Source: Tessaracoccus sp. MC1865 (GTDB lineage: Bacteria > Actinomycetota > Actinomycetes > Propionibacteriales > Propionibacteriaceae). Taken from it: DNA of 64,000 bases. Position numbers and translations under genes: made by a program. The stretch covers positions 1,612,001-1,676,000 of the forward strand of contig NZ_CP072596.1 of assembly GCF_017815535.1 (NCBI RefSeq). The letters are read 5' to 3'. Shown piece after piece: positions 1-64,000 of the stretch; position 1 is the first letter of the stretch; every line of letters begins with the position of its first letter. The notes under the pieces were generated by a model. That model ran no database searches, had not been told where the DNA came from, and saw only the letters and a program-made list of their open reading frames with translations.

Positions 1-620
1 TGCACCGGACCACGATGGGCCTGTGGAAGGTGCTCGGCTGGACCCGTGAGCACTGGCACTGGAACCCCATCCACAACCTCATCAACATCCGCAACATCGC
101 CCAGGTGCTGGTCTCCGCAGACCCGCGGTACGGACCCACGTTCAACATCGGACTGGCGCAGGAGCTGTGGCGCGCCCTGCAGCGTCACGGATACCGGCCC
201 GGCAGCGGCACGCCCGTCACCCTGATGGGTCTCTCGGGCGGTGTGCAGATGGCACTGGGCGCCGGGTGGTTCCTGCACGCGCTCAAGGTGCCCGTCTCGC
301 TGATCAGCATCGGAGGCATCTTCGGCGACGACCCTGGCCTGGACAGGATGCGGCACCTCTGGCACCTCACCGGCACCCGCGACCACACCCATCATCTGGG
401 CACCATCGCCTTCCCCGGACGCTGGCCCACCTCGCCCCTGTCGACGTGGAACCGGGCCAAGCGGGAGGGGCGCGTCAGCTTCCACACGATCGGCCCCATG
501 GGCCACGACGGTCCCGCGGGCTACTACGGCCGGCGTTCCCTCGACGCGCAGGGCCGCAGCCATTTCGACCTGACGCGCGACGCCGTCGTCGCCATTCTCC
601 GCGAGGAGGCGGGTGCCTGA
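1..620 (+). CDS. alpha/beta-hydrolase-like protein, 5' end cut by window
   Basis: The reading frame is already open at the first complete codon (base 3), so the gene begins upstream and the ATG at 15 is probably internal. The visible 200 residues carry a GLSGG motif (about residues 73-77 counted from that ATG) resembling the nucleophile elbow GxSxG of alpha/beta hydrolases, followed by a hydrophobic strand-like segment and a late Gly-His-Asp (GHDG) that could supply the His. No specific family is recognised and the substrate cannot be stated. It ends about 100 bases before efp, which has its own promoter. A serine-hydrolase fold is an inference from one motif. Confidence 0.6.
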   Translation, partial: HRTTMGLWKVLGWTREHWHWNPIHNLINIRNIAQVLVSADPRYGPTFNIGLAQELWRALQRHGYRPGSGTPVTLMGLSGGVQMALGAGWFLHALKVPVSLISIGGIFGDDPGLDRMRHLWHLTGTRDHTHHLGTIAFPGRWPTSPLSTWNRAKREGRVSFHTIGPMGHDGPAGYYGRRSLDAQGRSHFDLTRDAVVAILREEAGA

Positions 621-677
621 GGGCCCCGCGCGACACGGAGTGTGGACGGATTTTTCTGAGTTGGGGCTCGATCGGCG

Positions 678-683
678 TAGAAT
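678..683 (+). promoter_or_regulatory. -10 box upstream of efp
   Basis: TAGAAT, a near-consensus actinobacterial -10 element, lies 42 bases before the efp start and 58 bases after the preceding stop. No convincing -35 is seen at the standard spacing. The transcript would carry a short leader containing the GAGGAG ribosome site. Confidence 0.5.
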
Positions 684-725
684 GCTCCGTTGGCCGCAGC
701 CCCCGATCCACTGAGGAGAACAGAC

Positions 726-1289
726 ATGGTCTCGACCAACGATTTGAAGAACGGAATGGTCCTCGATCTCGATGGCCAGCTGTGGCAGGTGCAGTGGTTC
801 CAGCACCACAAGCCCGGCAAGGGGAACACGGTCGTGCGGTCCAAGCTGAAGCACGTGCTGAGCGGCAAGATCGTCGATCGCACCTTCAACGCCGACACCA
901 AGGTCGAGACCGCGACGGTGGACCGCTCGGAGATGCAGTACCTCTACATGGACGGCGACGACTACGTGTTCATGGACATCGCCACCTTCGACCAGCTCCA
1001 CGTCCCCGCGGAGACCGTCGGCGACGCCAAGGACTACCTGCTCGAGAACACCAACGCGTTCGTCGCCACCCACGAGGGCGCTCCACTGTTCATCGAACTG
1101 CCCACCTCCGTGGAACTCATCGTCACCTACACCGAGCCGGGCCTGCAGGGCGACCGCTCCACCGGTGGCACCAAGCCCGCCACGCTGGAGACCGGCAAGC
1201 AGATCCAGGTGCCCCTCTTCATCACCAACGGTGAGAAGGTCAAGGTCGACACCCGCGACGGCTCCTACCTCGGACGCGTTTCAAGCTAA
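726..1289 (+). CDS. efp: elongation factor P
   Basis: EF-P enters the ribosomal E site and relieves stalling at consecutive prolines. The 187-residue product has the standard EF-P length and three beta-barrel domains. The domain I loop reads KPGKG (residues 29-33), with Lys32 at the tip, the position that is lysylated in E. coli and generally left unmodified in actinobacteria. The ATG at 726 is chosen because GAGGAG precedes it by 8 bases and the protein then starts at the conserved [11 protein letters not shown]. It is followed directly by nusB with no gap, the usual actinobacterial efp-nusB pair. Confidence 0.97.
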
Positions 1290-1718
1290 ATGTCTGAGCG
1301 CCCCTCCCACTACAGCGCGCAGACCAAGGCCCGCAAAGCTGCTCTCGACATCCTGTTCATGGCGGAGCAGCGCGGCGATTCTCTGAGCGAGACCTTCACC
1401 GAGCAGCGAACGCTGTCTGGCGGCGTCGTCCGCGAACTGACGCGCGAAATCGTCTTCGGTGTGGCTGAGCACCTCGACGAGATCGACGACCGGATCTCCG
1501 CTGCCGCCTCCGCCGCGTGGCCGCTGGACCGCATGCCGTCAGTCGACCGCAACCTCGCCCGCATGGCGATCTTCGAGCTCGACTACACCGACACCCCTCC
1601 AGGCGCAGTCATCTCCGAGGCGGTCCGCCTCGCGGGAGATCTGTCCACCGATGAATCACCGGCGTTCCTCAATGGCCTATTGGCCAAGGCCGCCGGCGCG
1701 AAGCCAAACACGAACTGA
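1290..1718 (+). CDS. nusB: transcription antitermination factor NusB
   Basis: All-helical RNA-binding protein that with NusE binds boxA and supports rRNA antitermination. The 142-residue length is typical. Visible family features are the N-terminal ARKAALDILFMAEQRG helix, the LDRMPSVDRNLARMAIFEL segment and the C-terminal AVRLAGDLSTDESPAFLNGLL signature. The ATG abuts the efp stop codon, so translation is probably coupled. carA follows 19 bases later with its own GAAAGAGG ribosome site, so nusB may be the head of the pyrimidine operon transcript. Confidence 0.95.
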   Translation: MSERPSHYSAQTKARKAALDILFMAEQRGDSLSETFTEQRTLSGGVVRELTREIVFGVAEHLDEIDDRISAAASAAWPLDRMPSVDRNLARMAIFELDYTDTPPGAVISEAVRLAGDLSTDESPAFLNGLLAKAAGAKPNTN

Positions 1719-1737
1719 TCTCCGAAAGAGGTAACGC

Positions 1738-2864
1738 ATGAGTCCCGTTCCCGCATTGTTGGTCTTGGAGGATGGGCGCGTGTTTCGTGGCCGATCTTTC
1801 GGCGCCAATGGCGAGACGTTCGGCGAGCTGGTGTTCTCCACCGGCATGTCCGGATATCAGGAGACCCTGACAGACCCCAGCTACCGCGGGCAGGTGGTGC
1901 TGGCCACCGCCCCCCACATCGGCAACACCGGGTGGAACGACGAGGATGGCGAATCCGGCCGCATCTGGGTGGCCGGTTACATCGTGCGCGACCCCGCGCC
2001 CCGTCCCTCCAACTGGCGCTCCGCCAGGAGCCTCGACGACGAACTGCGCGAGCAGGGGATCGTCGGGATCTGCGATATCGACACCCGTGCCCTCACCCGC
2101 CACATCCGTGACCGCGGCGCCATGCGCGTGGGCATCTCCACGGAGACCGACAACGTGGACGAACTGCTCGCGCGCGTGCTGGACCAGCCGATGATGGCGG
2201 GTCAGGACCTCGTCGGGGACGTGACCACCCAGATGCCGTACACGGTGGAGGCCAAGGGCGACAGGTTGTACTCGATCGTCGCGGTGGACCTCGGCATCAA
2301 GTCGATGACTCCCGCGCAGCTGGCCGCCCGCGGCCTGGACGTGCACGTGGTGCCCGCCCACGCCACCTTCGACGAGGTGATGAGCTACGCACCGGACGGC
2401 GTGTTCTTCAGCAACGGACCCGGCGACCCGTCCACGGCTGAGGCCCCGACGGCGCTGCTGCGCGAGGTGCTGGAGGCCAAGGTGCCGTTCTTCGGCATCT
2501 GCTTCGGCAACCAGCTCTTCGGCCGCGCGCTCGGCTTCGACACCTACAAGCTCAAGTTCGGTCACCGCGGCATCAACCAACCGGTGGTCGACCGCACGAC
2601 CGGCCGCATCGAGGTCACGTCGCACAACCACGGCTTCGCCGTGGACGCGCCCCTGGAGGGAACCGTCGACACCGAGTTCGGCCAGGTGAGCGTCAGCCAC
2701 AAGTGCCTCAACGACGACGTCGTCGAGGGTCTCGAACTCCGCCGCGACGGGGACCTCGTGGCCTTCTCCGTGCAGTTCCACCCGGAGGCCGCTGCCGGCC
2801 CCCACGACGCCAACTACCTCTTCGACCGGTTCGTGTCGGTCATCTCGGCCGGAAAGGACGCCTG

Positions 2865-2865
<1 letters not shown>
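1738..2865 (+). CDS. carA: carbamoyl-phosphate synthase small subunit
   Basis: Glutaminase subunit that supplies ammonia to CarB for carbamoyl phosphate, the precursor of pyrimidines and arginine. The 375-residue protein has the CarA N-terminal domain and a C-terminal class I glutamine amidotransferase domain. The nucleophile Cys255 is in [10 protein letters not shown], with the His/Glu pair in QFHPEA near residue 346. SNGPGDP is also present. The stop overlaps the carB start (TGATG), which implies translational coupling. pyrR, pyrB and pyrC, often next to carAB in actinobacteria, are not here. Confidence 0.97.
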
Positions 2866-6166
<3,301 letters not shown>

Positions 6167-6167
<1 letters not shown>

Positions 6168-7222
6168 TGGTCGGCCTCGTCACCCGCGGGCTCCGGGCGG
6201 GATACCACGGCCTCCGGGCCGGCCTGTTCCGCTCCGCCGGGGGAGATCCCGAGCGGGTGCACGAGGCCATGATCGACGTGTTGGCCAAGGTCCCGGGCGG
6301 TGCCCGGGGCCGCGTGTCGGACCCGGTGACGGTGGCGGGCATCCGCTTCCCCAACCGGGTGGGTCTGGCCGCCGGCCTCGACAAGGACGGGGTCGCGGCC
6401 CAGGCCTGGGCACGTTTCGGTTTCGGCTTCGCCGAACTCGGCACGGTCACCGCGCTGGCGCAGCCGGGCAATCCCAAGCCCCGGGTGTTCCGCGCCGTCC
6501 GGTCCGAGGGCATCGTCAACCGCATGGGCTTCAACAACAGGGGAGCGGCCGCCCTCGCCACCACCCTGCGCGCGAAGGGCATCGCACGGGGCAACTGCGC
6601 AGTCGGCATCCCGCTGGGCATCTCCATCGGCAAGTCCAAGGTGACACCCCTGGAGGACGCGACGGCGGACTACCTCACGTCGCTGCGACTGCTCGCGCCC
6701 TTCGCCGACTATGTCGCCGTCAACGTCTCCAGCCCCAACACGCCCGGCCTGCGCAGCCTGCAGGCCGCGCACCAGCTGGCAGAACTGCTGGGTGCGCTCA
6801 CAGCCGAGGCTGCGAGTCTCAACCGCCACCGGCCCGTGCCGGTGTTCGTGAAGCTGGCCCCAGATCTCGAGGGCGCAGATCTGGCGGAGACCCTCGCGGT
6901 GCTCAACCATTCGGCGGTGTCCGGCGTCATCGCCACCAACACCACGCTGTCGCGCCACGGGCTCACCCCTCCGGACCAGCATCTGGCCCGCGAGACGGGT
7001 GGGCTGAGCGGCCGGCCGTTGACCGTGAGGGCACTGGCATTCGTCGAGCACCTGGCGGCGTCCACGCACCTGCCCCTGATGGGGGTGGGCGGCATCATGA
7101 GCCCCGCTGACGGCAGTCGGATGTTCGACGCGGGCGCGGCGCTGCTACAGCTCTATACCGGATTCATCTACGAGGGCCCTGCGCTGGTGCGCGGGATCCA
7201 GGAATACAGGAAGGCGTCATGA
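6167..7222 (+). CDS. pyrD: dihydroorotate dehydrogenase, quinone-dependent (class 2)
   Basis: Oxidises dihydroorotate to orotate with FMN and passes electrons to membrane quinone. The start overlapping the carB stop is chosen (351 residues); an in-frame ATG at 6152 is also possible. The amphipathic N-terminus, with a segment like [19 protein letters not shown], is the class 2 membrane-binding region. [15 protein letters not shown] and [14 protein letters not shown] are present, the latter with the class 2 catalytic Ser. Its position between carB and pyrF differs from the carB-pyrF order I know from many actinobacteria. The stop overlaps pyrF (ATGA). Confidence 0.96.
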
Positions 7223-8031
7223 CCTACGCCGAGAAACTGACCGCCGCCACAGCTTCGCGTGGTCGCCTGTGCGTCGGCATCGACCCGATGCCGTCCGTGC
7301 TAGCGGCCTGGGGCCTGCCCCACAGCGTCGACGGGCTCGAGCGCTGCGCCCGGGGCATCGTCGAGGGGATCGGCGACATCGTGGCCGTCTTCAAGCCGCA
7401 GTCCGCCTTCTTCGAGGCCTTCGGTTCCAGGGGCGTCGCCGTCCTGGAGCGGGTCCTTGAGGACATCCGGCAGGCCGGTGCGCTCAGCATCCTCGACGTG
7501 AAACGCGGTGACATCGGGTCCTCGATGGACGGTTACGCCACCGCGTTCCTGGGCGACGACGCACCCACCCGCGCAGACGCCATCACGCTGTCGCCGTACC
7601 TCGGGGTCGGCTCGCTGCAGCCGGCGATCGACGCGGCGGTGGCCGGTGGACAGGGCCTCTACGTGCTGGCCCGCACGTCCAACCCTGAGGGTGCGTCGGT
7701 GCAGCTGGCCACCACCGGGGGCGTCACCGTCGCCCAACACGTCGTGGATACCATCGCGGCGCTCAACCCCTCCGCGGATCACGCTGTGGGGCTCGTGGTG
7801 GGCGGCACGCACGGCGACTCCGGGTGTGATCTGAGCGACTTCAACGCGTCCATCCTCGTGCCGGGTCTCGGCGCCCAAGGCGGTACCGTCGCGGGAATAG
7901 CGGAATTGTTCGGGCAAAGCCTGAAGCACGTGTTGCCCACCACGAGCCGGGCAGTGATCGGTTCGGGGCACGACAAGCTACGGGAGAAGACCACCACGCT
8001 GCAGTCGGAGATTGCGTCCCTGCTCACCTAA
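7219..8031 (+). CDS. pyrF: orotidine 5'-phosphate decarboxylase (type 2)
   Basis: Last step of UMP synthesis: decarboxylates OMP. At 270 residues it belongs to the longer bacterial type 2 branch. The catalytic Asp-Lys-x-x-Asp motif is in [16 protein letters not shown] (about residues 93-108). CVGIDPMP is the phosphate/substrate strand and GLGAQGG is the C-terminal phosphate loop. Translation overlaps the pyrD stop by four bases. It closes the nusB-carAB-pyrD-pyrF unit, because mihF is preceded by its own leader and likely promoter. Confidence 0.96.
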
Positions 8032-8055
8032 TGCTGGCAAAAACCACCCTTAAGG

Positions 8056-8085
8056 CTGAACTTTTGGGCCCAGAGGCGGTATCTT
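8056..8085 (+). promoter_or_regulatory. probable promoter of mihF
   Basis: CTGAAC (8056-8061) and TATCTT (8080-8085) are separated by 18 bases in the 113-base gap between pyrF and mihF. Three of six -35 positions match consensus, so the call rests mainly on the -10 and location. The leader would be about 50 bases. Confidence 0.4.
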
Positions 8086-8144
8086 TTGGGGAGCACCTGT
8101 TCACCGTTGCCGGTGCTGTCTATGAAGGATTGAAGGGAACTCCG

Positions 8145-8456
8145 ATGGCAATTCCTCAGTTGAGCAGCGCGCAGCTTGAAGCGGCCAGGGCGGCTGCCAC
8201 AGAGGCACGCCGAGCCCGCGCGAACCTCAAGGAGCAGGTCAAGAACGGCGACCTCTCCTTCACCGATGCACTGAACAAGGCGGTCGACGACGAGACGCTG
8301 TCGCGGATCAAGGTGGTGGATCTGTTGCGCTCCATGCCACGCGTGGGCGTGACCCGGGCCGGCGAGATCATGGAGAACCTCCAGATCGCCCCCAACCGTC
8401 GCATCCGTGGGCTGGGCCGCCACCAGGTGGTCCGCCTCACTGAACTCTTCAAGTGA
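8145..8456 (+). CDS. mihF: integration host factor, actinobacterial type (mIHF)
   Basis: Small basic nucleoid protein that bends DNA; unrelated in sequence to IHF/HU. The ATG at 8145 gives 103 residues starting MAIPQLSSAQ, matching the usual length of the core protein, and GAAGGG lies 7 bases before it. The frame is open upstream to 8031 but that extension has no ribosome site and no family similarity. The C-terminal PRVGVTRAGEIMENLQI and NRRIRGLGRHQ are the helix-two-turn-helix DNA-binding segment. The pyrF-mihF-gmk-rpoZ order is typical of actinobacteria. Confidence 0.94.
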   Translation: MAIPQLSSAQLEAARAAATEARRARANLKEQVKNGDLSFTDALNKAVDDETLSRIKVVDLLRSMPRVGVTRAGEIMENLQIAPNRRIRGLGRHQVVRLTELFK

Positions 8457-8477
8457 GGCGGCGGTAAGCTCGGGCGG

Positions 8478-9029
8478 GTGACTTCTTCTCCCGTGTGGGT
8501 GATCTCCGGCCCGAGCGCCGTTGGCAAGGGCACCGTCTGTGCAAAGCTGCGGTCGCTCCACCCAGAACCTTTCTATTCCGTGTCCATGACCACCCGCGCA
8601 GCGCGTCCCGGTGAGGTGGAGGGCAAGAGCTATCACTTCGTCAGCATCGACGAGTTCAGGGACCTGATCGCGCAGGGGGAGCTGCTGGAATGGGCCGAGG
8701 TCCACGGCAACTACTACGGGACCCCCCGTCAGCCCGTGCTCGCCTCCGTCGCGGCCGGGCGCCCCGTGATCCTGGAGATCGACCTGCAGGGTGCGCGTCA
8801 GGTGAAGCAGAACCTGCCGGAAGCCCGGCTGATCTTCCTCAGCCCTCCGTCGTGGGAGGAGCTGGTGAGCCGGCTCCGGGGCCGCGGCACGGAGAACGAG
8901 GAGACGATGGCCCGCCGCCTGGACACGGCGAAGATCGAACTGGCGCAGGTCGACGAGGCCGATCACGTGATCGTCAATGTCACGCTCGATGAAACGGTCG
9001 CCGCTTTGGTAAGCTTAATGAGCTTGTGA
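8478..9029 (+). CDS. gmk: guanylate kinase
   Basis: Phosphorylates GMP to GDP. The P-loop is GPSAVGKGT (residues 11-19), followed by the GMP-binding SVSMTTRAARPGEVEGKSYHF segment and the lid RLRGRGTENEETMARRL. The 183-residue length is normal. GTG at 8478 is the start; TAAGCT at 8465-8470 lies seven bases before it, so the mRNA is probably leaderless and no Shine-Dalgarno is seen. rpoZ follows after 34 bases. Confidence 0.95.
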   Translation: MTSSPVWVISGPSAVGKGTVCAKLRSLHPEPFYSVSMTTRAARPGEVEGKSYHFVSIDEFRDLIAQGELLEWAEVHGNYYGTPRQPVLASVAAGRPVILEIDLQGARQVKQNLPEARLIFLSPPSWEELVSRLRGRGTENEETMARRLDTAKIELAQVDEADHVIVNVTLDETVAALVSLMSL

Positions 9030-9063
9030 CCTGTCTCTGTGATCACAACGTGAAAGGATCACC

Positions 9064-9411
9064 TTGAACACCGTGCCCGAAGGCATCACCAACCCGCCGA
9101 TCGACGACCTGCTGAAGAACGTCGACTCGAAGTACCGGCTTGTGCTGTTCGCGTCGAAGCGCGCTCGGCAGATCAACGCCTACTTCTCGCAGCTGGGCGA
9201 GGGCCTGCTCGAGAACGTCGGCCCGCTGGTCTCCGCTGCTCCTGAGGAGAAGCCGCTGTCCATCGCGCTGCGCGAGATGAGCGAAGGCCTCCTGCAGTAC
9301 ACCCAGATCGATCCCGAGGCAGAAGAGGCAGCTGCTGCCGCCGCCGCCACTGCGGATCCCGCGTTCTCCTTCGTTGATCCCTTCGCGGACACCGAAGTCG
9401 CGTCTTCCTGA
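9064..9411 (+). CDS. rpoZ: DNA-directed RNA polymerase omega subunit
   Basis: Omega helps assemble beta-prime into RNA polymerase. The 115-residue protein has the conserved [28 protein letters not shown] core near the N-terminus. An alanine/glutamate-rich tail from about residue 83 is longer than in E. coli, as in other actinobacteria. The start is an unusual TTG, supported by GAAAGGA six bases upstream and by the conserved N-terminal sequence. coaBC, which commonly lies between rpoZ and metK in actinobacteria, is missing: only 84 bases separate the two genes. Confidence 0.93.
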
Positions 9412-9423
9412 CGCACCCAAGGG

Positions 9424-9478
9424 GGCGGCTTATCGCCGCCACAACAACCCCTTCTTCCACTATGCGGCTTGTTGCCGC
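9424..9478 (+). promoter_or_regulatory. two tandem hairpins in the metK leader
   Basis: GGCGGC-TTATC-GCCGCC (9424-9440) and GCGGC-TTGTT-GCCGC (9464-9478) are two perfect short hairpins in the rpoZ-metK gap. The second ends four bases before the metK ribosome site (AGGAG at 9482-9486). Neither is followed by a T-run, so they are not typical terminators. A role in mRNA processing or translational control of metK is inferred. Confidence 0.45.
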
Positions 9479-9495
9479 GCTAGGAGTGCTCTGCC

Positions 9496-10683
<1,188 letters not shown>

Positions 10684-10684
10684 C

Positions 10685-12619
10685 GTGACGGGCCGGGTGG
10701 CGCGGGTCGCCGTCGACATGGCGCTGGCCCACCTGGACCGGCTGTTCGATTACGAGATTCCAGACCAACTGGTCGAGGTGGCCACCATCGGCGCCCGGGT
10801 GAAGGTGCCGTTCGCCGGAACCCAGCGCGACGGGTGGCTCATCGAGATCGCCGACACCTCTGAGGTCGCCTCGCTCGCGCGCCTCAGCAAGGTCGTCTCC
10901 TCGGAACCCATCGCCACCCCTGAGGTGTACGAACTGATCCGGGGAGTGGCAGACCACTACGCGGGGGTCTGGTCTGATGTCGCCCGGCTGGCCATTGCGC
11001 CCCGGCACGCTGCCACCGAGAAGGCCCCACAACGCGAATGGCCGGACCCCAAACCCCTGGAGCAGGCCTCGGTGCTGCCGTCGTACCCTGCCGGTCAGTC
11101 GTTGCTCGACGCGCTGGGGGAGGGCCGCTCGCCCCGCCTGGTGTGGCAGGCGGCCGCTGTGCATGGGGGAGCGGGCGACCTGCTCGGCGGGGTGATCGAG
11201 GCCGTGGACGCCACGCTGCGTTCCGGCCGCTCCGCCGTCGTCGTCTTCCCCACGGTGCGCGAGCTCACCCCTGCCGTGGCCCGGTTCCGGGCCGTGTTCG
11301 GGCACGGTGCCGTGGGCGCGCTGGCCTCGGAGGCCGGCCGCTCGGCCCGGTACCGCGCCTATCTCGCCGCCGCGCGTGGGCAGGCTCGCATCATGCTGGG
11401 TACTCGCAGCGCCGTCTTCGCGCCGCTGCAGGATCTGGGCCTGGTGGTGGTCGTCGACGACGGCCATGACGCCCACGAGGAACTCCGCGCCCCGTACCCC
11501 CATGCCCGCGCGGTAGCGATCCTGCGCTCGGCGCGCCAGAACGCGGCCCTCATGCTGGCGGGGTACTCGCGCAGCGTGGACGCCCAGGCGCTCGTCGAGC
11601 GCGGCTGGCTGGCCGAACTCAGCCTCACCCCCACCGAGGCACGGCGGATCGTAGCGCCGGTGCGGGCCGTCGGGGAGGTCGAGCGCGAACACGATCCCAC
11701 CGCGGCCCGCCTGCGCATCCCTTCGCTGGCCTTCCGCTTCCTCCGCGACCACCTGCCGCAGGGCCCCGTGCTCGTGCAGGTGCCGATGACCGGCCACTCG
11801 GCCTCCCTCGCGTGCCAGCGGTGCGGCAACCGTGCCGTGTGCGCCAAGTGCAGCGGCCCCATGCGGGCCCGTCGCCGGGACGAGCCCGAATGTTCGCTCT
11901 GTGGGTTCAAGCCCACGCGTTGGACCTGCCCGCACTGCCACACGTCGCGCCTCCGCACGCCGCTGGCCGGTGCCGCCCGCACCGCGGAGGAGTTGGCGCG
12001 CGCCTTCCCAGGGGCCCTCGCCGTCAACAGCTCAGCCAAGAACATCCGCGACGAGATCCCCGACGAACCCGCCATCGTGGTGGCCACGCCCGGCGCCGAG
12101 CCCAGCGCCCCGTCAGGCTACGCAGGCGTGCTGATCCTCGACACCGAGGTCACACTCTCCCGGGTCAGCCTGCGGGCCGCGGAGGAGGCGATGCGCCGGT
12201 GGTCCAACGCCGCGGCGCTGGCGCGCCGTCCCCTCGACGGGGGCTCCGTCCTGCTGGTCGGCTCAGCGACCCATCCCACGGTGCAGGCCATGCTGCGGGC
12301 GGATCTCGCCGGTTTCGCCACCAGGGAACTCGCAGACCGGGCCGAGGCCGGGCTGACCCCGGCGGTCAAGATGGCGCGCATCGTCGGCGACGCCGACGCG
12401 GTGCGCGAGTTCCTCGACAACGACGATTGGGCCGGTGTGGATATCCTCGGCCCCACAGAGGTGGGCCCTGACCGCTGGGCTGCGCTGCTGCGTACCCCCG
12501 TCCAGGACGCCCGCGAACTGACGCGGCGGGTCAAGAGCGCCGCCGCCATCCGCTCCGCCCGCAAGGAAAAGGGCCAGCTCAGTATTCACGTCGATCCCGA
12601 ATCCCTGGAGGACAGATGA
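10685..12619 (+). CDS. priA: PriA-like primosomal protein N', helicase motifs degenerate
   Basis: PriA restarts replication at stalled forks. This 644-residue protein keeps the N-terminal DNA-binding domain (VDMALAHLDRLFDYEIPD, 10-28) and the zinc cluster (CQRCGNRAVCAKC, CSLCG, CPHC). The Walker A site expected near residue 160 reads HGGAGD instead of GxGKT, and the DEAH box is VVDDGHD. It should therefore bind forks without ATP-driven unwinding, a state known for actinobacterial PriA proteins. GTG start, no Shine-Dalgarno, tightly linked to metK. The stop overlaps fmt by ATGA. Confidence 0.9.
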   Translation: MTGRVARVAVDMALAHLDRLFDYEIPDQLVEVATIGARVKVPFAGTQRDGWLIEIADTSEVASLARLSKVVSSEPIATPEVYELIRGVADHYAGVWSDVARLAIAPRHAATEKAPQREWPDPKPLEQASVLPSYPAGQSLLDALGEGRSPRLVWQAAAVHGGAGDLLGGVIEAVDATLRSGRSAVVVFPTVRELTPAVARFRAVFGHGAVGALASEAGRSARYRAYLAAARGQARIMLGTRSAVFAPLQDLGLVVVVDDGHDAHEELRAPYPHARAVAILRSARQNAALMLAGYSRSVDAQALVERGWLAELSLTPTEARRIVAPVRAVGEVEREHDPTAARLRIPSLAFRFLRDHLPQGPVLVQVPMTGHSASLACQRCGNRAVCAKCSGPMRARRRDEPECSLCGFKPTRWTCPHCHTSRLRTPLAGAARTAEELARAFPGALAVNSSAKNIRDEIPDEPAIVVATPGAEPSAPSGYAGVLILDTEVTLSRVSLRAAEEAMRRWSNAAALARRPLDGGSVLLVGSATHPTVQAMLRADLAGFATRELADRAEAGLTPAVKMARIVGDADAVREFLDNDDWAGVDILGPTEVGPDRWAALLRTPVQDARELTRRVKSAAAIRSARKEKGQLSIHVDPESLEDR

Positions 12620-13527
12620 GGCTCGTGTTCGCCGGCACCCCCGAGGTCGCCGTTCCCTCGCTCGACGCCCTGGTGGCGTCGCAGCATGAGGTGGTGGCGG
12701 TGGTCACCCGGCCGGATGCGCCCGCCGGCCGTGGCCGCAGACTGACGCCGTCGCCGGTGGCCGTGCGGGCGGAGGAACTGGGGATCGAGGTGCTGAAGCC
12801 CGCGCATCCCCGCGATGCGGATTTCCAGGCCCGCCTGCGGGAACTCGCCGTCGACGTGTGCCCGGTGGTCGCCTACGGCGCGCTCCTGCCGCAGTCGGCG
12901 CTCGACATCCCGGCCCACGGCTGGGTCAACCTGCACTTCTCCCTGTTGCCCAGGTGGCGCGGGGCGGCGCCGGTCCAGCGCGCGATCATGGCTGGCGACG
13001 AGGAGATCGGCACCGCCTGCTTCCAGATCGTGCGGGAACTGGATGCGGGCGACGTGTACCTGATGGAATCGCGTCCCATGCCCGACGCCACCGCAGGTGA
13101 GCTGCTGGCGGCGCTCGCGGAGAGCGGCGCGGACCAGCTCGTCCGGGCCATGGACATGGTGGCGGCGGGGGAGCGGCCCACGCCGCAGCCGGCCGAGGGT
13201 CTCACCGTCGCAGCCAAGATCACCGTCGAAGAGTCCCGCCTCGACTGGGCACGGCCGGCGCAGGAACTGAGGAACCTCATCATGGGGTGCTCGCCGGACC
13301 CGGGGGCCTGGTGCGAACTCGACGGGCAGCGGTTCAAGATCTACCGGGCGTCGGTCGCAGATGACCATGCCCTGGCGCCGGGCGAACTCGACGCAACCAA
13401 GCGGCAGGTCTTCGTCGGCACAGGGGAGGGCACGCTCGAACTCCTCGAGGTGCAGGCCCCCGGGAAGCGACGGATGCCGGCCATCGACTGGGCCCGCTCC
13501 GGCGTGGCAGGGAAGGCTCTGACATGA
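12616..13527 (+). CDS. fmt: methionyl-tRNA formyltransferase
   Basis: Formylates initiator Met-tRNA using 10-formyl-tetrahydrofolate. The signature WVNLHFSLLPRWRGAAPVQRAI (about 103-124) contains the catalytic Asn-His and the SLLP loop, and VVTRPDAPAGRGRRLTPSPV is the loop that contacts tRNA. The 303-residue length is typical. It overlaps the priA stop and the rsmB start by four bases each, so priA-fmt-rsmB form one translationally coupled set. Confidence 0.96.
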   Translation: MRLVFAGTPEVAVPSLDALVASQHEVVAVVTRPDAPAGRGRRLTPSPVAVRAEELGIEVLKPAHPRDADFQARLRELAVDVCPVVAYGALLPQSALDIPAHGWVNLHFSLLPRWRGAAPVQRAIMAGDEEIGTACFQIVRELDAGDVYLMESRPMPDATAGELLAALAESGADQLVRAMDMVAAGERPTPQPAEGLTVAAKITVEESRLDWARPAQELRNLIMGCSPDPGAWCELDGQRFKIYRASVADDHALAPGELDATKRQVFVGTGEGTLELLEVQAPGKRRMPAIDWARSGVAGKALT

Positions 13528-14834
13528 ATCCCCGCAAGGTGGCGTTCGACGTGCTGCGGCAGATCACCGGCGAAGACGCCTACGCCAACCTGGCGCTGGC
13601 CAAGCGGTTGGCCACGGCCGGGCTGGAGACCCGCGATGCCGGTCTCGTCACGGAACTCGTCTCGGGCACGTGCCGGTTGATGGGCACCTACGACCGTGTC
13701 ATCGAGGCCGCCGCAGGACGGGCGCTGAACACGCTCCAGCCCGCCGTCGTCGACGTGCTGCGGCTCGGCGCTCACCAGTTGCTGGGCATGAAGATGAAGA
13801 AGTACGCGGCGGTCACCTCGACGGTCGACCTGGCCCGCGCCACCGTCGGCCAGCGGGTCACGGGGCTCGTGAATGCCATCATGCGCAAGATCTCGGCCAA
13901 GGACCTGGACGGGTGGCTCGACCAGCTGTCCAAGAAAGCCGGTCCACTGGACGAACTCGCCATCCGTGGCCACCATCCGCGCTGGATCGTCGACGCCTAC
14001 GCGGACCTGCTCACTCCGGATGAGCTGCCGCGTGCGCTCGCAGCGAACAACGAGCCGCCGCATCCCACCCTCGTCGTGCGCCCGGGCCTGGCCACCATCG
14101 GCGACCTGTCCGGTGCCACCCCCACCCGGTTCTCGCCCTTCGGCGCCACCACCGACGGCGCCCCGGCCGAGCAGGCGGCGGTGCGCGAGGGCCGCGTCGG
14201 CGTGCAGGACGAGGGTTCCCAGCTCGTCGCATGGGCGCTGGCCCGCACGGAGGCGCCGGCCGGCCCGTGGCTGGACATGTGCGCCGGCCCGGGCGGCAAG
14301 GCGGCCCTGCTCACCGGCCTGGCGCGCGAGGAGGGCACCTGGTTGGTCGCATCGGAGTCGCAGGAGCACCGCGCTCGGCTGGTGCAGCAGGCCCTGTCCG
14401 CCTACCCGGACGGCGCAGTGGCGATCACGGCTGACGGCACCCTCCCGGCCTGGGGTCGCCAGTTCTCGAAGGTCATGGTGGACGTGCCGTGCAGCGGATT
14501 GGGCGCGTTGCGTCGTCGCCCGGAGTCGCGGTGGCGCCGGCGTCCGGAGGACGTCACGTCGCTGGGCGGCCTGCAGCGCGACCTGCTCCGTCAGGCCATC
14601 GCGTCGACGGTGCCCGGGGGAGTGGTGGCCTACGTGACGTGCTCGCCCCACCGCGCGGAGACGGTCGAGGTCGTCGACGACGTGCTTGCTGAGCACCCCG
14701 AGGTCGCCCGGCTGCACGCTGCGGACGCGCTGCCCGACGTGCCTGAGAGCGCGCTGGGAGACGATGTGCAGTTGTGGCCTCAGCGCCATGGCACAGACGC
14801 GATGTACCTCGCGCTGCTGCGCGTGGGTTCCTGA
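13524..14834 (+). CDS. rsmB: 16S rRNA (cytosine-C5) methyltransferase RsmB
   Basis: Methylates C967-equivalent of 16S rRNA with AdoMet. Residues 1-140 form a NusB-like RNA-binding domain; the rest is a Rossmann methyltransferase. DMCAGPGGKAALL is the AdoMet loop. The two RCMT cysteines are visible in DVPCSGLGALRRRPESRWRR and YVTCSPHRAETVEVV. The 436-residue length fits. It overlaps the fmt stop (ATGA) and ends 59 bases before rpe, which has its own promoter. Confidence 0.95.
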   Translation: MNPRKVAFDVLRQITGEDAYANLALAKRLATAGLETRDAGLVTELVSGTCRLMGTYDRVIEAAAGRALNTLQPAVVDVLRLGAHQLLGMKMKKYAAVTSTVDLARATVGQRVTGLVNAIMRKISAKDLDGWLDQLSKKAGPLDELAIRGHHPRWIVDAYADLLTPDELPRALAANNEPPHPTLVVRPGLATIGDLSGATPTRFSPFGATTDGAPAEQAAVREGRVGVQDEGSQLVAWALARTEAPAGPWLDMCAGPGGKAALLTGLAREEGTWLVASESQEHRARLVQQALSAYPDGAVAITADGTLPAWGRQFSKVMVDVPCSGLGALRRRPESRWRRRPEDVTSLGGLQRDLLRQAIASTVPGGVVAYVTCSPHRAETVEVVDDVLAEHPEVARLHAADALPDVPESALGDDVQLWPQRHGTDAMYLALLRVGS

Positions 14835-14893
14835 CCGGTCCGCTGCCGACCTCCCGCCGAGATCGCTCTTCCGCCACTCGATAGGGTGCTGTC

Positions 14894-15547
14894 ATGCGTA
14901 TCACCCCGAGCATTCTCAACGCCGATTTTGCCAACCTCGCCACGGAGATCGGGCGGATCGGCAGCGCCGACGCCATCCATGTCGACGTCATGGACAACCA
15001 TTTCGTGCCGAACCTGAGCATCGGGTTGCCCGTGGTGGAGTCCATCCGCAGGACCACGGACAAGATGCTCGACATCCACCTGATGATCCAGGACCCGGAC
15101 CGTTGGGCTCCGGCCTACGCCGAGGCCGGTGCGGAGTCCGTGACCTTCCACGTGGAGGCCGCCCACGCACCCATCCGGCTGGCCCGCGAGCTGCGCCGGC
15201 TGGGCTCCCGCGCCTCGATCGGCCTGAAGCCGGCCACCCCCATCGACTCGTACGCCGACATGCTCGACGAGGTCGACATGGTGCTCCTGATGACCGTCGA
15301 GCCGGGCTTCGGCGGCCAGAAGTTCCTGGACCTGGTGTTGCCGAAGGTGCGTCGCACCCGCGAGCTGCTGGGGGACCGCCCGATCTGGATCCAGGTCGAC
15401 GGTGGCGTGAGCGCGGAGACGATCGAGCGCTGCGCGGAGGCCGGCGCGGACACCTTCGTGGCGGGCTCCGCGGTCTACAACGCGGCCGACCCCGACGCGA
15501 TGGTCAACCAGTTGCGCGACCTGGCCGTCGCGGCCTGCCAGCACTAG
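14894..15547 (+). CDS. rpe: ribulose-phosphate 3-epimerase
   Basis: Interconverts ribulose-5-phosphate and xylulose-5-phosphate in the pentose phosphate pathway. The TIM-barrel protein (217 residues) shows [14 protein letters not shown], the metal/catalytic [13 protein letters not shown] and DIHLMI strands, [10 protein letters not shown] and the phosphate-binding [10 protein letters not shown]. Start ATG 14894 is six bases after TAGGGT (14882-14887) and lacks a Shine-Dalgarno, so a leaderless transcript is likely. It converges on the PAC2 gene. Confidence 0.96.
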
Positions 15548-15559
15548 CCGGGAGATTCC

Positions 15560-15592
15560 TGCCACATCGCCCGGATATGGCCCGATGTGGCA
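15560..15592. terminator. hairpin between convergent rpe and PAC2 gene
   Basis: A 10-bp perfect inverted repeat, TGCCACATCG (15560-15569) and CGATGTGGCA (15583-15592), fills most of the 55-base gap between two converging stop codons. There is no T-run on either side. Bidirectional termination is inferred from position. Confidence 0.5.
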
Positions 15593-15602
15593 GCAAATCC
15601 CG

Positions 15603-16454
15603 TCAGTTGCCGTTCGGCTGGTCGTCGCCCTGACGGCGGCGCAGGAACTTCTCCAACTCGGCCGCGATCGTGTCGCCCGTGGCCCCCTCCACCTCTTCGG
15701 TGTCGCGGGCCTCCTCGAGCTGGCCGATGTACTCGGCGATATCGGGGTCCTGTGCGCTCAACTGGTCCACCGCGAGCGTCCACTTGTCCGCCTCGGCGGG
15801 GAGTTCCGCGTGCTGGATCTTCACGTGCAGGATCCCCTCCAGCTCAGTGAGCAGCGCGTCCTGCGCCTTCGGGTTGGGCGGCGACGACACGTAATGCGGG
15901 ACCGACACCCACAGCGAAGCTGCAGGGATGCGCTCGTGCAGCATCAGCTGCCCGGCCACCCCGATCATGCCCGTGGGCCCGGTGTAGTCGTTGGCGTCCA
16001 TGTTGTACTTCCGCTCGACGGCGGGATCACTGGTGTAGACGCCCACAGGTAGCGGACGCGTGTGGGGCGTGTCGCTCAGCATGGCGCCGACGAACACGAC
16101 GATCTCCGGGTCGATCTTCTTGATCCGGTCCACCAGGTCCATGGAGAACTGCCGCCACAGGAGGTTCGGTTCGGGTCCCAGGACGACGATGATGTCGCGA
16201 TCCGGGTGATGCACGGCGCGCAACCGCAGCGCCGGCCACTCCACCCAGGCGCCGTCCGCGGTGCGGTGGAGCATGGGCCGCGTCTGCTGGTAATCCCAGT
16301 AACGCTCGTCGTCGATGATGCCCGCGTCAGTGCCGGGATAGGAGTCCATCAGATGGCGCAGCAGATCACTGGCCGCATTGCCGGCGTCGTTCCAACCGGA
16401 GAACCCGATCACCACTGCGGGGTCTCGGAGACCGTCCAAAGGCGCGAACTGCAT
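15603..16454 (-). CDS. PAC2 family protein (proteasome assembly chaperone fold)
   Basis: The 283-residue protein matches the PAC2 family common in actinobacteria: it begins FAPLDGLRDPAVVIGFSGWNDAGNAA and has VLGPEPNLLWRQF and VFVGAMLSDTPHTRP in the core. In eukaryotes PAC2 helps assemble 20S proteasomes; the bacterial role is not established. It sits about 5 kb from prcB-prcA, across metH, HAD and trmI. The start ATG is six bases after TAGGCT (16461-16466 on this strand), so the mRNA is probably leaderless. Its promoter interlocks with that of metH. Confidence 0.88.
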   Translation of the reverse strand: MQFAPLDGLRDPAVVIGFSGWNDAGNAASDLLRHLMDSYPGTDAGIIDDERYWDYQQTRPMLHRTADGAWVEWPALRLRAVHHPDRDIIVVLGPEPNLLWRQFSMDLVDRIKKIDPEIVVFVGAMLSDTPHTRPLPVGVYTSDPAVERKYNMDANDYTGPTGMIGVAGQLMLHERIPAASLWVSVPHYVSSPPNPKAQDALLTELEGILHVKIQHAELPAEADKWTLAVDQLSAQDPDIAEYIGQLEEARDTEEVEGATGDTIAAELEKFLRRRQGDDQPNGN

Positions 16455-16489
16455 TCGTCCAGCCTACCGGGTACGGCTAGCCTTGCCAG
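16455..16489. promoter_or_regulatory. interlocked divergent leaderless promoters (PAC2 gene and metH)
   Basis: Only 35 bases separate the two start codons. TAGGCT for the PAC2 gene is at 16461-16466 (minus strand) and TAGCCT for metH is at 16478-16483 (plus strand), each six bases from its start codon. The -35 zone of each promoter must fall at or inside the other gene's start region, so two polymerases could hardly bind together. Confidence 0.65.
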
Positions 16490-19400
16490 GTGGCTATTAA
16501 TCTGAGAGACCTGTTGAATCGTCGTGTGCTTGTTGCCGATGGGGCGATGGGCACCATGCTGCAGTCGTTCGGCGACCTCAGTGTCGACGACGACTTCCAG
16601 GGGCTCGAGGGCTGCAACGAGATCCTCAACGTGACCAGGCCCGAGATCGTGGCCTCCGTCCACCGCGCGTACTTCGAGGCCGGTGCGGATGCCGTCGAGA
16701 CCAACTCCTTCGGCACCAACCTGGCCGCGCTGGCCGAGTATGACATCGTCGATCGCCTCGACGAACTGGCTGAGGCCGCCGCACGGATCGCCCGCAGCGT
16801 GGCAGACGAGTTCACGGACAAGCCCCGCTTCGTCCTGGGCTCCATGGGCCCCGGCACCAAGCTGCCGACGCTCGGGCACGTCCAGTTCGCCGCCATCCGC
16901 GACGCCTACCAGCGTCAGGTGGCCGCCATGATCCGCGGCGGCATCGACGCGGTCCAGATCGAGACCTGCCAGGACCTCCTCCAAGCGAAGGCCGCCATCA
17001 TCGGCTCACAGCGGGCCGCGGCGGAGGCGGGCGTCGACCTGCCCATCCTCGTCAACGTCACCGTCGAGACCACCGGCACCATGCTGCTGGGCTCCGAGAT
17101 CGGCGCCGCACTCACGGCCTTGGAGGCGCTGGGGGTCGACTGCATCGGTCTCAACTGCGCCACCGGCCCCGCCGAGATGAGCGAGCACCTGCGCCACCTC
17201 GCCCGCAACGCCAAGATCGCCGTCGGCACCATGCCCAACGCCGGTCTCCCGGAACTGACGGCCGACGGTGCCCGCTACCCGCTGGGCCCCGACGGCCTCG
17301 CCGACGCCCTGGGCACCTACCTGGACGAGTTCGGGCTTGCGGTCATCGGCGGTTGCTGCGGCACCACGCCAGAGCACATCCGCCTCCTCGCCGAGCGCTA
17401 CAGCGGCCGTGAGGTCGCCCCGCGCGACCCCCAGCCGGAGAACTCGGCTAGCTCGCTCTACATCCAGGTGCCGTTCGAGCAGGACGCCAGCTACCTGAAC
17501 ATCGGCGAGCGCACCAACGCCAACGGTTCCAAGGCCTTCCGCGACGCCATGTTGGCGGAGAACTGGGACGAGTGCGTGGAGATCGCCAAGGCCCAGGCCC
17601 GCGACGGTGCGCACGTGCTCGACCTCTGCATCGACTACGTCGGCCGCGACGGGGTCGCGGACATGAAGCAGTTGGCCTCCCGCCTCTCGACGGCCGTCAC
17701 GCTGCCGATCGTGCTCGACTCCACGGAGCCGGAGGTCCTGCTCGCAGGCCTCGAGCACCTGGCCGGCCGAGTGATCATCAACTCGGTCAACTACGAAGAC
17801 GGCGACGGCCCCACGTCGCGCTTCGGGCGGATCATGCCGCTGGTGAAGGAGCATGGCACCGCCGTCGTCGCGCTGACCATCGACGAGGAGGGCCAGGCCC
17901 GCACCGCCGAATGGAAGGTGCGCGTCGCGTCACGCCTCATCGAGGACCTCACGAAGAACTGGGGCATGGACGTGGGCGACATCCTCGTCGACTGCCTGAC
18001 GTTCCCCATCGCCACCGGCCAGGAGGAGACGCGCCGCGACGCGATCGAGACCATCGAGGCCATCCGTGAGCTCAAGCGCCTGTACCCGGGCGTGCGCACC
18101 ACGCTGGGCGTGTCGAACGTCTCGTTCGGCCTGAACCCGGCTGCCCGCATCGTGCTGAACTCCGTGTTCCTGCACGAGTGCGTGCAGGCAGGCCTCGACT
18201 CAGCCATCGTGCACAGCGCGAAGATCCTCCCGATGGACCGCATCCCGGAGGAACAGCGCCAGGTTGCGCTCGACATGGTCTACGACCGCCGCTCCGAGGG
18301 CTACGATCCGCTCTCGAAGTACCTGGACCTGTTCGAGGGTGTCACCGCGGCCTCCGCACGCGCCTCCCGTGCCGCGGAACTGGCTGCGCTGCCGCTCGAG
18401 GAGCGCCTCCAGCGCCGGATCATCGACGGCGAGGCGAAGGGGCTCACCGCAGACCTCGACGAGGCCCTCAGGGACAAGCCGGCCCTCGACATCATCAACC
18501 AGGACCTGCTCGCCGGCATGAAGACCGTGGGCGAACTGTTCGGCTCCGGCCAGATGCAGCTGCCGTTCGTTCTCCAGTCCGCCGAGACCATGAAGCTGGC
18601 CGTGGCCCACCTCGAGCCGCACATGGAGAAGTCGGAGAGCGACACCGGCAAGGGCACCCTCGTGCTGGCCACCGTCCGTGGCGACGTACACGACATCGGT
18701 AAGAACCTCGTCGACATCATCGTCAGCAACAACGGCTACACCGTCATCAACATCGGCATCAAGCAGCCCATCCAGGCCATCATCGACGCCGCCGAGCAGC
18801 ACAGCGCCGACGCCATCGGCATGTCCGGGCTCCTCGTGAAGTCGACGCTCGTGATGAAGGACAACCTGGGAGAGCTCAACCGGCTTGGCCTCGCCGAGAA
18901 GTACCCGGTGCTGCTCGGAGGTGCCGCACTCACCCGTACCTTCGTCGAGCACGACCTGGGCGACATCTTCGAGGGCCAGGTGCGCTACGCCAAGGACGCG
19001 TTCGAGGGCCTCGCGCTCATGGACGCCGTCATGGCCGTGAAGCAGGGCGTTCCGGGCGCGAAGCTGCCGGAGCCCAAGAAGCGCCGCTACGCCAAGGTCG
19101 AGGTGGAGGAGGTGCCGATCGAACCGGGCACCCGCTCCGACGTCGCCCGCGACATCGACGTCCCCACCCCGCCGTTCTGGGGCACGCGCGTGGTCAAGGG
19201 CATCGCCCTGGCGGACGTCGCGGCGTGGCTCGACCACCGTGCCACATTCATGGGCCAGTGGGGCCTGAAGGGGAGCAGGGGAGGCCCGACGTTCGAGGAG
19301 ATCGTCGAGACCGAGGCGATGCCCCGGCTGCGGATGTGGATGGATCGCATCAAGACGGAGAACCTCGCCAACTTCGGCGTCGTCTACGGCTACTTCCCCG

Positions 19401-19960
19401 TGTACTCCGAGGGAGAGTCGCTCGTCGTCGGCAGCCCTGAGGACCCGCAGAAGGAGCTGACCCGGTTCACGTTCCCGAGGCAGCGCCGTGACCGCCGCCT
19501 GTGCCTGGCGGACTACTTCCGCGACGCAGACGAGGCCGCCGAGCGCGGCCCAGACGTGCTGGCCATGCAACTGGTCACCATGGGTGCCGAGGTCGCCAAG
19601 GGCACCGCCAAGCTGTTCGAGGCCAACTCCTACCGCGAGTACATGGAGCTCCACGGCCTGTCCGTCCAACTGACAGAGGCCCTCGCCGAGCACTGGCACG
19701 ACCGGATCCGCCAGGACCTGGGCTTCGGCGCCACCTCCAACATCGAGGAGGCCATCCGCAAGCAGGGCTACCGCGGCTCGCGCTACTCCTTCGGCTACCC
19801 CGCCTGCCCGGACCTGGAGGACCGCGCCAAGCTCGTGGAGCTCCTGGAGCCGGAGCGGATCGGCGTCGAGCTGAGCGAGGAACTGCAGTTGCACCCTGAG
19901 CAGTCGACCGATGCCATCGTCGTGCACCACCCGGAAGCGAAGTACTTCAATGCAGGCTGA
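16490..19960 (+). CDS. metH: cobalamin-dependent methionine synthase
   Basis: Transfers methyl from methyl-tetrahydrofolate to homocysteine via B12. All four modules are present in 1156 residues: homocysteine domain (VLVADGAMGTML at the start and GGCCGTTPEHI with zinc cysteines near 285-295), pterin domain (NIGERTNANGSKAFRDA), B12 domain (DVHDIGKN with the axial His, near 725) and the AdoMet reactivation domain (YFPVYSEG, CLADYFRDAD, RYSFGYPACPD). GTG start; TAGCCT six bases upstream predicts a leaderless mRNA, so there is no room for a cobalamin riboswitch. The stop overlaps the HAD gene. Confidence 0.97.
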   Translation: MAINLRDLLNRRVLVADGAMGTMLQSFGDLSVDDDFQGLEGCNEILNVTRPEIVASVHRAYFEAGADAVETNSFGTNLAALAEYDIVDRLDELAEAAARIARSVADEFTDKPRFVLGSMGPGTKLPTLGHVQFAAIRDAYQRQVAAMIRGGIDAVQIETCQDLLQAKAAIIGSQRAAAEAGVDLPILVNVTVETTGTMLLGSEIGAALTALEALGVDCIGLNCATGPAEMSEHLRHLARNAKIAVGTMPNAGLPELTADGARYPLGPDGLADALGTYLDEFGLAVIGGCCGTTPEHIRLLAERYSGREVAPRDPQPENSASSLYIQVPFEQDASYLNIGERTNANGSKAFRDAMLAENWDECVEIAKAQARDGAHVLDLCIDYVGRDGVADMKQLASRLSTAVTLPIVLDSTEPEVLLAGLEHLAGRVIINSVNYEDGDGPTSRFGRIMPLVKEHGTAVVALTIDEEGQARTAEWKVRVASRLIEDLTKNWGMDVGDILVDCLTFPIATGQEETRRDAIETIEAIRELKRLYPGVRTTLGVSNVSFGLNPAARIVLNSVFLHECVQAGLDSAIVHSAKILPMDRIPEEQRQVALDMVYDRRSEGYDPLSKYLDLFEGVTAASARASRAAELAALPLEERLQRRIIDGEAKGLTADLDEALRDKPALDIINQDLLAGMKTVGELFGSGQMQLPFVLQSAETMKLAVAHLEPHMEKSESDTGKGTLVLATVRGDVHDIGKNLVDIIVSNNGYTVINIGIKQPIQAIIDAAEQHSADAIGMSGLLVKSTLVMKDNLGELNRLGLAEKYPVLLGGAALTRTFVEHDLGDIFEGQVRYAKDAFEGLALMDAVMAVKQGVPGAKLPEPKKRRYAKVEVEEVPIEPGTRSDVARDIDVPTPPFWGTRVVKGIALADVAAWLDHRATFMGQWGLKGSRGGPTFEEIVETEAMPRLRMWMDRIKTENLANFGVVYGYFPVYSEGESLVVGSPEDPQKELTRFTFPRQRRDRRLCLADYFRDADEAAERGPDVLAMQLVTMGAEVAKGTAKLFEANSYREYMELHGLSVQLTEALAEHWHDRIRQDLGFGATSNIEEAIRKQGYRGSRYSFGYPACPDLEDRAKLVELLEPERIGVELSEELQLHPEQSTDAIVVHHPEAKYFNAG

Positions 19961-20615
19961 GCCGAAGGCCGTCCTCTGGGACTTCGACGGGACGCTGGTC
20001 AACACCGAGCCCGTGTGGCAGGAGATCGAGCGCCAGATGCTCGCCGAGCACGGGGTGACGTTCACCACCGAGCAGTGGGAGTCGATGACCGGCCAGGACG
20101 CGCGGCTCTCCGCCGCGATGATCGCCGAAGCCATCGGCTCAGACGACATCGACGGCCTACTGGAGACGCTCCTGCAGCGGGTGGCCGACCACCTCCGTCA
20201 GCGCGACCTCCCGTACCTGCCCGGCTCGCGCGAACTCCTCGTGGAGTTGGCGGCGTTGGGCGTGCCCTGCGCGATCGTCACCGCCAGCAGCGGGTCCGTT
20301 CTGGACGCTGCCCGAGACCGGTTGCCCCAGCATGTCTCGTTCATCGTCACCTCCGACGACGTGAAGAAGACCAAGCCGCACCCGGAGGGATACCTCCTTG
20401 CCATGGAGCGCCTGGGCGTCTCCCCGAAGGACGTCGTGATCCTCGAGGATTCCGTGCCGGGCACCCTGTCCGGGCTCGCCTCGGGCGCCGTCGTCTACGC
20501 TGTGCCTTCTGTGCCGCTCGAGCAGCACCGTCGCATGCACATCGGCGAAGGGCTCGACGGCATCACCTGGGAGACGCTCGTCGACGTATGGCGGGCACGG
20601 AAGGAACTGGCATGA
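19950..20615 (+). CDS. HAD-superfamily phosphatase (beta-phosphoglucomutase-like subclass)
   Basis: The 221-residue protein starts MQAEPKAVLWDFDGTLVNTEPVW, with motif I DFDGT, motif II TASS, motif III Lys in KKTKPHPEGY and motif IV ILEDS. This is the layout of HAD subfamily I enzymes that hydrolyse small phosphate esters. Substrate is unknown. The ATG at 19950 overlaps the last codons of metH, and the stop overlaps trmI by ATGA. The metH-HAD-trmI order is the usual flank of the actinobacterial proteasome locus. Confidence 0.88.
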   Translation: MQAEPKAVLWDFDGTLVNTEPVWQEIERQMLAEHGVTFTTEQWESMTGQDARLSAAMIAEAIGSDDIDGLLETLLQRVADHLRQRDLPYLPGSRELLVELAALGVPCAIVTASSGSVLDAARDRLPQHVSFIVTSDDVKKTKPHPEGYLLAMERLGVSPKDVVILEDSVPGTLSGLASGAVVYAVPSVPLEQHRRMHIGEGLDGITWETLVDVWRARKELA

Positions 20616-21580
20616 ACCTGTCGGGAGTGCACAGAGGGCCCCTGCAGCCCGGCGAGCGCGTGACGCTCACCGACAGCAAGGGCCGCCGCAAGTCGATCCT
20701 CCTCAAGGAGGGGGCGACGTGGCACACCACCAAGGGGGCGGTGCACCACGACGAGCTGATCGGCGGGCCCGAGGGCGTGGTGGTGAAGTCGGCCGGCGGC
20801 ATGCAGTACCTGGCGCTGCGGCCGCTGCTCCACGACTACATGGTGGCCATGCCGCGCGACGCCGCGGTCATCTACCCCAAGGAAGCCGCGCAGATCGTGA
20901 TGTGGGGCGACATCTTCCCCGGCGCGCGTGTGCTGGAGGCCGGCGTCGGTTCCGGCGCGCTGTCGCTGGCGCTGCTGCGGGCCATCGGTCCCGAGGGCAC
21001 GCTGCACTCCTACGAGCGGCGTGAGCAGTTCGCCGAGGTCGCCCAGAACAACGTGCGCAACTTCATCGGCGGTGACCACCCCGGCTGGCGAGTGACCGTC
21101 GGCGACCTCGTCGAGGCCATCACGGACGACGAGATCGACCGGGCCATCCTCGACATGCTCGCCCCCTGGGAGTGCATCGGGGCCGTGGGGGAGCGTCTCG
21201 TCCCCGGCGGCGTGCTGGTGTGTTATGTGGCCACCGCCACCCAACTGGGTCGCGTGGCCGACACCCTGCGCGCCCACGGAGGTTTCACCGAGCCGCAGCT
21301 CACCGAGACGACCGTGCGTGACTGGCACGCCGAGGGTCTGGCCATCCGGCCAGGGCACGGCACGTCGAGCCACACCGGGTTCCTCGCAATCTCCCGACGA
21401 CTGGCCCCGGGCCAGCAGGCGCCGATGCGCAGCCGTCGGCCTGCCCCCGGCGCCTACGGCCCCGACTACACCGGTCCTCGCCCGGCGAACATCCCGGCGG
21501 ACCTAGGCGGTGCGGGCGCTCCGGTGGCGGCTCAGTCTCCAGACGAAGCGCCAACCCATGAGGGTGACGGCCAGGAATAG
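20612..21580 (+). CDS. trmI: tRNA (adenine-58-N1)-methyltransferase
   Basis: Methylates A58 in the T loop of tRNA. The ATG overlapping the HAD stop gives 322 residues. The N-terminal beta domain (GVHRGPLQPGERVTLTDSKGRR) and the AdoMet motif RVLEAGVGSGALSLALL (about 104-120) are typical, as is ILDMLAPWE. The C-terminal 40 residues are Pro/Ala-rich and probably disordered. In most actinobacteria arc (the proteasome ATPase) follows; here the next gene is on the opposite strand and overlaps the last 78 bases of trmI. Confidence 0.92.
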   Translation: MNLSGVHRGPLQPGERVTLTDSKGRRKSILLKEGATWHTTKGAVHHDELIGGPEGVVVKSAGGMQYLALRPLLHDYMVAMPRDAAVIYPKEAAQIVMWGDIFPGARVLEAGVGSGALSLALLRAIGPEGTLHSYERREQFAEVAQNNVRNFIGGDHPGWRVTVGDLVEAITDDEIDRAILDMLAPWECIGAVGERLVPGGVLVCYVATATQLGRVADTLRAHGGFTEPQLTETTVRDWHAEGLAIRPGHGTSSHTGFLAISRRLAPGQQAPMRSRRPAPGAYGPDYTGPRPANIPADLGGAGAPVAAQSPDEAPTHEGDGQE

Positions 21581-21862
21581 CGCGGCAACCACGACGAACG
21601 CCCAGGCCGCTGTGTCGCCGGCAACGATGCGCAGTACCATGCCCACGACGAGCGTCACGCTCCACACGATGAGCCCCTCCCGCCAGCCGGCGAAGGGCAA
21701 CTTGGTCATCGCCACCGCAGCCCAGGCGATGAGGCAGGCCAGCAGGAACGGCCACGCCGTGGCGAGGACGCCGAGCAGGTCCAAGCCGTGGGATGCCCGC
21801 CCGATCACGGCGAAGACCAGTACGCAGACCAGATCGACAATGATTGGCACTACTCGCTTCAT
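21503..21862 (-). CDS. DUF3054-like small membrane protein
   Basis: A 119-residue protein with four hydrophobic segments (about 5-22, 31-51, 63-80, 85-103) and motifs resembling DUF3054: DLVCVLVFAVIGRASH near the N-terminus and AWPFLLACLIAWA. Function unknown. TATAGT (21870-21875 on this strand) lies seven bases before the ATG, so the mRNA is probably leaderless. It occupies the place where arc-dop-pup normally lie and is antisense to its neighbours, overlapping trmI's end by 78 bases and diverging from prcB with 24 bases between start codons. Confidence 0.8.
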   Translation of the reverse strand: MKRVVPIIVDLVCVLVFAVIGRASHGLDLLGVLATAWPFLLACLIAWAAVAMTKLPFAGWREGLIVWSVTLVVGMVLRIVAGDTAAWAFVVVAALFLAVTLMGWRFVWRLSRHRSARTA

Positions 21863-21886
21863 GCCAGCCACTATAGAAGGGTGATG

Positions 21887-22666
21887 ATGGACAGCCCCTC
21901 CTTCATGGAGTACCTGAGGCAGGTGGCGCCGGAGACCCTCCCCGCCGCCGGTGGTGCCGCCATGCCTGCCGTGCATGGCACCACGATTGTGGCGGCCCGC
22001 TACCGCGACGGCGTGGTGATGGCGGGCGACAGGCGCGCCACCATGGGCACCGCCATCGCCATGCGCGACATCGAGAAGGTCTTCGGTGCCGATGACCTGT
22101 CGATCATCGGGGTGGCGGGCGTGGCGGGGCTGGCCGTCGAACTGGTGCGGTTGTTCCAGGTGGAATTGGAGCACTTCGAGAAGGTCGAAGGCACGCAACT
22201 GAGTTTCGACGGCAAGGCTAACCGGCTCAGCTCCATGCTGCGGGCCAACCTGCCCCAGGCGATGCAGGGCATGGTGGTGCTGCCCCTGTTCGTCGGCTGG
22301 GACGAGCGCGCGCTGCGCGGCCGGATGTTCTCCTACGACGCCACCGGGGGCCGCTACGAGGAGCACCAGTACTGCTCCGTCGGATCAGGCGCAGCCTTCG
22401 CCCGCGGGGCGTTGAAGAAGCTGCACGACCCGGACGCCGATGAGCGTTCGGCCGTCGCGGCACTGCTGCAGTCGCTGTACGACGCGGCCGACGACGACTC
22501 CGCGACCTCCGGCCTCGACCTCACCCGGGGCATCTTTCCGCTCGTGTTGCGGGCCTCTGCCGCCGGTGTCGCCCGCTGGTCCGAAGAGGGCGTGCGGGAG
22601 CTCGCCCACACCATCGTCGCGGCACGCACCGCGCGTCCCGACGGCCCGAGGGGGTACGCGCTGTGA
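21887..22666 (+). CDS. prcB: proteasome beta subunit
   Basis: Catalytic subunit of the bacterial 20S proteasome. After a propeptide of about 31 residues the mature N-terminus is predicted at [10 protein letters not shown], with Thr1 as nucleophile, followed by [11 protein letters not shown] and a Lys in RDIEKVF that fits the catalytic Lys33. The ATG at 21887 is chosen because AGAAGG lies six bases upstream; ATG 21884 and GTG 21881 are in frame. It is coupled to prcA through GTGA. No pup, dop, arc or pafA lies nearby, so how substrates reach this core is unclear from the window. Confidence 0.94.
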
Positions 22667-23319
22667 GCCTGCCGTTCTATGTCAGTCCCGAGCAGCAGAT
22701 GTTGGACAGGGCGGAGTTCGCCCGCAAGGGCATCGCACGGGGGCGCGCCGTCGTCGTCCTGCGCTATGCCGGTGGGATCGCGATGGTGGCGGAGAACCAC
22801 TCCACGACGCTGAACAAGGTCGCCGAGATCTACGACCGCATCGGTTTCGCAGCGGTCGGCCGGTACAACGAGTTCGAGACGCTGCGGATCGCCGGGATCC
22901 GGCACGCGGATCTGCGGGGCTACTCCTATGACCGCCGTGACGTGACGGGCCGCAGCCTGGCCGGCGCCTACTCGCAGCTGCTGGGCGGCGCGTTCGCCTC
23001 CGGCGGTGAGAAGCCCTATGAGGTGGAGCTGATCGTCGCTGAACTGGGGGAGCAGCCCATCGGCGACGTGCTGTACCGGATCAGCTACGACGGCGTGATC
23101 ACCGACGAACAGGAACTCGCGGTCATCGGCGGGGACGCCGAACGGGTCGCCGACGTGGTGCGGGCCGGTTTCGCCCCCGACGCACCGCTGCGCGACGCCG
23201 TCGCGCTGGCCGGCAACGCCCTGCACTCGGACCAGCTCGAGGTCGCCGTGCTGGAGCGCGGCGAGGCCCGGCGCCGCACCTTCCGCCGCCTCAGCCGGGA
23301 CGAGGTGGCCCGTGGCTGA
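22663..23319 (+). CDS. prcA: proteasome alpha subunit
   Basis: Forms the outer, gating rings of the 20S proteasome. The N-terminus [37 protein letters not shown] matches actinobacterial PrcA, including the gate segment. At 218 residues it is about 30 shorter at the C-terminus than I recall for Mycobacterium tuberculosis. GTG start overlapping the prcB stop. It overlaps tyrA by 8 bases, the position where pafA usually follows. Confidence 0.93.
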
Positions 23320-24385
23320 ATCGGTACTGATCCTGGGCGCCGGCCTGGTGGGCTCCTCGCTCGGGCTGGCCCTCACGCGCGCCGGCTACGACGTGATCCT
23401 CTGGGACATCGTGGCCGCCCATTCCCTGGTGGCCGCGGGGCTCGGCGCCGGCCGCATCTCGGATGAGGCCACCGACAACCCCGACATTGTGGTGGTCGCC
23501 ACCCCGCCAGAGGTGATCCCCAGCCTCGTGGCGGAGACCCTCGAGAAGTTCCCGCACGCCGTGATCACCGACGTCGGCTCCGTCAAGGCCCCCATCCTGG
23601 AGGCGGTGGTGAAGCTCGCTCCGGAGCATCGCCGCTACGTGGGCTCGCACCCTATGGCCGGATCCCAGTTCACCGGCCCCCTCACCGCATCAGGCGACCT
23701 CTTCAAGGACCGCACCTGGGTGGTCACCCCGCAGGACGGGAACCTGCCGGAGGACGTGGCCCGCATCGAGAAGCTCGCCCAGGAGGTGGGGGCACGCGTC
23801 GTCACCATGCCGGTGGACCTGCACGACGAGGCGGTGGCGCAGGTCAGTCACGTGCCGCATCTGATGAGCATCCTGACCGCGAGCCACCTCCGTGAGGTGC
23901 CCACGGACAACCTGCGGCTCGCCGGCCAGGGGATCCGCGACGTCACCCGCATCGCCGGTTCGGACCCGGCCCTGTGGCGCCAGATCATCGTCTCCAACGC
24001 CGACGCCGTCCGCCACGAACTCGAGGAGGTCGCCACGGACCTGGCGCACCTCATCAGCGTGCTGGACCACCCCGAGGACCTCGAGCACTTCCTGTCCATC
24101 GGGCGCACCGGCGCCCATTCACTGCTCGGCAAGCACGGCCAGAACCCTCTCGATCTGCTCAAGGTCACCGTCGAGATCCCCGATGAACCGCGCGCCCTGG
24201 GCCGCCTGTTCACCGACATCGGCGAGCTGGGCTTCAACGTCGAGGACTTTGAAATCACCCACGACCCGGTCCGCGAGGTCGGCTACCTGCAGATCTCCGT
24301 CGAGAGCGAGGTCGCCGAGAAGCTCCGCGCCACCCTGCTGGAGCGCGGCTGGGGTGCGTGGTCATCCAACGGAGGAAATGTCTGA
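23312..24385 (+). CDS. tyrA: prephenate dehydrogenase with ACT domain
   Basis: Converts prephenate to 4-hydroxyphenylpyruvate for tyrosine. A Rossmann domain starts [26 protein letters not shown] carries the catalytic His and [19 protein letters not shown] is a family signature. Residues from about 285 to the end form an ACT domain ([34 protein letters not shown]), probably for feedback by tyrosine. GTG start inside the prcA end. The stop overlaps the cmk start (TGATG). Confidence 0.93.
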
Positions 24386-25041
24386 TGTCTCTGCTGATCG
24401 CCATCGACGGGCCCAGCGGCTCCGGCAAGTCCACCACCGCAAAACTGCTGGCCCGACGGCTGGGCCTGGGGTACCTCGACACAGGCGCCATGTACCGGGC
24501 GGCGACCACCGAGTACCTGCGTCGCTATCCCGGGGGAGCCGACGGCGACGCGGTGGCCCGGCTCGTCGCCGAGGCCGCGCTGGTGTGCGGAACCACCCCG
24601 GAGTCGCCGACGTTCCACATCAACGGGCACGACGTCACCGACGAGATCCGCGAGCCGCGGATCTCCGCGGCCGTCTCGACAGTCGCCACCAACCTCGAGG
24701 TACGTCGGTTGCTCACGAAACTGATGCGCACCGTCATCGCCCAGCACGACCGGCGCATCGTCGTCGAGGGCCGCGACATCACCACGGTCGTGGCGCCTGA
24801 CGCGGACGTTCGGGTGCTGCTGGTGGCGGATCCCTCCGCCCGGGTCGCCAGGCGCGCCGCCGAGGTGGAGGGCAGGGCCACCGCAGCCGAGGTGACCGAC
24901 CAGGTGCTCCGCCGTGACCGCGACGACTCCACGGTGTCGAACTTCACGGAGGCCGCAGCGGGCGTGACGGTCATCGATTCGACCTTCCTGACACCCTCGG
25001 AAGTGGTCGACGCAATCGTCGCGCTCACACCGCCCAGCTGA
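24385..25041 (+). CDS. cmk: cytidylate kinase
   Basis: Phosphorylates CMP and dCMP. The P-loop is [15 protein letters not shown] near the N-terminus, followed by [14 protein letters not shown] and [24 protein letters not shown] 24385 is chosen because GGAGGA lies 8 bases upstream and it overlaps the tyrA stop; a GTG at 24358 in the same frame has no such support. 218 residues, normal for the family. cmk-der is a conserved pair. Confidence 0.95.
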
Positions 25042-25047
25042 TTCGAC

Positions 25048-25053
25048 TAGGCT
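25048..25053 (+). promoter_or_regulatory. -10 box upstream of der
   Basis: TAGGCT lies seven bases after the cmk stop and about 32 bases before the der start, giving a short leader that contains AGGAGG. der can therefore be made independently of cmk. Confidence 0.45.
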
Positions 25054-25085
25054 GGGGCGCTGCCCACTCTCTTCAGGAGGCTCCC

Positions 25086-26417
25086 GTGACCGAGACCGTC
25101 AAGCCCATCGTGGCCGTTGTCGGCCGACCCAACGTCGGTAAGTCGACGCTGGTCAACCGTATCCTCGGTCGCCGGGAAGCCGTGGTGCAGGACCAGCCGG
25201 GCGTCACGCGCGACCGCGTCTCGTACGACGCGAACTGGAACGGCCGAGAATTCGTGCTCGTCGACACCGGCGGCTGGATCTCCGACGCGACGGGGATGGC
25301 CGCCGCCATCGCGGAGCAGGCGGAGATGGCCATCTCGCTGGCCGACGCGGTGCTGTTCGTCGTCGACGCCACCGTCGGCACCACGGATGAGGACGAGGCC
25401 GTGGTCCGCGTGCTGCGCCGTTCCCAGAAGCCCGTGGTGCTCGCAGCGAACAAGGTCGACGACCAGCGTCATGAGGTCATGGCCGCCAGCATGTGGAACC
25501 TTGGCCTGGGCGAGCCGTTCCCGGTGTCGGCGCTGCACGGCCGCGGCTCGGGCGACATGCTCGATGCGCTGCTGGACGCCATCCCTGAGGCCCCGCGCGA
25601 GACCTACGACGAGATCGGTGGCCCGCGTCGCATCGCCATCGTGGGCAAGCCGAACGTGGGCAAGTCCTCGCTGCTGAACAAGATGGCGGGGGAGAAGAGG
25701 GTCGTCGTGTCGGACGTGTCCGGCACCACCGTGGACCCTGTCGACGAACTCGTCGAGATCAGCGGCCAGGTGTACCGCCTCATCGACACCGCCGGCATCC
25801 GCAAGCGGGTCAAGGAGGCCTCCGGCCACGAGTATTACGCCTCGCTCCGCACCCAGGCCGCCATCGAACGCGCCGAGGTGTGCATCATGGTGGTCGACGC
25901 CTCGGAGCCGGTGTCGGACCAGGACCTGCGCATCCTCAGCAACATCGAGGAGTCCGGCCGCGCCCTGGTGATCGCCTTCAACAAGTGGGACCTCACCGAC
26001 GAGGAGCGTCGCTACTACCTGGAGCGCGAGGTGGACCGCGACCTGCAGGCGTGGAAGTGGGCACCCACTGTGAACATCTCAGCGCTGACCGGCCGCAACG
26101 TCGACAAGCTCGGCAAGGCCATCGAAACGGCCGCCGCGGGCTGGGAGTCGCGCATCTCCACCGGCAAGCTCAACGCCTTCCTCGGCCGGCTCTCCGCCGC
26201 CCACCCGCACCCCGTGCGCAGCGGCAAGCAGCCGCGGATCCTGTTCGGCACGCAGGCGCAGAACTGCCCGCCCACCTTCGCCCTGTTTACCAGCGGCAAG
26301 ATGGACGAGACTTACGTGCGCTACATCGAGCGTCGCCTCCGCGAGGACTTCGGCTTCGAGGGATCGCCCGTCCAGGTGCAGATCCGCGCTCGTGAGAAGC
26401 GCAAGGACCGCGTCTGA
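25086..26417 (+). CDS. der: ribosome biogenesis GTPase Der (EngA)
   Basis: Essential double-GTPase that acts in 50S assembly. Two G domains are visible: GRPNVGKST with DTGG and NKVD in the first, and [10 protein letters not shown] with DTAG and NKWD in the second, then a KH-like domain ending in [16 protein letters not shown]. The 443-residue length is normal. GTG start with AGGAGG five bases upstream. Confidence 0.97.
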
Positions 26418-26486
26418 CGCCAAGCGGAGGCGAGATCGGATCCGGGGGGTGGGGGGAGTACGCTTCGCTCTGGAGGCGATTACCAC

Positions 26487-28241
26487 ATGGGAAACCGGGA
26501 TTTCCGGATTGAAACTCAGCGCCTGACGCCGAGGGAACAGATACGCCGCTACCGAGTGCTGGCGGGCGAACACTTCATCAACCTGAGGAACCTCTGGCCG
26601 GGGCCAGCGGACTATGGGGGGTTGAAGCACTCCTGGCTGAAGGACCTGGTGGCCGGCATAACCGTCGGTGTCGTGGCTCTTCCGCTCGCTCTGGGCTTCG
26701 GTGTCGCCTCGGGGGCGGGTGCCGCGGCCGGCCTCGTCACCGCCATCGTCGCGGGCATCGTCGCTGCCGTGTTCGGCGGTTCCCACCTGCAGGTCTCCGG
26801 CCCCACCGGCGCCATGACCGTAGTACTGCTTCCGGTCATCGCCAAGTACGGCCTCGGCGTGATCCCCCTGCTCGCCATCATGGGTGGCATCATCGTGGTG
26901 GCCATGGCCATCACTGCGGTCGGCAGATCCGTGGAGTTCATCCCCTTCCCTGTGGTGGAGGGGTTCACGATGGGCATCGGCGTGATCATCGCCCTTCAGC
27001 AGCTGCCGCTCATCCTCGACGCCCCACGCGGCACGTCGGAATCCACCCTGGTCGCCGGTTGGCAGACCATCCAGCAGGCCGATTGGAGCCACGCCTGGCA
27101 GCCTCTGGCGGTGGCGGTGGCGGTCATCGCCCTGCACCTGGTGGGCCTGCGTTACGTGCCGAAATGGCCACTCGCGCTCATCTCGATCATCATCGCCACG
27201 GTCGCCGTCGTGCTGCTGCCCATCACGGTGGACTCCATCGGGGCGCTGCCCACCGGCCTGCCCTCACCGCGCGTGCCGGACTTCACCTTGGGGATGCTGC
27301 AGGACCTGGCCGGGCCGGCGCTCGCCATCGCGGCGCTGGCCGCGCTCGAGTCGCTGCTGTCCGCCAGGGTCGCCGACGGGATGCGCCCGGACCTCTCTCC
27401 GACGAACCCGGACCGCGAGCTGATGGGCCAGGGCCTGGCCAACATCGCGTCGGGGCTCTTCGGTGGCCTGCCCGCCACGGGCGCCATCGCCCGGACCGCC
27501 GTCAACGTCCGATCCGGGGCCCGTACCCGGCTGTCGTCGGTGACGCACGCCGTGATGCTGCTGGCCGTCATGTTGCTGTTGGCGCCCATCGTGGCGACCG
27601 TGCCGATGGCCGCGCTGGGCGGCGTGCTCCTGGTGACCGCCGGGCGCATGATCAACCTGCGCCTGGGCCGCACGATGCTCACCGTCACCAGGGCGGATCG
27701 CAACACGTTCCTGCTCACCTTCGCCGCCACCGTCCTGCTGGACCTGGTGGCCGCCGTGCTGCTGGGGCTCCTGATGGCTGCCGTGATGAGCCTGCGGCAC
27801 ATGGCCACCTACTCCGTGGTGGCCCGGCAGAACCTGCCCACCACCACGATGGAGGGCGTCGTGGACTGGAACGTGGAGCAGGAGCACCTGCGCGATGCCG
27901 TCGCCATCTTCCGGGTCGATGGCGCGCTGTTCTACGGCAACGCGCAGCGGTTCATCGACGAGGTCAACGACCTGGGGGACCACACCGCGGCGGTGATCAT
28001 CCGCTGTCACCAGATGCGCATCCTCGACGCGTCCGGCGCCGTGGCGCTCGACACCGCGCTGCGGCGATTGCGCCGACGTCACGTCATCTACGTCATCCAG
28101 GGCATGAACAACAGCCAGCGACGCACCTCGGTGCTGATGGGCGCCACCCAGCAGCGCCATCACGTCAAGGAACTGTCCGAGGCGCTGACCTGGATTGACG
28201 ACGAACTGCGCACCGGCGTGGTTCAGACGAAGATGATCTGA
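26487..28241 (+). CDS. SulP family anion transporter with STAS domain
   Basis: Integral membrane transporter of 584 residues. A hydrophobic core from about 50 to 440 contains the SulP signature DLVAGITVGVVALPLALGFGVASG and QVSGPTGAMTV. A C-terminal STAS domain (about 465-575) has the ILDASGAVALDTAL strand-helix. Family members carry sulfate, bicarbonate or other anions; the substrate cannot be read from sequence. GGAG precedes the ATG by 9-12 bases. It converges on the sulfide-oxidation operon with a 19-base overlap of coding ends, which makes a sulfur-anion role attractive but unproven. Confidence 0.9.
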   Translation: MGNRDFRIETQRLTPREQIRRYRVLAGEHFINLRNLWPGPADYGGLKHSWLKDLVAGITVGVVALPLALGFGVASGAGAAAGLVTAIVAGIVAAVFGGSHLQVSGPTGAMTVVLLPVIAKYGLGVIPLLAIMGGIIVVAMAITAVGRSVEFIPFPVVEGFTMGIGVIIALQQLPLILDAPRGTSESTLVAGWQTIQQADWSHAWQPLAVAVAVIALHLVGLRYVPKWPLALISIIIATVAVVLLPITVDSIGALPTGLPSPRVPDFTLGMLQDLAGPALAIAALAALESLLSARVADGMRPDLSPTNPDRELMGQGLANIASGLFGGLPATGAIARTAVNVRSGARTRLSSVTHAVMLLAVMLLLAPIVATVPMAALGGVLLVTAGRMINLRLGRTMLTVTRADRNTFLLTFAATVLLDLVAAVLLGLLMAAVMSLRHMATYSVVARQNLPTTTMEGVVDWNVEQEHLRDAVAIFRVDGALFYGNAQRFIDEVNDLGDHTAAVIIRCHQMRILDASGAVALDTALRRLRRRHVIYVIQGMNNSQRRTSVLMGATQQRHHVKELSEALTWIDDELRTGVVQTKMI

Positions 28242-28852
28242 CCTCCAGCGCTGAGTTCGACGAAGTCGGAGGCGGAGATCACGTCCTCCACCCCTTCATA
28301 GAGGTCGGACATGACCAGGCCGTTCATGTCGAAGCTGAGTTTGCAGCCCCACAGGTGACCTCCGGCCGCCACGATGATGTCGAGGAACTCGCGCACCCCT
28401 GGAATCTCCAGGTCATCGAGTTGTTTGGTCATCATCTTGGTCGCCATCCGCGTCATGCCGGGGATGGCGCCCATGCCGGACCACACCGGCATGGACGGCG
28501 CCATCGGCAGGTGCATGGCGGTGTTGCCGAGCATGGTGAACTTCAGGTTGTCCATCGTGCGTTCGGTCACCAGGTCGAAGCCCCAGAACGTGAAGAAGAT
28601 GTGGGTCTCGATGCCTTCGCCCAACGCTGCATTGGCCATGATGAGTGCCGGGTAGGCCATGTCCAGGTTGCCCTTGGAGGCGATGAAGCACATCTTCCGC
28701 GGCTGCCCCGCGGGCTCGGACACGACGGCGGCGGCTGCAAAGTCCGACGGCTTCAGACGTGCCTTACCCTCCGTCGAATCGTTGGACGACGGGGGCCGGG
28801 CGGTCGCCGGGCCGAAGTCGGGGATGATGGGGTGGTCGAGGATCTCGGTCAT
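28223..28852 (-). CDS. DsrE/DsrF/DrsH-like sulfur carrier protein
   Basis: 209 residues: about 45 disordered residues, then a DsrE-like fold starting MCFIASKGNLDMAYPALIMANAALGEG and containing HIFFTFWGFDLV. A conserved Cys sits in HLWGCKLSFDMNGL, the position that carries persulfide in DsrE2-type proteins. It is the last gene of a minus-strand operon after the quinone oxidoreductase and DsrC-like genes; its AGAAAGG ribosome site overlaps the DsrC stop. Likely role is sulfane-sulfur transfer from the oxidoreductase product; partner not proven. Confidence 0.85.
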   Translation of the reverse strand: MTEILDHPIIPDFGPATARPPSSNDSTEGKARLKPSDFAAAAVVSEPAGQPRKMCFIASKGNLDMAYPALIMANAALGEGIETHIFFTFWGFDLVTERTMDNLKFTMLGNTAMHLPMAPSMPVWSGMGAIPGMTRMATKMMTKQLDDLEIPGVREFLDIIVAAGGHLWGCKLSFDMNGLVMSDLYEGVEDVISASDFVELSAGGQIIFV

Positions 28853-28864
28853 GCCACGGCCTTT

Positions 28865-29185
28865 CTAGACGCAGCCCTTGGGCTTGGGGAGCCCGGCGAT
28901 ATAGGACATCTTCTTGGCCGGCTTGCCGGGGAAGAGACGGAACAACTCCTTCATGTCGAAGCCGCCCACCACGGACGTGCGGCGCAGCGTCGCCGTCTCC
29001 TTGCGCTCCGGGTAGTCGCTGCGGAGGAAGCGCAGCACCTTCCAGTGCTCGTCGGTGAGTTCGTCGAGGCCGGCGTACCCGGCCAGGGTGCGGGCGAGGT
29101 CGTCGTCCCACTGTTCGTAGTCGGTGAGAAAGCCCTCGTCGTTGACGTCAATGACGCGGCCGCCGTCGATGCGTGTGCGTGGCAC
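28865..29185 (-). CDS. TusE/DsrC family sulfur-relay protein
   Basis: 106 residues ending GLPKPKGCV, the hallmark DsrC/TusE tail with the penultimate cysteine that receives sulfur. The second cysteine of true DsrC, eleven residues earlier, is Ser here (KKMSYIAGLP), so only one redox Cys is present, as in TusE-type carriers. No dsrAB sulfite reductase is in the window. GTG start with GGAG about six bases upstream; 11 bases after the SQR-like gene and 12 before the DsrE-like gene. Persulfide acceptor between those two is the likely job. Confidence 0.9.
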   Translation of the reverse strand: MPRTRIDGGRVIDVNDEGFLTDYEQWDDDLARTLAGYAGLDELTDEHWKVLRFLRSDYPERKETATLRRTSVVGGFDMKELFRLFPGKPAKKMSYIAGLPKPKGCV

Positions 29186-29196
29186 GGGAGTCTCCT

Positions 29197-30483
29197 TCAG
29201 TTCCGGGTGCCGAGGGGCAGCTTTTTGCGTGCCCATTGGGTGAGGGTGAGCCCGGAGGAGTCGCCTTCGAGGCGCTTGCCGAGCAGCAGCATGTCCGTGG
29301 TGAACGGCAGCGGGCGGCCCTTCAGGAGCAGCTGCCAGTAGACCCATCTGAACGCGAGCTTCGCCAGGTGGTTCGAGCGCGACTCGCCGAGCAGCCGCAT
29401 CGGCCCGACCACCGGGAGGGGGAAGGTGCCCGTGTAGGGCTGCGTCTCGTAGTTGAAGTCCAGCAACATGCCCTTGCCGTGGCCGGTCTCGATGAAGCAG
29501 TTCGCGTGTCCGTCGAACGAGTGGGGGAGGGGCTCGCCCTTCAGGTAGTGCGGCCAGTTGTCCAAGAACACGTCGACCGAGAAATGCGCGACCGACCCGG
29601 CCTTCGATGTCGGCAGGGTGCCGCCGTCGCCCAGCACGAAGATGTCCGGATGGGCATCCGCCCGCATGGTCTGCTGGTCGCAGGGCACGAGGTTGAGCTC
29701 GTCCCCCAGTCCTGAACGCGAGATGTACTCCGGGCCGAGATTCAGGGGGATGGACACCAACAGGTCGTAGGGGATCCGCCGGTCGTCGTAGGAGACCAGT
29801 TCCTTCGCGTCGGTGTCGACGCGTTCGACGGCGAAGTCCGTCTCCAACGCGATGTCGCGCTCGGCGAACATCGACCCGAGCTCCCTGGAGGCGACCGGCT
29901 TGGTGAAAGCCCCGTCGAGCGGGGTCACGTAGACGATCTCCACCTTGTGTCGCGACTTCCGGTCCCGGAAGAAGCCGTCGGCCAGGAAGGTGAACTCCAG
30001 TGGCGCGACCGGGCACTTGATGGGCATGTCGGTGAGGTGGATGACGAGGCGGCCGCCCCTGAAGTCCCGCATGGCGTCGCGCAGGGCGATGGAGGCGGGC
30101 AGATCGTAGAAGTGGTGGACGTCAGGGCTGTCCGCCCCGGGCGTCAGGTCCGGTCTCGGCTGAACCCCCGTGGCGATGACGAGAGTGTCCCACGGCAGTT
30201 CGCGACCGTCGGCGAGCAGCACACTCTTGCTGTCGACAGCGATGCGGTCGATTTCGCCGAGGACGAGATCCACATCGCGCGGCAGGTACCGGCGGCGCGG
30301 CTCCACGATCTTGTCCGGGGTGTAGATGCCGAACGGCAGGAACAGGTAGCCGGGCTGGTAGTGGTGGTCGTTGTCGCGGTCGATCACCGTGATGGCGAGC
30401 TCCTCTGGCGGATGGACAGCGCGCAGCTTGTTGGCCACCATCGTGCCTGCGGTGCCCCCACCGAGGATGAGCAGTCTCTTCAT
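29197..30483 (-). CDS. sulfide:quinone oxidoreductase-like FAD protein
   Basis: 428-residue flavoprotein: MKRLLILGGGTAGTMVANKL is the FAD dinucleotide fold, LPWDTLVIATGVQPRPDL follows, and DIFVLGDGGTLPTSKAGSVAH is the second FAD motif. IKCPVAPLEFTFLAD carries the conserved Cys of the SQR/flavocytochrome c family; other Cys occur in LVPCDQQ and HANCFIETG. Expected to oxidise sulfide to sulfane sulfur and reduce quinone at the membrane. ATG 30483 is chosen for GGAGG five bases upstream; an earlier ATG would overlap that site. First gene of the sulfur operon. Confidence 0.86.
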   Translation of the reverse strand: MKRLLILGGGTAGTMVANKLRAVHPPEELAITVIDRDNDHHYQPGYLFLPFGIYTPDKIVEPRRRYLPRDVDLVLGEIDRIAVDSKSVLLADGRELPWDTLVIATGVQPRPDLTPGADSPDVHHFYDLPASIALRDAMRDFRGGRLVIHLTDMPIKCPVAPLEFTFLADGFFRDRKSRHKVEIVYVTPLDGAFTKPVASRELGSMFAERDIALETDFAVERVDTDAKELVSYDDRRIPYDLLVSIPLNLGPEYISRSGLGDELNLVPCDQQTMRADAHPDIFVLGDGGTLPTSKAGSVAHFSVDVFLDNWPHYLKGEPLPHSFDGHANCFIETGHGKGMLLDFNYETQPYTGTFPLPVVGPMRLLGESRSNHLAKLAFRWVYWQLLLKGRPLPFTTDMLLLGKRLEGDSSGLTLTQWARKKLPLGTRN

Positions 30484-30512
30484 TGAGACCTCCATGAGTA
30501 GGAATGCTCACG

Positions 30513-30533
30513 ATTCTATACCCCGCCCCGTAT
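30513..30533 (-). promoter_or_regulatory. promoter with CsoR/CstR-like inverted repeat for the sulfide operon
   Basis: On the minus strand TAGAAT (30518-30513) is a good -10 about 30 bases before the SQR start. Overlapping it is a 16-bp element reading ATAC-N8-GTAT with G/C tracts in the middle (30518-30533). One half-site, GGGGTATA, matches the CsoR/CstR half-site; the other matches only in ATAC. A regulator of this family is not in the window. Confidence 0.45.
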
Positions 30534-30644
30534 GCCTGTGGGGAATCTCGTCAAGCCGGTCGATGCATCTCCAGCCTGCAAGGGCCTCGATGTGCGCACT
30601 TCAGCGAGAGGCGCTAAGCTATCCGAGTTGCCTCACGGCAGCGG

Positions 30645-30718
<74 letters not shown>

Positions 30719-30745
30719 CCGTGTGATGTCTCAGGACATCGGAAT

Positions 30746-30787
30746 AGCCTGAACCCTCAGTGTGAGGGTTCAGGCTTCTTCTTTTTC
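30746..30787 (+). terminator. intrinsic terminator of tRNA-Pro
   Basis: A perfect 13-bp stem, AGCCTGAACCCTC (30746-30758) and GAGGGTTCAGGCT (30764-30776), with a 5-base loop, followed by TCTTCTTTTT. One of the clearest terminators in the window. Its left arm and loop also encode the last codons of the small minus-strand gene that ends at 30757. Confidence 0.9.
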
Positions 30788-31038
30788 GGGTCGCTGGGTT
30801 TGATAGTCCGTGTGGGGTCGAGGGTGGGCATTGGACGCGTCAATGTAGAGAACCTGTTGATCCGCACTTCGATGCCGTCGCGACCCTCGAAGGTGGGCTG
30901 TTCGGCGGCTGGCTGGTTCACGCGTGCCGGATCGGTGGATTGCCACACCATCCCGAGGTGGCCAGCCTCTTCGATAGCCTCGACCGTCGGCGTCGGCTCC
31001 GGGGCTTCCTCACCTTGTGAGAGCCGTGGCAGCGTCAC
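30757..31038 (-). CDS. small hypothetical protein, coupled to the upstream ABM-like gene
   Basis: 93 residues, Pro/Glu-rich, with a lysine-rich end (DPKKKKPEPSH). Not recognised. The GTG start overlaps the stop of the preceding minus-strand gene as GTGA, which argues for a real coupled gene. Its final codons lie in the tRNA-Pro terminator. Against it: low-complexity ends and no known family. Confidence 0.45.
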   Translation of the reverse strand: MTLPRLSQGEEAPEPTPTVEAIEEAGHLGMVWQSTDPARVNQPAAEQPTFEGRDGIEVRINRFSTLTRPMPTLDPTRTIKPSDPKKKKPEPSH

Positions 31039-31328
31039 GGCTGGCTAGCGTCGCGGACTTCAAGGATGCGAGTGATCGGTGCGCCGACGAGGGCGGGGCT
31101 GTTGTCCCGGTTGGCCCACACGCGGGTTCGGAGTAGGTCTAGGAACTGCTCGGCCTGAGTTGTGGTATCGAAGTCGAGGTCAATCAGGACGTAGCCGGGG
31201 TCGTCGACCGGTTGCCGGATGGTGTGGGAACGGACGCCGGATCGGTGGCGCATGTCGGCGAAGCCGTCGAAGGCGTTTCGCCAGGTGCCGAAGTCTGAGA
31301 TCGGGTGCTCGATGTGGAGTGTGAACAT
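31035..31328 (-). CDS. small dimeric alpha/beta-barrel-like protein
   Basis: 97 residues starting MFTLHIEHPISDFGTWRNAFDGFADMRHRSGVRSHTIRQP, with a DDPGYVLIDLDFDTTTQAEQFLDLL second half. The ferredoxin-like beta-alpha-beta pattern resembles antibiotic-biosynthesis-monooxygenase or cyclase-like small proteins; no catalytic residue can be named. CATTGT (31335-31340 on this strand) is six bases before the ATG, so leaderless. It diverges from a LuxR-type gene 81 bases away, the likely regulator. Confidence 0.7.
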   Translation of the reverse strand: MFTLHIEHPISDFGTWRNAFDGFADMRHRSGVRSHTIRQPVDDPGYVLIDLDFDTTTQAEQFLDLLRTRVWANRDNSPALVGAPITRILEVRDASQP

Positions 31329-31329
31329 G

Positions 31330-31403
31330 CCACCACAATGCGCCCTGCATGGTGGGTTTCCCATCCCAGATTCCTGGGTTCTTCGACGGCGGGCTATTAG
31401 GCT
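31330..31403. promoter_or_regulatory. divergent control region with two inverted repeats
   Basis: The gap between the ABM-like gene and the LuxR gene holds CCACCA-N14-TGGTGG (31330-31335 and 31350-31355), which covers the minus-strand -10, and CCCAG-N4-CTGGG (31365-31369 and 31374-31378), which lies over the -35 zone of the LuxR gene (-10 TAGGCT at 31398-31403). Operator function is inferred. Confidence 0.4.
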
Positions 31404-31409
31404 CGTGCC

Positions 31410-32432
31410 ATGGCCAGGGGAGTGTCGGTAGAGCGGGTGCGCCGTGCGATCCTTCATCACTGCGGCCGCTCCGGTCTTGATGCGCGGTCCTTGCGCGTCG
31501 CCGTGATCGAGGAGCTGCGGCGTGCCATCGAGTTCGGTGGCTACGTGTGGGTGCTGACTGATCCCGACACCTGCGTGGGTGTCGACCCGCTCGCGGACGT
31601 TCCCGGGGTCACGGACCTGGCCAGGACGATTCGCCTCAAGTACGCCACACCGATCAACCGCTGGACCGCCCTCGCCCAAGTCGCCAGTCTGGGAGACCTG
31701 GCCTCAACCAGCCAGCTCTGGCGGGAGGTGCAGCAGCCCGCGGGGGTGGTGGACGTTGCCTCGGCCGTATTCAGGGACGCCCACGGTTGCTGGGCGTTCC
31801 TTGACCTGTGGCTCCCTGAGCGTCTCCGGCCTGGCCAGGATGCGTTGCTGAAATCGGTCGTCGCAGCGGTCACCACGGCGTTGCGCGCCGCCCAAGCGGA
31901 CACCTTGCGCCGTACGCCGTCGGGTGCGGATGTTCCGCCGGGTCCCGCGACCCTGCTCATGGACGCGGACCTGAGGATCCAGGCCAGCACCTCGGGGATG
32001 GACGACCGGTTGCGACGCCTGCTGCCCCGCCCCGACGGTCTGCCGCCTGTCCCGGCCGCGGCCATGAACACGGCGGCCCAACTCCTCGCGATCGAGGACG
32101 GCGTCGACCGGCATGAGCCGCAGGCCCGAACCCACATCGGTGAGGGACAGTGGGTCGCCGTCCGTGCCGGACGGCTAATGCCCTCCGGCGTGATCAGCGT
32201 CTCAGTCGAACCTGTGACCACCCCCGAGAGGCTCGACCTCTGCGTTCGTGCGTTTGGGTTCACCCCCCGAGAGGCCGACGTCGTCCGAAGGGTGGCCCGG
32301 GGTTTCGACACGGCATCGATCGCCCATGAGTTGCACCTTGCGCCCTACACCGTCCAGGACCACCTGAAGTCCATCTTCACCAAGGCCGGCGTGGATACCC
32401 GTCGTGACCTCGTACCACTACTCACAGGATGA
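31410..32432 (+). CDS. LuxR-family transcriptional regulator
   Basis: 340 residues. The C-terminal LuxR/GerE HTH (about 280-338) reads FGFTPREADVVRRVARGFDTASIAHELHLAPYTVQDHLKSIFTKAGVDTRRDLV, with conserved Glu, Ile-Ala and Val-x-x-His-Leu-Lys positions. The N-terminal 250 residues look like a GAF-type sensor domain, with no receiver or ATPase motif. ATG 31410 is six bases after TAGGCT, so the mRNA is leaderless. Likely controls itself and the divergent ABM-like gene; ligand unknown. Confidence 0.85.
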   Translation: MARGVSVERVRRAILHHCGRSGLDARSLRVAVIEELRRAIEFGGYVWVLTDPDTCVGVDPLADVPGVTDLARTIRLKYATPINRWTALAQVASLGDLASTSQLWREVQQPAGVVDVASAVFRDAHGCWAFLDLWLPERLRPGQDALLKSVVAAVTTALRAAQADTLRRTPSGADVPPGPATLLMDADLRIQASTSGMDDRLRRLLPRPDGLPPVPAAAMNTAAQLLAIEDGVDRHEPQARTHIGEGQWVAVRAGRLMPSGVISVSVEPVTTPERLDLCVRAFGFTPREADVVRRVARGFDTASIAHELHLAPYTVQDHLKSIFTKAGVDTRRDLVPLLTG

Positions 32433-32540
32433 CCGCCGAGGAAGGGGATCAGCCCGGTTGTTCGGTGGGGCCGTTGACGATTGGTAGGAACACGGGCGAT
32501 CCGATTCGGGTGTCCAGTCCCTGCATGACGAATGGACGGT

Positions 32541-32894
32541 TTACGACCGGTTGTAGGGAATCGACGGGGCGGGGCTCGCTCCCGACTCGGCTTCGGTGAG
32601 CGCGGCGGCAAAGTGAACACTCGACAAATCAGGACGGTTTTTTGACACAGACCGCGGAGAGTCCGAGCTCATTGGGGCCTGAGTGAAAATGACGCCACAC
32701 AGGAAAGCGCGCTCGTCGCACTTCCTTCGCCTCAGCCAGCTCGTCACCTCAGTGTGGTGTTGGCTCGTGTTGCACGAACCGCACGCCGGGACCACGTTGT
32801 CGAGCGGGTAGCGGCCGCCGCGTGAATGGATGCAGTCTCGCTGGAGGCGGCGGAGAACGTGCTGCGTGCGGGCCCGTCCAACGCTACTGCGACG
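32541..32894 (-). pseudogene. HNH endonuclease remnant
   Basis: In the 584-base gap between the LuxR gene and the SnoaL-like gene, one minus-strand frame encodes DCIHSRGGRYPLDNVVPACGSCNTS followed by TSWLRRRKCDERAF. That resembles the end of HNH nucleases (SRGG, DNVVPAC, CxxC and the WLRRR..DE.AF tail), but the first DH motif is degenerate and shortened and the N-terminal CxxC half is missing, with a stop at 32895-32897. Only the HNH tail remains. The rest of 32433-33016 shows nothing I can name. Confidence 0.45.
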
Positions 32895-33016
32895 TCATCG
32901 CCGTCGGATTGCTCGCGCGAGCCGCGAATCACGGGGTCTCGCGCAATGGCTGGTGGCGGCGGACCATTGAAGAAGCAGACCGCGAGTCAGCGATCACGTG
33001 GAAAAGAGGAGGCGCC

Positions 33017-33400
33017 GTGTCCCACGAGTCACAGGTGGCGGCGTTGGACGATGTTCTCGACGCGTTCAACCGGCACGATCTCGACGCCATCATGGGCTAC
33101 TTCGCTGAGGACTGCGTCTTCGAGTCGCCCCGGGGAGAGGATCCCTGGGGGAGTCGGTTCGTCGGACGCGACGAGGTCCGGCGCGGCCTAGCAGCCCGCT
33201 TCCAAGGCATTCCTGACGTGCGGTACACCGGCGGCAGCCATTTCGTCGCCGAGCAGAGGGGCGCCTCCGAATGGACGATCACGGGCACAACCGTGTCGGG
33301 TGAACGCATTGAGGTGCGGGGTTGTGACCTGTGGACGTTCGACGACGAGGGGCTCATCGTCCGTAAGGACAGCTTCTGGAAGTTGCGGCAGCAGGCTTAG
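33017..33400 (+). CDS. SnoaL-like / NTF2-fold protein
   Basis: 127 residues from a GTG with GAGGAGG five bases upstream. LDDVLDAFNRHDLDAIMGYFAEDCVFESPRG is a typical SnoaL-like start (helix then Asp-rich turn), and YTGGSHFVAEQRGASEWTITGT and GCDLWTFDDEGLIVRKDSFWK complete the cone-shaped fold. Such proteins are isomerases, cyclases or ligand binders; no substrate is implied by the neighbours. The frame is open upstream to 32822 but lacks similarity. Confidence 0.8.
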   Translation: MSHESQVAALDDVLDAFNRHDLDAIMGYFAEDCVFESPRGEDPWGSRFVGRDEVRRGLAARFQGIPDVRYTGGSHFVAEQRGASEWTITGTTVSGERIEVRGCDLWTFDDEGLIVRKDSFWKLRQQA

Positions 33401-33430
33401 CTCCGTGGGGGAGCCATGTGTGAGGGGCAG

Positions 33431-34744
33431 TCAGGCCTCGGCACGAGCCGTCGCACGCACGTTCCTCCGCGCGAAGAGGGCCAGCAGACCGCCCACAGCC
33501 AGCATGGGGAGGCCGAATAGCCACGTCTCTCCCTCCACCTGCGTGGCGAGCAGCACGCAGCTCGCGATGCCCAGGACGGGCAGCACGCGCGGCACGCGGT
33601 AGTGCTTGTGCGCCACCGCGTCCTTGCGCAACACCAGGACGGCGGCGTTGACGGCGGTGAACACCACCAGCAACAACAACACCAGCGTCGAGGCCAGCAC
33701 CTCGATGGAGCCGAGCAGCGCCAACACCACCGACAAGCCGGTGGTGACGACGATGGCCAGCCACGGGGTCTTCCGCCCGGGAAGCACCTTCGACAGGAAC
33801 GACGGCAACAACCTGTCGCGGCTCATGCCGTATGCCAGCCGCGAGCCCATGATGCCGGTCAACAACGCGCCGTTCGCGACGGCGATCAGGGCGATCACCG
33901 AGAACAGCACCGGCGGAACCCCGCCCGCAGCGCGCACCACCTCCAGCAGAGGGCCGGTCGACGCGGCGAGCTCGTCGGTGGGCACGATCGCACTGGCGGC
34001 GACGCCGACGCCCACGTACACGAGGCCCGCCACCAGCAACGCACCGAACAGTGCGCGCGGGTAGGAGCGGGCGGGATCCTTGGTCTCCTCGGCGACGTTG
34101 ACGGACGTCTCGAAACCCACGTACGAGTAGTACGCCAGCACCGTTCCTGCGAGAACAGCAGCGAGCGGGCCGTTCTCGGTGGTGCCGAGCTGAGTGAGTC
34201 TCGACGGGTCCGCATCACCGCGGGCGATGACCATGAATCCCAGGACAACCACCAGCACCAGGCCGCCCACCTCGATGATGGTGGCGAGGATATTCGCGAA
34301 GAGGGACTGCTTGATGCCGAATGCGTTCAGGGCGGCGAGCAGCGCGAGGAACACGATGACGGTCAAGGGCACAGGCAGGGTCAGGAACTCCCCGAGATAG
34401 TCTCCGGCGAAGCCCAGCGCCAGCGCACCGACCGAGACGATCCCCGCCGCGAGCATGCAGTAGCCGATGAGGAAGCCCGCGAACGGTCCGAAAGCACGGT
34501 TGGCGTAGTGGGACGATCCGCCCGCCCTTGGGTACTTGGTGGCCAGCTCGGCGTAGGATCCGGCGGTCAGCAACGCCATGACCAGCGCAACCAGGAGCGG
34601 CACCCAGACCGCACCGCCGGAAGCGGCCGCGATGACGCCGACGAGAACGTAGACCCCTGCTCCGAGGACGTCCCCGAGGATGAACGCGAACAGTGCGGGG
34701 GTGGTGACGGAGCGGTTGAGCGCCGTGTGCGTGACGTTCGACAT
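33431..34744 (-). CDS. APC-family amino acid permease
   Basis: 437 residues with about twelve hydrophobic segments. The N-terminus TPALFAFILGDVLGAGVYVLVGVIAAASGG is the APC signature (G-x-G-x-Y/I in TM1), and YAELATKYPRAGGSSHYANRAFGP is the TM3 to loop motif. Proton-coupled amino acid or amine uptake is expected; specificity unknown. The ATG is six bases after TAGCCT (34751-34756 on this strand), so the transcript is probably leaderless. The C-terminus ends ARRNVRATARAEA. It converges on the SnoaL-like gene. Confidence 0.88.
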   Translation of the reverse strand: MSNVTHTALNRSVTTPALFAFILGDVLGAGVYVLVGVIAAASGGAVWVPLLVALVMALLTAGSYAELATKYPRAGGSSHYANRAFGPFAGFLIGYCMLAAGIVSVGALALGFAGDYLGEFLTLPVPLTVIVFLALLAALNAFGIKQSLFANILATIIEVGGLVLVVVLGFMVIARGDADPSRLTQLGTTENGPLAAVLAGTVLAYYSYVGFETSVNVAEETKDPARSYPRALFGALLVAGLVYVGVGVAASAIVPTDELAASTGPLLEVVRAAGGVPPVLFSVIALIAVANGALLTGIMGSRLAYGMSRDRLLPSFLSKVLPGRKTPWLAIVVTTGLSVVLALLGSIEVLASTLVLLLLVVFTAVNAAVLVLRKDAVAHKHYRVPRVLPVLGIASCVLLATQVEGETWLFGLPMLAVGGLLALFARRNVRATARAEA

Positions 34745-34883
34745 CCCCAGAGGCTAGCGACGGAGGGGGCCAACGGCCCTGCGTCGATGCGGAGTTGGCA
34801 CCTGCCGCCCCTTGCTTCGGAGGCCCACCCGAGTTCTAGAATGTGGAGTGCAGGGCAATGTCGCCCTCATACGGGAGTCCACC

Positions 34884-35684
34884 ATGGAAAGACCCAGACC
34901 GTCGTCCGCGCCAGCGGAACCTGCGCTTGGAAAAGCCCTCCTGACAGGGGCGATTGAGAAGCGGACCCCACCCTCCGGGACAGCCCGCGTCGACCTGTCC
35001 TGGCGCCCCCTGTACAGCATCGGCGGTTACGCCGCACTGCTGTTCGTGGTGTTGGTGCTGGTCCCCGTCGTCCTCGTCTTCGTGGCGCCCCTGCCGCCCA
35101 GCCAGGGGCGGCCTCTTCTGGAGTACATCGCCGAGCACAAGGCCGTCTATCTGGTTGAGCTGGTCTCTTTCGTCGGGTTGGCGGTGCCTGCGCTCCTGGT
35201 GTTCGCCGCATTGGGCGTCGCGCTGTCGTCGGTCAACAAGACCCTGGCTCTGATCGGCGGCCTCCTCGGGATCGTGTCGGAGACCATCGCGTTGGCCTTG
35301 GGCAGCAGCCCGCAGTCCCTGCATGGGGGCATGGTCGTGCTGAGCGACGCCTACGCCGGTGCGGGTCAAGGCGACCAGGCCGCGCTGGTGGCGGCGGCAG
35401 AGGCCTTGATCGCCGCGACGAACGCCGTGTCCTGGGCGGGCATCCTGACCGCCGGCGCGATCCTGGTGTTGTCCGTCGTGATGTGGCATGGGCAGTGGGG
35501 CCGGGCCTTGTCCGTCGTCGGCATGGCGGCCGGGGCGATCGGTGTCCTCAGCGAGGCCCTGCGCCCCATGATCGGCTCCGCCTACCTCGTCTACGGCCTC
35601 CTGTTGCCGATCTGGTTCGCCTGGGTGGGCGTGAAGCTCTTCCGGATCGCCCGCCGCAGCGGCAGCCCGTCGACGTCGGGATGA
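34884..35684 (+). CDS. polytopic membrane protein (DUF4386-like)
   Basis: 266 residues: about 45 N-terminal residues rich in Pro and Ala, then six or seven hydrophobic segments (YSIGGYAALLFVVLVLVPVVLVFVAPL first). The pattern and length resemble DUF4386 proteins, which have no known function; this assignment is tentative. ATG 34884 has GGAG about seven bases upstream. TAGAAT at 34837-34842 would serve as a -10. It diverges from the APC permease. Confidence 0.65.
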   Translation: MERPRPSSAPAEPALGKALLTGAIEKRTPPSGTARVDLSWRPLYSIGGYAALLFVVLVLVPVVLVFVAPLPPSQGRPLLEYIAEHKAVYLVELVSFVGLAVPALLVFAALGVALSSVNKTLALIGGLLGIVSETIALALGSSPQSLHGGMVVLSDAYAGAGQGDQAALVAAAEALIAATNAVSWAGILTAGAILVLSVVMWHGQWGRALSVVGMAAGAIGVLSEALRPMIGSAYLVYGLLLPIWFAWVGVKLFRIARRSGSPSTSG

Positions 35685-35754
35685 ACGCGCCAGAGCCAGA
35701 GCGCACGCACGCCCTCGAACAGCAGACGCTGTCCGGGGGCGCTGCAGAGAGGGA

Positions 35755-36159
35755 TCAGAGGGTGGCGAGGAGGTCCGCGCAGGCCTGTTCGCAGCGACGG
35801 CACGACTCCGCGCAGACGCGGCAGTGCTCGTGCATCGAGGCGTGCTTCTCGCACTCGTCAGCGCAGGCCCGGCAGACCGCTTCACAGGCTTCGAGCAGGG
35901 CTCGGATCACTTCGGTGTTGCGGGCCGTCTGGCGGGACAGGACCGCCGCTGTCGTCGCGCAGATGTCGGCACAGTCCAGGTTCGTCCGGATGCACTGCCT
36001 GAGTTCGGCCACCATGTCCTCGGCCAGGCAGGCGTCAGCGCAGGCCGCGCACGTTTGACTGCACTCAAGACAGGCCCGGATGCACTCAACCAACTTCTCC
36101 CCGTCGACGCTCGCGAGTTCCTGGGGGTAGGTGTCGAGCATGGCTTCGATGGTCAACAT
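35755..36159 (-). CDS. four-helix-bundle copper-storage protein (Csp/DUF326)
   Basis: 134 residues with about 19 cysteines arranged as CxxxC and CxxC repeats along four helices (CIRACLECSQTCAACADAC, CIRTNLDCADICATT, CEAVCRACADEC, CRVCAESCRRCEQAC). This is the Csp layout in which cysteines line the bundle and bind many Cu(I) ions. No signal peptide is seen, so it is a cytosolic type. AAGGAGG lies six bases before the ATG; TAGCGT upstream is a possible -10. No copper efflux gene is adjacent. Confidence 0.93.
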   Translation of the reverse strand: MLTIEAMLDTYPQELASVDGEKLVECIRACLECSQTCAACADACLAEDMVAELRQCIRTNLDCADICATTAAVLSRQTARNTEVIRALLEACEAVCRACADECEKHASMHEHCRVCAESCRRCEQACADLLATL

Positions 36160-36349
36160 GTCGTCCTCCTTCCGGCGCGCGCCGGGAGTCTCCGGCTGTG
36201 GACGCGCCGAGTTGCTCTGGCCCCCACGCTAACAGCGCAGATCGGTCAGGGCAGGCGATCCGCCGTGATCTAGTGGCCGGAGGCGTACTCGAACTCGACC
36301 TCCAACGACGGGTCATGGACGTGATGATCCGTTGACCGGATGGGCTGAA

Positions 36350-36393
36350 AGACAACGGCCATGGAGCGCCCGGCTCGCGGGCGCCCCATGGCC
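36350..36393 (-). terminator. intrinsic terminator of the DUF892 gene
   Basis: GGCCATGG (36357-36364) pairs with CCATGGCC (36386-36393), and GCGCCCG (36366-36372) pairs with CGGGCGC (36378-36384) inside it: a 15-bp stem with one A/C mismatch and a 5-base loop. On the minus strand it follows the DUF892 stop by 16 bases and is trailed by TTGTCTTTC. Confidence 0.8.
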
Positions 36394-36409
36394 GCCGATC
36401 AGCGGTGGG

Positions 36410-36910
36410 TCAGCTCTTCCCGCTCTTCGCGCGGGCGTTTGCTTCAGCCTCAGCCAACTTGGTGAGGAGCTCGTCGGTGCGCGACTCCTCGTCGAGCGAC
36501 TCGCTGAGGAGCGACGCGCCGTCGCTCAGCCCGAGCATCGAGGCCCAGCGACGGAGGGTGCCGTAGCGGGCGATCTCATAGTGCTCGACGGCCTGGGCCG
36601 ACGAGATGAGGCCAGCATCGAGGGCCGGGCTCTCCTTGAAATCCTCCATGATTCCGTCGCCCTCGGCGATGAGACCGTCAATCGCCTCGCAGCGCTTGGA
36701 CGTGGGCTGCCGGTCGATCATCTTGAAGACCTCTTCCAGCCGGGCGATCTGCTGCTCGGTCTCCTTCTGGTGGGTCAGGAAGGCCTCGGTCAACTTGTCC
36801 GAAACGGCGCTGTCGGCCAGCTTCGGCAGCGTCTTGGCGATGTGGCGCTCGGCGTAGTACATGTCGCGGAGCGTGTCGAAGAACAGGTTGTCCAGGGTCT
36901 TGTCGGCCAT
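36410..36910 (-). CDS. ferritin-like DUF892 protein (YciE/YciF type)
   Basis: 166 residues starting MADKTLDNLFFDTLRDMYYAERHIAKTLPKLADSA, with conserved E-x-x-H metal ligands in AERHI, the QKETEQQIARLEEVF helix and AVEHYEIARYGTL. Members are stress-induced di-iron four-helix proteins of unclear enzymatic role. ATG 36910 is chosen for GAAAGG about eight bases upstream. TAGCGT precedes it, as in the neighbouring copper protein. It ends in a strong terminator. Confidence 0.9.
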   Translation of the reverse strand: MADKTLDNLFFDTLRDMYYAERHIAKTLPKLADSAVSDKLTEAFLTHQKETEQQIARLEEVFKMIDRQPTSKRCEAIDGLIAEGDGIMEDFKESPALDAGLISSAQAVEHYEIARYGTLRRWASMLGLSDGASLLSESLDEESRTDELLTKLAEAEANARAKSGKS

Positions 36911-37262
36911 GATGGTCACCTTTCACTCAGGGGGGACTTCCCCCTCCCGACCGACGCTAACGGCTGCCACTCGGGAGCACCTCACCCCGACGGACCAGAA
37001 CCGGAAGGCTTTTCGACGTCCACCCTCGAAGGTGTGGGTCAGGTGAATTTGTGGCTACGGGTGCATGATTCCTGCGCCGAGGACGACCGGGAATTGGGTG
37101 GAGGCTGATATTTTTGTGCTGCACACTCACAGGAGAGGTCGCCCCGAATGATCCACACCGTGCAAGCCCGTCACCGGCGCCACAGCGCGCACCCGGGGAT
37201 AGCGGCCGGCCGAGAGGCGATACGACCGTGAGCGATGTGCGAGGCGTGCGCGCCGTGCATCC
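36911..37262. other. 352-base intergenic stretch, candidate small-RNA region
   Basis: No protein-coding gene with family similarity is seen here. On the minus side it holds the DUF892 leader, which includes a GGGGG-AAGT-CCCCC hairpin. On the plus side it leads into an orphan terminator at 37263-37299. An AT-rich patch (GATATTTTTGTG, about 37107-37118) could be part of a promoter. Confidence 0.4.
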
Positions 37263-37299
37263 GAGGCCCCGAGGGATTCCCGTCCCTGGGGCCTCTTTT
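37263..37299 (+). terminator. orphan intrinsic terminator upstream of the HNH gene
   Basis: GAGGCCCC (37263-37270) pairs with GGGGCCTC (37288-37295), with an inner AGGGA/TCCCT stem, followed by TTTT. No plus-strand gene precedes it within 4 kb (35684), so it either ends an unannotated RNA or attenuates the HNH gene that starts 39 bases later. Confidence 0.75.
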
Positions 37300-37337
37300 C
37301 ATTCCACCTGCAATCCACATGAAAGGAACCGTGTCGC

Positions 37338-37904
37338 ATGGGACTTCGTCTGAGGCATCAGCCGCACCGCTACATCGCCGCCTGCCAGCTCGATGAACAC
37401 TTCCGCACGGCCTTCGTCGTGGGGCTCGACTACGACGTCAAGGGGGAGGTGGAATGGACCTCGGCCGTGATCGGCATCCTGGAGGGCACCTACTCTCCCT
37501 TCAAGGTGCATCCCACCAAACGCGTCCGTTCCGCAGGCGGGACCGTCGACATGTCCTGGCCCATCATCGTGCGGCTCAATTACTGGATCGACATTCCGTG
37601 GCGCAAGAGGCCTGAACTGCACCAGCGCGCCACCCGGCTGGAGATCCTGCGCCGCGACGGGTGGACGTGCGCATACTGCGGCGGGCATGCGCTCACCGTC
37701 GATCACGTGCACCCTGCGTCCCGCGGCGGCGGATGGACGTGGGGCAACCTGGTGGCGGCGTGCTCGCTCTGCAACGGTCGGAAGGGCAACCGGACTCCGG
37801 ACGAGGCGCAGATGAAGCTGCTGTGGGACCCGAGTTCCTCCACCCTGGAGTACTCAGGCGTCCAGGCCGAGGTCTGGCGGATCCTCGAGTCCGAGAGCTA
37901 CTGA
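37338..37904 (+). CDS. HNH endonuclease family protein
   Basis: 188 residues. The C-terminal half holds a complete HNH motif: RRDGWTCAYCGGHALTVDHVHPASRGGGWTWGNLVAACSLCNGRK, with the two CxxC zinc pairs, DH and the Asn of NLVAAC. The N-terminal 90 residues are not recognised. Free-standing proteins of this type are common in actinobacteria and may be repair or defence nucleases. GAAAGG lies 11 bases before the ATG. The stop overlaps the convergent macrodomain gene by seven bases. Confidence 0.88.
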   Translation: MGLRLRHQPHRYIAACQLDEHFRTAFVVGLDYDVKGEVEWTSAVIGILEGTYSPFKVHPTKRVRSAGGTVDMSWPIIVRLNYWIDIPWRKRPELHQRATRLEILRRDGWTCAYCGGHALTVDHVHPASRGGGWTWGNLVAACSLCNGRKGNRTPDEAQMKLLWDPSSSTLEYSGVQAEVWRILESESY

Positions 37905-38413
37905 GCCTCCGCGACTGCCCGCTCGAGCTGCGCGAAGGTGGCCTCGTCGAAGGCCACCAACCGAACCTCTCCGACGGCGGTGTCAGCCCCGTTGACGGAC
38001 TCGACGGCGGCCGCGATCGCATCACCCTTGGGCCAGCCGTAGATGCCCGCGCTGATCAACGGAAAGGCGACACTCCGGGCGCCCAGTTCATCGGCCACCT
38101 CCAGCGAGCGCCGGTAACAGGAGACCAACAACCCCCGGTCGCGCTCGCCCGCGGCGTAGTTGGGACCGACGGTGTGGATCACCCAGTGGGCCGGCATGTC
38201 GCCGGCGGTGGTCCAGCCGGCGTCGCCCGTGGCCAGGCCGTGCGGAAACCGTGTGATGCATTCCTCGAGGACCGCCGGGCCCCCCGCGCGGTGAATCGCA
38301 CCGTCGACCCCGCCACCGCCCCGCATACGGTTGTTGGCGGCATTGACCACCGCGTCGACGTCCTGTTGCGTGATATCTCCCCGGATGACCTTCACCTTGA
38401 CCATGTCGACCAT
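37898..38413 (-). CDS. macrodomain protein, probable O-acetyl-ADP-ribose deacetylase
   Basis: 171 residues. The macrodomain signature is clear: VKVIRGDITQQDVDAVVNAANNRMRGGGGVDGAIHRAGG (ADP-ribose loop and catalytic Asn/Asp region) and PLISAGIYGWP. Family members hydrolyse O-acetyl-ADP-ribose or remove ADP-ribose from proteins. The ATG at 38413 is preceded by AAGGTG; an in-frame ATG lies three codons later. No ADP-ribosyltransferase partner is adjacent. Confidence 0.93.
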   Translation of the reverse strand: MVDMVKVKVIRGDITQQDVDAVVNAANNRMRGGGGVDGAIHRAGGPAVLEECITRFPHGLATGDAGWTTAGDMPAHWVIHTVGPNYAAGERDRGLLVSCYRRSLEVADELGARSVAFPLISAGIYGWPKGDAIAAAVESVNGADTAVGEVRLVAFDEATFAQLERAVAEAQ

Positions 38414-38468
38414 GGTGCCAGCACCTTAGGCTGGAGCTAGCAGGTCACCGAACCCGACGGAGCTCTCC

Positions 38469-39170
38469 ATGGACATCATTCTCATTCCCGGACTCTGGCT
38501 GGACGGCTCCTCTTGGGAGCGCGTCACCCCCGCCCTGCTGAAGGCCGGTCACCGCGTGACCGCCATCACACCGCCAGGCCACGATGGCGCGGACCCCCGC
38601 CACGTCACCTACGCCGACCTCGTCGCGGCCATCGTCACGGAGATCGACAGCGCCAGCGGTCCCGCCATGCTCGTAGGTCACTCAGCCGCGTGCGCCGCCG
38701 CTTGGGCCGCAGCTGATCGCCGGCCTGACCGCACGGCCAGTGTGCTGTTGCTGGGAGGTTTCCCCATCCCGGACGGCATGATGCTGTTGGACGGCTTCGA
38801 GACCAACGACGACGGCGTCCTGCCCTTCCCCGGCTGGCAACCATTCGACGGCCCGGACATCGCAGACCTCAGCGAGGGGGACCGGGCCTGGCTCGAGGGC
38901 CACATGTCTCCAGCCCCTGCCGATTACGCCCTCGGCACGCAGTCGCTGGGCAACCCGAAGCGCTACGACGTGCCGGTCGTCATGGTGTGCCCCGAGTTCT
39001 CGGAGGCCGATGTGCGCAACTGGATCTCGCAGGGTTTCGCGCCCGTGTCGGAGTTGCCCAAGGTCCGGCACCTTTCGTACGTGGAGCTGGATTCCGGCCA
39101 CTGGCCGCAGGCGAGCCAGCCGGAGAAGCTCGCCGACGTGATCCTCACCGAGGCCTCCGGGGGACGTTAG
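38469..39170 (+). CDS. alpha/beta-fold hydrolase
   Basis: 233 residues starting MDIILIPGLWLDGSSWERVTPALLKAGHRVTAITPPGHDG, with the nucleophile elbow GHSAA (about 73-77), a late Asp region and a His in ELDSGHWPQASQPEKLAD. Typical of esterase-like enzymes of secondary or detoxifying metabolism; substrate unknown. TAGGCT at 38427-38432 is a likely -10 and GGAG lies seven bases before the ATG. Confidence 0.9.
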   Translation: MDIILIPGLWLDGSSWERVTPALLKAGHRVTAITPPGHDGADPRHVTYADLVAAIVTEIDSASGPAMLVGHSAACAAAWAAADRRPDRTASVLLLGGFPIPDGMMLLDGFETNDDGVLPFPGWQPFDGPDIADLSEGDRAWLEGHMSPAPADYALGTQSLGNPKRYDVPVVMVCPEFSEADVRNWISQGFAPVSELPKVRHLSYVELDSGHWPQASQPEKLADVILTEASGGR

Positions 39171-39182
39171 AACGACGCAGAA

Positions 39183-39213
39183 CCCCCGGCCGCGAGAGGA
39201 TCGCGGCCGGGGG
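39183..39213 (+). terminator. strong hairpin after the hydrolase gene
   Basis: CCCCCGGCCGCGA (39183-39195) pairs perfectly with TCGCGGCCGGGGG (39201-39213) around GAGGA, 12 bases after the stop. The tail is not T-rich, as is frequent in actinobacteria. Confidence 0.7.
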
Positions 39214-39231
39214 CTCTGGTCGTTCAGGGGG

Positions 39232-39516
39232 TCACCGCAGCGACGGCGAACCCAGCATGACGATGTTATTGAACACCCATTCGTTGCTCTGGCTGAAGGC
39301 GTACCCGCCAGTGCTCCTCGGGGTGGCCTTATAGACCGTCACGCAGGTGTACGAACGGCACCCGTTGCGGCCGGTGGCGGCGGTGTCGCACTCGGTCATC
39401 CACTTGCGGCCGTCGGACGCGGCGGTCCACTCGGTGGTGTGACCGAGTAGAACAGACAGCCTCGGGTGGCGTCCGTGATGGCGATGCTTTCGGCCGGATA
39501 AACCTGTTCTGCTCAC
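39232..39516 (-). pseudogene. 3' fragment of an unidentified protein gene
   Basis: The C-terminal 65 residues (TEWTAASDGRKWMTECDTAATGRN, NGCRSY and SNEWVFNNIVML) look like the end of a larger secreted or cell-surface protein of actinobacteria that has ECDT and CRSY cysteines. The N-terminal 29 residues of this frame are Arg/His-rich and unrelated. There is no ribosome site, signal peptide or upstream continuation. I read it as a truncated remnant; I cannot name the full protein. Confidence 0.4.
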
Positions 39517-39760
39517 CCATCGTCACGGCACCGGCTGTCCATCTGCAAGGAGCCGGCCAATCTGAGCGGATATGACAACAGAGAGTGCTCATTTGGCGCC
39601 GGGGCCCGTGGCGGCCCAGCGTGACGGCCGATCCGCGCGCCGCCGACGAGCGATGCGCTCCGGACAACCTGCTGTCCGCTGACCGCGAACTGGGATGCCC
39701 TCGCCGCCGAAGGAGTGGGGCAGTAAGTTCGCGCTCACACCCTCGACTGAAGGAACACCC
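39517..39760 (+). promoter_or_regulatory. metY leader region, structured, function unknown
   Basis: 244 bases with no convincing gene. It has a GGACA-ACCTGC-TGTCC hairpin near 39661-39676 and several GC-rich complementary tracts. It does not show the conserved cores I know for SAM-I, SAM-II, SAM-IV or SAH riboswitches. The ribosome site GAAGGAAC precedes the metY ATG. Confidence 0.35.
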
Positions 39761-41041
39761 ATGAGCTACCGCCCGGAAACCTTGGCCGTTCATGCCGGCC
39801 AGGAAACGCCTGATCCCACCACCAACTCCCGCGCCGTCCCGATCTACCAGACCACCAGCTTCGTCTTCGACGACGCCGAGCATGCCGCAGACCTGTTCGC
39901 CCTCCGCAAGCCGGGCAACATCTACTCGCGGCTCATGAACCCCACCAGCGACGTACTCGAGCAGCGACTCACGGCCCTCGAGGGTGGCGTCGGCTCACTC
40001 GTCACAGCATCCGGTGCCTCGGCAGTGACGTACGCGGTGCTCAACCTGACCTACTCGGGCGACAACATCGTCGCCCTCTCCACGCTCTACGGCGGCACCT
40101 TCGCCCTCTTCGCGCACACGCTGGCCCAGTTCGGCATCGAGGCGCGCTTCGTGGACCCGAGCAAGCCGGAGGAACTGGCCCAGCACGTCGACGAGAAGAC
40201 CAAGCTGGTCTTCGGCGAAACCGTGGGCAACCCCGCCCTCAACGTCATCGACCTCGACGCCTGGTCGGCCGCCGCCCACGAGCTCGGCCTGCCGTTCATC
40301 GTCGACAACACCGTCCCGACGCCGCACCTGACCCGCGTGTTCGACCATGGCGTCGACGTGGCCGTGCATTCCCTCACCAAGTACCTCGGAGGCCACGGCA
40401 CCTCGCTGGGCGGGGTCCTCATCGACTCCGGGAACTTCGACTGGAACGCGCACGCGGAGCGTTTTCCGGGGCTCACCGGCCCGGACGCCGCCTACCACGG
40501 GGTGGTCTGGACGGAGGCCGTGGGCAACCTCGCCTACATCATCCGGGCGCGCACCGTTCTCATGCGCAACACCGGCGCCACCATCTCGCCGTTCAACTCG
40601 TTCCTCGTCCTGCAGGGAGTCGAGACGCTCCACCTGCGGATGGAACGCCACAGCGAGAACGCGCTCAAGGTGGCGCGCTTCCTGGAGCAGCACCCCCAGG
40701 TGGATTGGGTGAACTACCCGGGTCTGGAGTCGAGCCCCACCCACGAGGTGGCGCTGCGCATCCTCAAGGGCGGTTTCGGCGGCCTGGTCTCCTTCGGCAT
40801 CTCCGGCGGGCGGGCGGCAGGGCAGCAGTTCGTCGAATCACTTGAGTTGTTCAGTCACCTGGCCAACATCGGCGACGCCAAGTCGCTCGTGATCCACAAC
40901 GCCTCCACCACCCACTCGCAGTTGAGCGACGAGGAACTGGCCGCGGCCGGGGTGCCGGCTGAGATGGTGCGGCTCTCGGTGGGGATCGAGCACATCGACG
41001 ACATCATCGCCGACCTCACGCAGGCGCTGGACCAGATCTAG
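39761..41041 (+). CDS. metY: O-acetylhomoserine sulfhydrylase
   Basis: PLP enzyme making homocysteine directly from O-acetylhomoserine and sulfide. The 426-residue length and the start YRPETLAVHAGQETPDPTTNSRAVPIYQTTSFVF are typical of MetY, longer than MetB. The PLP lysine is in HSLTKYLGGHGT (about residue 209). SASA-type substrate loops and DNTVPTPHL are present. ATG 39761 has GAAGGA upstream. It is followed, beyond a small antisense gene, by metX, which supplies its substrate. Product homocysteine feeds MetH. Confidence 0.95.
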   Translation: MSYRPETLAVHAGQETPDPTTNSRAVPIYQTTSFVFDDAEHAADLFALRKPGNIYSRLMNPTSDVLEQRLTALEGGVGSLVTASGASAVTYAVLNLTYSGDNIVALSTLYGGTFALFAHTLAQFGIEARFVDPSKPEELAQHVDEKTKLVFGETVGNPALNVIDLDAWSAAAHELGLPFIVDNTVPTPHLTRVFDHGVDVAVHSLTKYLGGHGTSLGGVLIDSGNFDWNAHAERFPGLTGPDAAYHGVVWTEAVGNLAYIIRARTVLMRNTGATISPFNSFLVLQGVETLHLRMERHSENALKVARFLEQHPQVDWVNYPGLESSPTHEVALRILKGGFGGLVSFGISGGRAAGQQFVESLELFSHLANIGDAKSLVIHNASTTHSQLSDEELAAAGVPAEMVRLSVGIEHIDDIIADLTQALDQI

Positions 41042-41232
41042 ACGCCTTCGTTGCCCACCTGTTCGCGCGGTGCGTTCTCCTGGTGGACACGCGTCTCCTC
41101 GACGCTGTCCTCCGGGATCGCACCGTCGGCGGAATGGGCGTGTTCCTCGTCCATCTCCTCGACCTCGTCGGCCTGGGGGTCGACCAGGGGCACAGACTCC
41201 GAAGCGGGGTCAGGGCGGCGATCTTCAGACAT
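41038..41232 (-). CDS. small acidic hypothetical protein
   Basis: 64 residues with about 17 Glu/Asp, beginning MSEDRRPDPASESVPLVDPQADEVEEMDEEHAHS. No family is recognised and no structure is predicted beyond disorder. It looks real because GAGGAGG lies five bases before the ATG and TAGCCT (41262-41267 on this strand) can serve as -10. It sits antisense between metY and metX and overlaps the metY stop by four bases. Confidence 0.65.
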   Translation of the reverse strand: MSEDRRPDPASESVPLVDPQADEVEEMDEEHAHSADGAIPEDSVEETRVHQENAPREQVGNEGV

Positions 41233-41354
41233 CGGTCCTCCTCAACTGGGTGGTCTTCGTCAGGCTAGCGGCTCCCCGTGTCGCCGGGAAGGGTCGACCA
41301 CCAGGCAGTGACCACACCTCGCAGTGGGTCGCCGGTTCCTGTAAGAATGGGCCG

Positions 41355-42485
41355 GTGACTTCCCCTGGCAGCGTCGGACTGGTCGAGACCCACTCGGCCC
41401 GCCTCTTCGACGACGGCTTCGCCACCCGCAGCGGCACCACGTTGCCCTTCGTGGATGTCGCCTACGAGACCTACGGCAGGCTGAACGCCCAGCGCAGCAA
41501 CGCCATCTACATCTGCCACGCGTTGACGGGCGATGCCCATGCCGCCGGCTTCCACGAGGGCGACAGCAGGCCGGGCTGGTGGGACAACCTCATCGGCTCA
41601 GGCAGGGCGATCGACACGGACCAGTGGTTCGTGGTGTGCTCCAACATGCTCGGCGGCTGCCAGGGCACCACCGGACCCGCGTCGATCAACCCGGCCACCG
41701 GCGAACCGTACGGGTTGGACTTCCCGCTGCTCGACATGGGTGACTTCGTGGAGGTGCACCGGGGGCTCGCCCGTCATCTGGGCATCGCGAAGTTCGCGGC
41801 CGTCGTCGGCGGCTCCCTCGGCGGCATGCAGGTGTTGCAGTGGGCCCTCGACCACCCCGAGGACCTCTCACGGGCCATGATCTTCGCCGCATCCTCGCGG
41901 CTCACCGCGCAGAACATCGCCTTCTCCGCAGTGGGACGGCAGGCGATCATGCGCGATCCGCACTTCCACGACGGCGCGTTCCTCTCGCGGGGCAGCGCGC
42001 CGGACATCGGCCTGTCCGTGGCGCGCATGCTGGCACACATCACCTACCTCTCGGAGGAGGCGTTCCAGGAGAAGTTCGGGCGCAACGCCCAACGCGGTGA
42101 ACTGTCGCCGAACTTCGGCATCGACTTCGCCGTCGAGAGCTACCTGGAGTACCAGGGCGAGCGGTTCCTCAGCCGCTTCGATGCGCTGAGCTACCTGTAT
42201 CTCACGCGGGTGATGGACTACTTCGACGCCTTCGCGGACCCTTCGGCCCTCGACCGGCTGGTTGCGGATCCCGTGAAGTTCCTGTTGATCAGCTTCACCA
42301 GCGACTGGCGGTTCTCGACCGCCCACACCCGTCGCATCGTGAGGCATCTCGAGGGTGCGCGGATCCCCACCTCGTTCCGGGAGATCGAATCCACCTGGGG
42401 CCACGACTCGTTCCTGCTCGAACTGCCCGACTACCACGCGACGGTGCGGGCGTTCCTGGACAGGGCAGCAGAGGAGACCTCGTGA
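41355..42485 (+). CDS. metX: homoserine O-acetyltransferase
   Basis: Activates homoserine for MetY. An alpha/beta-hydrolase enzyme of 376 residues. NAIYICHALTGDAHAAG gives the oxyanion strand, VVGGSLGGMQVLQWA holds the nucleophile Ser (about 150), and the acid/base residues are in ISFTSDWRF and STWGHDSFLLE. GTG 41355 is the start; AAGAAT (41343-41348) is six bases upstream, so probably leaderless. The stop overlaps metW by GTGA. Confidence 0.94.
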   Translation: MTSPGSVGLVETHSARLFDDGFATRSGTTLPFVDVAYETYGRLNAQRSNAIYICHALTGDAHAAGFHEGDSRPGWWDNLIGSGRAIDTDQWFVVCSNMLGGCQGTTGPASINPATGEPYGLDFPLLDMGDFVEVHRGLARHLGIAKFAAVVGGSLGGMQVLQWALDHPEDLSRAMIFAASSRLTAQNIAFSAVGRQAIMRDPHFHDGAFLSRGSAPDIGLSVARMLAHITYLSEEAFQEKFGRNAQRGELSPNFGIDFAVESYLEYQGERFLSRFDALSYLYLTRVMDYFDAFADPSALDRLVADPVKFLLISFTSDWRFSTAHTRRIVRHLEGARIPTSFREIESTWGHDSFLLELPDYHATVRAFLDRAAEETS

Positions 42486-43087
42486 CCTCCAGCCTCTTCA
42501 GGCCTGACCTGGCCATCATCACGTCCCTGATCCCGGAGGGGAGCCGGGTGTTGGACCTCGGCTGCGGCAACGGCGATCTGCTGGCCATGCTGCACGCCAA
42601 GGGTTGCACCGGCACCGGCGTCGATGTCGCCCCGGACCGGGTGCTCAACTGCCTGCGCCGCGGCGTCGACGTGATCGAACTGGACCTGGACACCCAACTG
42701 GGGGAGTTCGCCTCAGACTCCTACGACTTCGTGGTGCTGTCGCGCACCCTCCAGACGGTGCACAGGCCCCGCGCCGTCCTCACCGAGATGGGCCGCATCG
42801 CGCTGCATTCGATCGTCACCATGCCCAACTTCGCGCACTGGCGCAACAGGCTCCGGCTCATGCGGGGCCGGATGCCGATGTCGAAGGACCTGCCCTTCAA
42901 GTGGTACGACACACCCAACGTGCACCACACGTCGCTGACGGATCTCGAACCGCTCTTCAGCAAGCTGGGCATGGTGATCGACCGTCGGATCCCGCTCGAC
43001 GCCGAGGGCCACCCCCACAAGCTGGGGAACCTGGCGGCGAACTGGGCGGCCAGTTCCTCGCTCTACCTGTTGCACGCCCGCCGTTAG
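42482..43087 (+). CDS. metW: MetW-like methyltransferase-fold protein
   Basis: 201 residues. The Rossmann AdoMet motif VLDLGCGNGDLL (about 24-35) and the MetW tail (NFAHWRNRLRLMRGRMPMSKDLPFKWYDTPNVHHTS) are clear. In proteobacteria and actinobacteria it pairs with metX and is needed for full homoserine acetylation; whether it methylates anything is unsettled. GTG start coupled to the metX stop. Converges on an exonuclease gene with a four-base overlap. Confidence 0.92.
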   Translation: MTSSLFRPDLAIITSLIPEGSRVLDLGCGNGDLLAMLHAKGCTGTGVDVAPDRVLNCLRRGVDVIELDLDTQLGEFASDSYDFVVLSRTLQTVHRPRAVLTEMGRIALHSIVTMPNFAHWRNRLRLMRGRMPMSKDLPFKWYDTPNVHHTSLTDLEPLFSKLGMVIDRRIPLDAEGHPHKLGNLAANWAASSSLYLLHARR

Positions 43088-43983
43088 CCCTGGGGCGACA
43101 ACACCTTCAGCAGGCGCTCCATCGAGCCGCCGAGGGCCAGTTCCTCGCTCAGTTCAGCTGCCCGCTCGGCGTTGAGGGCACCTCTCTGGAGAGCCGGCAA
43201 CTCGAGCGTGTCAACGCAGGTGACCACCTCACGGGCCTTCACCAGGTACTCGACGTCGGCCAGGAGCTTGGACCGCATGGACGGCGACATCCCCGACCCC
43301 GGCTCGACGGCTGCTTCCACCATGGCCTCCAGGCTGGGATAAGCGTTGACCAGGGAGGCCGCGCTCTTGTCGCCGATGCCCTTGACCCCGGGAAGGCCGT
43401 CGGAGGGATCGCCCCGCAACACCGCAAAGTCGACATAACGGTCGGCGGAGAGCCCATACTTCTGGGCGAGCACCTCCGGCGTCACCAGTTCGTGCTTGGC
43501 CACGCCGCGTGCCACGTAGACGACGGAGGTCTGCGGGTCGACGAGCTGGAACAGGTCGCGGTCGCCGGTCACCACCAGCGTGGTGCCCTGGTGCCGGCGG
43601 GCGAGCGTGGCCAGCACGTCGTCGGCCTCATGGTCCTCCGCGCCGATGATGGGAATCCCGGTGGCCTCCAGTGCCGCCCGGATCAGGGGCACTTGGATGG
43701 TGAGGTCGTCGTCGACCTGTTCGATCTCCGCGCCCGCCACCTCGACGACGCGGTGGGCCTTGTACGAGGGGATGAGCTCCACCCGCCAGTCGGGCCGCCA
43801 GTTGATGTCCCAGGCGCAGGCGATCTCGTCGGGGGAGTACTGCTGCATCAGGCGGGAGATGAAGTCGAGCGTGCCCCGTACGGCATTGACGGGGCGCCCG
43901 TCCGGCGCGCGGAACGTAGCCGGGACGCCGAAGAACGCCCGGAAGTACAGATATGAGGTGTCGAAGATCATCAGGGTGCTCAC
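43084..43983 (-). CDS. 5'-3' exonuclease (Pol I N-terminal/FEN family)
   Basis: 299 residues. Acidic metal ligands are visible in LMIFDTSYLYFRAFFG, EDHEADDVLA and VTGDRDLFQLVD, with the helix-hairpin-helix at GVKGIGDKSAASLVNAYP. This is the stand-alone flap/RNA-primer nuclease domain found in actinobacteria beside full Pol I. GTG 43983 is used because the preceding frame has no similarity; an ATG four codons in is possible. It diverges from lnt with 52 bases between starts. Confidence 0.9.
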   Translation of the reverse strand: MSTLMIFDTSYLYFRAFFGVPATFRAPDGRPVNAVRGTLDFISRLMQQYSPDEIACAWDINWRPDWRVELIPSYKAHRVVEVAGAEIEQVDDDLTIQVPLIRAALEATGIPIIGAEDHEADDVLATLARRHQGTTLVVTGDRDLFQLVDPQTSVVYVARGVAKHELVTPEVLAQKYGLSADRYVDFAVLRGDPSDGLPGVKGIGDKSAASLVNAYPSLEAMVEAAVEPGSGMSPSMRSKLLADVEYLVKAREVVTCVDTLELPALQRGALNAERAAELSEELALGGSMERLLKVLSPQG

Positions 43984-44035
43984 CCGGCCATGGTGGCACA
44001 CCGGGGGAGTGGGTGACTGGGGGTAGGCTTCCCGC

Positions 44036-45601
44036 GTGATCTCCCGACCCGCCCTGCCCGTCGGCGTCTCAGCATTGCTGGCCGTCTGCATCGGCCTGCT
44101 GATCGGTGCCGGTCAGGCGCCCATGGGTGTGTGGCCAGCCACGATCGCCGGCCTGGCGCTGTTCACCTGGTTCATGGCCGCGCGCCGCCCGGGGACGGCC
44201 TTCGGCTACGGCTACCTGATCGGTCTGGCCATGAACGTCCTCACGGTCTCGTGGGTCTCGGTGCTGGGCATCTGGGTGGGTGTGGCCCTCGTCGCCTTCC
44301 TGTCGCTGTGGTGGGCGCTGCTCGCACTGGTGGTGTCGCGGCTGGTGCGGCTTCGGTTCTGGCCGCTGCTGGTGCCCGCCGCCTGGGTGGCCATGGAGTT
44401 CGTGTCAGGCAAGATCCCGTTCGGCGGCTTCTCGTGGACCAGGCTGGGGTTCACCGTCGTGGACCAGCCGATGTCCGGGTGGCTGGGTTTCGTCGGCGTC
44501 ACGGGGGTGTCCTATCTGGTCGCCCTGGTGGCCAACTCGCTCCTCTTCGCGGCTTTGGACCGCACGCGCCGGGTCAGGGTGCTGGCAGGCGCCCTGGCCA
44601 TCTTCGTCGTCGGCGGCCTGCTCAACCTGACCCCGCACGCTGATCCCGAGACCACTGTCACGATCGCCGTCGTGCAGCCCAACGTGAACCGGCAGGAACA
44701 CGGCACGGGGTCGTACGCGCGCTCGGTCACCAACAACGCGCTGAGCGAAACCGTGTTCGCGCTGGCTGAGGCCCGCACCGGCGACTGGCCCACGCTGGAC
44801 TTCGTGCTGTGGCCGGAGAACGCCACGGACGTCGACCCCATCCTGGATCCGGAGACCCGCCGCATGGTGGAGGTGGCAGCGCTGTTGGCGGAGGTGCCGA
44901 TCTTCGTGGGCGCCGTGATGAACGGCCCCGAGCCGGACACCCGCCAGACGTCCAGCCTCTGGTGGGACCCGTTGGACGGGCCCGGAGACATCTACCACAA
45001 GCGCGACCTCGTGCCCTTCGGCGAATGGATCCCGTTCCGCGACGTGCTGCTGCCCAGGTTGCCCATCCTGCGTCAGATCGGCCGCCAGTCGGTCCCGGGC
45101 GAGGGGCCTGGGGTCGTCGACGCCCCCATCGCGGAGAACCCGCACCTCCAGGTGGGCACCATCATCTGCTTCGAACTCGCCTATGACGACACCAGCTACG
45201 ACGCGGTGCGCGGCGGGGGCGAGATCATCGTCTCCCAGTCGAACACCAACACCTACGGTGGCACCTTCCAGCCCGCCCAGCAGTTGGTCATCAACCGGGT
45301 GCGGGCCATGGAGACCGGCCGCGAGGTGGTCGTCTCCACGCTCAACTCGCTCACTGGGCTCGTCGACACGCGGGGTCGGGTGCACGACTTCACCTCGGAG
45401 TTCGAGGCGGCCAACCGCATCGTGTCCGTCCCGCTGCGCTACAGCATCAGCCTGCCGGTCAGGATGGGCTCCGCGCCGGCTTGGGCCGCGCTCATCGTCA
45501 CGCTGGCGGCTTTGGCCTATGCCTACCGTCGCCGTGGACCGGAGGCCGGTAGCATTGCCGGGAACAACTCACCCCAAGGACAGCCACATGACCAGCACTG
45601 A
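44036..45601 (+). CDS. lnt: apolipoprotein N-acyltransferase
   Basis: Acylates the N-terminal Cys of lipoproteins. 521 residues: six hydrophobic segments (1-200), then a nitrilase-like domain with the Glu-Lys-Cys triad in LWPENATDVD, YHKRDLVPFGEW and GTIICFELAYDD. A last membrane span precedes the end. GTG start six bases after TAGGCT (44024-44029), predicted leaderless. The last 14 bases overlap dpm, the conserved actinobacterial lnt-ppm pair. Confidence 0.94.
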   Translation: MISRPALPVGVSALLAVCIGLLIGAGQAPMGVWPATIAGLALFTWFMAARRPGTAFGYGYLIGLAMNVLTVSWVSVLGIWVGVALVAFLSLWWALLALVVSRLVRLRFWPLLVPAAWVAMEFVSGKIPFGGFSWTRLGFTVVDQPMSGWLGFVGVTGVSYLVALVANSLLFAALDRTRRVRVLAGALAIFVVGGLLNLTPHADPETTVTIAVVQPNVNRQEHGTGSYARSVTNNALSETVFALAEARTGDWPTLDFVLWPENATDVDPILDPETRRMVEVAALLAEVPIFVGAVMNGPEPDTRQTSSLWWDPLDGPGDIYHKRDLVPFGEWIPFRDVLLPRLPILRQIGRQSVPGEGPGVVDAPIAENPHLQVGTIICFELAYDDTSYDAVRGGGEIIVSQSNTNTYGGTFQPAQQLVINRVRAMETGREVVVSTLNSLTGLVDTRGRVHDFTSEFEAANRIVSVPLRYSISLPVRMGSAPAWAALIVTLAALAYAYRRRGPEAGSIAGNNSPQGQPHDQH

Positions 45602-46373
45602 CGCGCTCGACCGGGTGCTCGTGATCATCCCGACGTACAACGAGTCGCAGAACATCGAGAGCATCACGAACCGGCTGCGCAAGGCCGTGCCGCACGCCCA
45701 CATCCTCATCGCGGACGACAACTCGCCGGACGGCACCGGTGAGATCGCCGACAGGCTGGCAGGCGGGGACGAGAACGTCCACGTGATGCACCGCACCGGC
45801 AAGCAGGGTCTGGGGGCCGCCTATCTCGCCGGCTTCGAGTGGGGGCTGGAGCGCGGCTACGGCGTCCTCGTGTCCCATGACGCCGACGGCTCACACCAGC
45901 CCGAAGAACTGCCGCGCCTCCTGCAGGCCATCAATGACGGTGCGGACATGGTGAAGGGCTCGCGCTGGGTGCGCGGTGGCTCGATCGTCAACTGGCCGGC
46001 GTCGCGCGTGCTCATCTCCAAGGGCGGTTCGCTCTGGACCAGGCTGATGCTCGGCATCCCGGTCAAGGACGCCACGGGTGGCTTCAACGCCTACCGCGCC
46101 ACCACGTTGCGCGGCATGAACCTCAACGAAGTGGCGTCGGCTGGCTACTGCTTCCAGATCGACCTGGTGTGGCGGGCCATCAAGCATGGTTTCAAGGTGG
46201 TCGAGGTTCCCATCGAGTTCGTGGAGCGCGAATTCGGCGACTCCAAGATGAACCGCAGCATCGTCGTCGAAGCACTCATCCGCACCACCCTCTGGGGCAT
46301 CGATCACCGGCTGGGCCAGCTCGGCCGCGCCGCGTCGGGCCTGCTCGGGCGCGGACGCAACAAGGACCGCTAA
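45588..46373 (+). CDS. polyprenol monophosphomannose synthase
   Basis: GT2 glycosyltransferase that makes polyprenyl-phosphate mannose from GDP-mannose, the donor for lipoglycan and protein mannosylation. 261 residues: VLVIIPTYNESQNIE, ILIADDNSPDGTGEIAD, SHDADGSHQPEELP (metal-binding DAD) and VPIEFVEREFGDSKM are all family motifs. ATG 45588 lies inside the end of lnt with AAGGA upstream. In mycobacteria Lnt and Ppm are one fused protein; here they overlap by 14 bases. Confidence 0.93.
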   Translation: MTSTDALDRVLVIIPTYNESQNIESITNRLRKAVPHAHILIADDNSPDGTGEIADRLAGGDENVHVMHRTGKQGLGAAYLAGFEWGLERGYGVLVSHDADGSHQPEELPRLLQAINDGADMVKGSRWVRGGSIVNWPASRVLISKGGSLWTRLMLGIPVKDATGGFNAYRATTLRGMNLNEVASAGYCFQIDLVWRAIKHGFKVVEVPIEFVEREFGDSKMNRSIVVEALIRTTLWGIDHRLGQLGRAASGLLGRGRNKDR

Positions 46374-46913
46374 ATGGCTGGCCGACGCGGCGCTGTGGCG
46401 CTCAGCGTCACCGCCATCGCGCTTCTGCTCCTCGTGGTGGCAGAAGTTGCTGCCATCATCTGGGTCGCCGGCGAGATCGGCTGGTGGACGCTCGTCCTCA
46501 TGGTGGGCACCACGTTCCTGGGTTTCTACCTGATGCAGCGGGAGTGGCGGAAGGCCTGGACGGCACTGTCCGAGGCCATTCGCTCCGGCCAGTTGCCCAC
46601 CGGGCGGATGGCCGACGCCAGCCTGGTGCTGGCGGGTGGCATTCTCCTGACCGTGCCCGGGCTTCTCACGGACGTTCTCGGTCTGTTGCTCCTGTTGCCC
46701 TTCACCCGGCCGTTCGTCAGATCAGCCATCACATGGTGGGCGGCACGCGTCCTGAAGCCGACGTCGATCGTGGCGCCCACCGTCATCAAGGGTGAGGCCA
46801 CCGCGGGGGGCCCCGCCACCGAAACCCTCATTCCCGGCATCACGAGGAAAAACGACGAGGCCGCCGGCGGAAACGTGATCCGCGGCGACCTCGACGATGA
46901 AGAGTCGGTCTAG
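46374..46913 (+). CDS. FxsA family membrane protein
   Basis: 179 residues with three hydrophobic helices (10-32, 38-55, 85-105) and the FxsA core GWWTLVLMVGTTFLGFYLMQREWRKAW and LVLAGGILLTVPGLLTDVLGLLLLLP. E. coli FxsA protects cells from phage T7 exclusion by F; the general role is unknown. The ATG follows the mannose synthase stop without a gap. The charged C-terminal 45 residues are probably cytosolic. Confidence 0.9.
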   Translation: MAGRRGAVALSVTAIALLLLVVAEVAAIIWVAGEIGWWTLVLMVGTTFLGFYLMQREWRKAWTALSEAIRSGQLPTGRMADASLVLAGGILLTVPGLLTDVLGLLLLLPFTRPFVRSAITWWAARVLKPTSIVAPTVIKGEATAGGPATETLIPGITRKNDEAAGGNVIRGDLDDEESV

Positions 46914-46915
46914 TT

Positions 46916-47257
46916 CTAGTAGAGCCTGTCAGACTCGCGCAGCTTGGCCAGCTGCTCCTCGAGGATGTCTTCCAGCTCAGGGATCGAGCGACGTTCCCGC
47001 AGCATGTCCCAGTGGGTACGCACGGGCTTCTCGACCTTCTCTTCGCCCACGACGCCGTCGGAGCGTACGGCCATGAGGCCACACTGCTTGCACTCCCATT
47101 CGGTGGGGAGTTCGGCCTCTGCGGCGAAGGTCACTTCGAAGTGGTGTCCCTTTGGACAGTCGAATCCAAGGTTCTGACGTTCTGCGAACTCGATGCCCTG
47201 CTCGTCTTCAAAAGTCTTCGAGCCGAGACCGACGCCACGCAATGCACGATCAGCCAT
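46916..47257 (-). CDS. rbpA: RNA polymerase-binding protein RbpA
   Basis: Actinobacterial transcription factor that stabilises the principal sigma holoenzyme and open complex. The 113-residue protein has MADRALRGVGLGSKTFEDEQGIEFAERQ, zinc-type cysteines in FDCPKGHHFEV and WECKQCG, and the C-terminal sigma-interaction helix THWDMLRERRSIPELEDILEEQLAKLRE. GGGAGGG precedes the ATG. A SigR/SigH-type promoter lies just upstream. Only two bases separate its stop from the convergent fxsA stop. Confidence 0.96.
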   Translation of the reverse strand: MADRALRGVGLGSKTFEDEQGIEFAERQNLGFDCPKGHHFEVTFAAEAELPTEWECKQCGLMAVRSDGVVGEEKVEKPVRTHWDMLRERRSIPELEDILEEQLAKLRESDRLY

Positions 47258-47285
47258 CTTCTTCCCTCCCTCGTCTGCCAATGTC

Positions 47286-47312
47286 AACGAACCGGGAACC
47301 GGAAAGGTTCCC
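47286..47312 (-). promoter_or_regulatory. SigR/SigH-type oxidative-stress promoter of rbpA
   Basis: On the minus strand GGGAAC (47312-47307) is followed after 17 bases by CGTT (47289-47286), matching GGAAC-N18-GTT of SigR-like ECF sigma factors. The predicted start is about 22 bases before the rbpA ATG. In Streptomyces, rbpA is a known SigR target. The -35 part overlaps the stop region of the upstream phosphodiesterase gene. Confidence 0.7.
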
Positions 47313-48082
47313 TATTGAGTAGACCACATCCCCCGTGCACGGAGGACGTCTTTGAGCAAGTCCGGCCGGTCTGTGACGAGGCCGTCGACGCCCCAGTCGA
47401 TCAGCCGATGCATGGTGGTGGGGTCGTCCACGGTCCACACGTGGATCTTCCGGCCGGCGGCGTGGATGCGCTCGATGTTCTTGGGGGTGACGATGTCCAC
47501 GGTCACCGGGCCGATCGGATGCTGCAGTGGCACCTGATACACGTCGCCGCCGGGCGAGATGGCCCCCATGGTGAGCGCCGCCACCCCTGTCGGTGACACC
47601 GCCGTGGGCACCTGGGGGAGGAGGCTCCGGAAACGCCGGATGCGGGTACGGGCGAATGACCCGACGCACACCCGTCGCTCCGCGTTGTGTTTGACGATGG
47701 CCTGCACCAACGGGTCCACGGCGGTGACGGACTTGATGTCGATGTTGAAGTTGATGTCGGGGAACGTCTCGAAGAGTTCATCGAGCGTCGGGATGGGCTC
47801 GCGGTCGCCGACACGCAGCTCGCTCAGTTCCGCCAGCGTGAGGTCGCGCAGCGAACCGGCGACATCTGTGACGCGGCCGAGGCTCACGTCGTGGAAGGCC
47901 ACGAGGTGCCCGTCGCTCGTGGTGTGCACGTCGGTTTCGAGGTAGCGGAAACCCAGCGCCACGGCGTTGGCGAAGGCCCGTGTGGTGTTCTCGATCCCGT
48001 GATTGGCGGTCATGAACGACCCGCCTCGATGAGCCATCGCCACGAACTCGGGGGAAAGGTAGTCGGGATACACCGCCGCCAT
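47312..48082 (-). CDS. glycerophosphodiester phosphodiesterase
   Basis: Hydrolyses glycerophosphodiesters to glycerol-3-phosphate and alcohol. 256 residues, TIM barrel: AHRGGSFMTANHGIENTTRAF holds the catalytic HR and ENT, LETDVHTTSDGHLVAFHD holds the metal E-x-D and second His, and NIDIKSV and VWTVDDPTTM follow. No signal peptide, so cytosolic. Its stop codon lies at the rbpA promoter. Confidence 0.92.
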   Translation of the reverse strand: MAAVYPDYLSPEFVAMAHRGGSFMTANHGIENTTRAFANAVALGFRYLETDVHTTSDGHLVAFHDVSLGRVTDVAGSLRDLTLAELSELRVGDREPIPTLDELFETFPDINFNIDIKSVTAVDPLVQAIVKHNAERRVCVGSFARTRIRRFRSLLPQVPTAVSPTGVAALTMGAISPGGDVYQVPLQHPIGPVTVDIVTPKNIERIHAAGRKIHVWTVDDPTTMHRLIDWGVDGLVTDRPDLLKDVLRARGMWSTQ

Positions 48083-48189
48083 AATCGATCATCGTATGGG
48101 GTGACCACATGTTTCGCCACCGGCTGAGGGGATTGACCGCCAGTCGTGCCCAAATGGTTACGGAGGCCCCGGGATGTCAAAATGGGCCA

Positions 48190-49041
48190 ATGACCACAGT
48201 CCTGTCCATCCAGTCAGCCGTCGCCTACGGCCACGCAGGGAACTCATCGGCGGTTTTCCCGCTCCAGCGCCTGGGTGTCGACGTGTGGCCGGTGCACACA
48301 GTGAACTTCTCCAACCACACCGGCTACGGCAGTTGGAGGGGTCCGCTGATCCCGGCGGACGACGTGTGGGAGGTCGTCCAGGGCATCAACGACAGGGGAG
48401 TCCTGGGAAGGGTCGACGCCCTGCTGTGCGGGTACATGGGTGCGCCCGAGGTCGGCAAGGTGATCCTGGATGCCGGTGCCCTCATCAAGGAGCAGAACCC
48501 CAAGGCGCTCTTCTGCGCTGATCCGGTGATGGGCGACGTCGGTCGCGGCTTCTACGCCCGCCCGGGCATCCCGGAGTTCTGGCGCGATCACGTCGTCGGG
48601 GCCGTTGACATCATGACGCCGAACCTGTTCGAGTTGGAGTTCCTGACCGGGAGGCAGACCACGTCGATGGCCGGCGTCATCGAGGCCGCGCAGGAACTGC
48701 GGGCGAGAGGGCCGCGGGTGGTGGTGGTCACCTCTGTGGTCGGGGCTGACGCCTCGGCCGACGTCATGCGGATGGTGGCCGTCGACGATTCGGGCGCCTG
48801 GGAAGTCACCACCCCGGTCATCGACCGCACCTTCACCGGCTCCGGGGACCTCACCACCGCCGTGTTCTTGGCGAAGTGGCTGAAGACGCAGGATTCGGGC
48901 GATGCGCTGGGCCAGACAGCCTCCGTCGTCTACTCGGTGCTGGAGGCGACGGCGGCGGCAGACCACGAGGAACTGCGCCTCGTGGCCGCACAGAACGACC
49001 TGGTGGACCCACGGTTCGTCTTCATGGCCACGCGCCTCTGA
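48190..49041 (+). CDS. pdxY: pyridoxal kinase
   Basis: Phosphorylates pyridoxal in PLP salvage. 283 residues of the PfkB/ribokinase type: SIQSAVAYGHAGNSSAVFPLQRLGVDVWPVHTVNFSNHTGYGSWRG, DPVMGDVGRGFYARPGIPE and TPNLFELEFLTG match PdxY, and FTGSGDLTTAVFLA is the catalytic anion hole (GxGD). ATG 48190 is six bases after CAAAAT (48178-48183), so probably leaderless. Five bases separate it from the convergent MurA-like gene. Confidence 0.9.
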   Translation: MTTVLSIQSAVAYGHAGNSSAVFPLQRLGVDVWPVHTVNFSNHTGYGSWRGPLIPADDVWEVVQGINDRGVLGRVDALLCGYMGAPEVGKVILDAGALIKEQNPKALFCADPVMGDVGRGFYARPGIPEFWRDHVVGAVDIMTPNLFELEFLTGRQTTSMAGVIEAAQELRARGPRVVVVTSVVGADASADVMRMVAVDDSGAWEVTTPVIDRTFTGSGDLTTAVFLAKWLKTQDSGDALGQTASVVYSVLEATAAADHEELRLVAAQNDLVDPRFVFMATRL

Positions 49042-49047
49042 ACCCCC

Positions 49048-50586
49048 TCAGGCCTGGGCCGGCTCGCCCCAGAAGGTGTTGATGCTGGCACCCAGCTTGT
49101 TGAGGCGTTGGGGAAGGTCCTCGTAGCCGCGGTTGATGACGTAGACGTCCATCAGGGTGGTGGTGCCGCGGGCCGCGAGCGCCGCGAGCAGGAGGCACAC
49201 GGCGGGGCGCAGCGCCGGAGGCGATTCGATCCGACGGCCGCGCCACCGCGTCGGGCCGATGATCAGCAGGCGGTGGGCGTCCATCAACTGGATGTTCGCG
49301 CCGAACTCGGAGAGCTTCTTCAGGTGGATCGCCCGGTTGTCGTAGACCCAGTCATAGATGACGCTCTGGCCGGAGGCCGTGGCGCAGATGACCGCGAAGA
49401 ACGGCAGGTTGTCGATGTTGAGGCCGGGAAACGGCATGGGGTGGATCTTGTCCAGCGGCGCCGTCAGGTCTGACGGGATGACCGTGACGTCGACGAGGCG
49501 GGTTTGACCGTTGCGGCTGCGGTACTCGGCAGAGCGCTGGAGAACCTGGCCCATCTCGTCCAGAACGGCGAACTCCACCTCGAGGAACTCGATGGGGCAG
49601 CGGCGCACGGTGATCTCGGAGCGGGTCACGATGCCGGCGGTGAGCAGGCTCATCGCCTCGATGGGGTCTTCGGAGATGTCGTACTCGACGTCGGCCTCGA
49701 TGCGGTCCACGCCCGTGATGGTCAGCGTGGTGGTGCCGATGCCGTCGATGCGCACGCCGAGCATCTGCAGGTAGAAGCAGAGGTCCTGCACCATGTAATT
49801 GCCGGAGGCGTTGCGCAGCGTGGTGACGCCCGGGGTCCGGGCGGCCGCCATGATGGCGTTCTCCGTCACGGTGTCGCCGCGCTCGATCAGCGTGATGCTG
49901 CGGTGCTCCTCTGTGCTGTCGCCGATGGTGGCGTGGTAATGACCTTCCGTCGCCTCGACCGTGAGCCCCATCCGGCCGAGCGCCGACATGTGGGGGTGCA
50001 CGGTGCGCGCGCCGAGGTCGCAGCCTCCGGAGAAGGGGAGGCGGAACTCATCGAACTCGTGCATCAGCGGCCCGAGCAGCATGAGGATGGAGCGGGTGCG
50101 GCGGGCGGCGCGGGAATCGATGGTTTCAGGGGTGAGCTGGGTGGGGCGCTTGATCTCGAGGTCGTTGTCGCCGATCCAGGTCAGCTCGACGCCGATCGAG
50201 GTCAGTACCTCGGAGATCCTGTCCACCTCCTCGATGCGCGCGATGCCCCGCAGCACGGTGCGTCCGTGGTTGAGGAGGCTGGCGCAGAGGATGGCCATGG
50301 CTGCGTTCTTGGAGGTGCGCACGTCGATCTCGCCGGACAGCTTGTTGCCGCCCTCGATCTCGAAGTTGACCGTACCTTCGGTCACCGTCTGGATCAGTGG
50401 CATCTCCAGGGCTTCCGCGAGGCGTCCGATCATGCTCAGCGAGAGGTTCTGCTGCCCGTTCTCGATGCGGTGTACGGCGCTCTGGACGGTGCCCAGTTCG
50501 TCGGCCAGCTTCTGCTGGGACCAGCCCCGCGACGATCTGGCGTCGCGGATCATCCGGCCGATGGACTCACTAGTGGCTGCACTCAT
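49048..50586 (-). CDS. fusion of HTH (XRE/Cro-C1) domain and MurA-like enolpyruvyl transferase
   Basis: 512 residues. Residues 1-65 are a helix-turn-helix domain ([36 protein letters not shown]). From about 72 an EPSP-synthase-type domain follows, closest to UDP-GlcNAc enolpyruvyl transferase: Lys93 in TSKNAA and Cys189 in [15 protein letters not shown] correspond to MurA Lys22 and Cys115, the fosfomycin target. So catalysis looks possible. ATG 50586 is six bases after TAACCT, and a perfect 20-bp palindrome overlaps that -10, suggesting self-control. It diverges from lpdA. A second, ordinary murA may exist elsewhere. Confidence 0.85.
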
Positions 50587-50592
50587 CAAAAC

Positions 50593-50615
50593 AGGTTATC
50601 TCATCGATGAGATAA
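50593..50615. promoter_or_regulatory. 20-bp palindromic operator over the promoter of the HTH-MurA gene
   Basis: TTATCTCATC / GATGAGATAA is a perfect palindrome (50596-50615). On the minus strand its last TAA is the start of the -10 TAACCT (50598-50593), which sits six bases before the ATG. A protein bound here would block polymerase. The HTH domain of the adjacent product is the obvious candidate ligand. Confidence 0.75.
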
Positions 50616-50677
50616 TCGGGGTATCGCGAGGATGGTTTGGTGTCACGGGGAGATCAAAGAGCACTAGAGTGGCAGTC

Positions 50678-52078
<1,401 letters not shown>

Positions 52079-52094
52079 GAGCGCTCAGGCTGCA

Positions 52095-52138
52095 GCGAAA
52101 CCCCACGCCACCCCGTGCCGTGGGGTTTCGCCTTTCTC
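52095..52138 (+). terminator. intrinsic terminator of lpdA
   Basis: GCGAAACCCCACG (52095-52107) pairs perfectly with CGTGGGGTTTCGC (52119-52131) around an 11-base loop, followed by CTTTCT, 16 bases after the stop. Confidence 0.88.
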
Positions 52139-52185
52139 CGGCTGGGCCGGGCTAGGCTCAAGGCATCATAAGGGAGGGCCGGGAG

Positions 52186-52956
52186 ATGACTGGATCGCCG
52201 GGATTTCGCGTCGACGGTGAGGTGGCCGTCGTCACCGGGTCGTCGAAGGGGATCGGCCAAGCGGTCGCCGTCGCTCTGGCGGAGGCCGGTGCCCGAGTCG
52301 CTGTGACGGCGCGTCAGGAGGACTCCCTTGCGGAGACGGTCGCGTTGATCGAGGCCGCTGGGGGAGTGGCGCTGGCGGTGGCCTGGGATGTCCGTGATCC
52401 GGATCGAGCAGCCCAGGCAGTCGCGGAGATCGAGGCGAAACTCGGGCCGCTCACGCTCGCGGTCAACAACGCCGGCATCGCAGGGCCCACACCGGCCTTG
52501 GACATCACGCCCGAGTTCTGGCGCTCTGTCCAAGGGACCAACCTGGACGGCCTGTTCTGGTGTTGTCAGGCAGAAGGCCGGGCGATGATCGCCAACGGGC
52601 GCGGCGCGATCGTCAACATCGCCTCGATCTCCGCCACCATAGCGAATCGGGACCACGATCAGGCCGCGTACAACACGGCGAAGGCCGGGGTGGTGCACCT
52701 GTCGAAGTCGTTGGCCGTCGAGTGGGTGCGCAAGGGGATCAGGGTCAACGTGGTCAGCCCCGGCTACACCGCCACACCGATGAACTCTCCGGAGCGCGTA
52801 GGCGACCTCCTGCCAATATGGCGTGACTCCACCCCCATGGGACGACTGGCCGAACCCCGCGAGATCGCCCTGCCCGTCTTGTTCCTGCTCAGCCCTGCCG
52901 CAAGCTACATCACTGGTGCAGATCTGTTGGTCGACGGCGGCTACTGCTGCTGGTGA
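52186..52956 (+). CDS. short-chain dehydrogenase/reductase
   Basis: 256 residues with the full SDR motif set: AVVTGSSKGIGQAVA (cofactor loop), NNAGIAG, IASISA with catalytic Ser, YNTAKAG (Tyr-x-x-x-Lys) and SPGYTATPM. NAD(P)-dependent oxidation or reduction of an alcohol/ketone; FabG-like but substrate unknown. TAGGCT at 52153-52158 is a likely -10 and AGGGAGGG is the ribosome site. Confidence 0.92.
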   Translation: MTGSPGFRVDGEVAVVTGSSKGIGQAVAVALAEAGARVAVTARQEDSLAETVALIEAAGGVALAVAWDVRDPDRAAQAVAEIEAKLGPLTLAVNNAGIAGPTPALDITPEFWRSVQGTNLDGLFWCCQAEGRAMIANGRGAIVNIASISATIANRDHDQAAYNTAKAGVVHLSKSLAVEWVRKGIRVNVVSPGYTATPMNSPERVGDLLPIWRDSTPMGRLAEPREIALPVLFLLSPAASYITGADLLVDGGYCCW

Positions 52957-52963
52957 CCGTGGA

Positions 52964-53407
52964 TCAGACGGTGAACAGGGGATCGCCGACAGCCACGTCG
53001 GCCCCGACCGCCGCGCCCGTCACAGAATCCGGTGCGTGGTCCATGACGGCGACGACCACCGTCGTGGAGACTCCTGGCTGATCGATGTCATCCGGGTTCC
53101 AGGCGACAATGGGCGTGCCCGCGCTGACGGAGTCGCCCCTGGATGCGAGGACCTCGAAGCCGTCGCCGTGGAGTTGCACGGTGTTGATCCCGATGTGCAC
53201 GAGGATGCCGACGCTGTCGTCGACCATCAGGATGAACGCATGGGGGTCGACCTTCAGCAGCCGTCCGTCGGCAGGAGCAAGGATCTGCGCGGGACCGGCG
53301 AGCGGCTCAATCCCCACGCCGGGACCGACGATCTGCTCACTGAAGACAGGGTCATCTACGTCGCGCATCGCGATCACATGGCCGGCACATGGCGCCAGAA
53401 TCTGCAT
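52964..53407 (-). CDS. PTS glucose-type EIIA (Crr) protein
   Basis: 147 residues forming a single IIA-Glc domain. ILAPADGRLLKVDPHAFILMVDDSVGILVHIGINTVQLHGDGF contains both His residues, the phosphorylated one in ILVHIGINTV. Receives phosphate from HPr and passes it to an EIIBC permease; no permease, HPr or EI gene lies nearby. ATG 53407 has GAGGAG five bases upstream. It converges on the SDR gene. Confidence 0.92.
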   Translation of the reverse strand: MQILAPCAGHVIAMRDVDDPVFSEQIVGPGVGIEPLAGPAQILAPADGRLLKVDPHAFILMVDDSVGILVHIGINTVQLHGDGFEVLASRGDSVSAGTPIVAWNPDDIDQPGVSTTVVVAVMDHAPDSVTGAAVGADVAVGDPLFTV

Positions 53408-53499
53408 GGAAACTCCTCAGTTTCACATCATCTTCTCACGCAACTTCTTGGGGGGTCCGACGGCCCCGGCATCTCGTGGAGGTGGCTAGCATCGTCCCC

Positions 53500-53922
53500 A
53501 TGACAGCATGCATCTTTTGCGGGATCGTGGCCGGGGCGGTCCCGTGCGCCAAGGTCGCCGAGGATGACACGACGTTCGCCTTCATGGACATCGATCCCGG
53601 TTCGGAGGGCCACCTGTTGGTGATCCCGAAGCGGCACACCGCCGATCTCATGGAGATCGCCGGAGACGATCTGGCGGCCACCACGCTCGCTGCGCAGCGG
53701 ATCGCCAAAGTCATGGTGTCCGAACTCGGCGCCGACGGCGTCAACCTGCTGAACTGCAGCGGCGAGGCGGCCTGGCAAACCGTCTTTCATTTCCACCTGC
53801 ACGTGATCCCGCGTTACCGCGACAAGAACAAGGACCGGCTGCAGTTGCCGTTCGAGCCCGGCAGGCCGGCAGACACTGATGCCATTGCACGACAGGCAAA
53901 GGTGCTGGCTGCATCGCTCTGA
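53500..53922 (+). CDS. HIT family nucleotide hydrolase
   Basis: 140 residues: TACIFCGIVAGAVPCAKVAEDDTTFAFMDIDPGSEGHLLVIPKRH is a typical start with the CxxC-like pair, and HFHLHVIPRY is the histidine-triad motif. Likely hydrolyses dinucleotides or AMP adducts. ATG 53500 is seven bases after TAGCAT (53487-53492), so probably leaderless. The next gene is a LuxR regulator after a 199-base gap. Confidence 0.93.
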   Translation: MTACIFCGIVAGAVPCAKVAEDDTTFAFMDIDPGSEGHLLVIPKRHTADLMEIAGDDLAATTLAAQRIAKVMVSELGADGVNLLNCSGEAAWQTVFHFHLHVIPRYRDKNKDRLQLPFEPGRPADTDAIARQAKVLAASL

Positions 53923-54052
53923 GCGGAGAAGCCCCCTCCCGGCGACCCCAACCCGTATGACCGATAAGCAACATTATGTCATTCTATATGGTTGGGCTCG
54001 ACGCTCGCAGCTGCGGGGCGCGGGAGGGCTTACTCAAACCAACTGTCACTTG

Positions 54053-54082
54053 ACAGGGGTCTTGTGAGCCGTCCTCCCCTGT
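54053..54082 (+). promoter_or_regulatory. inverted repeat upstream of the LuxR gene
   Basis: ACAGGGG (54053-54059) and CCCCTGT (54076-54082) are perfect complements with 16 bases between, about two helical turns centre to centre. TAGTCT at 54085-54090 just after it could be the -10. An operator is inferred. The stretch before it (53955-54000) is unusually AT-rich for the window. Confidence 0.4.
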
Positions 54083-54121
54083 TCTAGTCTGGCCTTCTTC
54101 ACGAGCGTTCGGGGGACGATC

Positions 54122-54871
54122 ATGGGACGGCACTGGATCGACGCCGCCGCGGAAATACTCGAGGCGCCAACCGCAACCACTGGTCGCGCCCGCCTCGCCG
54201 CTGCCATCACGGATCATCTCGGCGCCGTCCAGGCCGTTCGGATGACGGTACCCACCCACGGCGAGGTGGTGTGGGGATTCTTCGGATCGGTCCCCCGTCC
54301 GCCCTCGGCAGTGTTGCCGTCGGCCGACGACATCAGGACGCATCCGCTCCACAGGTTCCATGCCGAGACCGGCCACCATGGCCCCATGCTCATGGCGGAC
54401 GCCCTCCACACAGGGCGCTCTCTCAGGCGCAAAGCCCAGGAAATCATCGAGCGGTTGCACCTCACCACGCACCAAGTCTCGATGCCCTTGGAGCCGGTGG
54501 ACGCGAGGTACCACGGATGGACGATCGTCAGTGACACCCCCATGTCCCGCGCGGCCGTAGAATCCCTCGGCGCACTTCAATCGCTCATCCGTGGTCTGGA
54601 GAGACACCTCGAACTCCTCGGCGACCCCGACGGGAATCCGACGGTGAACCTGACCTCGCGGGAACGCGTGGTGCTCGCGATGCTGGCCCGGGGCTCCACG
54701 GCCCGCGGCATTGCGGCCAAGCTGCTGATCTCGCCCCGCACCGTGCACAAACACCAGGAGAACCTGTACCGGAAGCTCGGTGCCGACGATCGGCTCTCTG
54801 CCGTGCTGCGAGCTCAGGAGTGCGGGCTACTCCCCCGGGCAACCCGCACCCCGGAGATCACCACGGCTTAG
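54122..54871 (+). CDS. LuxR-family transcriptional regulator
   Basis: 249 residues. The C-terminal GerE-type HTH (about 176-235) reads LTSRERVVLAMLARGSTARGIAAKLLISPRTVHKHQENLYRKLGADDRLSAVLRAQ. The N-terminal 170 residues are not a receiver domain and match nothing I recognise; they may be a GAF-like sensor. An AT-rich upstream region with an inverted repeat suggests self-regulation. Converges on a small gene with a four-base overlap. Confidence 0.85.
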   Translation: MGRHWIDAAAEILEAPTATTGRARLAAAITDHLGAVQAVRMTVPTHGEVVWGFFGSVPRPPSAVLPSADDIRTHPLHRFHAETGHHGPMLMADALHTGRSLRRKAQEIIERLHLTTHQVSMPLEPVDARYHGWTIVSDTPMSRAAVESLGALQSLIRGLERHLELLGDPDGNPTVNLTSRERVVLAMLARGSTARGIAAKLLISPRTVHKHQENLYRKLGADDRLSAVLRAQECGLLPRATRTPEITTA

Positions 54872-55098
54872 CTGGCTTCTTCCTCGCCATTGCCGTCGTC
54901 GCCCTTGCATTCGGCCACGAGGCTCCTCAGATCCATGTCGAGTTGCATGAACTGGTCCTCGGTGAGGTAGTTGAAGGGCTTGGGCTCCTTGCCCTTCTTG
55001 TAGTAGGCGCCACCCCCGGTGATGGCCTTCGAGTGGATCATCGGCTCCTGAGTGAGGTTGTTCTCCTCCATGAAGCCCTTGACGGCCTTGTCCGCCAT
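54868..55098 (-). CDS. small hypothetical protein
   Basis: 76 residues, MADKAVKGFMEENNLTQEPMIHSKAITGGGAYYKKGKEPKPFNYLT, then an acidic tail (DDGNGEEEAS). Not recognised. GAGGAG nine bases before the ATG supports it as a real gene. No membrane segment or cysteine pair. Function unknown. Confidence 0.6.
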   Translation of the reverse strand: MADKAVKGFMEENNLTQEPMIHSKAITGGGAYYKKGKEPKPFNYLTEDQFMQLDMDLRSLVAECKGDDGNGEEEAS

Positions 55099-55265
55099 GT
55101 GGCCACACTCCTCGAGGTCCTCCGGTGTCGTGCTCCACCAATGGGGTGATCCCTCAGGCTACCCCTGCGGGCCTGATCCGCCATTTTCGCTTCCCTTGTC
55201 AACGTCCTTGAGTAGCGTGGAGACTCAGCACCCCGCGTGCACCAGACGAGCGAAGGAGTCCTGCC

Positions 55266-55973
55266 ATGTTCGACTATCAAGAGATCCTCGACGACCTCCC
55301 CATGGATCAGATCGCGCACCAGGTGGGAGAACCGCGCGCCGAGGTGGAGAACGCCGTGCGCAACGCCCTGCCGGCCCTCCTCATGGGCCTCGGTGCGAAC
55401 GCGCAGGACCCTGCTGGCGAGGCATCCCTGGCCCGGGCGTTGCAGGATCACGACCCCGCGTTGCTGCGCGGTGGTGTCAATCTCTCGCAGGTGGACACCG
55501 CTGAGGGCGCCAAGATCAGCCACAACATCTTCGGTCGCAACGAAGAGGCGGTCGTGAATCAGCTCGGCGGGCTGGGCGGCGGCAGCGGCCTCATCCAGAA
55601 GCTCATCCCGATCCTCGCCCCCATCGTCATGTCCTGGCTCGCCGGCAAGTTCATGGGCCGTGACGAGCGCCAGGGCCAGCCGGAAGCGACACCCACAGGA
55701 CGTGGCGGTGGCGGTCTCGGCGACATCCTCGGTCAGGTGTTGGGCGGCGGCCGAGGCGAGCAGGCTCCCCCGCCGTCGACCCCTCAGACCGATCCGCAGT
55801 TCCGGGCACCCGCGCCGACGAACACCCCCGGTGCACCCACCATGCCGTTCCCGGACGAGGACGAGAACCCGCTCCCCCAGACGCAGCAGACCAACCAGCC
55901 CAGCGGCGGCGGCCTCGGAGGCGGCGTGCTCGGCCAGATTCTGGGAGACCTGCTGGGCGGCGGGCGCCGCTGA
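55266..55973 (+). CDS. DUF937 domain protein
   Basis: 235 residues. The N-terminal 130 residues match DUF937: YQEILDDLPMDQIAHQVGEPRAEVENAVRNALPALLMGLGANAQDP, then HNIFGRNEEAVVNQLG and LIPILAPIVMSWLAGKF. The C-terminal 100 residues are Gly/Pro/Gln-rich, with the short repeat GGLG(D/G)xLGQxLG(G/D) near 140 and 215. Function unknown. GAAGGAG lies 7-8 bases before the ATG. Confidence 0.85.
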   Translation: MFDYQEILDDLPMDQIAHQVGEPRAEVENAVRNALPALLMGLGANAQDPAGEASLARALQDHDPALLRGGVNLSQVDTAEGAKISHNIFGRNEEAVVNQLGGLGGGSGLIQKLIPILAPIVMSWLAGKFMGRDERQGQPEATPTGRGGGGLGDILGQVLGGGRGEQAPPPSTPQTDPQFRAPAPTNTPGAPTMPFPDEDENPLPQTQQTNQPSGGGLGGGVLGQILGDLLGGGRR

Positions 55974-56089
55974 CAGGGATCACCTCAGGAGCTCCGTGGC
56001 CGGCCTCGCGCTCCCCCTCCTGGGGCGGGGCCGACGCTCGGCCGGGAGCAGTCTCTTGCCGTTCGGAGATCCCGCCCCTCCCTGAGGCC

Positions 56090-56713
56090 TTACTCCTCGA
56101 ACGGCGCCGGGTCTCCGGCGCCCACCCGGGCGACCTCCGGCACATCGCCGGTCATGTCGATCACCGTGGTGGGGTCGACGCCGCAGTCACCGCTGTCGAT
56201 CACCGCTTCCACCTGGTGGTCCAGCAGTTCCTTGATGGCCCACCCGTCGGTCTGCGCCTCCTCATGGCCGGGCAGCAGGAGGGTCGAGGACAACAGGGGC
56301 GCACCGTAGGTGGCCAGCAGATCCAGCGTGGTGCGATGATCGGGGATGCGGACGCCGACGGTGCGCTTCTTTGGATGCATCATCATCTTGGGCACTTCCC
56401 GGGTGGCCTGCAGGATGAACGTGTACGGCCCGGGCGTGGCCGCCTTCACGGCCCGGAACACCCGGTTGTCCATCTGCACGTACTCACCCAGCTTGGCGAA
56501 CTCGTCGACGACGAGCGTGAAGTGGTGCTTGTCATCCAGGTTGCGGATGCGCCTGATGCGTTCGATGCCCTCCGCGTTGCCGAGGGCGCATCCGAGCGCG
56601 AAACAGGAGTCCGTGGGGTAGACGATCAGGCCACCGTCGGCCAGGATCCGGGCAGCCTGCGCGAGGGTGCGCGGCTGGGGGTTGTCAGGATGCACATCGA
56701 AGTACTGAGCCAT
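56090..56713 (-). CDS. L-threonylcarbamoyladenylate synthase family protein (YciO/Sua5/YrdC)
   Basis: 207 residues. LADGGLIVYPTDSCFALGCAL, RNLDDKHHFTLVVDEF, PGPYTFILQATREVPKMM and GVRIPDH follow the YrdC/YciO fold. The extended N-terminus and KMMMHPKKRTVG are closer to YciO than to the essential TsaC, so a tRNA t6A role is uncertain. ATG is six bases after TAGCCT (56720-56725 on this strand), so leaderless; that -10 overlaps the end of the preceding aldo/keto reductase gene. Confidence 0.88.
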   Translation of the reverse strand: MAQYFDVHPDNPQPRTLAQAARILADGGLIVYPTDSCFALGCALGNAEGIERIRRIRNLDDKHHFTLVVDEFAKLGEYVQMDNRVFRAVKAATPGPYTFILQATREVPKMMMHPKKRTVGVRIPDHRTTLDLLATYGAPLLSSTLLLPGHEEAQTDGWAIKELLDHQVEAVIDSGDCGVDPTTVIDMTGDVPEVARVGAGDPAPFEE

Positions 56714-56722
56714 TGATCCAGG

Positions 56723-57610
56723 CTACCCACGGGCCAGGAGTTCATGGCTGATCCTGGCAACTTCATCGCCTGTCAGAGTGAGGTTCATGGCGGCTGCCGA
56801 GTCCGCGATGGTCTCCGGCCGTGAGGAGCCGGGGATGGGGATGAGGTGCTCGTCGAGCGCCAGCATCCAGGCCAGTAGGGCCTGCTGAGGGCTCACGCCG
56901 TGTGCCTCGCCCGTCTCCGCGAGGACCGGGTAGTTCTCGCCCACCTTCGCGGCAGGTCCGCCCGTGCCACCCAGGGGCGAGAACGGCAGGAAGGCGATGT
57001 CGCGGGCGGAGCAGTAGTCGAGTTCCTGCTTGCTTGTGTGGTTGAAGCGAGGCGAGAACTCGTTCTGGACGGCGGCGAGCCCACCGTCGCCCAGCACTTC
57101 GAGGGCGATGGCGATCTCCTCGACATTGGCGTTGGAGATGCCCACCTCCCCCACCAGGCCCTCGCGCTTGAACTGGGCGAAGGCCTCCACCTCGGCGGCG
57201 TACGTGATGCTGCGGTCCGGCCGGTGGAGGTAGTAGAGGTCGATCCGGCTGACGCCGAGGTTCTCGAGCGACGCCTCGAGCCGGCTGCGCAGGTAGTCGG
57301 CGGAGCCGTTGCGGCCCCACTTCTCCCCCTCGGCGCGGGTGATCCCGGCCTTCGTCGCGACCACCACCTTCGAGGTGTCGCCGCCGTAGGCGCGCAGGGC
57401 CTCGGCGATGAGTTGCTCGTTGTGGCCCATCGTGTCCCACGAGGGTGCGTAGATGTCGGCCGTGTCGATCAAGGTGATCCCGGCGTCCAGGGCCGCGTGG
57501 ACCATAGCGATCCCCCTGTCGCGCGGCGCCCCCTCGAACGAGGCGGGCATCCCGCCCAGGCCGATGGGTGAAACGGAGAACTGTCCAATGCGTCGTTGCT
57601 GAGCTGCCAT
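56723..57610 (-). CDS. aldo/keto reductase
   Basis: 295 residues. The TIM-barrel motifs are FSVSPIGLGGMPASFEG, ITLIDTADIYAP (catalytic Asp and Tyr), VVATKAG (Lys), DLYYLHRPD (His) and IPIPGSSRPETI (NADP phosphate loop). Broad carbonyl reduction expected; substrate unknown. ATG 57610 is seven bases after TAGCAT (57618-57623 on this strand), so leaderless; the frame is open upstream without similarity. Confidence 0.92.
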   Translation of the reverse strand: MAAQQRRIGQFSVSPIGLGGMPASFEGAPRDRGIAMVHAALDAGITLIDTADIYAPSWDTMGHNEQLIAEALRAYGGDTSKVVVATKAGITRAEGEKWGRNGSADYLRSRLEASLENLGVSRIDLYYLHRPDRSITYAAEVEAFAQFKREGLVGEVGISNANVEEIAIALEVLGDGGLAAVQNEFSPRFNHTSKQELDYCSARDIAFLPFSPLGGTGGPAAKVGENYPVLAETGEAHGVSPQQALLAWMLALDEHLIPIPGSSRPETIADSAAAMNLTLTGDEVARISHELLARG

Positions 57611-57620
57611 GTCTCTGATG

Positions 57621-58043
57621 CTACTTGCCCCGGAGTGGGTCGACCGGGGAAGCACGTTCAGCTGTCACCGAAATCGTGCCCGGAATGAACGGCAGCGAGA
57701 TGTCGGCCAACTCGACGGCGCAGGTGATCGACACCGTGACCGCCGCCTGGGTGCCGAGCGCCCGCGCAACCCCGGTCGCGTCGGTGTCCACGGCCGTGTG
57801 CCGGCACGCGACGTCGCGCTGCAGCAGAGCCTGTTCGATGGCCGAGCGGGCCTCCCGCTGGGCCGCCGGCACGCTCCGCTCCAACGATGCGGCCCTCGCT
57901 CCGGCCGCCGCTGCGGCACCGACGTGCTGTTCCGCCAGCACCCCCCGGGCCAACGTCAGCAGGAGGCCGATGAACAGCACCAGCGCAGGCAGCACGACGG
58001 AGGCCTCCACCGAGACCGCGAGGCCCCGCTCCCCTCGGATCAT
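57621..58043 (-). CDS. TadE-like pseudopilin, second of a pair
   Basis: 140 residues. A short charged N-terminus, MIRGERGLAVSVEASVVLPALVLFIGLLLTLARGVL, gives one hydrophobic helix preceded by ERG...VE, like the TadE/TadF family of minor pseudopilins; the rest is extracellular, with two cysteines (about 80 and 108). The start overlaps the stop of the upstream TadE-like gene (ATGA). No TadA ATPase, TadB/C or Flp gene is present on either side. Confidence 0.75.
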   Translation of the reverse strand: MIRGERGLAVSVEASVVLPALVLFIGLLLTLARGVLAEQHVGAAAAAGARAASLERSVPAAQREARSAIEQALLQRDVACRHTAVDTDATGVARALGTQAAVTVSITCAVELADISLPFIPGTISVTAERASPVDPLRGK

Positions 58044-58408
58044 GAATGAGTCACCCGCTCCGTCGTCACGACGACGGTCCGGCTGATGTCCCGGGGCCAC
58101 ACCACCACGACCGCCCGCCCGGTCACCGTGGCCGTGGTCAGCCGGGCGCCGCGGGTGACGTCTGCCGTGACGCCCGTCAGGGAGCCGTTGGAGGCGGCCT
58201 GCAGGGCGGCGGCCCGGCCCTCCCCCGCCGTGTTGCCCTCCACAGCTGCGACGGAGGCGCCCTGCTGCGCTGCGGCGATGGCGCTGCCCTCCGCCCACGA
58301 CACCATCGCCCACTGGAGCAGGGCGAGGAACAGGCCGAGACCCACGGGGAATAGCAGGGCGGCCTGCACCGAGTTGCTCAGCCCACGCTCGTCTCTATGT
58401 CGCCCCAT
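58040..58408 (-). CDS. TadE-like pseudopilin, first of a pair
   Basis: 122 residues with one N-terminal hydrophobic helix (DERGLSNSVQAALLFPVGLGLFLALLQWAMVSWAEGSAIAAAQQGA) in the TadE style, then a beta-rich Val/Thr-rich segment. The next gene overlaps by four bases. It begins 143 bases from the divergent pfp gene, so the pair forms its own short operon. Secreted or membrane-anchored, role unknown. Confidence 0.72.
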   Translation of the reverse strand: MGRHRDERGLSNSVQAALLFPVGLGLFLALLQWAMVSWAEGSAIAAAQQGASVAAVEGNTAGEGRAAALQAASNGSLTGVTADVTRGARLTTATVTGRAVVVVWPRDISRTVVVTTERVTHS

Positions 58409-58500
58409 CCCGCCATCCTTCCAATGGGAGGGGTCAGGTTCCGCGTCCGCGGACGGCCTGTGGACAAAGCCCCCATGAGGAGCCCCATTCGACGGTGCAA

Positions 58501-58506
58501 TAGGCT
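58501..58506 (+). promoter_or_regulatory. -10 box upstream of pfp
   Basis: TAGGCT, 45 bases before the pfp start, in the gap to the divergent TadE-like gene. The leader would contain the GAAAGGA ribosome site. No clear -35. Confidence 0.45.
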
Positions 58507-58551
58507 GGCCTCTGACGCGCTACGCGTCGCACCACACACGAAAGGACACTC

Positions 58552-59772
58552 ATGGTCAAGAAGGTAGCCATCCTCACGGCCGGCGGCTTCGCTCCCTGCC
58601 TTTCCTCGGCGATCGGCGGACTCATCGAGCGCTACACCGAGGTCGCGCCGGAGGTTGACATCATTGCCTACCGCCACGGGTACCAGGGCCTGCTCCAGGG
58701 CGACTTCCTTGTCGTCGACGACACCGTCCGAAAGAACGCCGCTCTCCTGCACAAGTTCGGCGGCTCCCCCGTCGGCAACTCCCGCGTCAAGCTGACCAAC
58801 GCCAAGGACCTCGTCAAGCGCGGCCTGGTCGAAGAGGGCGCCAACCCGCTCCAGGTGGCCGCTGACCGCCTCGTCGCCGACGGCGTGGAGGTGCTGCACA
58901 CCATCGGTGGCGACGACACCAACACCACGGCCGCAGACCTGGCCGCCTACCTGGCCGAGCACGACTACGGCCTGACTGTCGTGGGCCTGCCCAAGACCAT
59001 CGACAACGACGTCATCCCGATCCGTCAGTCGCTGGGCGCCTGGACCGCGGCCGAGCAGGGCTCGATCTTCGCGCAGAACGTCGTGGCTGAACACAACTCC
59101 GGCTCGCGCATGCTGATCGTGCACGAGGTCATGGGCCGCCACTGCGGCTGGCTGACCGCCGCCACAGCGCAGAAGTACCGCGAATGGCTGAACGAGCAGG
59201 AATGGCTCCCCGAGATCGGCCTCTCGAAGGACGCGTGGGACGTGCACGGCGTGTACGTGCCGGAAGGCGAGATCAACATCGCCAAGGAGTCTGAGCGCCT
59301 GAACAAGATCATGGATGAGGTCGGCAACGTGACCATCTTCCTGTCGGAAGGTGCCGGCCTCGACTCGATCGTCGCCGAGATGGAAGCAGCGGGCGAAGAG
59401 GTGCCGCGCGATCCCTTCGGCCACGTCCGCCTCAACGACGTGAACCCCGGCGCCTGGTTCGCCGACCAGTTCGCCAAGAAGCTCAACGCAGAGAAGGTGC
59501 TGATCCAGAAGTCCGGCTACTTCAGCCGCTCCGCCGCTGCCAACGACGCCGACCTGGCGCTGATCAAGCAGTGCACGGACCTGGCGGTCGACAAGGCCCT
59601 CGCCGGCGAACCCGGTGTCATCGGCCACGACGAGGAGAACGGCGACGTGCTCACCGCCATCGCGTTCGATCGCATCAAGGGAGGCAAGGCCTTCGACATC
59701 AACCAAGACTGGTACAAGGAGATGCTGGCGGCCATCGGCCAGGAGTTCCCGGCTCCGGCCCAGGCCCACTGA
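58552..59772 (+). CDS. pfp: pyrophosphate-dependent 6-phosphofructokinase
   Basis: Reversible phosphorylation of fructose-6-phosphate using PPi. 406 residues beginning VKKVAILTAGGFAPCLSSAIGGLIERY. The PPi-type signature GGDDTNTTAADLAAYL replaces the ATP-type GGDGS, with PKTIDNDVIPIRQSLGAWTAAE carrying the catalytic TIDND. It closely resembles the Propionibacterium enzyme. GAAAGGA lies 7-8 bases before the ATG. This is the strongest taxonomic pointer in the window and implies PPi-linked glycolysis. Confidence 0.96.
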   Translation: MVKKVAILTAGGFAPCLSSAIGGLIERYTEVAPEVDIIAYRHGYQGLLQGDFLVVDDTVRKNAALLHKFGGSPVGNSRVKLTNAKDLVKRGLVEEGANPLQVAADRLVADGVEVLHTIGGDDTNTTAADLAAYLAEHDYGLTVVGLPKTIDNDVIPIRQSLGAWTAAEQGSIFAQNVVAEHNSGSRMLIVHEVMGRHCGWLTAATAQKYREWLNEQEWLPEIGLSKDAWDVHGVYVPEGEINIAKESERLNKIMDEVGNVTIFLSEGAGLDSIVAEMEAAGEEVPRDPFGHVRLNDVNPGAWFADQFAKKLNAEKVLIQKSGYFSRSAAANDADLALIKQCTDLAVDKALAGEPGVIGHDEENGDVLTAIAFDRIKGGKAFDINQDWYKEMLAAIGQEFPAPAQAH

Positions 59773-59821
59773 GCACCCAGCCTTACCCGCCCGCTCGTCT
59801 GAACGGACGCTGAGGGCACAG

Positions 59822-59850
59822 ACCGGCCGCCCGTCAGGGCGGCCGGTTTC
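59822..59850 (+). terminator. hairpin terminator of pfp
   Basis: ACCGGCCGCCC (59822-59832) pairs with GGGCGGCCGGT (59837-59847) around a 4-base loop, then TTCC. It lies between convergent stops of pfp and the BrkB gene. Confidence 0.75.
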
Positions 59851-59856
59851 CGGTTC

Positions 59857-61038
59857 TCAGCGGCGCACCACGAAGCGCACGAGACCGACGAGCAGCGCGC
59901 CGATGCCGAGGCCCGTGGCGGCGCCGACGCCGTAGCCGATCCCCAGGTTGGTCTTCATCCCACGGGCCGCGACGTCCTGGCGTACATAGGTCTCCGGGTC
60001 CGGTTCCGGGAGCGCGGCGGCGGCGCCGCGGAGATCGTCGAGGGTCTTGGTAGCCGCCCAGCGCTGGCTGGCCCGTCGAGCGGAGAGGACCGGCTCGACG
60101 TCGGTGTCGATGTCGATCTCGTTGGCCAGCCCGGAGTGCTCATCGGCGTACTTGCGGGCGTTCTCGGCCTGCCAGACGTGATCGGTGCCCACCCAGGCGG
60201 CGGTCATCAGGATGATGGTGGCCAAGAGGTTGAACACGAGCATCATCACGATGATGGGGCCGAACACCCCGACAGCCGCGTTGCCGCGGAAGACGCCCAT
60301 GATGAGCCCAGCCACTGATTGCAGGATCGTCAGGAACGTGGCGCCGATCAGCGTGCCGATGAGCCAGGCGCGGGGCCGCGCGGCCCTGCGCGGCATCACG
60401 ATGAACAGGAACGCCATCAGCAGCCAGCTCACCACGAACGTGAGCCCGACGGTGATGAGTCGCCACAGGATGCCGATCCCCGGGACGTCCTCCCAGCCCA
60501 GCCAGCCGATGACCTGTTGGCTGAGCCCGTGGCCCACCTGGGACACGCCCACGCCGATGCCCATGGCGATGAGCAGGCCGACGAAGATCGCCAGGTTGAT
60601 GAGCAGCTCGACGAAGAAGTTGGACTTGACCGTGGCGTCGGAGAACTTGTCCGCCCACATGACGCGCACGGCGCGCTTGAGGTTGCCCACCCAGTTGGTT
60701 CCCGAGTAGGCGGCGGTCAGCAGGCCGATTCCGAAGATGCCGCGCCAGCCGGAAAGCGTCTCTGTGATGAACTCCCCGATGTCCTTGCCGACGCCCTCGT
60801 CGCCGAGTTGTGCGGTGATGGCGTTCTGGACCTGTTCCAGGAGATCTGGGCGCAGCACCGTGAGCGTGAGGCCCAACATGGCGAAGGCGAACATGAGGAT
60901 GGGCACCATGGACAGCACGGTGAAGTAGGTGACGGCGCCGGCGAACTGTGGCCCCATCCGCTTGCCGTAGCGCTCGTTGGCCGCCATGGCATGGGCGACC
61001 ATGGGCTTGCTGGTGACCTTCTTGATCCAGTCCTTCAC
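59857..61038 (-). CDS. YihY/BrkB family membrane protein
   Basis: 393 residues with six to seven hydrophobic segments. The family pattern is visible: GPQFAGAVTYFTVLSMVPILMFAFAMLGL, WRGIFGIGLLTAAYSGTNWVGNLKRAVRVMW, and a hydrophobic end after a 90-residue soluble insert. Function is not established for the family. GTG start seven bases after TAGTGT (61046-61051 on this strand), predicted leaderless. Confidence 0.9.
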   Translation of the reverse strand: MKDWIKKVTSKPMVAHAMAANERYGKRMGPQFAGAVTYFTVLSMVPILMFAFAMLGLTLTVLRPDLLEQVQNAITAQLGDEGVGKDIGEFITETLSGWRGIFGIGLLTAAYSGTNWVGNLKRAVRVMWADKFSDATVKSNFFVELLINLAIFVGLLIAMGIGVGVSQVGHGLSQQVIGWLGWEDVPGIGILWRLITVGLTFVVSWLLMAFLFIVMPRRAARPRAWLIGTLIGATFLTILQSVAGLIMGVFRGNAAVGVFGPIIVMMLVFNLLATIILMTAAWVGTDHVWQAENARKYADEHSGLANEIDIDTDVEPVLSARRASQRWAATKTLDDLRGAAAALPEPDPETYVRQDVAARGMKTNLGIGYGVGAATGLGIGALLVGLVRFVVRR

Positions 61039-61096
61039 ACGAAGGACACTACCGGGAAGCGGTTGCTACGGGCAGACCCTTTGGTCAGGCAGGTGC

Positions 61097-61645
61097 TCAG
61101 ACGGCCCTGGTACGGCGGCGCATGGCCAGCTCGTCCGCCGGATGATCCTCGGGGGTCGCGTCGGAGATTCGCTCCCCGGGCAGTTCGGCGAGGGTGCCCT
61201 CGAGCTCGCGCCAGACGCTGCTGACGGAGATCATGAACATGCCCTGGCCGCCGCGGGACAGGTCGAAGAGCTCGTTCGCGGACGTCACTTCGTAGACGCT
61301 GAAGCCGTCTGACACGAGTGTGAGTTCCGTCAGGTCGTCGACGCCGCGCTCACGCAGGTGCTCGATGGCCAACCGGATCTGCTGCAGCGAGATGCCCACG
61401 TCCAGGAACCGCTTCACCACGCGCAGGAGCAGGATGTCGCGGAAGGAGTAGAGGCGCTGGGTGCCGGAACCCTCGGCGTTACGGATGGAGGGGACGACGA
61501 GCCCGGTGCGGGCCCAGTAGTCGAGCTGCCGGTAGGTGATGCCGGCGACGCGGTGCGCGATGGGGCCCCGGTAGCCCGTGTCGCTGGGCACAGGGGCGAA
61601 ATCGCCGTCAAAGAGCACTTCCTGCAGCGCTGCCTTCTTGGTCAC
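61097..61645 (-). CDS. MerR-family regulator (second of the garA block)
   Basis: 182 residues. A MerR-type winged HTH spans about 30-105 (HRVAGITYRQLDYWARTGLVVPSIRN, then RLYSFRDILLLRVVKRFLDVGISLQQIRLAIEHLRE). The C-terminal half lacks metal-binding cysteines. By position and sequence it matches the MerR gene next to the DUF151 gene in mycobacteria (Rv1830-like). GAGGAATC precedes the GTG. Confidence 0.88.
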   Translation of the reverse strand: MTKKAALQEVLFDGDFAPVPSDTGYRGPIAHRVAGITYRQLDYWARTGLVVPSIRNAEGSGTQRLYSFRDILLLRVVKRFLDVGISLQQIRLAIEHLRERGVDDLTELTLVSDGFSVYEVTSANELFDLSRGGQGMFMISVSSVWRELEGTLAELPGERISDATPEDHPADELAMRRRTRAV

Positions 61646-61798
61646 GATTCCTCGCTTTGCTCACCGCGCCGGTGGTGGATCACCGACGACTCTTATGACG
61701 CTAACCGTCCCTCTGGCCGCGGGTCAACGACACGCCCAACACCGGTGATATTTACACCGATGTGGTTCGACCTCAGCTTGAGGGTTGCGCGTCGATGG

Positions 61799-62278
61799 TC
61801 AGTGCTCCGGGTTCCCATCGTCTTCGAAATCCTCAGGGGTGACTCGGTCCAGGAACGCCCGGAAGGCCTCCACCTCGTCTGTGGGTGCGGTGTCAACCTC
61901 GACGCCCACCCGGTCCATCAGCGCCCGAGGGCACTCGATGCGCCAGCCGAGCCGGACAGCAACAGCCACCAGGTCACTGGGCCGGGCGTCGATCTCGTGA
62001 CCACCTGCGTGCATCGAGGCCTGGTACACCCCGTCGTCGACGGACTCGATCACGACGATGCCCTCCCCCGGTTCCAGGAGTTGGAGGACGGCACCGAGCA
62101 GATCATGCGTCATGGGTCGCTCCGGCTGCCGGCCCTCCATGGCCACCGCGATGGCCGCCGCCTCAGGGGCGCCGATCCAGACAGGCAGGCAGCGGGTACC
62201 GCCCTCCTCCTGCAACAGCAGCACGGGCGGGTCCTCCGGAGAAATGATCCGGATGCCGAGCACTTCAAGGCCGATCAT
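61799..62278 (-). CDS. bifunctional nuclease family protein (DUF151)
   Basis: 159 residues: MIGLEVLGIRIISPEDPPVLLLQEEGGTRCLPVWIGAPEAAAIAVAMEG and PMTHDLLGAVLQLL, then DARPSDLVAVAVRL are the conserved BFN core. Biochemical role in actinobacteria is unsettled. ATG 62278 is chosen because TAATGT (62285-62290 on this strand) is exactly six bases upstream, so a leaderless mRNA. Sits between two MerR genes in the conserved order. Confidence 0.92.
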   Translation of the reverse strand: MIGLEVLGIRIISPEDPPVLLLQEEGGTRCLPVWIGAPEAAAIAVAMEGRQPERPMTHDLLGAVLQLLEPGEGIVVIESVDDGVYQASMHAGGHEIDARPSDLVAVAVRLGWRIECPRALMDRVGVEVDTAPTDEVEAFRAFLDRVTPEDFEDDGNPEH

Positions 62279-62292
62279 GGACACACATTAGC

Positions 62293-62967
62293 TCAGTGGA
62301 TCTGGCCGTGAAGCAGCGCGGCGTGCGCCTGGAGCACTGATCTGTAGAGGTCGCGCACCACCTCAGGGGGCGGTCCCTGCCTGCGCCGGTACTGCTCGAG
62401 GATCTGCTCGACCAGGGCAGCCTCCATCGCGGCCGCCTGCTGCAACACGCGCATCTGGCGCAGATCGACCCCGTAGTCTGCGAGCTTCTTCGCGGAGCGG
62501 GCCAGCGCGACCGCCTCCGGGCCGTACAGCTGGGAACCCCGCCGCGGCTGGATGATGCGCAGCCGCTCCAACTGGATCAGCGCGGCCTCGCCGAGGCCGG
62601 ACTCCGCGAGCACCTGTCGCCGGGCCATGAGCCCGACCCCCGTGTTGGGAACGCGCCGCTGCTTAGGCTCCGACGACTCCTCCACCGGGTGGGCATCGTG
62701 GTCCGGCGGCTCTTCACCGCGGTCGATCGCCTCCAGTTCCTCACGGATCACTTTCAGCGGCAGGTAGCGGTCGCGCTGCGCACGCAACACGTACAGCAGC
62801 CTGTCCACGTCCTGTTGGGAGAATCTGCGATAGCCGGACGGCTGTTGGCGATCCGGTGAAATCAGTCCCTCTGCCTCGAGGTACCTCAGCTTGGATACGG
62901 AGATGTCAGGGAACTCGGGACGGATCATCTCCAGTACGACGCCGATGGTCCGCGCCGCTCCCGACAT
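62293..62967 (-). CDS. MerR-family regulator FtsR-like
   Basis: 224 residues. TIGVVLEMIRPEFPDISVSKLRYLEAEGLISPDRQQPSGYRRFSQQDVDRLLYVLRAQRDRYLPLKVIREELEAID is a MerR HTH that matches the Rv1828/FtsR type, a regulator linked to ftsZ in Corynebacterium. The C-terminal domain has no cysteine effector site. It overlaps the garA-like stop by one base (TGATG), so the two are coupled. Confidence 0.9.
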   Translation of the reverse strand: MSGAARTIGVVLEMIRPEFPDISVSKLRYLEAEGLISPDRQQPSGYRRFSQQDVDRLLYVLRAQRDRYLPLKVIREELEAIDRGEEPPDHDAHPVEESSEPKQRRVPNTGVGLMARRQVLAESGLGEAALIQLERLRIIQPRRGSQLYGPEAVALARSAKKLADYGVDLRQMRVLQQAAAMEAALVEQILEQYRRRQGPPPEVVRDLYRSVLQAHAALLHGQIH

Positions 62968-63458
62968 CAGCCCAGTCCGGGCTCACTCAGCGAGATCGTG
63001 GCCCGGTACTTTCCGATCTGGATCTCGTCACCTTCGCGCAACACGGTGCGCCCGTCAAGGAGCGTGCGGTTGACGTACGTGCCGTTGAGGCTCCCCAGGT
63101 CCTCAAGGTACAGCTTGCCGCCGCTGCGGACGAACTTCGCGTGGTGCCTGGAGACGGTGATGTCGTCGAGGAAGATGTCCGATTCCGGGTGACGACCAAC
63201 ATTGGTGATGTCCGAGTCGATGAGGAACCGGTTCGAGTTGCCGGGGCCACGGTTGACGATCAGCAGGGCGTTGCCGGCGGCCAGGGTCTTGGCCGCTGCC
63301 CGCTCCTGGTCTGTCAGCTGTACGGACTCAGTGGGTTCTTCGGCGGTGACCGGGAACATCGTGGTGGTGTCACCGGTGGGGTCAGTCAGCGAGGCGCCGC
63401 AATTGCTGCAGAACCTTGCCTCGACCGGGCTCTCAGATCCACAAGTGCGGCACTTCAT
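62967..63458 (-). CDS. zinc-ribbon plus FHA domain protein, GarA/OdhI-like
   Basis: 163 residues. An N-terminal zinc ribbon (CRTCGSESPVEARFCSNCG, residues 3-21), a linker with GDTTTMFPV, where GarA has its ETTS phosphosite, and an FHA domain with GRHPESDIFLDDITVSRHHAKF and LGSLNGTYVNR. GarA/OdhI bind 2-oxoglutarate dehydrogenase and glutamate enzymes and are released by Ser/Thr kinases. The zinc ribbon is an addition relative to the mycobacterial protein. ATG 63458 is chosen for GAGGA ten bases upstream. Confidence 0.88.
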   Translation of the reverse strand: MKCRTCGSESPVEARFCSNCGASLTDPTGDTTTMFPVTAEEPTESVQLTDQERAAAKTLAAGNALLIVNRGPGNSNRFLIDSDITNVGRHPESDIFLDDITVSRHHAKFVRSGGKLYLEDLGSLNGTYVNRTLLDGRTVLREGDEIQIGKYRATISLSEPGLG

Positions 63459-63555
63459 CGGAGTCACTTCCTCGTCTCAGCGGGGTGGGCTCATTCCCCT
63501 GTCCAGGCCATGTGAAAGGCTACGTGAGGAAACTTATCACCCGTGGGCAAGCCTG

Positions 63556-64000
63556 TTAACGGGGGCGCGCGAACTGCGGCTCGGCAATTTCCACCACGGA
63601 GGAGATGTCGACCGCCTCCAGTTGCTCGATCGTCACCCTGCCGCCGACCCGTTCTCCCTCGATCTCGCTCACCAGTCCGCCGCGGAACCGCGCGCCGGCC
63701 TCCAGGGTGGCCGGGTCACCGATCGCATCAATGACGTAGGGCTCAGCCAGAGCGACCCCGTCGGCCGTCACCGCCCCGCTTCCGTCCGTCGCGAAGTAGG
63801 AGTTCATCACCAGCCGGACGGCGTCATTGAGCTCGATCACCTCGGCGCCGGCGTCGCGCAGTTCCTCGACGGCGTTGAGCAGCAGCTCGGCTGTGACGCG
63901 CTCGCCCGGGTCCTGGATCTCGATGCGGATCCCGGGACCCACTGCAGGAACCGTGCCGGCGATGATGCGGGCCTGCTCGAGACGCCGGGCGGCCTCCTCG
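63556..64000 (-). CDS. DUF881 family protein, 5' part beyond window
   Basis: The open frame runs off the window end, so only the C-terminal 147 residues are visible. EQARIIAGTVPAVGPGIRIEIQDPG, DAGAEVIELNDAVRLVMNSYF, PYVIDAIGDPATLEAGARFRGG and VEIAEP match DUF881, secreted or membrane-anchored proteins found near the garA and cell-division genes of actinobacteria. The first ATG/GTG in view is probably internal. Function unknown. gcvH, which lies between DUF881 and garA in mycobacteria, is absent in the 97-base gap. Confidence 0.88.
   Translation of the reverse strand, partial: EEAARRLEQARIIAGTVPAVGPGIRIEIQDPGERVTAELLLNAVEELRDAGAEVIELNDAVRLVMNSYFATDGSGAVTADGVALAEPYVIDAIGDPATLEAGARFRGGLVSEIEGERVGGRVTIEQLEAVDISSVVEIAEPQFARPR

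Follow-up and report, generated by a model that had tools for sequence, protein, structure and literature searches.

Does a MurA-family enzyme that carries an N-terminal helix-turn-helix (HTH) domain read a palindrome over its own promoter, and might it thereby act as its own repressor? The question is raised by a gene at 49048..50586 on the minus strand of the window, i.e. the whole stretch of 64,000 nucleotides from Tessaracoccus sp. MC1865 analyzed here. The gene encodes a protein of 512 amino acids (ATG at 50586-50584, with an in-frame TTG one codon upstream at 50589), in which an earlier note, made from the letters alone, had recognized an XRE-like HTH and a MurA-like enzyme that retains active-site Lys93 and Cys189. 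Profile searches agree: Pfam HTH_3 matches residues 13-63 (E 1.2e-11; 44.9 bits against a cut-off of 23) and EPSP_synthase matches residues 78-495 (PF00275, 164.5 bits), with the fold extending over the whole domain, while Lys93 and Cys189 align with K22 and C115 of the E. coli enzyme.

An AlphaFold2 model built from 39 aligned fusions (mean pLDDT 86.3) displays a MurA fold together with four HTH helices. From the N-terminus, the minus strand encodes the XRE/HTH_3 domain with these four helices (residues 9-63, 50398..50562), a linker of low confidence in the model (residues 64-74, 50365..50397) and the MurA-family enolpyruvyl transferase domain (residues 75-505, 49072..50364), which keeps K93, N94, C189, R194, D392, R418, R460 and R486. 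Within the HTH, the third helix and the following turn (residues 35-47, including Q35, S36, A37, R40, Q46 and N47; 50446..50484, minus strand) form a putative DNA-contact surface. The model falls below a pLDDT of 50 at residues 1-4, in the linker (65-70), in the loop of the catalytic Cys (188-193) and at 386-388. Its best solved structural matches are MurAs (1uae, TM-score by target 0.90); the PDB chains matched by sequence correspond, over their best stretches, to the enzyme only or the HTH only, and none to both.

Upstream of this gene lies a perfect 20-bp palindrome, TTATCTCATCGATGAGATAA (50596..50615, no strand), with the family core CTCA-N4-TGAG, which is predicted to be an operator on account of its conservation. 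One of its arms overlaps the -10 element TAACCT (50593..50598, minus strand), which is followed by six bases and then the ATG, in the manner of a leaderless promoter; the placement described in the earlier note is thus borne out by the sequence. It is the window's only perfect 20-bp palindrome, and a search of the rest of the window and of the whole 3,035,218-base genome, as that note had proposed, recovered no further copies with up to three mismatches. Since 0.19 (from composition) to 0.23 (from first-order Markov simulation) such palindromes are expected per window by chance, palindromicity by itself is weak evidence, and we rejected an argument for significance from it, although the expectation for the promoter gap alone is about 0.0002; it is conservation that carries the case. 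The same expectation would allow the palindrome to be a chance feature of one promoter, a reading to which we give next to no weight, as it is refuted by conservation in register across families: of 150 sites, 131 have TAnnnT in one and the same register on the right arm, and in 109 of the 150 the first in-frame start after the site lies 10-12 bases past the 18-base core. In two genera (g4 and g14) the site lies further upstream, ahead of a leader.

Across actinomycete families the palindrome travels with the fusion, as the earlier note had suggested checking in relatives. In a first set of 118 loci, of which 116 were scorable, at least 11 of 16 consensus positions are matched in 105 upstream regions, and across these regions CTCA never varies at its T and C, nor TGAG at its G and A. 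The site is furthermore kept or lost together with seven residues of the HTH, namely Q24, Q35, S36, A37, R40, Q46 and N47, which were chosen as contact positions on the first set. For all loci (178 scored, of which L019, L067 and L170 were too short, leaving 175 scorable), a site was called at a score of at least 11/16 within a 150-base upstream stretch, the cut-off of 11 having been fixed after the first set had been seen, and the reading residues were called intact at six or more of the seven. By this rule 150 loci have both the site and intact residues (five of them with six of the seven), 24 have neither and one, L157, is an apparent exception, so that 174 of 175 are concordant. Inspection of L157, where the residues are intact, places the site just beyond the 150-base stretch, bringing the loci with both to 151; in the 24 site-less loci the best score is 9/16 or lower and the residues are degenerate. 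Five loci (L024, L026, L030, L031 and L186), all from one genus, have their top score in another upstream stretch, and a CTCAGATCTGATATA site is present in each.

Raising the cut-off to 12 gives counts of 141, 0, 10 and 24 (both, site only, residues only, neither), and to 13 counts of 115, 0, 36 and 24, i.e. 10 and 36 of the 151 intact-residue loci then fall under it, the ten being weaker variants or L157. For sites scoring 11-12, up to nine of 200 shuffles of the region match that score. A hold-out of 60 loci, fetched after the residues had been chosen and enriched for genera known to be site-less, so that it tests concordance and not frequency, yielded 59 usable loci: 45 with both, 13 with neither and L157 as the one exception. 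Among a further 80 named loci, which partly share organisms with the other sets, 79 have both and one has neither. In a tree built from 116 MurA domains, both traits require five changes each, and these coincide; independent pairs on well-supported branches agree in four of four cases, too few for significance (sign test p 0.125). With about five changes on the tree, some lineages evidently manage without this control.

These natural losses are selective in what they remove. In the first set, 107 fusions are not classed as site-less (a number that includes two whose site could not be scored), and each of the seven residues is present in 105-107 of these; in the eleven site-less ones the share is 0-36%, whereas G10, R17, E42, G44 and L60 are retained in all eleven. 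When one rule is applied to all domains of the first set, the site-less fusions have lost seven of 17 near-invariant columns in the HTH as against one of 190 in the MurA domain. The linker measures 10-12 residues in 105 of the 107; among the eleven its length spans 8-23, with six still at 10-11. The -10 element stays behind: TAnnnT is found 6-8 bases ahead of the start in all 24 site-less loci (0.58 expected from shuffles), as it is in 134 of the remaining 151 (10.5 expected). As site-less genes thus keep their -10, the conservation of the palindrome is more than conservation of a promoter.

How many targets such a protein might have can be gauged from the number of sites per genome. The core AWCTCANNNNTGAGWT occurs in 48 of 57 genomes, in 46 of them at the fusion, and in 33 the copy at the fusion promoter is the sole one. 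Extra copies amount to 18 places in 15 genomes (0-3 per genome), as against two places in two genomes for a control in which the pattern was read backwards. The nine genomes without a match to AWCTCANNNNTGAGWT include some with variant sites (e.g. G005 and G225) and one loss (G105). Secondary targets are therefore possible, one of the 18 extra copies having been inspected: this second core, in G020, ends one resolvase-family ORF and adjoins another, and was set aside as a chance occurrence. A comparison of positions in 18 genomes from this search that have a canonical MurA-type match placed no listed AWCTCANNNNTGAGWT match at the canonical murA. Genomes of this kind can be expected to encode other XRE proteins, and the palindrome could in principle be bound by one of these or another regulator of the cell in place of the fusion; we regard this as very unlikely, for the site disappears where the fusion's own reading residues disappear, which the tree shows to have happened about five separate times, and the core is confined to the fusion promoter in those 33 genomes. 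As for the predicted DNA target of the fusion, sequence alone could hardly support it better.

We accordingly turn to what binding might do. It is highly probable, in our judgment, that the MurA-family enzyme represses its own gene, which would be the main or only target, and the earlier note's proposal of self-repression through the palindrome is strongly supported by the sequence, in which site and residues are concordant. The N-terminal XRE domain would presumably bind the CTCA-N4-TGAG palindrome as a dimer; the bound dimer would cover the -10 of the leaderless promoter and exclude RNA polymerase, and the concentration of the enzyme would thereby limit its own synthesis. That binding represses is suggested by the geometry, since a dimer on the site would cover the leaderless -10. 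The sign of regulation is read here from the sequence, and the fusion might in its stead bind the site as an activator or a DNA bender. We hold this to be very improbable, because the arm sits on the -10 in a fixed register, where a bound dimer would normally block polymerase, and because the 24 loci devoid of both site and reading head keep a leaderless-type -10, such that the promoter seems to depend on neither.

Self-repression as the preferred reading leaves the divergent neighbor to be considered. This gene, lpdA (dihydrolipoyl dehydrogenase, TIGR01350, 567.7 bits), lies at 50678..52078 on the plus strand, with its ATG at 50678 and a leaderless-looking -10 of its own (TAGAGT, seven bases ahead of the ATG, within 50665-50677). 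The earlier note had placed it 50 bases from the palindrome and supposed that it could be co-controlled; the distance from the palindrome to its ATG is in fact 62 bases. At 60 of 118 loci an lpdA-like gene lies divergently upstream, all 60 being in the family to which Tessaracoccus belongs, the search having covered a flank of at most about 2 kb. At loci with a site, the lpdA start lies anywhere from 34 to 1073 bases from the best-scoring site, which is itself mostly fixed relative to the fusion; lpdA is still present beside ten of the eleven site-less loci of the first set; and in Streptomyces coelicoflavus the site is kept and the divergent neighbor is an aconitase gene. On the strength of this variable distance, the persistence of lpdA beside site-less genes and the different neighbor elsewhere, we reject lpdA as a co-target and judge it to stand outside the circuit. 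The divergent neighbors identified are central-carbon genes, aconitase in S. coelicoflavus (L220) and lpdA in the own family of the window genome.

In that family the fusion is nearly universal: 145 of 147 genomes have a match, one of them (G131) at 3e-6 only, so that 144 have the fusion type, a few as fragments, and the three without a fusion-type match are assemblies that are 72-88% complete. In a sample of 295 genomes from the class every genome matches, since ordinary MurA also matches, and among the matches listed only certain families have ones of at least 58% identity that extend into the HTH. When 296 genomes from the phylum were sampled, 16 had a match at E<=1e-80, and all 16 belong to the same class. 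Among named records, the best 80 of at least 583 matches come from Tessaracoccus and Arachnia (the nearest), Streptomyces, Actinacidiphila, Nonomuraea, Mumia and Actinopolymorpha. Three matches are split into two adjacent pieces, presumably by a frameshift or assembly error (G404:C1:2095152-2096647, G208:C1:1261861-1263356 and G086:C246:6892-8336).

The fusion is frequently the only MurA-type gene of its genome. A PF00275 profile search of the window genome recovered two genes, the fusion and AroA, and no second murA, for which the earlier note had proposed a search; the sole candidate was dismissed as AroA (TIGR01356, 369.1 bits against a cut-off of 287.25). MurB is present (175.4 bits against 144.5). 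Among 80 fusion-bearing genomes, the fusion query matches one gene only at E<=1e-18 in 54 (for the own family 39 of 40 genomes, for family f2 11 of 13 and for f27 four of four). A second MurA-type gene, 29-32% identical, accompanies the fusion in 25, including all seven of the Streptomyces-type genomes sampled, and two of the 25 also have a third; one genome (G112) has a partial second copy. This copy is a fragment 97% identical to the C-terminal part of the fusion, about 3.8 kb from the full gene (G112:C17:357187-357534), and represents a partial duplication. Across 57 genomes of three families exactly two PF00275 matches are found in 53, the exceptions being G112 with its fragment, G033 with a third match, and G348 and G399 with a second MurA. 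The second match in the other genomes would be AroA, as it is absent from the matches to the fusion query at E<=1e-18. The third EPSP-synthase-family match of G033 (G033:C19:46093-47370) is likewise unmatched by the fusion query at 1e-18.

Whether the enzyme domain is still a MurA is a question in its own right. In E. coli numbering, K22, N23, R91, C115, R120, D305, R331, R371 and R397 are invariant in all 118 fusions, which hence retain throughout the catalytic set expected of MurA (K22, C115 or D, R120, D305, R331 and R397). A MurA would also be expected to have S162 and G164, in the UDP pyrophosphate loop, as well as D369, but 117, 118 and 118 of the 118 fusions, respectively, carry another residue there (G237, T239 and P457 in the window fusion), and the alignment has a one-residue insertion beside D369 in the fusions. 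One study ranks all three with the ten residues of E. coli MurA that are hardest to replace (PMC9842644). In 17 other actinomycete MurA-like proteins, selected by us from own-family and class matches, S162 and D369 are kept in all and G164 in 13, the other four having Thr at this position as well; 46 columns are fixed in at least 117 of the 118 fusions and absent from these 17 and from E. coli MurA. The fusion falls short of the TIGR01072 equivalog cut-off (307.6 versus 392.7) and passes that of the broader NF006873 (328.3 versus 297). When 19 fusions and 18 others are joined in a tree, the two groups part with full support, over a long intervening branch for which the program warns of long branches meeting. 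A third MurA-like type (L125, L127, L128 and L138), with Cys115 and an SHTGTEN loop, forms a group of its own in this tree. Position 115, the Cys of MurA that is hit by fosfomycin, is Cys in all 118 fusions and Asp in 13 of the 17 non-fusion actinomycete proteins (L123-L139).

The three replacements, the 46 signature columns and the low TIGR01072 score could mean that the domain is no longer a MurA, having become a UDP-sugar-binding sensor or an enolpyruvyl transferase for another acceptor. We consider this unlikely, given that the nine catalytic-site residues from K22 to R397 never vary, that Thr at 164 also occurs in four of the other actinomycete proteins, that 54 of 80 fusion-bearing genomes have no other match at E<=1e-18, and that the window genome has MurB, which needs the product of MurA. 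The domain would thus appear to be catalytically a MurA, and as such it calls into question what is indispensable in this enzyme, S162, G164 and D369 being gone from the sole MurA-type match of those 54 genomes.

A more far-reaching and tentative version of the self-repression model, which we would sooner doubt than adopt, is that the sole MurA of whole actinomycete lineages gauges itself. The earlier note had already conjectured that UDP-GlcNAc, PEP or fosfomycin-like ligands may be sensed through the catalytic domain. Whether the active site is empty, occupied by substrate or locked (by UDP-MurNAc together with PEP, or by an inhibitor) might set the hold of the HTH dimer on the -10, and so tune the supply of wall precursors without a separate sensor, by means of a MurA whose UDP pocket has been rebuilt without three residues that E. 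coli MurA hardly spares. An indirect look at whether enzyme state switches regulation is offered by the single MurA column of 190 that changes with loss of the operator: with almost no co-changing columns and a low-confidence linker, there is no sign of tight coupling between the HTH and MurA domains.

Several known systems invite comparison. From canonical MurA (TIGR01072, PRK09369/NF006873), with which it shares the fold and the catalytic Lys/Cys/Arg/Asp set, the fusion differs in its added N-terminal HTH, in the missing D369, in scoring below the TIGR01072 cut-off and in its UDP loop (ERGDTVTEN as against PSVGATEN in most others), and 19 fusions group apart from the 17 actinomycete MurA-like proteins and E. 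coli MurA. The Streptomyces tendae enolpyruvyl transferase NikO, which acts in nikkomycin synthesis and to our knowledge carries no HTH, resembles it in fold (4fqd, TM-score by target 0.85-0.86), with a lower sequence score (72.3 bits versus 180.5 for the best MurA). MurA2 of Streptomyces coelicolor (SCO5998) is very probably the Streptomyces ortholog, since the S. coelicoflavus fusion is divergent from aconitase and SCO5998 adjoins SCO5999 AcnA (PMC12161575). In the available sections, one source calls SCO5998 MurA2 and assigns it a predicted DmdR1 site (PMC12161575), another treats it as a putative UDP-GlcNAc transferase whose promoter depends on SigB (PMC8346170), and neither mentions an HTH or self-regulation there. 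Among the matches listed in the open-licence literature there was no description of an HTH-MurA fusion or of such a fusion as a regulator.

On the side of the DNA-binding domain, the HTH sequence resembles XRE-type regulators such as the restriction controllers C.BclI and C.AhdI and HipB (2b5a, 1y7y, 5k98 and others), beside which the fusion differs in that no toxin or restriction partner was noted next to its gene. XRE regulators commonly have palindromes and regulate themselves, according to the available part of PMC12565409, the main text of which has no word starting with TCTCA and a single 'mura', a surname in a reference. In uniting a metabolic enzyme and a repressor in one protein, roles that are both predicted from sequence in the present case, the fusion is akin to the trigger enzymes BirA and PutA, which repress the bio and put operons (PMC6978683, available section). 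It departs from these in that its target seems to be mainly its own gene, and its enzyme comes from the first step of wall synthesis. BirA and PutA also carry DNA-binding domains of other types. A family-wide lineage appears to use an enzyme that reads its own promoter, in a simple circuit for which the natural losses provide ready-made controls. Enzyme-repressors and XRE self-repressors are both already known, and the very probable self-repressor described here would add to them a case founded on MurA, which has a site dedicated to it and is the sole MurA-type gene in most of the family's sampled genomes.
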